A DNA stretch of 32,371 nt from contig RFFP01000028.1 in the NCBI GenBank assembly GCA_003696155.1, positions 1-32,371 of the forward strand, given 5' to 3'. The stretch comes from Acidobacteriota bacterium (GTDB lineage Bacteria; Aquificota; Aquificia; Aquificales; Aquificaceae). The stretch's first letter is position 1; every line of letters begins with the position of its first letter. The position numbers were made by a program, and so were the translations under genes. Shown in pieces: positions 1 to 32,371 of the stretch. Under the pieces are notes generated by a model, which saw only the letters and a program-made list of their open reading frames with translations, was not told where the DNA came from and made no database searches.

Positions 1-515
1 CCACTGGTAATGTGGCAGTTAACTTCTCACAGCTCCTACAGGGAGCTAATGATGTGTCTGGTCTGGCGAATGGTAATAGGGCTTATGCAATAAAGGTAGG
101 TGAGCTTCAGATATTGGGTACGGAGAGCTTCGTAGTAAATGAGAACGGTATAGATATAGTGGGAGCAACTGGACCGAATGCTTCAATCAATTCCACCTTT
201 ATAAACCTCTACTCCATAGACCTTTCAACCAATCAAAGTGCAGAGCTTGCTACCCTTATAGTCAAAAAGGCCCTTCAAAGGGTAGACACGGTCAGAGCCC
301 AAATAGGTGCGGTTATGAACAACCTCCAGTCCATATACGACTCCCAGAAGGTGGCTTGGGATAACACAAAAGAAGCGGAGAACGTCATACGCAACACCGA
401 CTATGCTGAGGAGATGACCAACTTTACCAAGCTACAAATAAAGATGCAGTCCTCAATGGCCATGCTCGCTCAGGCCAACCAACTACCCCAGCTTGTGCTA
501 CAGCTTTTAAGATAA
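1..515 (+). CDS. fliC: flagellin, C-terminal part (5' end outside window)
   Basis: This is the C-terminal part of the flagellar filament protein, which is exported and polymerised outside the cell. The reading frame is open to the left edge (frame set by base 3), so the GTG at 12 is not a real start. The last ~70 residues have the conserved flagellin D0/D1 helix: a TDYAEEMTNFTKLQIK segment, then SMAMLAQANQLPQLVLQLLR at the very end. That is close to the family consensus ending in AQANQLPQNVLSLLR. The preceding part is the less conserved D2/D1 region. It is followed by a hairpin terminator and then flaG-fliD-fliS on the same strand, the usual order of a filament cluster. Family assignment is secure; the symbol (fliC or flaA) is conventional. 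Confidence 0.95.
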   Translation, partial: TGNVAVNFSQLLQGANDVSGLANGNRAYAIKVGELQILGTESFVVNENGIDIVGATGPNASINSTFINLYSIDLSTNQSAELATLIVKKALQRVDTVRAQIGAVMNNLQSIYDSQKVAWDNTKEAENVIRNTDYAEEMTNFTKLQIKMQSSMAMLAQANQLPQLVLQLLR

Positions 516-521
516 TTTGAT

Positions 522-545
522 AGGGGGCTTCTCCTGCCCCCTTTA
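522..545 (+). terminator. Rho-independent terminator after flagellin
   Basis: A perfect 7-bp stem (AGGGGGC at 522-528 with GCCCCCT at 536-542) closes a 7-base loop and is followed by a short TTT. It starts 7 bases after the flagellin stop. The U-tract is short, so it may only partly uncouple the very abundant flagellin message from flaG-fliD-fliS. Confidence 0.65.
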
Positions 546-561
546 CTGAGAGGCAAGGGAC

Positions 562-924
562 ATGAAAGTGGGTATGAATGAAGCAAATCTTAACATACCC
601 GTGTTCAACTTAGAGCAAAGGCTCGGCAACGAGTCAGCAGGTGGTGCACTAGAAAGGATTAGCAAGAAGATTGTGCAAAGCGCCGAAGCAGCTGAGGAAA
701 ACAGGGAGGAGATACAAAAACTAATGGAGGAAATAAAGAGGAAGTTCGATATGTTAAACAAGTATCTACGCATAGATATAGATACTGAACTGGAAATACC
801 CGTTGCTAAGATAATAGAAAGGGACACAAATAGGGTTGTAAGACAGATACCGCCCGACCATATCCTTGAGCTTATGAAGAGGATAGACAGGATGCTTGGT
901 ATTCTACTAAACAAGGAGGTATAG
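562..924 (+). CDS. flaG: FlaG family flagellar protein
   Basis: A 120-residue protein of the FlaG family, which is encoded beside flagellin and fliD and influences filament length. The N-terminal half is polar and helical (about residues 25-65). The C-terminal half has the FlaG signature: a short beta-rich stretch with VAKIIERDTNRVVRQIPP at about 81-98, then a helix ending in MLGILLNKEV. An ATG at 574 is an alternative start; 562 is preferred because GAGAGG lies 8 bases upstream. It ends at 924 with the fliD ribosome-binding site inside its last codons, so the two genes are probably translated together. Confidence 0.85.
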   Translation: MKVGMNEANLNIPVFNLEQRLGNESAGGALERISKKIVQSAEAAEENREEIQKLMEEIKRKFDMLNKYLRIDIDTELEIPVAKIIERDTNRVVRQIPPDHILELMKRIDRMLGILLNKEV

Positions 925-927
925 CAG

Positions 928-2265
928 TTGGCTGGTGAGATATACTTTAACAACTTAACTGGTAAGTTTGATTGGGGGTCTGTGATTGAACAGCTGATTA
1001 GAGTGAAATCACTACCACTCCAAGGACTATCTAAAGAAAGCCAACAGATACAGGTGAAACAGAGCGCCATCTCAAAGCTATTGCAGGCGGTTTCTGGGTT
1101 TTCTTCCCATTTTGAAAATCTTGATACAGAGAAACTCCTGAAGGGAAAAAGGGTAAACATATCCAATAACGAGGTTGCCATGGGCGTCGCTTCTGAAGAA
1201 GCTCTAAATGTAAGCTTAAGGATGAGGGTGCTTCAGCTGGCTGAGAAGGAGGTCATGCTTTCCAATTTTGGCACCCAGGATCTAAATGCCAATATTACAT
1301 GGAATAACTTTACGCTCAGGTATGCCAAGGATTATGGGGATTTTGAGCTTTTTTCTGTTCAGGCAGGTAGTGGGACCCTTTCCGACTTGGTGAACAGCAT
1401 CAATCAGAGCGCTGGTTCCAGAATACAGGCGAGTATATACTTTGATGGGGAAAACTATAGGATTTTATTCATGGAGAAGGACGAAGCTTTGTCAAGACTA
1501 GAAACTGACCCAACTACAAACACCTTCGTTATATCTGAGGCGAGCGCAATGAATATAAATGGAGTGTGGGGAATAAACTACCCTTCACCCATACAGCTGG
1601 CGAAGAACGCAAAAATAACAGTAGGAGACTCCACAGAGGAAATAATATCTGCGTCCAATACCTTCGAAAATATTGTAACGGGTGTAAACATAACGGTTAA
1701 GAAGTTGGGGGAAGCTACAATAAGCGTTGAGGATGACAGCTCAGGTCTGTTAAATTTCTTTAAGGGGTTTGTAGATAAATACAATGCTCTGGTTTCCGTG
1801 GTTAACCAGCTTACTGCAAAAGATGCCCTATTTCAGGGGGACTACACGGTGGTTGGTATAAAGACGGACCTATCCAGGATGATGGATGACCTTTTTAGGT
1901 ATGACCTTGTTAATGTAAAGGAGGATGGCACGCTTGAGCTAAACTCCTCTGCTGTTAGCCCTCTCTTAAGGTCAGAACCATCCAAGATGAAGGAAATAAT
2001 AGAAAAACTCAAAGACACCATGGGGAGTTATCTATCAAGGACTTACACTACTCTTCAATCCTTTGACAGAGACTATCAAACCAGGCTTGAGAGCATAAAC
2101 GCAAGGGCAGAGGCTCTAAGGGAGCAGCTAATTAGAGAGGAAGAAAGACTCAAGCTGGAGTATGCTAAGGTAGAAGCTTTTATAAACAGGGCTCAGGAGG
2201 TAATGGTGAGGCTTCAATCCTTTATAGTCAGCCTTTCAGAAATGCAGGGAGGTAAGAGATCATGA
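928..2265 (+). CDS. fliD: flagellar filament cap protein FliD (HAP2)
   Basis: FliD forms the cap at the filament tip that helps incoming flagellin fold. The 445 residues are normal length. The N-terminal FliD domain includes FDWGSVIEQLIRVKSLPL near residues 14-31. The C-terminal domain includes FFKGFVDKYNALVSVVNQL near 278-296 and ends in a long charged coiled coil (about 385-440) typical of the D0 helices. The start is TTG at 928, fixed by a strong AGGAGGT at 914-920 seven bases upstream and by the alignment of the N-terminus. It overlaps fliS by 4 bases (ATGA). Confidence 0.93.
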   Translation: MAGEIYFNNLTGKFDWGSVIEQLIRVKSLPLQGLSKESQQIQVKQSAISKLLQAVSGFSSHFENLDTEKLLKGKRVNISNNEVAMGVASEEALNVSLRMRVLQLAEKEVMLSNFGTQDLNANITWNNFTLRYAKDYGDFELFSVQAGSGTLSDLVNSINQSAGSRIQASIYFDGENYRILFMEKDEALSRLETDPTTNTFVISEASAMNINGVWGINYPSPIQLAKNAKITVGDSTEEIISASNTFENIVTGVNITVKKLGEATISVEDDSSGLLNFFKGFVDKYNALVSVVNQLTAKDALFQGDYTVVGIKTDLSRMMDDLFRYDLVNVKEDGTLELNSSAVSPLLRSEPSKMKEIIEKLKDTMGSYLSRTYTTLQSFDRDYQTRLESINARAEALREQLIREEERLKLEYAKVEAFINRAQEVMVRLQSFIVSLSEMQGGKRS

Positions 2266-2669
2266 ACGCCTATCTTGAAAACATGGTAATCACCGCAAAC
2301 CCCATAAGACAGGTCATATTGCTTTACGAAAAGATGATAATATGTCTGGAGGAAGCTATAGATTGTATGAGGGGAGAGCAAAGCGACCCGGAAGTTTTAA
2401 GGGTAAAGTACGAGGCTATTGGAAGGGCCACTGAGATACTTATAGTGCTTGACTCTACCCTAAACATGGAACAGGGAGGTGATATAGCGAAGAATCTCCA
2501 TGATATATACCAAGCCCTTTTGAATGAACTAGTTAGGATAACGGTAGAAGGAGATGAACCTGATACCCTTGAGAGGGTTATAAAAATAGCAAAAGAACTA
2601 AAGGAAGCTTGGGAAGAGGCAGAGAGGAATATCTATGGAAGACCTGAAGCAGATACTACTGCAGTGTGA
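2262..2669 (+). CDS. fliS: flagellin export chaperone FliS
   Basis: FliS binds the flagellin C-terminus in the cytoplasm and prevents early polymerisation before export. The 135-residue all-helical protein begins MNAYLENMVITANPIRQVILLYEKMI. That matches the family pattern Y-x(n)-V-x-TA-x-P-x(2)-L-x(2)-LYD/E, with E at the usual D/E position. GGGAGGT lies 8 bases before the ATG. It overlaps fliD by 4 bases, and its end overlaps the next small ORF by 35 bases. Confidence 0.92.
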   Translation: MNAYLENMVITANPIRQVILLYEKMIICLEEAIDCMRGEQSDPEVLRVKYEAIGRATEILIVLDSTLNMEQGGDIAKNLHDIYQALLNELVRITVEGDEPDTLERVIKIAKELKEAWEEAERNIYGRPEADTTAV

Positions 2670-2877
2670 AGTATACGTGCAGGAGGAAAACTGGGATAGG
2701 TTGATGCAGGCATTGCAGGGTATTTCAGAGGAGCACCTCATGAGTCTTGGGCTTGAGAATGCAAAGGATTGTCTTTCAATCTTAAATCATCTTATTTCAT
2801 TAGCCGAGACCAAAAGGTTAAACATAGCGGAAAATCTTGTAAACCTCAAGAAATTCAGAGAGGGCTATAATCCTTAG
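2635..2877 (+). CDS. small protein after fliS, possibly FliT-like
   Basis: An 80-residue, mostly helical acidic protein without signal peptide or membrane segment. GAGAGG lies 7 bases before the ATG, which is inside the fliS coding region (35-base overlap in another frame), so translational coupling is likely. Position and size match FliT, the FliD export chaperone that follows fliS in many bacteria. I cannot identify a FliT sequence signature, so this is inference from context. The stop lies one base from the convergent polyprenyl synthase stop, leaving no room for a separate terminator. Confidence 0.6.
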   Translation: MEDLKQILLQCEVYVQEENWDRLMQALQGISEEHLMSLGLENAKDCLSILNHLISLAETKRLNIAENLVNLKKFREGYNP

Positions 2878-2878
2878 T

Positions 2879-3793
2879 TTACCTCTCCCTTGCAGCCACA
2901 CCGGGGAGGAGTTCTTTTAAGATGCCATCCTTGTCAAAGCCTTCAAGGAACTTGAGTACCTCCTCTATCTCCTCATTGGCACGCTTTACCGTCTTTTCCA
3001 CCCCACCAAGCTCTAAAACCAGCTCCCGCAATTCCTCTACCATCCCATTGAAGAAGTATCCCAGCTGATCCTCCCTTAACCTGTCCACCACCGCTATGAG
3101 GGGATAAGTGCATTTACCTTCTGAAAGGTCTAAGCCTGTGGGTTTACCCAGCTTCTCTTCATCACCCGAGTAGTCCAAAGCGTCATCTACAAGCTGAAAG
3201 GCTCTACCTACCCTTGTACCCACCTTATAAAAATCCCAGTAATCTTCCCTTCCTGACATAAGTGCCCCCACTGCCATACAGGCACCGAAGAGAGCGCCCG
3301 TCTTGTAATCCACTATTTTGAAGTAGGTATCCTCGTCTATAATTCTTCCCAAGTTTTTCAGCTCCAAGAGCTGACCCTGGGACATCTTCATCACAGCATC
3401 GCTAAGGACATCTATACACCGAAGGTCTCCATACTTAGCATAAAGGGAAAGAGCTTTGGCATACATATAGTCCCCGGTAAGCACACAAACCTCGTTTCCA
3501 AAAAGTAAGTTGGCACTCTTTTTACCCCTTCTAAACTCTGCCCCATCCACAACGTCGTCATGGAGAAGGGAGGCCACGTGCACGTACTCTATACCAATAG
3601 CTAGGGGTAAAGCCCTCTCTTCATCTCCACCGAGTGTTCTACACGTGAGAAGGGTAAGAAGGGGCCTTATCCTCTTGCCACCAGAGGACAGTATGTAGCT
3701 TCCAACCTCGAGAACATCCTTTACGTCTGGGTCAAGATGCTTGAGGAGCTCCCCCCTCACAAGGGAAAGCTCCCTTTCGTATCCATGTTGCAT
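2879..3793 (-). CDS. long-chain polyprenyl diphosphate synthase
   Basis: This condenses isopentenyl diphosphate units onto an allylic starter to make the all-trans side chain of the respiratory quinone. The 304-residue protein has both aspartate-rich motifs, DDVVD at 79-83 and DDALD at 203-207, plus GGKRIRP at 38-44 for diphosphate binding. Alanine, a small residue, is five positions before the first motif, which allows a long product. Aquificales use C35 methionaquinone-type quinones, so a heptaprenyl synthase is plausible; the exact chain length cannot be read from the sequence. There is no clear Shine-Dalgarno before the ATG at 3793, and an in-frame stop lies just upstream. The gene lies 23 bases behind trxR. 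Confidence 0.9.
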   Translation of the reverse strand: MQHGYERELSLVRGELLKHLDPDVKDVLEVGSYILSSGGKRIRPLLTLLTCRTLGGDEERALPLAIGIEYVHVASLLHDDVVDGAEFRRGKKSANLLFGNEVCVLTGDYMYAKALSLYAKYGDLRCIDVLSDAVMKMSQGQLLELKNLGRIIDEDTYFKIVDYKTGALFGACMAVGALMSGREDYWDFYKVGTRVGRAFQLVDDALDYSGDEEKLGKPTGLDLSEGKCTYPLIAVVDRLREDQLGYFFNGMVEELRELVLELGGVEKTVKRANEEIEEVLKFLEGFDKDGILKELLPGVAARER

Positions 3794-3816
3794 CCATTAA
3801 AAAATATACCACACCC

Positions 3817-4788
3817 TCACCATTGAGCGGTTATCTTTGCCTTCTTATTGAGATACTTGTCCACTGCAAGGGCAGCTTTGACACCGTCTGCTGCCGCTAT
3901 AACCGCCTGCTTTATGTTGGTGCAAAGCACATCCCCAGCGGCAAATACACCCGGCACTGAGGTCATCATCTCCTCATTGACCACTATACAGTGGTCGCTT
4001 GTCATCTCCACCTGATTCATAAGAAAGTCTACCGATGGCTTATTACCACCCAAGAATATGAAGACACCGTCCACGGGCAGAAGTTTTTTCTCCTTTGTGT
4101 TTATGCTCTGTACCCAAAGACCCTCAACTAGGGATGAACCCACTATTTCTATAACCCTATGGTGTAGAAGTATTTCCACCTTAGGGTTAAATTGGATTTC
4201 TGATACCATCTCATGAGGTGCCTTTATCCTACTGGAGGGGACTACCAAATATATCTTACTGGCAAAGCGAGCTATGAACTCTGTCTCTTCAAGGGCGTAG
4301 TCATCCTCTCCCACAACCACCACGGGCCTATCCTTGAAGAAGGCTGCATCACAGACGCCGCAGTAGGAAACACCCTTTCCTAAAAATTCCTCTTCGCCCT
4401 TGTACTTGTTGGTTCTTTCCATTGCCCCAGAGGCTATTATCAGTGTCTTGCCCCTAAACTCCCTACCGTCTATGGTGTAGACCTTTTTAACTTCTCCTAA
4501 AAGGTCTGTGGCTATGACCTTACCCCTCACGAACTCAGCACCGAAAGCCTTTGCATGCTCTCTTATGAGCTTTAGAAGCTCGTAACCCGATATAGGGCCT
4601 CTTATACCCGGGTAATTCTCTATCTGTTGGGTGACACCAAGAGCCCCATCCGCTTCAGCTCTGTAAAGCACTAATGTAGAAAGGTTCGCCCTTGACGTGT
4701 ATATGGCTGCGGATGCACCCGCAGGACCCGCACCTATGATGACCACGTCATAAACCTTGTCCGTTTGAAAATCCAGCGTTAGCTCCAT
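3817..4788 (-). CDS. trxB: thioredoxin reductase-like flavoprotein, atypical NADPH site
   Basis: A 323-residue, low-Mr thioredoxin reductase-type FAD enzyme, expected to pass electrons to thioredoxin or the adjacent peroxiredoxin. Visible are the N-terminal FAD motif VIIGAGPAGASAA (16-28), the redox pair CGVC (143-146) and the C-terminal FAD motif GVFAAGDV (280-287). The central pyridine-nucleotide domain is degenerate. Where the family has GGGNTA/GGGDSA there is GEDDYA (160-165), and the 2'-phosphate-binding HRR motif is replaced by VPSSR (183-187). Use of NADPH is therefore doubtful; NADH or a ferredoxin donor is possible. The ATG at 4788 is chosen over a further upstream start because GGAGG (4796-4800) sits 7 bases before it and the protein then begins like its family. 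Confidence 0.9.
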   Translation of the reverse strand: MELTLDFQTDKVYDVVIIGAGPAGASAAIYTSRANLSTLVLYRAEADGALGVTQQIENYPGIRGPISGYELLKLIREHAKAFGAEFVRGKVIATDLLGEVKKVYTIDGREFRGKTLIIASGAMERTNKYKGEEEFLGKGVSYCGVCDAAFFKDRPVVVVGEDDYALEETEFIARFASKIYLVVPSSRIKAPHEMVSEIQFNPKVEILLHHRVIEIVGSSLVEGLWVQSINTKEKKLLPVDGVFIFLGGNKPSVDFLMNQVEMTSDHCIVVNEEMMTSVPGVFAAGDVLCTNIKQAVIAAADGVKAALAVDKYLNKKAKITAQW

Positions 4789-4815
4789 TTTGTAACCTCC
4801 AAATAGTATAAATAT

Positions 4816-4833
4816 AAGCCCCATGCGGGGCTT
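4816..4833 (-). terminator. hairpin between peroxiredoxin and trxR genes
   Basis: A perfect 7-bp inverted repeat (AAGCCCC / GGGGCTT) with a 4-base loop lies in the short gap after the peroxiredoxin stop. On the - strand it is followed by ATATTTATA, which is A/T-rich but not a clean U-tract. It probably acts as a partial terminator or RNA stability element that sets the ratio of peroxiredoxin to reductase message. Confidence 0.55.
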
Positions 4834-4837
4834 CAAA

Positions 4838-5434
4838 CTAAGGGCTGAGAGCTTCGTAAACTCTACCCACAAGTTCCTGAGATGGCTTTAAAGTTTTCTC
4901 TCCCTCTTTCCATTTGGCAGGGCACGCCTCATCAGGATGGCTCATGAGGTAGGCATTTGCTTTCATCTTTCTTAGAAGCTCCTCCGCATTCCTTCCCACG
5001 TTGTAGAAGTTTATCTCAGAGCCAACAAGTATGCCATCTGGATTGATTATAAAGGTGCCCCTTAAGGCAAGTCCAGTGTTTTCGTCGTATACACCGAAGA
5101 GCCTCGATACCTTTCCCGTTGGGTCCGCACCCATGGGAAACCTTACCTTTTCCAGGAGTTTTTCCCACCTTTGCCATGCCAGATGGGTGTACTTAGTGTC
5201 TGTGGAGACAGATATCACCTCTACTCCCATTCTTTGGAGCTCTTCGTAGTGTTCTGCTAGGTCTGCCAGCTCAGTCGGGCATACAAAGGTAAAGTCTGCG
5301 GGGTAGAAGAAAAGCACCACCCATTTGCGCTCCCTTAGAAGTTCTTCAAGGGAGACCTTCGCAAAGCCAAGGATTTTTGGGTCATAGACCTCCATTTCAA
5401 AGTTTGGAACCCTCTGTCCAACTTTCACTTCCAT
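4838..5434 (-). CDS. 2-Cys peroxiredoxin (AhpC/Prx1 type)
   Basis: A thiol peroxidase that reduces hydrogen peroxide and organic peroxides in the cytoplasm. The 198 residues include the peroxidatic cysteine C52 in FYPADFTFVCPTE, a conserved arginine in GLALRGTFIINPDG (121-134) and the resolving cysteine C171 in the C-terminal DEACPAKW. This makes it a typical 2-Cys enzyme that forms intersubunit disulfides. GGAGGT (5442-5447) is 7 bases before the ATG. The trxR-like gene follows after a hairpin, so the pair forms a peroxide-reduction unit. The promoter at 5467-5494 carries a Fur/PerR-like palindrome, which suggests peroxide or iron control. Confidence 0.95.
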   Translation of the reverse strand: MEVKVGQRVPNFEMEVYDPKILGFAKVSLEELLRERKWVVLFFYPADFTFVCPTELADLAEHYEELQRMGVEVISVSTDTKYTHLAWQRWEKLLEKVRFPMGADPTGKVSRLFGVYDENTGLALRGTFIINPDGILVGSEINFYNVGRNAEELLRKMKANAYLMSHPDEACPAKWKEGEKTLKPSQELVGRVYEALSP

Positions 5435-5466
5435 CTTCCTTACCTCCTAAGTTTTTGTTATTGAAT

Positions 5467-5494
5467 ATTATAAGCTATTGAGAATTATTTGCAA
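5467..5494 (-). promoter_or_regulatory. peroxiredoxin promoter (-35/-10)
   Basis: Read on the - strand, TTGCAA (5489-5494) and a perfect TATAAT (5467-5472) are separated by 16 bases. This is a sigma-70-type promoter placed about 20 bases before the peroxiredoxin ribosome-binding site. Confidence 0.65.
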
Positions 5495-5495
5495 T
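5477..5495. promoter_or_regulatory. Fur/PerR-like operator over the peroxiredoxin promoter
   Basis: A 19-bp imperfect palindrome, ATTGAGAAT-T-ATTTGCAAT, with 7 of 9 arm positions complementary. Its 9-1-9 geometry and A/T-rich arms with GAGAAT/ATT resemble Fur-family boxes, including PerR. It overlaps the -35 and the spacer of the peroxiredoxin promoter, the expected place for a repressor. Inferred from pattern only. Confidence 0.45.
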
Positions 5496-5500
5496 ATGAT

Positions 5501-5514
5501 GTTGGTCAACCAAC
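5501..5514. promoter_or_regulatory. short palindrome in the divergent intergenic region
   Basis: A perfect inverted repeat, GTTGGT-CA-ACCAAC, with 6-bp arms. It lies between the peroxiredoxin promoter and the diguanylate cyclase start. It could be an operator for either gene or chance; no known regulator is recognised. Confidence 0.3.
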
Positions 5515-5573
5515 CCATCGTCTATCTGTAAGGATATGCCTATCGTATTATACTTTTATTGGAGAAATATGAT

Positions 5574-7421
5574 ATGAAAAGAGCCATACTTACAAGGCTT
5601 GTCGTCGTGCTATTGGTGGCAATTCTCTTGGTTTTTACGACCATTCTGTACGTCTATAGAAGCTACGCTATAAGGGATGCTAAGGAAAGGGCTCTGAGCA
5701 TAGCGGAGCTGGTAAGGGACACCCTCACCTCTTATATGGTGATGGGGGTAATAGACAAAAGAGATGAGTTTTTAAGCAGGATAGGGGAGATTAGGGGAGT
5801 AGAGGACATAAGGGTCATAAGGGGTGAGCCAGTTATAAGACAGTTTGGAGAGGGCTTAAAGTATGAACTAGCAAAGGATGAGATAGAAAGGAGGGTACTA
5901 AAAGAGGGAAAAACTATCGATGTGTTGGAAGAAGGTTTAAGTCAGGTTTACTACAGAATAGTTATACCCTATAGGGCTGAGCCTATAAAAGGTGTAAACT
6001 GTCTTCAGTGCCATGTGGCAAGGCCTGGCGAGACTTTGGGAGCTATCAGCCTAGTTGTAAACCTTAGCCATGTTAGGTCTGAGATAGCTAAGGCTTCGTT
6101 TTTGGCTATGTCACTTTTTGTGTTTGCCCTATTTATGGTGATACTCTATGTTTACAACTTTCTGGGTAGGTTGCAAAAGTTTTTTAAGGAGCTCATCCTT
6201 GTTATGAACTCTGCAAAAGAGGGCATATTTGAAAACCACCTTCAGTCTAATCCGGGTTTTGAGGCGCAAGAACTGAAGACTGTTGTGGAGCAGTCCTTTT
6301 CAAGCCTTTCTAAAACCTTTGAGAATATTGAAGAAAAGGTAAGAGCCATGATGGGTTACGGTGTTTTAAAGACGGGCAACGCCTTAAGCGATACGTCAAA
6401 GATAGTGGACGAGCTCCTAAAGATATACAGGTTCAAAAGGGTAATAGAGAAGGACAAAAATAAGAGGGACATATATGCAAGGCTCATAAACATGCTTGAG
6501 GACTATATGAGCATTGATTCCTTCTCCCTATACGAGGTAAACCATACGAAAAATCAGATAGAAATTATACATGTGAAGGGTAAAGAAAATTGGTGTAAGG
6601 AAATTATATGCCAAAGCGCTGACGAGTGTAGGGCAAAGAGAACGGGTATGGATGTTGATTCAAGGGAATTCCCCTGTATATGCCCCAACTTTATAGACAA
6701 TGAGGCCTGCCTTTCCGGGAGGCTTCACTACTACTGTATTCCTCTATATGTGGGCGGTGCAGTGGGCAATGTGCTTCAGATAGTCTACGAGCCTGAGATA
6801 GAGCCCTTTATAAACCTCATCATTCCCTATATAAAGGCTTATCTTAACGAGTCTGCACCAGTTCTTGAGGCTAGGACCTACATGGATATATTAAGGGAGC
6901 AGTCCTTGAAGGACCAGCTTACGGGACTTTACAACAGGCGATTCCTTGAGGATGTTATAGATAAGCTAACTGCTCAGGTTAGAAGGCGTGGGACCATTTT
7001 GGGCGTGTTGATGGTTGACATAGACTACTTCAAACAGGTAAACGATGCTTACGGGCACGATGTGGGAGATAGAGTGCTTGTAGAAACAGCAAAGGTTATA
7101 TTGAGAACAATAAGAGAATCGGATATAGTTGTAAGGTACGGCGGAGAGGAGTTCTTAGTGCTTCTCGTAGATGCACAACCTGGCAAGTCGGAGGAGGTGG
7201 GAGAGAAGATAAGGAGTGCTGTTGAGAAGCACACCATTGAACTGCCAGGAGTGGTTTTAAAGAAGACAGTAAGCATAGGAGTGTCCGAGTACCCTATAGA
7301 CAGCGATAAGATATGGCAGTGTATAAAGTATGCGGACGTGGCACTTTACAAGGCAAAGGAAGCAGGCAGAAACAGGGTTGTAAGATTTAAAGCGGAATTT
7401 TGGCAAAGGGAAGAGTATTAG
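5574..7421 (+). CDS. membrane diguanylate cyclase with haem-c type sensor and Cys-rich middle domain
   Basis: Predicted to make the second messenger c-di-GMP in response to a redox or gas signal. Order from the ATG at 5574 (615 residues): a transmembrane helix near 5-30; a periplasmic sensor of ~140 residues ending in a single haem-binding CLQCH (143-147); a second membrane helix near 172-198; a cytoplasmic GAF-like region with seven cysteines between 341 and 388; and a C-terminal GGDEF domain. The active site is GGEEF (523-527), preceded by the inhibitory I-site RESD (514-517), so it looks active and product-inhibited. GGAG at 5561-5564 favours this ATG over a TTG at 5559. The divergent peroxiredoxin gene fits a redox context. 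mutS2 follows after 4 bases. The signal sensed is unknown. Confidence 0.9.
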   Translation: MKRAILTRLVVVLLVAILLVFTTILYVYRSYAIRDAKERALSIAELVRDTLTSYMVMGVIDKRDEFLSRIGEIRGVEDIRVIRGEPVIRQFGEGLKYELAKDEIERRVLKEGKTIDVLEEGLSQVYYRIVIPYRAEPIKGVNCLQCHVARPGETLGAISLVVNLSHVRSEIAKASFLAMSLFVFALFMVILYVYNFLGRLQKFFKELILVMNSAKEGIFENHLQSNPGFEAQELKTVVEQSFSSLSKTFENIEEKVRAMMGYGVLKTGNALSDTSKIVDELLKIYRFKRVIEKDKNKRDIYARLINMLEDYMSIDSFSLYEVNHTKNQIEIIHVKGKENWCKEIICQSADECRAKRTGMDVDSREFPCICPNFIDNEACLSGRLHYYCIPLYVGGAVGNVLQIVYEPEIEPFINLIIPYIKAYLNESAPVLEARTYMDILREQSLKDQLTGLYNRRFLEDVIDKLTAQVRRRGTILGVLMVDIDYFKQVNDAYGHDVGDRVLVETAKVILRTIRESDIVVRYGGEEFLVLLVDAQPGKSEEVGEKIRSAVEKHTIELPGVVLKKTVSIGVSEYPIDSDKIWQCIKYADVALYKAKEAGRNRVVRFKAEFWQREEY

Positions 7422-7425
7422 AGTT

Positions 7426-9690
7426 ATGAGAGAAAGAGACCTTATAAAGCTTGAGTTTTATAACTTCCTCAGTAGGATGAAGGCTTATACCCATTCGGAG
7501 GCAACGGAGAAGTATATAGACGATATAAAACCTTTCTTAGACCCATCTGCGATTTCTCGGCAGATCACCCTAGTAGAGGATTTTATGGAGGTAGTGGATA
7601 GGATAAGCATCTACAACTTCGAGGATGTAGAGGAGCTCGTAAGGAGGACGACCATAAAGGACTATATGCTTACAGTTGAGGAGGCTCTTAAGCTCCTTAA
7701 GGTGTTGAAGCTTATAAGGGAGCTCAGAAGGTCTCTTGGAGACCTTTCACAGAACTACAAAAGCTTAACCCTATTAACCAAAACCCTCTACCAGTTTAAC
7801 TTTTTGGAAAACACCATAGAGTCTTTGGTAGATCCAAGGGGTTTTGTGAAGGACTCAGCTAGCGATGAGCTGAGGAAGATAAGACAGTCTATAAGGGATA
7901 CGGAAAAGGAGGTTCTAAAACGGTTAGAAACAGTCTTTTCAAGACCGGACGCAGAAAAGGTCTTTTCTGACAGGTTTGTAGCTTACAGAAATGGAAGGTA
8001 TGTTCTCCCCGTTAAAACGTCAGAGGTTAAAAAGGTTATTGGTGTGGTTCATGGTACTTCATCCTCAGGCTTTACCACCTACGTAGAGCCTCAGAGTGTT
8101 ATAGAGCTTAACAACAGGCTAACCACCCTAAGGGAAGAAGAAGATGAGGAGATAAGAAGAATCCTGAGAAGGCTCACATCCATAATAGGGGAACAGCATC
8201 ACAGACTGGTAGAAGCTTTCAGGACTTTGGTGCGTATTGATTACCTCTACGCAGTATGCAAACTTGCTAAGAGCTACGGAGGGAAATTTCCAAAAATTGG
8301 GGACCACATAGAGCTAAGGGGAGCAAAGCATCCAATTCTTCTGTTTATAAAAGAGGACGTGGTTCCTATAGATATAAGGATGGTGGAAAAGAAGGGACTT
8401 GTGCTAACAGGACCAAACACGGGTGGCAAGACGGTGGCGCTAAAAACCTTGGGTCTGTGCTCCCTTCTCTTTCAGTGTGGCATCCCCATACCCATAGAAG
8501 AAGGCATTCTTCCCTTTTTTGAAAGGGTTTTTGTGGACATAGGGGACGAGCAAAGCATAGAGCAGAGTCTTTCTACCTTTTCCTCTCACATATCAAACGT
8601 TGCGGAGTTTTTACCTCATGTGGATGATAAGACACTAGTGCTTCTAGACGAGCTTGGAGCAGGCACTGACCCAGTTGAGGGCTCAGCCCTCGGTATAGCT
8701 CTTCTGGAGTATTTCAAGGATAAGAAGTCCTTTGTCTTTGTCACAACCCATCATACACCCCTAAAGCTCTACACCCTGAGATCCGACTACTACACACCCG
8801 CCAGCACCCTCTTTGACCGTGAGAGCCTTAAGCCTCTTTACAAGATTGTTTATAACGCAGTGGGTGAAAGCATGGCACTTGAAGTGGCAAAGAAGCTAGG
8901 TGTGCCAGAAGAGGTCCTCCATAAGGCCAAGGAAAATCTACCTGCAGGCTTTGAAGAGTACTTCTCTGCAAGGAAAAGCTTAGAAGCATATATAGAGGAC
9001 TACCAGGAGAAAATAAGGGCCTTAGAGGAAGAGCGCGTAAAACTTAATGAATTGGTGGTCCAGTATGAGGCACTTAAGGAGGAGCTAGAAAGGAACAAGA
9101 GAGAAGAGATAAGTAAGGTCGTTCAGGAGCTAAAGGATAGATTTGAAGACTTCATAAGAGAAGTTCAGGAACGTGTGCATAGTATAAAAGACAAGCAGAG
9201 GTTAAAGAGCCTTTTTGAGGAGAAGTTTGCTGTTTATTATCAAGGTGTAGAGGAGAAGATAGAACAAGGTGATTGGGTTGAGCTGCTAGGTTCCAAGGGT
9301 AAGGTTTTAGAGTTGGAGGGTGAGAGGGCAAAGGTCTCTTTTGGAAAGGTGAAGGCTTGGGTAAGGATTTCAGAGTTAAAGAAGGTGGAGCCACCGCCTC
9401 AGGTGGAAAAGTCGGATACTGAGAAAGTTCTTGAATTCAGAGGAGGTAACCTGAAAGAGATAAACCTTACAAGCTTAAGCGTTGATGAGGCTCTGGCTAA
9501 GCTGGAACCTTTTATCGAAGAAGCTTACAGATTGGGGTTAAAAACGGTTAAGGTAATACATGGCTACGGACCACTTAAGAGGGCTGTGCAGGACTTTTTA
9601 TCTTCCTCAAAGTCTGTGGTCTTTTACAGGGAAGGTTATCCAAGGGAGGGTGGTGCGGGTACCACCCTCGTATACCTCAGAAGGGATTAG
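7426..9690 (+). CDS. mutS2: MutS2 family ATPase/endonuclease
   Basis: A MutS homologue without the mismatch-recognition domains; family members act in suppression of homologous recombination or in ribosome rescue. The 754 residues are the normal size. Walker A GPNTGGKTVALKTLG begins at about 329 and Walker B LVLLDELGAGTDPVEG at about 405. A long charged coiled coil spans about 510-600, followed by a KOW-like segment and a C-terminal Smr domain. The Smr motifs are atypical: LEFRG (about 669-673) in place of LDLRG, and HGYG (712-715) without the usual HGKGTG loop. Nuclease activity therefore needs testing. It starts 4 bases after the diguanylate cyclase, and its stop overlaps the convergent sqr stop. 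Confidence 0.93.
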   Translation: MRERDLIKLEFYNFLSRMKAYTHSEATEKYIDDIKPFLDPSAISRQITLVEDFMEVVDRISIYNFEDVEELVRRTTIKDYMLTVEEALKLLKVLKLIRELRRSLGDLSQNYKSLTLLTKTLYQFNFLENTIESLVDPRGFVKDSASDELRKIRQSIRDTEKEVLKRLETVFSRPDAEKVFSDRFVAYRNGRYVLPVKTSEVKKVIGVVHGTSSSGFTTYVEPQSVIELNNRLTTLREEEDEEIRRILRRLTSIIGEQHHRLVEAFRTLVRIDYLYAVCKLAKSYGGKFPKIGDHIELRGAKHPILLFIKEDVVPIDIRMVEKKGLVLTGPNTGGKTVALKTLGLCSLLFQCGIPIPIEEGILPFFERVFVDIGDEQSIEQSLSTFSSHISNVAEFLPHVDDKTLVLLDELGAGTDPVEGSALGIALLEYFKDKKSFVFVTTHHTPLKLYTLRSDYYTPASTLFDRESLKPLYKIVYNAVGESMALEVAKKLGVPEEVLHKAKENLPAGFEEYFSARKSLEAYIEDYQEKIRALEEERVKLNELVVQYEALKEELERNKREEISKVVQELKDRFEDFIREVQERVHSIKDKQRLKSLFEEKFAVYYQGVEEKIEQGDWVELLGSKGKVLELEGERAKVSFGKVKAWVRISELKKVEPPPQVEKSDTEKVLEFRGGNLKEINLTSLSVDEALAKLEPFIEEAYRLGLKTVKVIHGYGPLKRAVQDFLSSSKSVVFYREGYPREGGAGTTLVYLRRD
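9646..9669. other. strong hairpin at convergent mutS2/sqr ends
   Basis: A perfect 9-bp inverted repeat (GAGGGTGGT / ACCACCCTC) with a 6-base loop, inside the last codons of mutS2. On the - strand it begins 17 bases after the sqr stop. Neither side has a U-tract. It could be a 3' stability element or a weak bidirectional terminator; it may also be chance from a Gly-rich coding stretch. Confidence 0.35.
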
Positions 9691-10979
9691 CAGGCGGAAC
9701 CTGGAGATCCAGAACAGTTGGCGCAAAGATGCAGAGGATGAACCTTTAGGAGAAGCTCAAGACCCTTTTCTTCAAACCAGGGGGCCATATTTCCATTCTT
9801 TACTTTCCACATGAAGTACCTTTCAAAGGCAGACTTTATGTAGTGGAACAGTGCACCCTTTCTGTAGATAACGGTGCTTCTTGGAGGAAGGACAGGGTCC
9901 GCAAAGAAGACCATAGCATCACCACCCATGTCCGCTATGCATATGGCGGAGAGCTCGGGCGCATATCTGTCAGGATTATTCCTGATATCGTTCACTATGT
10001 TGTGAGCCGCAGCCAGAGCCATCTGTTCAATCATCATCCCCGTCTTTGGTGCACCCGTTGGGATGGGCGTCTGCTCCACCGGTGGTATGGCGGTGACCAC
10101 ACCCACTCCGTAAATGTTTTTGTAAGTTGGATTTTGGAAGCAACGGTTCACTATGACCATCTTGTTGGGTGGGTTTGCCACCTTATCCCCAGCGGAGGCA
10201 ACCACCTCAGGACCCATAAACCTGGGCATGAGCATGGAGAGCTTGGCTAGTGCCTCGTAGGTTTTGCCATTTAGGTCTTCGTATATGACCTTGTCTGACT
10301 CCACCTTGACCACTTTCACGTTGGCTACAAAGTTTATGCTACGCTCCGCCATAAGGTCCTCCATAAGCCTGCGAGAAGGTCCCACACCTCCAAGCCCAAG
10401 ATGACCCACGTAGGGTTCTGATGTTATGTAAGTTATGGATACCTTATGTCTTATTCCCTTTTTCTTCAACTCATGGTGAAGCATAAAGGCAAATTCATAA
10501 GCTGGACCAAAACAACTAACGCCAGGTATGGCACCCACTACAACCGGTCCTGGGTTTTTATAGAACTCTTCAAGCTTTTTCTGGAGCTCTACTGCGTGTT
10601 CTGCGGTGCATACGGATGTGGAATACTGTTCCTGACCCTCTACGCCAAAGACGAGCTTGGGACCTGTTGCTATAACAAGATAGTCGTACTCTATTTCCTT
10701 ACCGCCCTTGGTTTTGAGTTTGTTAGCATCTGGGTCTATGCTCTCACCATCTTCGTTTATGAACTCTATACCGTGCTTTGGAAGAAGCCCTGCAAGTGGA
10801 AGGCTTATATCCTCAAACTTACGCCATCCTAGGGCAAGGTGAGGATAAGAAGGGGTAAAGCCGAAGTAGGGTCTTCCCGAGACAACAGTTATCTTAAGGT
10901 CTTTGTCCAACCTTCTAAGGTTGTACGCTGTGGCTATGCCTCCTATGCCACCTCCAAGGACTACCACGTGTTTTTTCAT
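9687..10979 (-). CDS. sqr: sulfide:quinone oxidoreductase
   Basis: A membrane-associated FAD enzyme that oxidises sulfide to sulfur and passes the electrons to the quinone pool. The N-terminal FAD motif is VVVLGGGIGGIATAYN (5-20), with a second dinucleotide-fold signature YDYLVIATGP at 98-107. The three cysteines essential in the family occur at 124 (SVCTAEH), 156 (GVSCFGP) and 347 (AICIADMG), the numbers reported for A. aeolicus SQR, and the length of 430 also agrees. The C-terminus carries amphipathic segments for membrane contact and ends in three further cysteines at 419, 422 and 430. The ATG at 10979 is chosen over a TTG six bases upstream because GGAGG (10986-10990) lies 6 bases before it. 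It is divergent from the cytochrome bc1 operon, the next step for its electrons. Confidence 0.95.
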   Translation of the reverse strand: MKKHVVVLGGGIGGIATAYNLRRLDKDLKITVVSGRPYFGFTPSYPHLALGWRKFEDISLPLAGLLPKHGIEFINEDGESIDPDANKLKTKGGKEIEYDYLVIATGPKLVFGVEGQEQYSTSVCTAEHAVELQKKLEEFYKNPGPVVVGAIPGVSCFGPAYEFAFMLHHELKKKGIRHKVSITYITSEPYVGHLGLGGVGPSRRLMEDLMAERSINFVANVKVVKVESDKVIYEDLNGKTYEALAKLSMLMPRFMGPEVVASAGDKVANPPNKMVIVNRCFQNPTYKNIYGVGVVTAIPPVEQTPIPTGAPKTGMMIEQMALAAAHNIVNDIRNNPDRYAPELSAICIADMGGDAMVFFADPVLPPRSTVIYRKGALFHYIKSAFERYFMWKVKNGNMAPWFEEKGLELLLKVHPLHLCANCSGSPGSAC

Positions 10980-11011
10980 AGGCAACCTCCTAAAAATAAT
11001 CTGGACTTATA

Positions 11012-11017
11012 ATTATA
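11012..11017 (-). promoter_or_regulatory. sqr -10 element
   Basis: On the - strand TATAAT is located about 22 bases before the sqr ribosome-binding site. No good -35 is visible 16-18 bases upstream (GTTTTT is the nearest), so this may be an activator-dependent promoter. Confidence 0.45.
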
Positions 11018-11102
11018 TAAGTAAACTATCTCATAAAAACAGCAAACCTACAAAACAAACCAGCAGTTTATCATGCCCCCTCACCCTATCAAGCCTTTCT
11101 GA

Positions 11103-11108
11103 TATAAT
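11103..11108 (+). promoter_or_regulatory. cytochrome bc1 operon -10 element
   Basis: A perfect TATAAT lies 22 bases before the GGAGGT (11131-11136) of the Rieske gene. The -35 region (about 11079-11086) is C-rich and has no match to TTGACA. It shares the 163-base intergenic region with the sqr promoter. Confidence 0.45.
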
Positions 11109-11142
11109 TAAAAAACTATGAACTTTATCAGGAGGTATCGTT

Positions 11143-11661
11143 ATGGAAACCTCAAGGAGAGACTTTTTAGGTCTTGCTGTGGGTGGTCTTGGAATAGTAG
11201 GTGTTGTGGGTGTGCTATATCCCATAGTTAAGACGCTTGCTCCCAGCGCAGCCTCTCTAGCTGGTGCCGTGGTGGAGGTGGATATATCTACTATCCCAGA
11301 GGGGCAGGTTAGGGTTATCTCTTGGAAGGGTAAGCCAGTGTTTGTGATAAGGCTTCCTCAGGGTTTTCAGTGGACTGGTAAGCCGAAGGAAGAGGCAAAT
11401 GTAAAGCACCTTCAAAATCAGGATGCCTTCGCCATGGTTGCAGTCTGCACACACCTTGGTTGTGTGCCTCTTTGGAAGCCTCAGGGAGAGGGAGAGTTTA
11501 AATATCCCGTATTCCACTGCCCATGCCATGGTGGTTTTTACTCACCATGGGGAGATGTCATTGCAGGACCACCACCAAGGTCTTTATACCTCCCACCTCA
11601 AAAAAGGGACGGCAACAAGCTGGTAATAGGTGAAACTGGTTTCATAAAGGAACTAACCTAA
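11143..11661 (+). CDS. petA: Rieske iron-sulfur subunit of cytochrome bc1 complex
   Basis: Carries electrons from quinol to cytochrome c1 in the quinol:cytochrome c reductase. The N-terminus has the twin-arginine signal SRRDFLG (4-10) followed by one hydrophobic helix (about 11-30), so the protein is exported folded by Tat and stays membrane-anchored. The 2Fe-2S ligands are C102 and H104 in CTHLGC and C126 and H129 in CPCHGG; C107 and C128 form the conserved disulfide. The GPPPR motif (142-146) follows, as in active Rieske proteins. GGAGGT stands 6 bases before the ATG. First gene of a petABC operon, 12 bases before cytochrome b. Confidence 0.96.
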   Translation: METSRRDFLGLAVGGLGIVGVVGVLYPIVKTLAPSAASLAGAVVEVDISTIPEGQVRVISWKGKPVFVIRLPQGFQWTGKPKEEANVKHLQNQDAFAMVAVCTHLGCVPLWKPQGEGEFKYPVFHCPCHGGFYSPWGDVIAGPPPRSLYLPPQKRDGNKLVIGETGFIKELT

Positions 11662-11673
11662 GGAGGTTAAAAG

Positions 11674-12885
11674 ATGCTGGGAAGAATAGGAAGGTGGATT
11701 GATGAGAGGGCTCACCTTAGTGAGCTCTGGCAGTCTCAGATGGTTGATTATAAAGTGCCAAAGAATCTGACTTTCCCTTACGCCTTTGGCATAATGGCCA
11801 TTGTGGCCTTTGTCATTCAAATAGTATCTGGTATCTTCCTAACTATGTACTATCAGCCAAACGTCCATACTGCCTTTGATAGCGCCAACTACACCATTAT
11901 GAAAGAAGTACCCTTCATGTGGCTTATAAGACATGTGCACGCCGCAGGTGCTAACTTTTTTCTGGCTATAGTCTATCTCCATATATTCACCGGCATATAC
12001 TACAATGCTTATAAAAAACCAAGGGAGCTAACCTGGATTGTGGGATGGCTTATATACTTTGTTCTCCTGGTTACAGCTCTCACAGGATACCTCCTTCCTT
12101 GGGGTCAGCTTTCCTACTGGGGTATGGTAGTGACCGCCGAGATACCAACCTCCATAGACTCTGCACCCCTAATCGGTAAGTTCAAGATCGGGGAGACCAT
12201 ATCCATATGGATGAAGGGGGGCTACGAGATAGGTCAGATAACCTTAGGGAGGTTCTTCGGACTTCATATATGGCTTCTACCACTTATACTTTTACTGCTT
12301 GTTAGCATTCACCTATATCTGGTAAGGGCTGCGGGTATCTCAAGTCCAGACGGTAAGGAGATAGATAAGAAAAAGGAGGGTGTGCCCTTCCATCCTTATA
12401 TTACCCTCAAAGAAGGTGCCTACCTGATGGGATACCTTGCTGTCTTTTTCTTCTTTGTCTTCTTCCACATGAGCCACTTTTTACCCCCGGACAACTATGA
12501 CCCTGCCGACCCCTTCAAAACTCCAGCCCATATAGCACCCGAGTGGTATCTTTTGGCCTACTATACTGTTTTCAGGTCCATACCTGACAAGTTCCTCGGC
12601 TTTGTGGCCTTTAACCTAATACTTGTACTGCTTTTGATCCTTCCCTTCCTAGATTTCTCACCCCTAAGGAGCGCAAGAAACAGGCCTCTTTTCTTTGTCA
12701 TGTACGTGGTGCTTGTCATATCCTCTATGGCTTTAACCATTCTGGGTGTTATGCCACCTACGCCAACCAATGCTATGCTAGGTCTCATATTCACAGCAGG
12801 TCTCTTTGCCTTTTTCTTAGCCCTTCCTGTAATATCCGTACTGGAATGGGGTTGGTACAAAGCCAAGGGAGGTGAAAGGAGATGA
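11674..12885 (+). CDS. petB: cytochrome b subunit of bc1 complex
   Basis: The quinol-oxidising, proton-translocating membrane subunit, full length (403 residues, about eight helices, not split as in b6/subunit IV). The haem ligands are H89 and H103 in helix B (13 residues between) and H198 and H213 in helix D (14 residues between). The Qo-site motif is PEWY at 289-292. The 14-residue spacing in helix D is the b6f-like arrangement rather than the 13 usual in mitochondria and proteobacteria. An additional H87 two residues before H89 is unusual but need not be a ligand. It overlaps the next gene by 4 bases (ATGA). Confidence 0.96.
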   Translation: MLGRIGRWIDERAHLSELWQSQMVDYKVPKNLTFPYAFGIMAIVAFVIQIVSGIFLTMYYQPNVHTAFDSANYTIMKEVPFMWLIRHVHAAGANFFLAIVYLHIFTGIYYNAYKKPRELTWIVGWLIYFVLLVTALTGYLLPWGQLSYWGMVVTAEIPTSIDSAPLIGKFKIGETISIWMKGGYEIGQITLGRFFGLHIWLLPLILLLLVSIHLYLVRAAGISSPDGKEIDKKKEGVPFHPYITLKEGAYLMGYLAVFFFFVFFHMSHFLPPDNYDPADPFKTPAHIAPEWYLLAYYTVFRSIPDKFLGFVAFNLILVLLLILPFLDFSPLRSARNRPLFFVMYVVLVISSMALTILGVMPPTPTNAMLGLIFTAGLFAFFLALPVISVLEWGWYKAKGGERR

Positions 12886-13511
12886 TTAGGGCTGTATTTT
12901 TGACCGCTTTAGCTGTAGTCTTTTTCTTTGTCATATGGGTTTACAACCCCTTCGTACATAAGGAGAAGTACGAAGTCCCTCAGCAGTACCTGAAGATGGC
13001 CACGGATGTAAGCTATGCCAAAGAGGGCAAACAGCTTTTTGAGCAGAACTGTCAGGCTTGTCATTCGATAAGGTACGACGGTGTGTACATAGCTTCAGTG
13101 CAGGCAAACCCCAACCTAAAGACCCTTCAAGAAAAATACGGTAAGGTGCTTCCAAGGAACGTATATGAATCGGTATTTCAAAGTGACCTTATAGGTCTGA
13201 AAGAGTCCTTTGGGAAGGTTCCCCCAGACCTGTCTACCATGTACCTGGTAAAGGGACCAGAGTATCTTTTTGCCTTTACCCTTGAACCTCAAAAGGTCCT
13301 TCCCGGCACATCCATGCCCGCGGTTATGGCGGGAAGACCTGAAGAGACGGCAAAGATAGTGGCATATCTTAAGTCTGTTGCCGAACCGTCCCCAGAGGAA
13401 AAGAACAAAAGGACCCTTATGGGTGTAAGTGTTATAGCTTACCTCGTGGTTATGGGAATACTCTTATGGCTGTGGAGGGGAAGGGTACTCAAGAGGATGG
13501 GCTTACACTAA
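12882..13511 (+). CDS. petC: cytochrome c1 subunit (single haem)
   Basis: Accepts electrons from the Rieske protein and delivers them to soluble cytochrome c in the periplasm. 209 residues: an N-terminal hydrophobic helix (about 3-22) acting as signal or anchor, one haem motif CQACH (57-61), PPDLS at 114-118, a likely axial methionine in PGTSMPAVM (M145), and a C-terminal membrane helix (about 180-200) followed by positive charges. Only one CxxCH is present, so this is a mono-haem c1. It ends 23 bases inside the convergent DNA glycosylase gene, with no spacer between the two. Confidence 0.93.
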   Translation: MIRAVFLTALAVVFFFVIWVYNPFVHKEKYEVPQQYLKMATDVSYAKEGKQLFEQNCQACHSIRYDGVYIASVQANPNLKTLQEKYGKVLPRNVYESVFQSDLIGLKESFGKVPPDLSTMYLVKGPEYLFAFTLEPQKVLPGTSMPAVMAGRPEETAKIVAYLKSVAEPSPEEKNKRTLMGVSVIAYLVVMGILLWLWRGRVLKRMGLH

Positions 13512-14151
13512 GACAGAGCTCTTTAATAGGACACTCCCCACAAAGGGGGGTGCTCCTACAGTACCTTTTAGCGTGCTCGTCCAACAATGCGTGAAACTCC
13601 CTATAAACCTCAAGCTCCATTGGTAAGGAGCTCTCAAAAAGGCTTTTTAGTTCCTCGTATCTCCCCTTTACGCCTGCAAACCTTTCCATGAACCTTGCGG
13701 TATACTTGTCTATGACAAAGGTGAGCCTGTTTCCCGCATAGAGAAGTATGGCGTCTGCGGTCTCCTTACCTATACCCTTTAGGCTTAGTAATTCTTCTCT
13801 GCTTACCTTCTCTACCTTCTCCGTTGGGTTGAAGAACTCTGCGATGAGCTTCAACCTCTCTGCCTTTTGATTGTAGAAACCTGAAGGCTCTATGAGCTGG
13901 GCGAGGTGTTTCACGTCCACCTTTCTTAAAAAGTCCAAGGAGAGCTTTCCCAAGTTCTTGAGGTTATACAAAGCCTTTTCTACGTTTTTCCATGAGGTGT
14001 TCTGCGTTAGAACTGCCCCTATGATTATCTCATCTCTTGGGTCTGTTCCATTCAGCCTGTGATATTGGCTGTCCACAGGCCACCAGTTCTGTGGACCATA
14101 AAGCTCAATAAGAAGCTGATAGAGCTCCTTCAAGGATAGAGCGGACCTCAT
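13489..14151 (-). CDS. HhH-GPD DNA glycosylase, MagIII-like, with Fe-S cluster
   Basis: A base-excision DNA glycosylase of the endonuclease III superfamily. 220 residues with GAVLTQNTSW (45-54), PSGFYNQKAERL (89-100), a helix-hairpin-helix LKGIGKETADAI (124-135) and the catalytic aspartate D148 in VIDKYTARF. E130 stands where endonuclease III has its Schiff-base lysine, so it should be a glycosylase without lyase activity. Both features recall Helicobacter MagIII (3-methyladenine glycosylase). A C-terminal C198-x5-C204-x2-C207-x5-C213 set would hold a 4Fe-4S cluster, one residue shorter in the first gap than in endonuclease III. The ATG at 14151 is chosen because GGAG lies 6 bases upstream; earlier ATGs at 14163 and 14166 are possible. 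It overlaps the kinase gene by 47 bases. Confidence 0.85.
   Translation of the reverse strand: MRSALSLKELYQLLIELYGPQNWWPVDSQYHRLNGTDPRDEIIIGAVLTQNTSWKNVEKALYNLKNLGKLSLDFLRKVDVKHLAQLIEPSGFYNQKAERLKLIAEFFNPTEKVEKVSREELLSLKGIGKETADAILLYAGNRLTFVIDKYTARFMERFAGVKGRYEELKSLFESSLPMELEVYREFHALLDEHAKRYCRSTPLCGECPIKELCLSVSPSS
13532..13552. other. hairpin 20 bases after cytochrome c1 stop
   Basis: CACTCCCC and GGGGGGTG pair as an 8-bp stem (one G-T pair) around a 5-base loop. It lies inside the 3' coding end of the opposite DNA glycosylase gene. No U-tract follows on the + strand. It may help end or protect the petABC transcript. Confidence 0.3.
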
Positions 14152-14707
14152 GGTAGACTCCATCATCGCCCCTTGTGTAAACTCTGCCCAATGCCCTTGC
14201 CTTTTCAAGGTCTAAATAGCCTTCCCTTAAGAGAAGCTGTAGAAATTGGCTGAGGTTATGCCTCTTTTTAGCCCCCCTCTGCCCCCGCTCAAAGTCTAGC
14301 ATATATACCTTAAGATCTTCCCCTATGAGCGTGTTTTTATCCAACCTGCTGAGCTCATCCTTGTTTATACCCAGCTCATCCAGCTTCTTTATAAGATCCA
14401 GAAGGTTTATATAAACCTTTAACCTATCTTCCCTACTGAGCTTTGCCCTTTCAACGGGAGTACCCTCTATAAACTCATAGATAAAAAAGTCCTCTCCGCA
14501 TAAAAGAAGCTGAGGAAAACCTTCAACTCCCTTCAAAAACTCCAGTATCTCACATTCCTTCCTTATGGCGTATTCCCTATCCTTGTCCTTTGCCACCTTT
14601 AGGGCTACCTTCCTGCTTTTCCATAGGCCCCTGAATATAAACCCCCTCCAGCCTTTGCTGAAAAGCTCAAGCCCTTCAACCTGACTTTTAAACTCCTCAA
14701 ACCTCAC
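14105..14707 (-). CDS. small serine/threonine protein kinase-like protein (archaeal type)
   Basis: A 200-residue predicted protein kinase with no other domain. Numbered from the GTG at 14707: an ATP-lysine in VALKVAK near 37, a hinge-like YEFIEGTP near 78-85, a catalytic-loop-like segment with KDELSRLDKN near 117-126 in place of HRDLxxxN, and a Mg-binding DFE near 138-140 where most kinases have DFG. This pattern resembles small archaeal kinases of the COG2112/Bud32-RIO type; I assign the family by eye, with moderate certainty. The GTG at 14707 has AGGG 6 bases upstream; a TTG at 14710 is an alternative. It overlaps both neighbours. Substrate unknown. Confidence 0.7.
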   Translation of the reverse strand: MRFEEFKSQVEGLELFSKGWRGFIFRGLWKSRKVALKVAKDKDREYAIRKECEILEFLKGVEGFPQLLLCGEDFFIYEFIEGTPVERAKLSREDRLKVYINLLDLIKKLDELGINKDELSRLDKNTLIGEDLKVYMLDFERGQRGAKKRHNLSQFLQLLLREGYLDLEKARALGRVYTRGDDGVYHEVRSILEGALSASY

Positions 14708-14909
14708 CAAGCACCCTGTATCCCCATTCCTCTATGGAAGATTTTAGGGTGTGGAAGGGTAAATCTTCTTCCATTCTGACCTTTACACTACCCTCTTCAA
14801 GGCTGACCTCCACATGGGAGACGCCCTCAAGGGAAAAGAGTGCCCTTTTTATCGTCTCCACACAATGTTGACAGCTCATTCCCTCAACTTTCAAGACCTT
14901 CTCCACCAT
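14697..14909 (-). CDS. heavy-metal-associated (HMA) domain protein, CopZ-like
   Basis: A 70-residue single-domain cytoplasmic metal carrier with ferredoxin-like fold. The metal site is MSCQHC (C13, C16) near the N-terminus, followed by the usual pattern LFSLEGVSHVEVSLEEGSVKV. Such proteins deliver Cu(I) or similar metals to ATPases or enzymes; no metal-transporting ATPase lies in this window. There is no Shine-Dalgarno before the ATG, and the gene begins inside the mobA-like gene (26-base overlap), so it probably relies on translational coupling. It overlaps the kinase start by 11 bases. Confidence 0.9.
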   Translation of the reverse strand: MVEKVLKVEGMSCQHCVETIKRALFSLEGVSHVEVSLEEGSVKVRMEEDLPFHTLKSSIEEWGYRVLGEV

Positions 14910-15480
14910 AACGTTTAATTATAATCTCTGCATCTTCCCTGGTGTTCACATTGACAAAGGATAGCAGCTCAGGATCGAGCTCCCTTATCTGGTCTTCTCC
15001 TATCTCCTTAAAACCCACATTTTGCACCCACTGGAGCACCTTTTCCCCGCCTGAAATAATATACTGTTCTAAGGAATTCAACACATCTTTGTAGTAAACC
15101 CCAAGAAGGGGATAGTATCTTCCCCCTATCTTGTAGAGGGTTATGGGAGGTTCTGAATGCTCCCACAGATATAGGATAACATCCCTACTTAAAAGCGGCA
15201 TATCACCGCTGACTATTAGAGCCTTCTTACCCTTGGTAGCCTTAAGAGCGGTATACACCCCAGCAAGGGCAAACTGTTTTTCTACAATGTCCTCTATTAT
15301 CTCTAAATCCGCAAGAAAATCAAACTCCTCTCTGTTCTTTACCACTAAACACAGTCTTTTACAGACGGGCTTAAGAGTTTTTACCACGTGTTCTATTAAC
15401 TTCTCTCCACCTATGGAAAAGAGGAGTTTATTCTCACCAAAGCGTCTGCTACGGCCACCGGCAAGCACAAAGCATTCCAT
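14884..15480 (-). CDS. mobA: molybdenum cofactor guanylyltransferase (MobA-like)
   Basis: Probably attaches GMP to molybdopterin to make the guanine dinucleotide form of the Mo/W cofactor. The 198 residues have the NTP-transferase signature LAGGRSRRFGENK (6-18) and the metal-binding GDMP near residue 97. The C-terminal part follows family length, with VNVNTREDAE shortly before the end. It overlaps the lytic transglycosylase stop by 1 base (TAATG). MobA-like proteins also include cytidylyltransferases for other Mo cofactors, so the exact nucleotide is inferred from family. Confidence 0.88.
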   Translation of the reverse strand: MECFVLAGGRSRRFGENKLLFSIGGEKLIEHVVKTLKPVCKRLCLVVKNREEFDFLADLEIIEDIVEKQFALAGVYTALKATKGKKALIVSGDMPLLSRDVILYLWEHSEPPITLYKIGGRYYPLLGVYYKDVLNSLEQYIISGGEKVLQWVQNVGFKEIGEDQIRELDPELLSFVNVNTREDAEIIIKRYGGEGLES

Positions 15481-16418
15481 TACTCCCTTATTATAAGCTT
15501 TGCACCGTTAGGGAGGTAAGTGACCCTCTCTCCGTTAGAACCTTCGGATGGAAGGTAGACATAAGTACCTGCTGGTATAAGCCTTCCCCTTATATGGGGG
15601 TTGAGGTCTTTAAACAGGCTTTCTCCAATCGCCTTCTTACTTACCACATCCTCTATAGTGGTATCCCTGTCTATTGCCCTCCTGGTTAGCGAAAGCCCCT
15701 CAACACCGACCCTAAGACCGTACTTCTCTGGGTCCCTTGCCAGAAGTAGCACGGCAAAGAAGGCTGGCACGTAGTTTCTTGTCTCTTCGGGTAAAGAGGC
15801 CTTTGTGACCCAGAAGTCCACACCGCCCGTTCTCCGAGTCACGCAGTTTTCACCACAGTTATAGCTTGCAAGGGCAAGCTCCCAGTTTCCAAACATCTGA
15901 TACAAGTCTTTTAAATACCTCATGGCAGCATCCGTGGATTTGACCACATCAAAACGCTCATCTACATACTGGTCTACCCTCAGGCCGTACCTTCTGGCTG
16001 TTGAGGGTATAAATTGCCAAAGACCGGCCGCTCCAGACCTTGAAACTGCATAGTTGTTGAAGGCGCTCTCTATGACTGGGAGCAAGGTAAGCTCCTCCGG
16101 CATACCATGCCTTTGAACTATGGGTTTTATAATGGGCATGTAGTAGTTAGCTCTTTTTAGTGTTTGCTCAAAGGAAGCCCTATTAGAAAGGAAGTATTCC
16201 ATATACCTTCTTATCTCTTCCCTGTTGGGGATGGGTATGCTAAGGGCTCTTGCCTCTTCCCTTATAAACTTCTCCTCTTCCTCAGAGAAGGCAAAACTAC
16301 CCCTCTGCATTATGTTTATCTCGTGTCCATTCCTTTCAATAAGTGCCTGTCTTACCGTAGGTGTGCATGAAGATATCAAAGAAAGGCATATGATAGCCAT
16401 CACTCCCTTTTTTCTCAT
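15480..16418 (-). CDS. mltD: lipoprotein lytic transglycosylase (MltD-like)
   Basis: Cleaves peptidoglycan glycan strands with formation of 1,6-anhydro-muramic acid, at the cell envelope. The 312-residue protein has a lipoprotein signal with lipobox LISSC (C18). The SLT domain includes the catalytic glutamate E117 in PVIESAFNNYAVSRSGAAGL, WQFIPSTARRYG and LALASYNCGE. A LysM-like segment (about 265-305, with LIPAGTYVYLP) follows. It is first in an overlapping - strand operon with the MobA-like, HMA, kinase and glycosylase genes. AGGGG lies a few bases before the ATG. Confidence 0.9.
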   Translation of the reverse strand: MRKKGVMAIICLSLISSCTPTVRQALIERNGHEINIMQRGSFAFSEEEEKFIREEARALSIPIPNREEIRRYMEYFLSNRASFEQTLKRANYYMPIIKPIVQRHGMPEELTLLPVIESAFNNYAVSRSGAAGLWQFIPSTARRYGLRVDQYVDERFDVVKSTDAAMRYLKDLYQMFGNWELALASYNCGENCVTRRTGGVDFWVTKASLPEETRNYVPAFFAVLLLARDPEKYGLRVGVEGLSLTRRAIDRDTTIEDVVSKKAIGESLFKDLNPHIRGRLIPAGTYVYLPSEGSNGERVTYLPNGAKLIIRE

Positions 16419-16435
16419 TTTTCACCCCTTTACCT

Positions 16436-16441
16436 ATTATA
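16436..16441 (-). promoter_or_regulatory. -10 element of the mltD operon
   Basis: On the - strand TATAAT sits 17 bases before the mltD start codon region, within the 47-base divergent gap to rlmN. No convincing -35 (GTTTAT at the expected place). On the + strand the same bases give TATTAT, possibly serving rlmN. Confidence 0.4.
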
Positions 16442-16465
16442 GTCTACAAATTAGATTTATAAACC

Positions 16466-17509
16466 ATGGAAATCATAAGCTCCTACAATCTTAAAGAGCT
16501 AAGAGGTAAGTTTGAGAGTCTGGGTTTGGAAGCATATAGGGCAAACCAGGTTCTAAACTGGGTTTACAAGAGGTTCAAAACTGACTTTCGTCTGATGACG
16601 GACCTGTCCAAGTCACATAGGGACATGCTTGCTAAGAACTTCAAGGTTCACACCCTCAGACTCTTGGGAAGGTCAGAGGCAAGCGATTCGGTAAAGTACC
16701 TGTTCCAAACGGAGGATGGACACATAGTGGAGACGGTCCTCATCTTTGAAAGGGACCATCTTACCCTCTGTCTTTCTTCCCAAGTTGGTTGCGCCGTTGG
16801 ATGTAGGTTCTGCGCCACTGCAAAGGACGGACTTGTCAGGAATCTTCATACTTACGAGATTGTGGACCAGTATCTTCAGGTGCAGAAAGAGCTATCCCAA
16901 AAGATCAGGAACGTGGTCTTTATGGGAATGGGTGAACCTTTGGCAAACTACGAGAATGTTAGAAAAGCCATAGAAATTATGGTAAGCTCCTGGGGTATAG
17001 ACCTCTCAAAGAGAAGGGTTAGTTTGTCCACAAGTGGCTTAATAGCTCAGCTCCGGAGGATGGCAGAGGACGAGCTTCTAAGGGAAATTAACCTTGCGGT
17101 TTCCATAAACGCACCAAGTCAGTATTTAAGGGAGTTTCTAATGCCTTTGAGTAAAACCAACAGCCTACACGAACTTCTTAATGTACTTGTGGAGTTCCCC
17201 TATCCTGAGGATAGGAGGATTATGCTGGAGTATGTACTCATAGAGGGTGTTAATGACTCTCCCATACATGCAAAGGAACTATCCAACCTTATAAAGCCCT
17301 ATAGAAGAAAGTTTAAAGTAAACCTCATACCTTACAACCCAGACCCGTCCTTACCCTTCCAAAGACCACCCATGGAGAGGGTCTACGCTTTTCAGGAGGT
17401 TCTTAGAAAGGCGAACATATCCACCTTTATAAGGCTGAGTAAGGGTGTAGAGGTTTTTGGTGCCTGTGGACAGCTAAGGAGTAAAAGGCTCCAGCATATG
17501 TTAAAATAA
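16466..17509 (+). CDS. rlmN: dual-specificity 23S rRNA/tRNA adenine C2-methyltransferase RlmN
   Basis: A radical SAM enzyme that methylates C2 of A2503 in 23S rRNA and of A37 in some tRNAs. The 347 residues carry the cluster motif C109-x3-C113-x2-C116 in CAVGCRFCATAKDGLVRNL, the GMGEPLANYENV segment, and the C-terminal cysteine in VFGACGQL that forms the methyl-carrier intermediate. No Shine-Dalgarno is visible before the ATG at 16466, though N-terminal alignment supports this start. lepB follows after 5 bases. Confidence 0.95.
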   Translation: MEIISSYNLKELRGKFESLGLEAYRANQVLNWVYKRFKTDFRLMTDLSKSHRDMLAKNFKVHTLRLLGRSEASDSVKYLFQTEDGHIVETVLIFERDHLTLCLSSQVGCAVGCRFCATAKDGLVRNLHTYEIVDQYLQVQKELSQKIRNVVFMGMGEPLANYENVRKAIEIMVSSWGIDLSKRRVSLSTSGLIAQLRRMAEDELLREINLAVSINAPSQYLREFLMPLSKTNSLHELLNVLVEFPYPEDRRIMLEYVLIEGVNDSPIHAKELSNLIKPYRRKFKVNLIPYNPDPSLPFQRPPMERVYAFQEVLRKANISTFIRLSKGVEVFGACGQLRSKRLQHMLK

Positions 17510-17514
17510 GGTAA

Positions 17515-18195
17515 ATGTCTAAAGTTCCAAGATGGCTAAGAGAGCTGGTTATTGTCCTTGTTGTCGTCCTTTTTATAAGGGCCTTTTTAGTCCAAGCCTA
17601 TAACATACCATCAGGCTCTATGAAACCCACACTCCTCGTGGGCGATTTTATACTTGTTAACAAGCTTGTTTACAGATTTACTGAACCTCAGAGGGGTGAT
17701 ATGGTAGTTTTTCGTTGGCCAGTAGACCCGAGGATAGACTTTATAAAGAGAATAGTAGGAGTGCCCGGAGATAGGGTTCAAGTGGTCGCAGACCGCCTTT
17801 TTATAAACGGTAAGGAGGTACCTAGGAGGTATTTGGGTGAGGTTTTGGAGGACGGCAATCGCAAGATAATATACCAAGAAGAGCTCCCTAACGGTGTGAA
17901 ATATACCATAGCCCATTACGAAAATCCTCTCTTACCGGCAAGAACTGTTTATTATGAGATTCCCGAGGGATACTACTTTGTAATGGGTGATAACAGGGAT
18001 AACAGTGAGGATAGCAGGTATTGGGGACTGTTGCCTAGGGAAAACATTGTAGGTAAGGCCTTCGTTATATACTTCTCTGGCAACATACCGCCCCTGGAGA
18101 GCACCGATGTGAACTTATTTACAGGTTTTAGACAGCTCTTCCTAGCTCTTTTAAACCCAAGGTTAGAGCGTATAGGTAAACAGCTTATATGGTAA
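17515..18195 (+). CDS. lepB: signal peptidase I
   Basis: Membrane protease that removes signal peptides from secreted proteins. 226 residues: one N-terminal membrane helix (about 9-27), the catalytic serine S35 in NIPSGSMKPTL, the catalytic lysine K78 in DFIKRIVGVPGD, and the conserved MGDNRDNSEDSRYWG near 157-171. TAAGG at the end of rlmN serves as its ribosome-binding site. Its 3' end overlaps the convergent 565-residue gene by 11 bases. Confidence 0.96.
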   Translation: MSKVPRWLRELVIVLVVVLFIRAFLVQAYNIPSGSMKPTLLVGDFILVNKLVYRFTEPQRGDMVVFRWPVDPRIDFIKRIVGVPGDRVQVVADRLFINGKEVPRRYLGEVLEDGNRKIIYQEELPNGVKYTIAHYENPLLPARTVYYEIPEGYYFVMGDNRDNSEDSRYWGLLPRENIVGKAFVIYFSGNIPPLESTDVNLFTGFRQLFLALLNPRLERIGKQLIW

Positions 18196-19882
18196 TGGGG
18201 AATAAACCAGACATATATAGGTATCTGACGGCTTCTCTGATAAGCTTAGGTCTTACGCCTTTTGTTACCATAAGGCCTATAATAAGGTTGGGAAGGTTTT
18301 GAACTGACACCATGCTCTCAAGTATATTACCTTCGTGTATATAAGCGTACTGATTGAGCTCTTCAAGAAAAGGATTAAGTTCTCCAGGTGTGGCCTTTGA
18401 CTTTATACTTTCCAATAGACCCTGGCACACTTCAAGTATGTGTTCATCTTCAAACTCCACACTCTCCTCTACGGTTCTAAGTCTGTACAGTTTATCCGAG
18501 AGCGAAAGGACGTTTTCACTACCCAACACAGGCTTACCTATAGCTGGGAATATGGCTTCCACATAGCCTTCCTTTAAAAGGTCTGCGGCCCTCTGTGCCA
18601 ACTTTCTAGACGGTATAACCTGCAAACTGTACAGCAACAAATCTTCAGGATTTGCCGTTTCCATGGGGCTAAATTCCTCATACAAGCAGAGGGAGCTAAA
18701 AAGCCTGCCGCTGAAAAGCCTACCCTTGTTCTCTTCCAACATAACGAAACTTCCCGATTCGGGAAGAAAGTTTGCAGGTTTGAACTCAAGAACGTCACCG
18801 GTTGCCAGCTTTAATTTTCTGTTGGGAAGGCTCTCTATGGTCTTTATCCTTCCCATGGGGATACCCAGTGTTCTCAGTTTTAAAGCTATACCTAGAGACG
18901 TTATTACAACAAGTCTTTGATTAACCTGTAAAAGACTAAGGGCATTGTAGCATTCGTCCAAGTTAGAGCCTAGAACTATAGCAGCCCTGAGTGCATCAAC
19001 GGTACCGATTATCTGTTCGAGTTTTGCCCTTATGGTAGGGTAGTCCTCATGGCTTCCTGGATTTATAAGTATGGGGACCTTGACGTTTTCCCTCTCATAT
19101 ATACGAAGGTAGGAGTTCCTCTGAAATAAGCCTTCCTCGTCCCCAACGCCCAGCCAATAGAATTTGTCTCCTAGCTCTATGGGTTGGGTTAAATCCAAAG
19201 CCGGCTTAGTAGGTACCTCCTCAGCAGCGGTGCTAACTTGCTCTTCAGTTAAAAGCTCTTCTTTCAGAAGCCCGGAAATAAAGCCCCAATTGTTTTTAAA
19301 CAAGTGCTTTATATTAACCTTACTATGATCATAAGGGTACGTCTCCACTTCCGTAGCTTCTTTAAAGGCTCGTCTAATCCTATCCATACTGCATTCGCTT
19401 CCCTCTACAACACCTTCCTTTATACAGAGGGTGCATTGACCCTCTTCCGTAACTAATTTAAGAAGAGAGGATGACTTGCTTCTTAGGAGTTTGAGTAAGA
19501 TGTTCATCGGTCCAAGGTTTGTTGAAGAAGCAAGGGAATCCTTACTCAACTCAACAACCTTTGTGAGTAGTTCTATAGGGTTAAAGGGTAAAACCATATA
19601 GTTAAGCTCTCTTAATCCATAAACCTTAAGAGAGTCACCTTCTTCATAACTTTCTACGAAGAAGAAGGGTGGTATGTAAATTTCACTGTCAAGCAGTTTA
19701 AACCAAAAGTCCATATCCTCCGAGGACATAATAATCACCTCTGGGGGCAGAACCCTAAGCAGCTCAAAGGCTTTAGCTTCATCGAGTGCGATAAGAAGTT
19801 TGTGTCCTGTTATGCTAAAGATGTCCGCAAGTAGGGAATGGTATCTTTTTTTCCTATCTAAAAGTAAGCATGTTACACCCAT
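18185..19882 (-). CDS. 565-aa protein: pseudo-receiver, PATAN-like and degenerate ODP/metallo-beta-lactamase-like domains
   Basis: Not a known named protein. By eye, residues 1-115 follow the receiver fold. The first-strand Asp is kept (D9), but the phospho-acceptor region reads PEVIIMSSED and the Lys motif is LPF, so phosphorylation is unlikely. Residues ~124-180 resemble a PATAN/DUF4388 segment. Residues ~235-455 resemble the diiron (ODP) metallo-beta-lactamase domain: YLRIYERENVKVPILINPG and HEDYPTIRAKLEQ match well. The ligand motif HxDPD reads GSNLDEC (305-311), LFSSDL reads LFSGRLF, and the final His loop reads PAIGKP, so metal binding appears lost. The last ~110 residues are helical and unassigned. 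GGAGGT is 6 bases before the ATG. It overlaps the 82-aa gene by 1 base. Last gene of the superoperon. Confidence 0.7.
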   Translation of the reverse strand: MGVTCLLLDRKKRYHSLLADIFSITGHKLLIALDEAKAFELLRVLPPEVIIMSSEDMDFWFKLLDSEIYIPPFFFVESYEEGDSLKVYGLRELNYMVLPFNPIELLTKVVELSKDSLASSTNLGPMNILLKLLRSKSSSLLKLVTEEGQCTLCIKEGVVEGSECSMDRIRRAFKEATEVETYPYDHSKVNIKHLFKNNWGFISGLLKEELLTEEQVSTAAEEVPTKPALDLTQPIELGDKFYWLGVGDEEGLFQRNSYLRIYERENVKVPILINPGSHEDYPTIRAKLEQIIGTVDALRAAIVLGSNLDECYNALSLLQVNQRLVVITSLGIALKLRTLGIPMGRIKTIESLPNRKLKLATGDVLEFKPANFLPESGSFVMLEENKGRLFSGRLFSSLCLYEEFSPMETANPEDLLLYSLQVIPSRKLAQRAADLLKEGYVEAIFPAIGKPVLGSENVLSLSDKLYRLRTVEESVEFEDEHILEVCQGLLESIKSKATPGELNPFLEELNQYAYIHEGNILESMVSVQNLPNLIIGLMVTKGVRPKLIREAVRYLYMSGLFPITI

Positions 19883-20130
19883 TAGTAAACCTCCCCCTTC
19901 CTACTCGCAACTCTGAGAAGATTTAACTGTTCTCTTAGTATGTTTATAGACTGGACTAACATAAAGAAGGCATGTTCTACGTTCAGTATGGCAGTCTGAA
20001 AGGAAAGGTCATCGGTTAGCAGTCTTAGCTCTCTAAACCTCCTGTAGTACTCGTCTATGTTGGTTCCTACATCAAGTAGGTATCTCTGGGTCTCCTCAGA
20101 GAGCTTTATAGACTGCTGTCTTGAATCCAT
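19882..20130 (-). CDS. 82-aa helical protein of unknown function
   Basis: A small, soluble, probably all-helical protein with two helix segments (about 8-40 and 44-72) and no recognisable motif. AGGAGGT lies 9 bases before the ATG. It starts 25 bases inside the upstream phosphomutase-like gene, and its stop overlaps the downstream start (TAATG), so all three are translationally coupled. It probably acts as a partner of the two flanking proteins. I do not recognise a family. Confidence 0.7.
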   Translation of the reverse strand: MDSRQQSIKLSEETQRYLLDVGTNIDEYYRRFRELRLLTDDLSFQTAILNVEHAFFMLVQSINILREQLNLLRVASRKGEVY

Positions 20131-20495
20131 ATCTTGCCTACCTCCTCTCCTTCTGCCCTTGGCATATTATACCTGCTAAACATAATAGACTCAACCATTT
20201 TTATCTCATACTCTTCCATTCCCTCTATAAGAAGCCTACCCTCTTCTCCGTGGGGCTCCCATTTCAGCTTTACGTCCGCCCCTTCCCTTAACACATTACC
20301 TCCACCTGCCATGAAGCCCAAGCTTATAGAAAGGGTAACGAAGTTTAAGTCCTTAGCGGCTAAAAGGGGTTCTCCCATCCCCTTTTGTAGCTTTAGATAG
20401 GTACAAAGGGCAAGGCCAATACGCAGGAGGTTTTCTGCGGTTAACGGGTAGACTCCTACTTTCCCCTTTAAACTATTCCCCTCAAATAGCTTCAT
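20106..20495 (-). CDS. miniature phosphoglucomutase/phosphomannomutase domain-I-like protein
   Basis: 129 residues that read as a stand-alone, shortened first domain of the alpha-D-phosphohexomutases. The N-terminus MKLFEGNSLKGKVGVYPLT aligns with FGTSGIRGxVGxxLT. ENLLRIGLALCTYLK matches the first family helix. LLAAKDLNFVTLSISLGF takes the place of VGRDTRLSSxxL. The C-terminal EEVGKIW matches the end of domain I. The loop with the phosphoserine (TASHNP) is absent, so there is no catalysis. Domains II-IV are missing and no frameshifted remnant follows. The ATG at 20495, not a GTG/ATG 15 bases upstream, is chosen because AGGAGG precedes it by 6 bases. It overlaps tlyA by 14 bases. Remote homology judged by eye. 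Confidence 0.65.
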   Translation of the reverse strand: MKLFEGNSLKGKVGVYPLTAENLLRIGLALCTYLKLQKGMGEPLLAAKDLNFVTLSISLGFMAGGGNVLREGADVKLKWEPHGEEGRLLIEGMEEYEIKMVESIMFSRYNMPRAEGEEVGKIWIQDSSL

Positions 20496-21267
20496 TAAGT
20501 GCCTCCTCAACCGCTTCCTCTATGTTTTTCAGTTCTACCAACTTTCTGCCAGCAAGTAAGAAGAACTCTTCGTTCCCCTTGCTACCCCTTGGCCTTGCCT
20601 TTATTAAGCCCCCTATCTTAAAACCCAAAGAATGTAGATAGCTTATCACTTTCATAATAGCTTGCCTTTTTGCCTCTAAATCTCTCACTATTCCCTTTCT
20701 TACCTTTTGGGGACCAACCTCAAATTGGGGTTTAACAAGCACCAACAAGACACCCCCCTCCCTGAGGAATTTTATCACATGACTTAGTATCTTAGTCACC
20801 GATATGAAGGATACGTCTATGGTAATTATATCTATAGGTTCGGGTACGTGTTTTTCTGTAAGCTCTCTAGCATCGGTTTCCTCGTACAGAGCAACCCTTT
20901 CGTCCCTCCTAAGGAGTGGGTCCATCTGTCCCTTTCCCACATCCACCGCGTAGACCCTTTTTGCACCCCTCATCAGGAGGCACTGGGTAAAGCCACCCGT
21001 GGAAGACCCAACGTCTAGCGCAGTAAATCCCTGAACGTCTATGTTGAACCTATCGAGCGCATCTTCCAGCTTATAGCCTGCCCTTGATACGAACTTGGGA
21101 GGAGATTTGACCTCAACCCTTTGCCCTTCCCTTACATAAGTTCCCGGCTTGTCCTGAAGCTTCCCATCTACAAAGACAAGTCCGGCCATTATCAGGGTCT
21201 GAGCCTTCTCCCTTGATGGGGCGTAGCCCTTTTCCACGAGATAAAGATCAAGCCTTTTGCGTGACAT
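20482..21267 (-). CDS. tlyA: TlyA family rRNA 2'-O-methyltransferase
   Basis: An S4-domain/FtsJ-type SAM methyltransferase; TlyA proteins 2'-O-methylate 16S and sometimes 23S rRNA. The 261 residues begin with the S4 RNA-binding domain (RKRLDLYLVEKGYAPSREKA, through about 60). SAM motif I ALDVGSSTGGFTQCLL follows near 83, then DIITIDVSFIS and VLVKPQFEVG, giving the K-D-K-E type active site. The start overlaps the yggT stop by 1 base, and a 7-bp hairpin directly precedes it. It fits the ribosome-making operon in which it lies. Confidence 0.93.
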   Translation of the reverse strand: MSRKRLDLYLVEKGYAPSREKAQTLIMAGLVFVDGKLQDKPGTYVREGQRVEVKSPPKFVSRAGYKLEDALDRFNIDVQGFTALDVGSSTGGFTQCLLMRGAKRVYAVDVGKGQMDPLLRRDERVALYEETDARELTEKHVPEPIDIITIDVSFISVTKILSHVIKFLREGGVLLVLVKPQFEVGPQKVRKGIVRDLEAKRQAIMKVISYLHSLGFKIGGLIKARPRGSKGNEEFFLLAGRKLVELKNIEEAVEEALNEAI

Positions 21268-21506
21268 CAGAGCCTGAGAAGGCTCTTTATCAGATATAGT
21301 ATGAAAAGTAGCACTAAGGGTGAAAGGTCAAGCCCGCCGGTAGGCGGCAGAATCCTTCTTAGGGGGTTAAGAAGGGGTGAAAGGAGGCTATCCAAAGACT
21401 GATAGGCCTTACTTTCCCTTATTTTAGGTATCCAAGAACCTATGGCGTGCACAACAACAAGCACTATGAGGAGATTTAAAAGGAAAGAGATTAATCCCTT
21501 TATCAT
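21267..21506 (-). CDS. yggT: YggT family membrane protein
   Basis: A 79-residue protein with two hydrophobic helices (about 3-25 and 60-78) separated by a loop containing [16 protein letters not shown], typical of the YggT/CcmB-like small membrane family (Pfam YGGT). Family members are linked to membrane or division-related roles and osmotic tolerance; the function is not settled. It overlaps rplQ by 4 bases and tlyA by 1 base. Confidence 0.85.
21269..21286 (-). promoter_or_regulatory. hairpin immediately before the tlyA start
   Basis: On the - strand AGAGCCT-TCTC-AGGCTCT forms a perfect 7-bp stem with a 4-base loop. It ends one base before the ATG of tlyA and covers the last codons of yggT. 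It occupies the place of a Shine-Dalgarno, none being visible, so tlyA translation may depend on ribosomes terminating yggT. Confidence 0.4.
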
Positions 21507-21859
21507 TCTACAAGCTCGATAATAGCAAGCTCACAGGAGTCCCCTTTCCTTCTATCTGGTAGCCTGAGTATGCGCGTATAGCCACCCTCTCTGTTTTCAA
21601 ACCGAGGTGCCACCTCCTCAAAGAGTCTTTTAACAGCCTTCCTATCTGGCAGTATACTAAGGGCAAGCCTTCTGGATGCAAGGTCTCCCCTTTTACCCAA
21701 GGTTATAAGCCTCTCCACCATTGGCCTTACCGCCTTTGCCCTCTGTAATGAAGTTTCTACTCTTTCCTCCATCAAAACCGCCCTTGCCAAAGATCTGTAC
21801 AGTGCCAGCCTCTGTTCCCTTGTTCTATCAAAGTGCTTTTTCTTTACCTTATGCCTCAT
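21503..21859 (-). CDS. rplQ: ribosomal protein L17
   Basis: Large-subunit protein near the exit tunnel. 118 residues, standard bacterial length, starting [20 protein letters not shown] in agreement with the family consensus MRHR...L.R...HR.AL. It follows rpoA after 3 bases, the classic end of the alpha operon. Here the transcript does not end but continues into yggT with a 4-base overlap. Confidence 0.97.
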
Positions 21860-21862
21860 AGC

Positions 21863-22810
21863 TTACCTCCTGCTCTCTATATCCATTCCAAGGTGAAGTC
21901 CAAGTTGTTTCAGAGCCTCCTTTATCTCATTTATAGCCTTCCTACCTACGTTCTTGGTACCCTTAAGGTCCTCCTCAGTAAGCTTTACCAGGTCTCCTAT
22001 GGTAGTTATACCCATCCTTTTTATGGAGTTTAGAGCCCTCTGGGAAACGTCAAGCTCTTCTATGGGCAGGCTGAACTTCTCTATGAACTCATCCACAACC
22101 ACCGGCTCTTCAAAAACGGGGAGCTCATAGGAGATGTTTTCCAGAGATTGGAAGTTTCTTATTATAAGCCTTAGAGCTTCTTTAATGACCTCCTCGGGCG
22201 TTTTGGTGCCGTCTGTGTAGACTTCCATTATAAGCCTGTCGTAGTCGCTCTTTTTTTCCACTCTAGTCTTTTCAACCTTAAAGGCTACCTGACGAACCGG
22301 AGAAAAGTCTGCATCCACAAGTATCCAACCGACTTCCCCTATTACTTCCATCTCCTCTGTAGGCAGATACCCAAAACCCCTCTCTATCCTGAGCTCTACG
22401 TTAACCTCCTTGTTAGGGTCTGTTATGGTGAGTATTTTCTGCTCTGGGTTGACCACCTCTACGTCGGGTGGTAGGGTAAGGTCCTTCGCATAAACCGTGC
22501 CTTCGCCCTTCTTCTTAAGGTAAACTATCTCCACGTTGGAGTTGTGCATCTTAAACCTCACCCTTTTGAGGTTGGCTATTATCTCCAGCATATCCTCTTG
22601 AACACCTTCTATTGAGGAAAACTCGTGGTAAACACCGTATATCTTAACAGCCACAAGGGCCGTACCCTCTATAGAGGAGAGGAGGGTTCTCCTTAGGGAG
22701 TTGCCTATGGTTGTACCAAAGCCCCTCTCTAAGGGTTCTACCACAAACCTTCCGTAGGTTTTGCTCCTTTCCTCCCAGTAAATCTTAGATGGAAAAAGGA
22801 ACTCTCTCAT
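21863..22810 (-). CDS. rpoA: RNA polymerase alpha subunit
   Basis: Assembles RNA polymerase and contacts promoter UP elements and activators. The N-terminal domain (about 1-230) includes PLERGFGTTIGNSLRRTLLSS, the alpha-dimer motif. A linker leads to the C-terminal domain with LSQRALNSIKR-like and GITTIGDLVKL and KNVGRKAINEI segments of the DNA-binding HhH. About 315 residues, normal length. A GTG lies directly before this ATG and is closer to the ideal 6-base spacing from AGGAGG, so the start may be 22813. It lies between rpsD and rplQ. Confidence 0.97.
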   Translation of the reverse strand: MREFLFPSKIYWEERSKTYGRFVVEPLERGFGTTIGNSLRRTLLSSIEGTALVAVKIYGVYHEFSSIEGVQEDMLEIIANLKRVRFKMHNSNVEIVYLKKKGEGTVYAKDLTLPPDVEVVNPEQKILTITDPNKEVNVELRIERGFGYLPTEEMEVIGEVGWILVDADFSPVRQVAFKVEKTRVEKKSDYDRLIMEVYTDGTKTPEEVIKEALRLIIRNFQSLENISYELPVFEEPVVVDEFIEKFSLPIEELDVSQRALNSIKRMGITTIGDLVKLTEEDLKGTKNVGRKAINEIKEALKQLGLHLGMDIESRR

Positions 22811-22824
22811 CACACAACGCCTCC

Positions 22825-23454
22825 TTAAACCCTTGAGTAAAACTCTATTATGTACTGCAAGTTTATGGGTATCTCTAGCTCTATATCTCTCGGCAGGTCT
22901 ATAACCTTACCCTTGAAGTTTTCCTTATCAAGTTCCAACCAGCTTGGAATGCTTCTCGGGTCTATATCTTGGATGTTCCCTATAAGCTGAGGTATGTCCC
23001 TTGATGTGGGCTTTACCTCTATAACGTCTCCTACCTCTACCCTGTATGAAGGTATGTTTACCTTCTTGCCATTTATGAGGAAGTGTCCGTGGCTTATCCA
23101 TTGTCTTGCTTGCCTTCTGGTAGCAGCAAATCCCAACCTGTATACTACGTTGTCTAACCTCCTTTCAAGGAGCTGAAGAAGTACCTGACCCGTGTTTCCT
23201 TTGGAACGAGATGCCTCATCAAAGTATCTCTTAAACTGCTTTTCCCTAAGGCCTCCATATAAAAACTTCAGCTTTTGCTTTTCCAAAAGCCGCACACCGT
23301 ACTCGGTAAGCTTACGCCTTCTTCCCTTTACCCTGCCATGCTGTCCCGGTGGAAAGTTCCTACGTGCCAGTGTTTTTGGAGCACCTTTCTTCCCAGACAC
23401 TACAACGCCTAACCTTCTGTCACCCTTTACCTGTGGTCCTATGTACCTACCCAT
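22825..23454 (-). CDS. rpsD: ribosomal protein S4
   Basis: Primary 16S rRNA-binding protein and assembly initiator of the small subunit. 209 residues with MGRYIGPQVKGDRRLG at the start and the S4 domain (RRLDNVVYRLGFAATRRQARQ) near 97-117. The N-terminus lacks the four zinc cysteines, so this is the zinc-free form. It starts 3 bases after rpsK. Confidence 0.97.
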   Translation of the reverse strand: MGRYIGPQVKGDRRLGVVVSGKKGAPKTLARRNFPPGQHGRVKGRRRKLTEYGVRLLEKQKLKFLYGGLREKQFKRYFDEASRSKGNTGQVLLQLLERRLDNVVYRLGFAATRRQARQWISHGHFLINGKKVNIPSYRVEVGDVIEVKPTSRDIPQLIGNIQDIDPRSIPSWLELDKENFKGKVIDLPRDIELEIPINLQYIIEFYSRV

Positions 23455-23457
23455 GGA

Positions 23458-23847
23458 TTAAACCCTCCTCTTGGCAGGTGGTCTACAACCATTATGGGGA
23501 ATGGGAGTTATATCCCTTATGGTCTTTATTTTTATACCTGCCGCATGTATGGCTCTGAGGGCTGACTCTCTGCCCGCTCCGGCACCCTTTATCCTTACTT
23601 CCGCCTCTTGGAGTCCAAACTCCTGCACTGCTCTCCTTGCTGCCTTCTGTGCTGCGAGCTGTGCAGCATAGGGTGTACTCTTTCTAGTACCCTTAAATCC
23701 TACCGTTCCACCGCTTTCCCATGCCAGCGTGTTGCCCTGCTTGTCCGTTATGTTGATTATGGTGTTGTTGAAGGTGCTCAGTATGTGAACTATACCTTCA
23801 GTCACCGTTTTTTTCTGCTTTTTGGGCTGTTGCTTCCTTTTTGCCAT
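23458..23847 (-). CDS. rpsK: ribosomal protein S11
   Basis: Small-subunit platform protein that contacts the mRNA Shine-Dalgarno helix region. 129 residues; [19 protein letters not shown] near 18-36 and a C-terminal [15 protein letters not shown] match the family. It lies between rpsM and rpsD, with an SD 5' of the ATG. Confidence 0.97.
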
Positions 23848-23859
23848 AAAGTGACCTCC

Positions 23860-24240
23860 TTACTTGACTATCTTCTTCTTAGTACCACCCACCGTTTTCC
23901 TCTTACCCTTTCTGGTTCTTGAGTTGGTTTTTGTTTGTTGACCTCTTACAGGCAGACCTTTAACGTGCCTTATGCCCCTATAGCATCCCATATCTATGAG
24001 CTTCTTTACGTTCATCTGAACCTCTCTTCTGAGGTCTCCTTCTACGGTGTAGTTTTGCTCTATGAATTTCCTAATGGTGTTAAGCTCCTCAGGGGTTAGC
24101 TCACCCAATCTTTTTGTGGGTGGTATACCAGTTCTTTCGCATATCTCCCTTGACCTAGCCCAACCTATACCGTAAAGATAGGTCAGGGCAACCTCTAGTT
24201 TTTTACCATCTGGAAGGTCAACACCCGCTATCCTTGCCAT
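23860..24240 (-). CDS. rpsM: ribosomal protein S13
   Basis: Small-subunit head protein that bridges to the large subunit and touches P-site tRNA. 126 residues beginning [20 protein letters not shown]; the C-terminal basic tail [17 protein letters not shown] is characteristic. Ten bases after rpmJ, it begins the alpha operon part of the run. Confidence 0.97.
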
Positions 24241-24250
24241 AACTTACCTC

Positions 24251-24367
24251 CTAACTGCCTTGCCTCTGTTTGTGCTTAGGATTCTCACATATAACCATCA
24301 CTCTTCCCTTTCTTCTTATAACCTTGCACTTAGCGCACATAGGTTTTACAGAGGGTTTAACCTTCAT
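24251..24367 (-). CDS. rpmJ: ribosomal protein L36
   Basis: A 38-residue large-subunit protein. Translation of the - strand gives [19 protein letters not shown], then [19 protein letters not shown] and a TAG stop. The zinc ribbon C11-x2-C14...C27...H32 is intact, so this is the zinc-binding (C+) paralogue. GGAGGTGA lies 6 bases before the ATG. It sits in its usual position between infA and rpsM. Confidence 0.95.
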
Positions 24368-24389
24368 ATTATATCACCTCCATAGTTTT

Positions 24390-24629
24390 TTAGCTCCTGT
24401 AAATTATCCTACCGCGGGTTAAGTCGTAAGGTGATAGTTCTACCTTGACCTTGTCCCCTGGTAGTATCCTTATAAAGTGTATTCTCATCTTACCAGATAC
24501 GTGGGCGAGCACCTCATGCCCTGTTTCTAACTTCACTCTAAACATGGCGTTTGGGAGGGCTTCAACCACCTCGCCCTCAAGAACTATGCCCTTTTCCTTC
24601 TGCTTTTCTTCACCCTTTTTCTTAGCCAT
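24390..24629 (-). CDS. infA: translation initiation factor IF-1
   Basis: Binds the ribosomal A site during initiation; single S1/OB-fold domain. 79 residues with [20 protein letters not shown] and [20 protein letters not shown] in family order. The lysine-rich extension at the N-terminus (about 12 residues) is slightly longer than in most bacteria. It overlaps the map stop by 8 bases. Confidence 0.96.
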
Positions 24630-25413
24630 CCTTAAACTCCGTAAGGACCATTGGCCCCTGTTTTGTTACCGCAACCACGTACTCGTAGTGGGCTGCAGGG
24701 CTCCCATCGGCGGTCACAACGGTCCAACGGTCACCATTGTGGCTTATCTCATCCGTACCCAAGGACAGCATGGGTTCTAAGGCTAAAACCATTCCCTGCC
24801 TCAGTTTGTAATCCTTCCTTTCCTGCCTAAAGGTTTCCGGATGATTTGGTATGAAGGGTTCTTCGTGTACCTTTCTACCTATACCGTGCCCACCTAAATT
24901 CTTAAGGGGATAGAGCCCATACTTTTTGGCAACTCTGTATATTACATCCACTATGTCCGATACCCAGTTTCCTGGAAGGCATACCTTTACCGCCTCCTCC
25001 AGGGCTTCTTTTGTGGCCATCATGAGAAGCTCCTTCTCCTTGCTAACCTCTCCTACCGCAACGGTTATAGCTGAATCACCCGCGTACCCCTCAAAGAAAG
25101 CCCCGAAGTCCAGGCTCACTATGTCTCCCTCCTTTATTAAGATCTCCTTCTTAGGAAGGCCATGCACCACCGCTTCGTTGACAGAGACACACAGGCTTGC
25201 GGGAAATCTATCATCGCTAAAGGGGGGTTTGTATCCCAAAAAGGCGGGTTTTGCCCCTCTCTTTTTTGTCTCCTCTCTTGCTATCATATCCAGCTCATGG
25301 GTAGACATGCCAGGTTTTATACTCCTTTTGAGGGCTTCCAACACTTCTACCACAACCTGACATGCCCTCCTTATCTTCTCAATCTCCTTAAAAGAGTAAA
25401 GCTCAACCGCCAT
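24622..25413 (-). CDS. map: methionine aminopeptidase type I
   Basis: Removes the initiator methionine from new proteins. 263 residues. The five metal ligands are recognisable: aspartates in [20 protein letters not shown], histidine in [11 protein letters not shown], glutamate in LALEPML, and glutamate in AHYEYVVAV near the end. [11 protein letters not shown] is diagnostic for type I. It lies in the common secY-adk-map-infA order and overlaps adk by 11 bases. Confidence 0.97.
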
Positions 25414-26044
25414 CCTTTAATAACCTCTTTAGTTCTTCATAGACCTCTTCAACGCTCTTACCTGCGTCTAAACTAATTAGTTTATTCTTTCTTCTATAAA
25501 AGTCAACGAGGCTTGCCGTTTGCTCTTTGTATACCCTTATCCTGTTTCTGACAACATCCTCCCTATCATCCTCTCTTTGAAGGAGCTTACCTCCGCAGAG
25601 GTCGCATACCATGTCATCCTTTGGTGGCTTGTATACCCTATGGTATAGGGCACCGCAGGATGAACATGTTAACCTTCCAGACAACCTCTCAACTATGAGC
25701 TCCTCAGGTGCATCGAAAAAAAGGACCTTATTTACCTCTTTGCCGTGTCTTTTGAGCATATCTTCCAGTGCTTCAGCCTGTGCTATGGTTCTTGGAAAAC
25801 CGTCAAGTATAACCCTTCCACCCTCTGGCATGGCTTCCTCTATGAGAGCTATTATTAACTGGTCTGGCACGAGCTCTCCCCTGCCCATGTACTCCTTTGC
25901 CATCTTCCCAAGTTCCGTCCCCTTTGCTACCGCATCTCTAAGCATGTCTCCCGTGGAGATGTGAACAAAACCCAGCTCCTTTGAAAGTGTTTTGGCCTGT
26001 GTGCCTTTGCCAGAACCAGGCGGACCAAGAAAGACAACTATCAC
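25403..26044 (-). CDS. adk: adenylate kinase (zinc-lid form)
   Basis: Interconverts ATP + AMP and 2 ADP. 213 residues with P-loop GPPGSGKGTQA (7-17), the AMP-site STGDMLRD, and DGFPRT. The LID domain has four cysteines, CSSC and CDLC (about 127-151), a structural zinc site common in thermophiles and Gram-positive bacteria. It overlaps secY by 4 bases. Confidence 0.97.
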   Translation of the reverse strand: MIVVFLGPPGSGKGTQAKTLSKELGFVHISTGDMLRDAVAKGTELGKMAKEYMGRGELVPDQLIIALIEEAMPEGGRVILDGFPRTIAQAEALEDMLKRHGKEVNKVLFFDAPEELIVERLSGRLTCSSCGALYHRVYKPPKDDMVCDLCGGKLLQREDDREDVVRNRIRVYKEQTASLVDFYRRKNKLISLDAGKSVEEVYEELKRLLKDGG

Positions 26045-27336
26045 TTTATCTTCCTCCCGTAGCGTGTGTACCTTCTCTGAAGAAGCTGAGCCTCAAGCTT
26101 GTTCATGGTATCGAGGGCAACACCAACCACTATTAGGGCGGTAGTGCCACCAAAATAGAAGGGCGCCTTTAACCACAGGCTGATGAATATGGGTACCACA
26201 GCAACCACACTCAAAAAGAGGGCCCCTATGAAAGCCAGACGGTTAACTGTATATTCCAAAAGCTTCTGCGTATCGTGCCCAGGTCTGACGCCCGGTATAA
26301 AGGCTCCTGCCTTCTTTAGATTGTCTGCCACATCCACCGGGTTTATGAGAACTGCGGTGTAAAAATAGGTAAAGAAGATTATGAAGGTTATGTAAAGTAG
26401 GTTGTAGGGTAGGGTGGTTGGGTTGAAGGCGTCGTGCATAGCCCTTGCTATAGGATGCTGTATAAAGCCAAGGACGGTTGAGGGTATGATGAGCAGAGAT
26501 TGGGCAAAGATTATGGGTATAACGCCTGCTGGGTTTATCTTTATGGGTAGATAGCTTGAACCACCCACTATCTCCTGTCTTCCTACCTGTCTCCTGGGGT
26601 ACTGAATGGGTATGCGTCTTTCCGCCTCTTGTATGAAGACAATACCCACGATTACCGCAACTACAAAGATTAAAGCTCCTACAAAGGCAAAGGGGGAAAC
26701 GTCTCCTACTCTCAGCATATCCACAAGCCTTATAAAGGCGCTGGGGAAACCTGCTACTATCCCCGCGAATATGAGCAGGGACATGCCGTTCCCTATGCCC
26801 TTTTCCGTTATCCTATCCCCAACCCATACGAGAAACATGGTTGAAGAGATAAGGGCTATTACCGTGGTAATGCTGAAGAGCAGACCTCCCTCGGGAACTA
26901 TAGGTGTCCCCTTTGGAGAAACCTGACCCTGAAGCCATACCGCTATACCTATGGATTGGACGAGGGCAACAAAGAGGGTAAGATACCTCGTATACTGGTT
27001 TATCTTGTACCTTCCGTAGTCCCCTTCCTCTTTTGCGAGCCTCTGAAGCTCTGGCACCGCAACGGTCAAAAGTTGCATCATTATGGAAGCAGATATGTAT
27101 GGCATTACTCCCAAGGCAAAGAGGGTCATCCTGCCGAGGTTCCCTCCAGAGAAGATATCGTACAGGTAGAAGATGGTGCCCTCAAAGGTTTTGAAAAACT
27201 CTTGCAGTGCCTGTGTGTCGATTCCGGGAAGAGGTATATGACTTCCCAACCTGTATATGGCTAGCATGAACAACGTGTATAGAAACCTCTTCCTGAAGTC
27301 CTCCAGTGAGAAGAGCTGTTTTATGTACTCTACCAC
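26041..27336 (-). CDS. secY: preprotein translocase subunit SecY
   Basis: The protein-conducting channel in the inner membrane. 431 residues with ten hydrophobic helices; the N-terminus [23 protein letters not shown] and the plug-region signature match the family. The cytoplasmic C-terminus ends [14 protein letters not shown]. It overlaps rplO by 7 bases and adk by 4 bases. Confidence 0.97.
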
Positions 27337-27779
27337 CTTACCTCCTCGCAGGTACCACCTGCGCCTTCTATCTTTTGCTTTGCACTGGTGGAAAAGGCAT
27401 GAGCCTTTACCTTAAGGGGTTTTGAGAGCTCTCCATCACCGAGTACTTTAACAGGCATTCCCTTCTTTACAAGTCCCTTTTGAAGGAGCGCCTGTGGTGT
27501 TACCTCTTCACCGCTGCTAAAGTACCTTTCTAAAGTTTTGAGGTTTATCACAGAGTACTCAATCTTGTCCACCGGCCTAAATCCCCTCTTGGGAACCCTT
27601 TTATGGAGGGGTGTTTGGCCACCTTCAAACCAAGAGGGAAGCCTTTTGTCCCCGGACCTTGTCTTTTGACCTTTGTGACCCTTACCACAGGTCTTCCCAA
27701 GACCAGAACCTATACCTCTACCTACCCTTCTCCTTTCCTTTGTAGCTCCTTCTTCAGGTGCAAGCTCATGAAGTTTCAT
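27330..27779 (-). CDS. rplO: ribosomal protein L15
   Basis: Late-assembly large-subunit protein. 149 residues beginning [20 protein letters not shown]; the glycine-rich [18 protein letters not shown] motif near 20-37 is typical. It overlaps rpmD by 14 bases. Confidence 0.97.
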
Positions 27780-27960
27780 CGCTTACCTCCTCAACCTTTA
27801 ACAGATAAACTGCCTTTCTGATGTTTCCTCTGACCATGGGATTGTCTTCCAATATAACAACCTGTCCCCTTTTCTTAAGGCCCAAACTCCTCACCGCCAT
27901 AATTTGCGCCTCAGGTTTTCCGGCAAGGCCCCTCATCAAAGTCAATCTAAGCTTAGCCAT
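27766..27960 (-). CDS. rpmD: ribosomal protein L30
   Basis: A 64-residue large-subunit protein. The ATG at 27960 is chosen because GGAGGT is 6 bases upstream and the protein then begins [19 protein letters not shown] like other L30 proteins. The reading frame continues 24 codons upstream into rpsE, but those residues do not resemble L30. Confidence 0.95.
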
Positions 27961-27973
27961 CTCTCTACCTCCT

Positions 27974-28561
27974 TCAAGGCACCTGCAGGTTTCTTGCATA
28001 GGGATTGTAGCGTCTTTTGAAAAGCTCCACATCCAATCCCCTTACTTTTGCAACTTCCTCAAGAGAGGTGAGCTTCAGAAGGGCGTCAAAGACCGCCCTT
28101 ACCACGTTGTTAGGGTTTGTACTGCCTTGGAGCTTGGTAAGTATGTCTGTATAACCTGCAAGTTCAAAGATGGGTTTGGCTGCACCACCTGCCACTATAC
28201 CCGTTCCGCGCCTTGCGGGCAACAACTTTATCGTAGTTGGTCCGTAGTGTCCTACAACATCATGAGGAACGGTCCCGCTCTCTATTGGAACCCTTATTAG
28301 GTGCTTTTTCCCGTCTTCTATAGCCTTTGCAATAGCTATGGGAACCTCCCTCGCTTTGCCGAGTCCAAAGCCTACAAAACCCCTCTTATCGCCTACTATA
28401 ACCAGTGCGCTGAAAGAAAACCTTTTTCCGCCCTTTGTAACCCTCGTGGTCCTCTTTGCGTATATTAGTCTTTCCTCTATCTGCAGCTGGTCTTCAAGCT
28501 CTGCAATCCTCTGCTCTCTTCTCCTTACATCGATTAGCCTCTCTAAAGATACACCACCCAT
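27974..28561 (-). CDS. rpsE: ribosomal protein S5
   Basis: Small-subunit protein at the mRNA entry and accuracy centre. 195 residues; the double-stranded RNA-binding N-domain with TRVTKGGKRFSFSALVIVGD (about 39-58) and the C-domain with VRAVFDALLKLTS are clear. The N-terminal extension (~30 residues) is charged and helical. Confidence 0.97.
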   Translation of the reverse strand: MGGVSLERLIDVRRREQRIAELEDQLQIEERLIYAKRTTRVTKGGKRFSFSALVIVGDKRGFVGFGLGKAREVPIAIAKAIEDGKKHLIRVPIESGTVPHDVVGHYGPTTIKLLPARRGTGIVAGGAAKPIFELAGYTDILTKLQGSTNPNNVVRAVFDALLKLTSLEEVAKVRGLDVELFKRRYNPYARNLQVP

Positions 28562-28579
28562 GTTAACAATCCTCCTTCT

Positions 28580-28951
28580 TTAAAACTCAAGACCTAGCTC
28601 TCTGCACTTGTCTGCAAAGGCTTTTATCTTACCATGGTATATAAAACCGCCTCTGTCAAATACCACCTTTTTTATACCTTTCTCAAAGGCCTTTTTAACA
28701 AGTACCTCGGCCACCTTCTGCACATCATTTATGGACTTTCCTCCTCTTTTGCCCGCGAGCTCCACAAACTCTGGGTCTATGGAAGAGGCTGAAACTAGGG
28801 TGTGCCCCTTTGTATCATCTACGACCTGGGCGTAGAAAGCGTTTAAACTCCTGTATACGCACAACCTTGGTCTTTCTTGTGTTCCGAAAACCTTTTTCCT
28901 TATCCTTTTATGTCTTCTTTCCCTTTTTTCATGCTTTGTGAGCTTAGCCAT
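28580..28951 (-). CDS. rplR: ribosomal protein L18
   Basis: 5S rRNA-binding protein of the large subunit. 123 residues; basic N-terminus [14 protein letters not shown] and [20 protein letters not shown] follow the family. It ends [19 protein letters not shown] as expected. Confidence 0.97.
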
Positions 28952-28962
28952 GCCTTACCTCC

Positions 28963-29517
28963 TTACTTTTTGCCACCCTTACCCTTTCCGGCAGACTTAC
29001 CAGCCTTAAGCCTGAGGACCTCACCCTCATACCTTATACCCTTACCCTTGTAAGCATCGGGTTTTCTAAAGGACCTTATCTGCGCACAGACTTGTCCAAC
29101 CCTCTCCTTGCTTATACCGCTCACGTAAATCTTGTTTTCCCTGACCTCTATCTTTACATCTGGGGGTATGGGGTAGACTACGGGGTGAGAGAGTCCAAGG
29201 CTAAGCTCTAAGTTGTTGCCCTTTACCCCCGCTCTGTAGCCAAGACCTACGACCTCTAAGACCTTTGTAAAGCCCTCTGTAACCCCCTTTATCATATTCC
29301 TTATGAGGGCCGCGGTAGTTCCATGTATAGCCCTGTGAAAGGGTTGATCTGTGGGCCTTTCCACCCTTATGGTGTTGCCCTCTAAAGACACCTTTACGTC
29401 CGGGTGGACCTCCATAGAGAGCTTGCCCTTTGGACCTTCTACTAGGAAGGTCCTGCCTTGAAGGCTTACCTTTACATTCTGCGGTATTTCTATGGGTTTT
29501 TTCCCTATCCTTGACAT
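28963..29517 (-). CDS. rplF: ribosomal protein L6
   Basis: Large-subunit protein near the sarcin-ricin loop and factor-binding site. 184 residues starting [17 protein letters not shown]; the C-terminal [15 protein letters not shown] motif is diagnostic. It is 9-11 bases from its neighbours. Confidence 0.97.
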
Positions 29518-29526
29518 GCTTTCACC

Positions 29527-29937
29527 TCACCTTACGTATGCTATAAGCTCTCCACCTTTCCCAAGCCTTCTAGCCTCGTGGTCTGTTATAAGCCCTGAGT
29601 CGGTGGAGAGTATGGCTATACCAAGGCCTCTGGATACATAGGGTATCCTGTGCTTGGGCATGTATACCCTTCTTCCAGGCTTTGAAACTTTCTGAATATG
29701 GCTTATTGCGTTCCTCTCTTTCTTTGGGTCCAGGTACTTAAGGTGTATCCTTATGGTGTACTGGGTTCCTTTTTGATGCTCTTTGTCCTGGAGCCTTTCC
29801 CAATCCTTTATATAACCCTCTTTCTTGAGCAGTTCAAGTATGGACTCCTTTAACTTTGATGAGGGAACGTCCACATAGTCCATCCTTCTAGAAATGGCGT
29901 TTTTTATAGCCGAGAACATATCCGCTACTGGGTCCAT
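29527..29937 (-). CDS. rpsH: ribosomal protein S8
   Basis: Central-domain 16S rRNA-binding protein; in other bacteria it also represses spc operon translation. 136 residues with MDPVADMFSAIKNAISRRM at the start and GLGIAILSTDSGLITDHEAR near the end. Confidence 0.97.
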   Translation of the reverse strand: MDPVADMFSAIKNAISRRMDYVDVPSSKLKESILELLKKEGYIKDWERLQDKEHQKGTQYTIRIHLKYLDPKKERNAISHIQKVSKPGRRVYMPKHRIPYVSRGLGIAILSTDSGLITDHEARRLGKGGELIAYVR

Positions 29938-29948
29938 GTCTTACCTCC

Positions 29949-30137
29949 TTACCAGCTTGCCTTTCTTACCCCTGGTATCTCACCCTTAAGGGCAAGTTCC
30001 CTAAAACATAGCCTACACATACCAAACTGTCTAATAAAACCCCTTGGCCTTCCACAGAGTGGGCACCTGTTTTTCTGTCTAACCCTATACTTTGGGAAAT
30101 GCATTACATCCTTAGCAACCTTTGCTTTCCTTGGCAT
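29949..30137 (-). CDS. rpsN: ribosomal protein S14, zinc type
   Basis: Small-subunit head protein, 62 residues: the short zinc-binding type (also called rpsZ) rather than the ~100-residue form. Two cysteine pairs, CPLC and CRLC, 12 residues apart at about 25-43 bind zinc. GVRKASW ends the protein as in the family. Confidence 0.96.
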
Positions 30138-30147
30138 GCTATCCTCC

Positions 30148-30711
30148 TTAAGAGCTCCTTATGGGCAGTCCCAAGAGGGACAAGAGCCATAGGGCTTCTT
30201 CATCGGTCTTTGCTGTTGTATGTATAACTATATCCATACCCCTTATGGCATCCACCTTTTCGTAGTCTATCTCGGGAAATACTATCTGCTCTGCTATACC
30301 AAAGGCGTAGTTACCCCTTCCATCGAAGGAGCGAGGGTTGAGACCCTTAAAGTCCTTAACCCTTGGCAAGGCTACAGATATGAGCTTGTCCAAAAAGTCC
30401 CACATCCTCTCCTTTCTGAGGGTAACCTTAAGACCTACAGGCATACCCTTTCTTAGCTTAAAACCTGCCTCAGATTTCTTTGCCCTTCTAACCGCGGGAT
30501 GTTGACCAGTTATGGCCTTGAGGTCCTCCATGGCCCTCTCAAGCTGCTTTATGTCACCCACCGCTTCACCCACACCCATGTTGACCACTATCTTGACTAT
30601 CCTTGGCACTTCCATAGGGTTTTTATAACGGAAGCGGTTCATCAGCTGTGGGACCACCTCATCCTTGTACTTAAGGTACAGCCTTGGCACGTACTTTGTT
30701 GCTGTGCTCAT
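30148..30711 (-). CDS. rplE: ribosomal protein L5
   Basis: 5S rRNA-binding protein of the central protuberance that contacts P-site tRNA. 187 residues; [19 protein letters not shown] near 35-53 and [19 protein letters not shown] near 150-168 are typical. It overlaps rplX by 4 bases (ATGA). Confidence 0.97.
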
Positions 30712-31073
30712 CTTTCAGCCCTCACTTTGATTACCTTTTCCCTTATTAGGTCAATGTTCTCGTTGCACTTCTTGCAGAATCGGTACTTCCTTAGGTTGTC
30801 CTTTTCTATGACTGTCCTTATACCTACCCTTGTGGGCTTTTCACACTTGGGACACAGAAGCATAACGTTACTTACGTGTATGGGTGCCTCTATCTCGTAT
30901 ATACCGCCTTCCCTTACGTTGGGTATCTCCCTGAGGTGCTTCTTAACTAGGTTTATACCCTTCACCACCACTCTGTTTTCTTCCCTTATAACCCTTAATA
31001 CCTCGCCCACCTTACCCTTTTCCTTACCTCTTAGAACAACCACCGTATCACCCTTCTTTATCTTATTAGCCAT
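30708..31073 (-). CDS. rplX: ribosomal protein L24 with zinc-ribbon segment
   Basis: Initiates large-subunit assembly and lies near the peptide exit. 121 residues: KOW motif [20 protein letters not shown] at the N-terminus. The C-terminal part carries two cysteine pairs, CPKC and CKKC (about 77-104), forming a probable zinc ribbon found in a subset of bacterial L24 proteins and making it ~17 residues longer than the E. coli protein. Confidence 0.96.
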
Positions 31074-31438
31074 CAGACCACCTCCGGAGCTAAAGAAGCT
31101 AACTTGGTGAACCCTCTGTTCCTAACTTCTCTCGCTATAGGTCCAAGTATACGTGTTCCTAGGGGTTCTCCATACTGGTTTAGCAGAACCACCGCATTGT
31201 CGTCAAACTTTATGTAGCTTCCGTCTGGACGCCTCACTTCCTTCTTAGTCCTAACAACCACTGCCCTGTACACCTTACCCTTCTTTGCTGGGCTGTTAGG
31301 GGCTGCGCTCTTTACGGTGACTGTGACCACATCACCCACCGTGGCATACTGCCTTGGAGCATAGGGTATGCCTATTATCTGCACCTTCTTGGCGCCCGAA
31401 TTGTCCGCCACGTTTGCATAACCCTGCCTCTGTATCAT
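31073..31438 (-). CDS. rplN: ribosomal protein L14
   Basis: Large-subunit protein at the inter-subunit bridge. 121 residues starting [32 protein letters not shown]-like [13 protein letters not shown] is present near the end. It is the first gene of this run. The usual upstream partner rpsQ (S10 operon) is absent, and a promoter lies directly upstream. Confidence 0.97.
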
Positions 31439-31462
31439 GACTTTTCACCTCTATCGCAATAA

Positions 31463-31473
31463 CAAGCTATTTA
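31463..31473. repeat. 11-bp direct repeat, copy 1
   Basis: CAAGCTATTTA at 31463-31473 is repeated exactly at 31499-31509, 36 bases apart. This copy begins at the -10 of the rplN promoter and spans its start region. Confidence 0.5.
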
Positions 31474-31501
31474 TTATACAGAAACTTTACTAAATATGCA
31501 A
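31473..31501 (-). promoter_or_regulatory. promoter of the spc/alpha superoperon
   Basis: On the - strand TTGCAT (31496-31501) and a perfect TATAAT (31473-31478) are 17 bases apart, about 20 bases before the rplN ribosome-binding site. It is the only promoter seen for the 25-gene run to 18185. Confidence 0.65.
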
Positions 31502-31509
31502 GCTATTTA
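31499..31509. repeat. 11-bp direct repeat, copy 2
   Basis: Second exact copy of CAAGCTATTTA. It covers the upstream half of the -35 of the rplN promoter and the stop codon of the truncated gene upstream. Confidence 0.5.
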
Positions 31510-31785
31510 CCTGCATAGGAGCCTTACAAAAGCACTAAGGGTTATGGACACGCTTTCCTTTTTTGGCTCTGGAGCCTCTATGGTTGTCTTTTCAAGGACC
31601 ATGACCCTGGCTGCTTCGTAGATAGGTTTACCGGCGGCAGTGTATTCTATGCTTGATAGAGAGCAGTTTTTTCCGAGCCTTTCCCCAACCCCCTTACTAA
31701 AACCCAGGGCTCTGTCCACGATCTCCATCCTAAGTTCCTCTTCTACCTCTCTTATTCTCTTCTTAGACAGAACCGTCTGCAGTGC
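31507..31785 (-). pseudogene. 3' remnant of a gene, probably SIMPL-domain (DUF541) protein
   Basis: The frame encodes a C-terminal piece of about 90 residues: a charged helix with KKRIREVEEELRMEIVDRAL, then GVGERLGKN and SLSSIEYT, and a final beta-rich segment ESVSITLSAFVRLL. This order resembles the end of SIMPL-domain envelope proteins, assigned by eye with moderate certainty. An ATG at 31728 is internal. Upstream the frame runs into insertion-sequence DNA at about 31780, so the 5' part is missing or displaced. No signal peptide remains. Confidence 0.5.
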
Positions 31786-32036
31786 TTGTGAGGAAGGATG
31801 CGAAGATAAGGGGCAGTCCTGTGAGGGATAATGTAATAAGGCAGATAAGGAGAGGGAAGAAGAAGTGGAAGGAAGCGGTTGAGTATGGTAAGAGGTGGTT
31901 TATTGAGAGTTTCTTTTCAGCCTTTAAGCGATGGTTTGGAGAATATGTTACAAGCAATAAGTTTGAGAATGTGAAGAAGGAGCTTGTATTCAAGGTTGGG
32001 ATAATAAACATGCTGATGACAAGTGGGATGGTGTAG
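31782..32036 (+). pseudogene. transposase C-terminal fragment
   Basis: Encodes the last ~83 residues of a DDE transposase, from VRKDAKIRG to a stop. It contains YGKRWFIESFFSAFK, the Y-(2)-R-(3)-E-(6)-K signature of IS4/IS5-type enzymes, which carries the third catalytic residue. The GTG at 31782 is not a true start. Without the N-terminal parts it cannot be active. Confidence 0.8.
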
Positions 32037-32371
32037 GAGGTGAGTATGGTGGAGTTGATAAGGACAGGGGGATACTCAGGTCAGGAAGACTCTAACAGAA
32101 TTCTTGGACATAGCAACTGCAGGCTCTATACCTTCCTCTCCCAAATACCTGAATAACTCATGAGTATCATATCCAGCATCTGCTATAACCTTGCTGATAC
32201 TCTTGCCCTTCTCCTCTGCCTTCTTCTTTGACTTCTTTACAAGCTCCTTAGCCTTTTGTGAGTCCTTTACCCTCTCATCAGTTACTTCCATAGCCACTAC
32301 CTTTTTCCTCTTAAGGTCTAAGGCTATGTGTAGCTTTATCCATCCCTTCCTTTTCTTCTCATGTTTCTTCC
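31786..32371. mobile_element. rearranged insertion sequence (IS4/IS5-type DDE), continues past right edge
   Basis: Two parts of one kind of transposase lie on opposite strands: the C-terminal part on + (31782-32036) and the middle part on - (32076 to the edge). Both peptides abut at the same residue, Asn-Ser-Val-Arg on the - part and Val-Arg-Lys-Asp on the + part, as if the C-terminal ~300 bases had been inverted. The IS ends and target duplication cannot be seen. Confidence 0.75.
32076..32371 (-). pseudogene. transposase middle fragment, open at right edge
   Basis: The frame is open from the right edge: GWIKLHIALDLKRKK, then MEVTDERVKDSQKA and KVIADAGYDTHELFRYLGEE. These are the first and second DDE aspartate regions of an IS4/IS5-type transposase. 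It diverges after KNSVR and stops at once (VFLT, then TGA at 32076-32078). The expected continuation is found on the other strand at 31789. The N-terminus lies outside the window. Confidence 0.8.

Follow-up and report, generated by a model that had tools for sequence, protein, structure and literature searches.

The reductase gene and its locus

The window, by which we mean the whole 32,371-nucleotide stretch of DNA that was analysed, carries on its minus strand a gene for a thioredoxin reductase-like flavoprotein, flanked by a peroxiredoxin gene and a polyprenyl diphosphate synthase gene (Table 1). Both Pfam and NCBIfam assign the reductase to the pyridine nucleotide-disulfide oxidoreductases of the TrxB kind, and the NCBIfam equivalog model TIGR01292 accepts it with 348.5 bits against a cut-off of 343.45. 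An earlier note on this DNA had described the gene as a reductase without a normal NADPH site, in which the FAD motifs and the CGVC pair are intact, GEDDYA stands for GGG[ND][ST]A and VPSSR stands for HRR. Its coordinates and motif readings proved correct: GAGPAG and CGVC are read in the translation, and the alignment with canonical relatives agrees on both replacements. The pyrophosphate-binding glycine is lost, and the acidic residues E161, D162 and D163 occupy its place. A third diagnostic feature, absent from the earlier note, is a C-terminal tryptophan, W323, the very last residue of the protein.

Table 1. Features of the reductase locus in the window
Feature	Position	Strand	Remarks
Polyprenyl diphosphate synthase	2879..3793	-	downstream, co-directional
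FFTR-type thioredoxin reductase	3817..4788	-	323 aa; ATG at 4788, stop ends at 3817
C-terminal tail KAKITAQW	3820..3843	-	W323 is the equivalent of the Trp that stacks on FAD in cyanobacterial FFTR
VPSSR replacing HRRxx (2'-phosphate site)	4228..4242	-	residues 183-187
GEDDYA, a degenerate form of the NAD(P)H pyrophosphate motif GxGxxA	4294..4311	-	residues 160-165
Trx-binding GKG...FF around CGVC	4336..4380	-	residues 137-151, intact; definition from PMC9025218
Redox pair CGVC	4351..4362	-	residues 143-146, intact
FAD-binding motif GAGPAG	4717..4734	-	residues 19-24, intact
G+C hairpin (AAGCCCCGCATGGGGCTT then ATATTTA)	4816..4833	-	between peroxiredoxin and reductase
2-Cys peroxiredoxin (AhpC/Prx type, C52/C171)	4838..5434	-	upstream gene of probable operon
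Promoter-like TTGCAA-16-TATAAT	5467..5494	-	upstream of peroxiredoxin

The neighbouring 2-Cys peroxiredoxin, also reported in the earlier note, is of the AhpC type; its gene lies 49 bp upstream of the reductase on the same strand, and the two are probably co-transcribed. A hairpin similar to the one between them occupies the same position in related loci of the window's genus. It is possibly a leaky terminator, which would fit the production of more peroxiredoxin than reductase per transcript. Most loci with the peroxiredoxin-reductase pair conserve the promoter-like element. Around it, at window positions 5440-5510, the pattern ATCATATTGCAAAT..TCAAT..TATAATATTCAATAAC is conserved in about 19 loci, and this block could hold an operator besides the promoter. 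The peroxiredoxin gene stands directly upstream of the FFTR-type gene in 22 of 47 evaluable loci, from several genera, and this adjacency is absent in the other 25, including most lineages in which the FFTR-type protein is the only reductase found. Since the pairing is mostly absent in those lineages, peroxiredoxin reduction is probably one role of the enzyme, and not the founding one. The polyprenyl diphosphate synthase gene neighbours the reductase gene within the window's genus and in one further genus, and this adjacency is not conserved beyond them.

Conserved motif loss and phylogenetic position

The window's genome (G000) was compared with 135 other genomes of its phylum, which fall into families f1 to f5; we take the phylum to be Aquificota, and f1, f2 and f5 to be Aquificaceae, Hydrogenothermaceae and Desulfurobacteriaceae, respectively. 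Fifty Aquificota orthologues of the reductase were read in alignment with 27 canonical relatives (ten f5 proteins, six f1 paralogues and eleven Bacillales proteins). None of the 50 orthologues kept either GxGxxA/G or HRR, whereas both motifs were intact in all 27 canonical relatives. At residue 162, where GxGxxA/G has its second glycine, 50/50 orthologues carry D or S; residue 161 is E or D in 50/50, and every one of these proteins has the C-terminal Trp. The combination of motif loss and Trp tail recurs in 31/31 cyanobacterial proteins. Because the loss of the NAD(P)H motifs is fixed in all 50 orthologues, it is a family trait and not decay; its conservation down to 60% identity likewise rules out chance or sequencing error.

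The earlier note had proposed a phylogenetic comparison with the known reductase types. In a maximum-likelihood tree of 80 proteins, chosen non-exhaustively and drawn with DDOR as the outgroup, the window reductase joins the cyanobacterial FFTRs: these, the Aquificota proteins and a Bacillales group form a single clade (100/100), which persists at 99 after masking of both motif regions and of the tail and pruning of the longest branches. Its sister is the group of Mtb-type NADPH enzymes (98/91). Clostridial FFTR, DvTRi, DDOR, an AhpF-like (NADH-type) group and the canonical NADPH types fall outside, the long branches among them, such as CaFFTR, being placed with little certainty.

Membership in four other classes was rejected. 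CaFFTR, which represents the clostridial enzymes, is placed apart from the clade, although its branch is long. DDOR (Gll2934/Slr0600) also joins outside the clade on a long branch, and for this class the PDB matches are weak. An NADPH-type TrxB would have GxGxxA and HRR where GEDDYA and VPSSR are found, and the AhpF-like NADH type would have glycine 162 and, at the HRR position, an acidic residue in place of V183.

The best PDB match of the window reductase is the FFTR of Gloeobacter violaceus (5j60/6xtf, 258 bits), followed by Mtb TrxB with 225 bits; the tails align as KITAQW in the window reductase and AIKPDW in Gloeobacter. The first AlphaFold (AF2) monomer model, computed from an alignment made up mostly of NADPH-enzyme rows, has a pLDDT of 88, a closed form like that of the NADPH enzymes and an unresolved tail. 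Its TM-score is 0.91 to the Mtb enzyme, against a global TM-score of 0.56 to Gloeobacter FFTR; the latter superposition is poor because the model has the closed form. Foldseek ranks Gloeobacter FFTR first for this model. The second model, built from FFTR-type rows only, is of low confidence (pLDDT 65). A search for clade-specific basic residues that could form a ferredoxin docking patch found only R88, R211 and K250, too few to build an argument on.

Reductases and ferredoxins in the genome and the phylum

The window also encodes a sulfide:quinone reductase, whose nearest solved homologue is 3hyv, presumably an Aquifex aeolicus protein. The genome to which the window belongs comprises 1.47 Mb in 37 contigs and is 99.99% complete; family and protein searches in it found three TrxB-like proteins. 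Besides the window's FFTR-type protein there is a canonical TrxB on contig C23 (GGGDSA, HRREQLRA), encoded directly after trxA, so that the second, canonical trxB for which the earlier note had suggested looking is present elsewhere in the genome. The third (contig C11, 341-1240) is an AhpF-related reductase without the AhpF N-terminal domains and with a CYTC redox pair; it keeps GGGNSG and has E at the HRR position, a signature of NADH use, and proteins of its type occur in several genera of the window's family. From these signatures the genome seems to hold one NADPH, one NADH and one ferredoxin type of reductase. Since the canonical NADPH enzyme is encoded beside trxA, the FFTR-type protein of this species may act mainly on something other than thioredoxin. 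Two adjacent [4Fe-4S] ferredoxin genes are found on contig C20. The tandem ferredoxins of Aquifex, which serve the reductive TCA cycle, have E0 values of -440 and -460 mV (PMC10052474), close to the Em of the FAD in Gloeobacter FFTR (-448 mV, lower than that of NADPH; PMC12796991).

Across the phylum, an FFTR-type orthologue is present in 58 of the 64 genomes of f1 and in 6 of the 7 of f3, and was not found in f2 at the threshold used. The catalytic subunit of FTR (PF02943) occurs in 36 genomes, all of them in f2 (36/41); it was not found in f1, f3, f4 or f5, and no genome of the phylum carries both an FFTR-type gene and FTR. We attach no p-value to this pattern because few evolutionary events underlie it. 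In the six genomes of genus g2 (of which one consists of two contigs), in G010, in G063 and in six f3 genomes, the FFTR-type protein itself is the only match of a canonical TrxB query. In these genomes neither FTR nor canonical TrxB was found, and TrxA is present in all five of them that were searched; by elimination, therefore, the FFTR-type protein reduces thioredoxin there. The f3 genomes contain a small [4Fe-4S] ferredoxin, and a small plant-type [2Fe-2S] ferredoxin was not found in them at the threshold used, which indicates a [4Fe-4S] donor. As Gloeobacter Fdx1 carries a [2Fe-2S] cluster (PMC12796991) and f3 seemingly has the [4Fe-4S] kind only, docking must differ in part.

Three nearly complete f1 genomes (G041, G042 and G056) have canonical TrxB and give no FFTR-type match; the gene may have been lost or may lie in an assembly gap. 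Two genomes of family f4 (G112 and G113) encode another TrxB variant (loci L071 and L072), with GRGEIA, LLNKK for HRR and no Trp tail, which is the sister of the canonical f5 enzymes.

Electron donor and relation to known systems

We consider it likely that the window protein is a cyanobacterial-type FFTR conserved in Aquificota, for which homology points to ferredoxin as the probable donor. The earlier note had left the choice between ferredoxin and NADH. Ferredoxin is supported because the protein shares its clade, its lost motifs and its C-terminal Trp with Gloeobacter FFTR, whose structure and kinetics have been characterised, and because of the FTR replacement pattern; the NADH half of the proposal found no support, since NADH types keep GxGxxA/G and are acidic where HRR would stand, and here the glycine is lost. 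Genome content suggests that the donor is probably a [4Fe-4S] ferredoxin that serves the reductive TCA cycle. Each of two reduced low-potential ferredoxins would pass one electron to the FAD, which would sit in an open homodimer, under a cap formed by W323 from the partner subunit. This W323 tail would then swing off, allowing the CGVC disulfide to reach the FAD and be reduced, and the resulting dithiol would in turn reduce thioredoxin. Reduced thioredoxin would feed the 2-Cys peroxiredoxin, probably co-transcribed with the reductase, and other targets. In this scheme the ferredoxin donor, the Trp stacking and the domain motion are modelled on Gloeobacter, where W315 in the tail is stacked against the FAD of the partner subunit (PMC12796991) and the FAD-stacking Trp is a determinant for catalysis (PMC8469568).

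If driven by ferredoxin, the enzyme might still act mainly on the adjacent peroxiredoxin, in the manner of AhpF, and leave thioredoxin to the trxA-trxB pair. The recurrence of the gene pair across several genera with a common conserved promoter-like element, together with the canonical trxA-trxB operon in this genome, would fit such a division of labour. We nevertheless judge it unlikely, since the protein has no extra redox domain of the kind found in AhpF, retains the GKG/FF residues for thioredoxin binding and is encoded away from a peroxiredoxin gene in the 25 loci mentioned above, most of the FFTR-only lineages included. A different low-potential donor, such as flavodoxin, a rubredoxin-like protein, deazaflavin or a hydrogenase subunit, has precedents in Desulfovibrio TRi, which is NAD(P)H-independent and had no known donor, and in Methanocaldococcus DFTR, which uses F420 (PMC5627308). 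DvTRi, however, falls outside the FFTR clade, and low-potential ferredoxins belong to carbon fixation in Aquificota (PMC10052474), so we regard this option as quite improbable.

That the enzyme still uses NADPH or NADH, in a remodelled site, would agree with the overall fold, with the TIGR01292 match and with the resemblance of the AF2 monomer to NADPH enzymes. Against it stand the replacement of the GxGxxA glycine by D or S and the acidic residue beside it, the loss of HRR in all 50 orthologues, the intact GGGNSG and E of the genome's own NADH-type paralogue, and the inability of cyanobacterial FFTR, in the sister clade, to use NADPH (PMC12796991). Taken together these make NAD(P)H use highly improbable, and ferredoxin is the donor that we favour.

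Ferredoxin-driven thioredoxin reduction is usually tied to photosynthesis, and is otherwise known from clostridia. A broader proposal, which we advance tentatively and with some doubt, is that thioredoxin in Aquificota gets its electrons from reductive TCA cycle ferredoxin of the [4Fe-4S] kind, in some lineages by this route alone, and that FFTR and FTR interchange between related families. If true, this would be the chemolithotrophic equivalent of the ferredoxin/thioredoxin system that light drives in phototrophs. The cyanobacterial-type enzyme itself is already known; what is new is its phylum and metabolic setting, the hot-spring Aquificota, where it extends across a deep-branching autotroph family and is sometimes the only reductase gene found. 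This distribution suggests that thiol regulation can be coupled directly to the pool of ferredoxin with which the reductive TCA cycle fixes CO2. Automatic annotation hides the type, as the NCBIfam model for ordinary thioredoxin reductases accepts it. The Aquificota FFTRs are also thermostable proteins for studies of the FFTR mechanism. A search of open-access literature found no description of FFTR in Aquificota, nor any outside phototrophs and clostridia. The texts of PMC12796991, PMC9025218 and PMC10880999 contain no Aquificota terms; the last has a figure in which NTR and non-NTR are scored for 349 bacterial genomes, and a non-NTR mark for Aquificota may stand there.

Among known systems the cyanobacterial enzyme, named DTR first and FFTR later (PMC9025218), is the closest, with about 43-44% identity to the window reductase (5j60, 6xtf); the PDB title of 6xtf names Gloeobacter FFTR in complex with its electron donor. 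The enzyme is the sole thioredoxin reductase of Gloeobacter and Prochlorococcus and receives electrons from ferredoxin (PMC12796991). It and the window reductase have both lost GxGxxA and HRR and kept the FAD motif, CxxC, the thioredoxin-binding residues and the C-terminal Trp. Unlike its cyanobacterial counterpart, the window reductase comes from a non-phototrophic thermophile, has the Trp at the very end and coexists with NADPH- and NADH-type paralogues, and in Aquificota the gene often lies in a peroxiredoxin operon and the ferredoxin is probably [4Fe-4S] instead of [2Fe-2S]. The FFTR of Clostridium acetobutylicum (6gna-6gnd) has the same fold and is likewise NAD(P)H-independent and ferredoxin-dependent, but it forms a separate branch, is shorter and lacks the C-terminal Trp tail; its match scores 123 bits, where that of Gloeobacter reaches 258. 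Canonical TrxB (Mtb 2a87 and the genome's own paralogue on C23) shares the fold, the FAD site, CxxC and the thioredoxin-binding residues, but has GxGxxA and HRR and no Trp tail. FTR would carry out the same predicted overall reaction, from ferredoxin to thioredoxin, with an unrelated [4Fe-4S] protein.

Among the matches listed from other phyla, a TrxB-like protein of a Nitrososphaeria archaeon MAG (L099, 1203-2156), which lies outside the FFTR clade, has GDGNIA, a partial RR and a tail ending in VDWHK; the Trp tail may have evolved more than once. In a sample of 249 Bacillales genomes, about 13 encode a reductase of the FFTR type that lacks the NAD(P)H motifs and is fused to an N-terminal glutaredoxin domain (PF00462, 4.7e-14). 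These fusions (L080, L181-L194; for example L186, 1495-2805) end in ..QY(S), and their genomes also carry canonical TrxB; PMC10880999 states that Bacilli have a single TrxB, an NTR. The Bacillales homologue (for example that of Neobacillus massiliamazoniensis, L080/L186) resembles the window reductase in its clade, its lost NAD(P)H motifs and its aromatic C-terminus, and differs from it in the glutaredoxin domain and in the Tyr that replaces the Trp.
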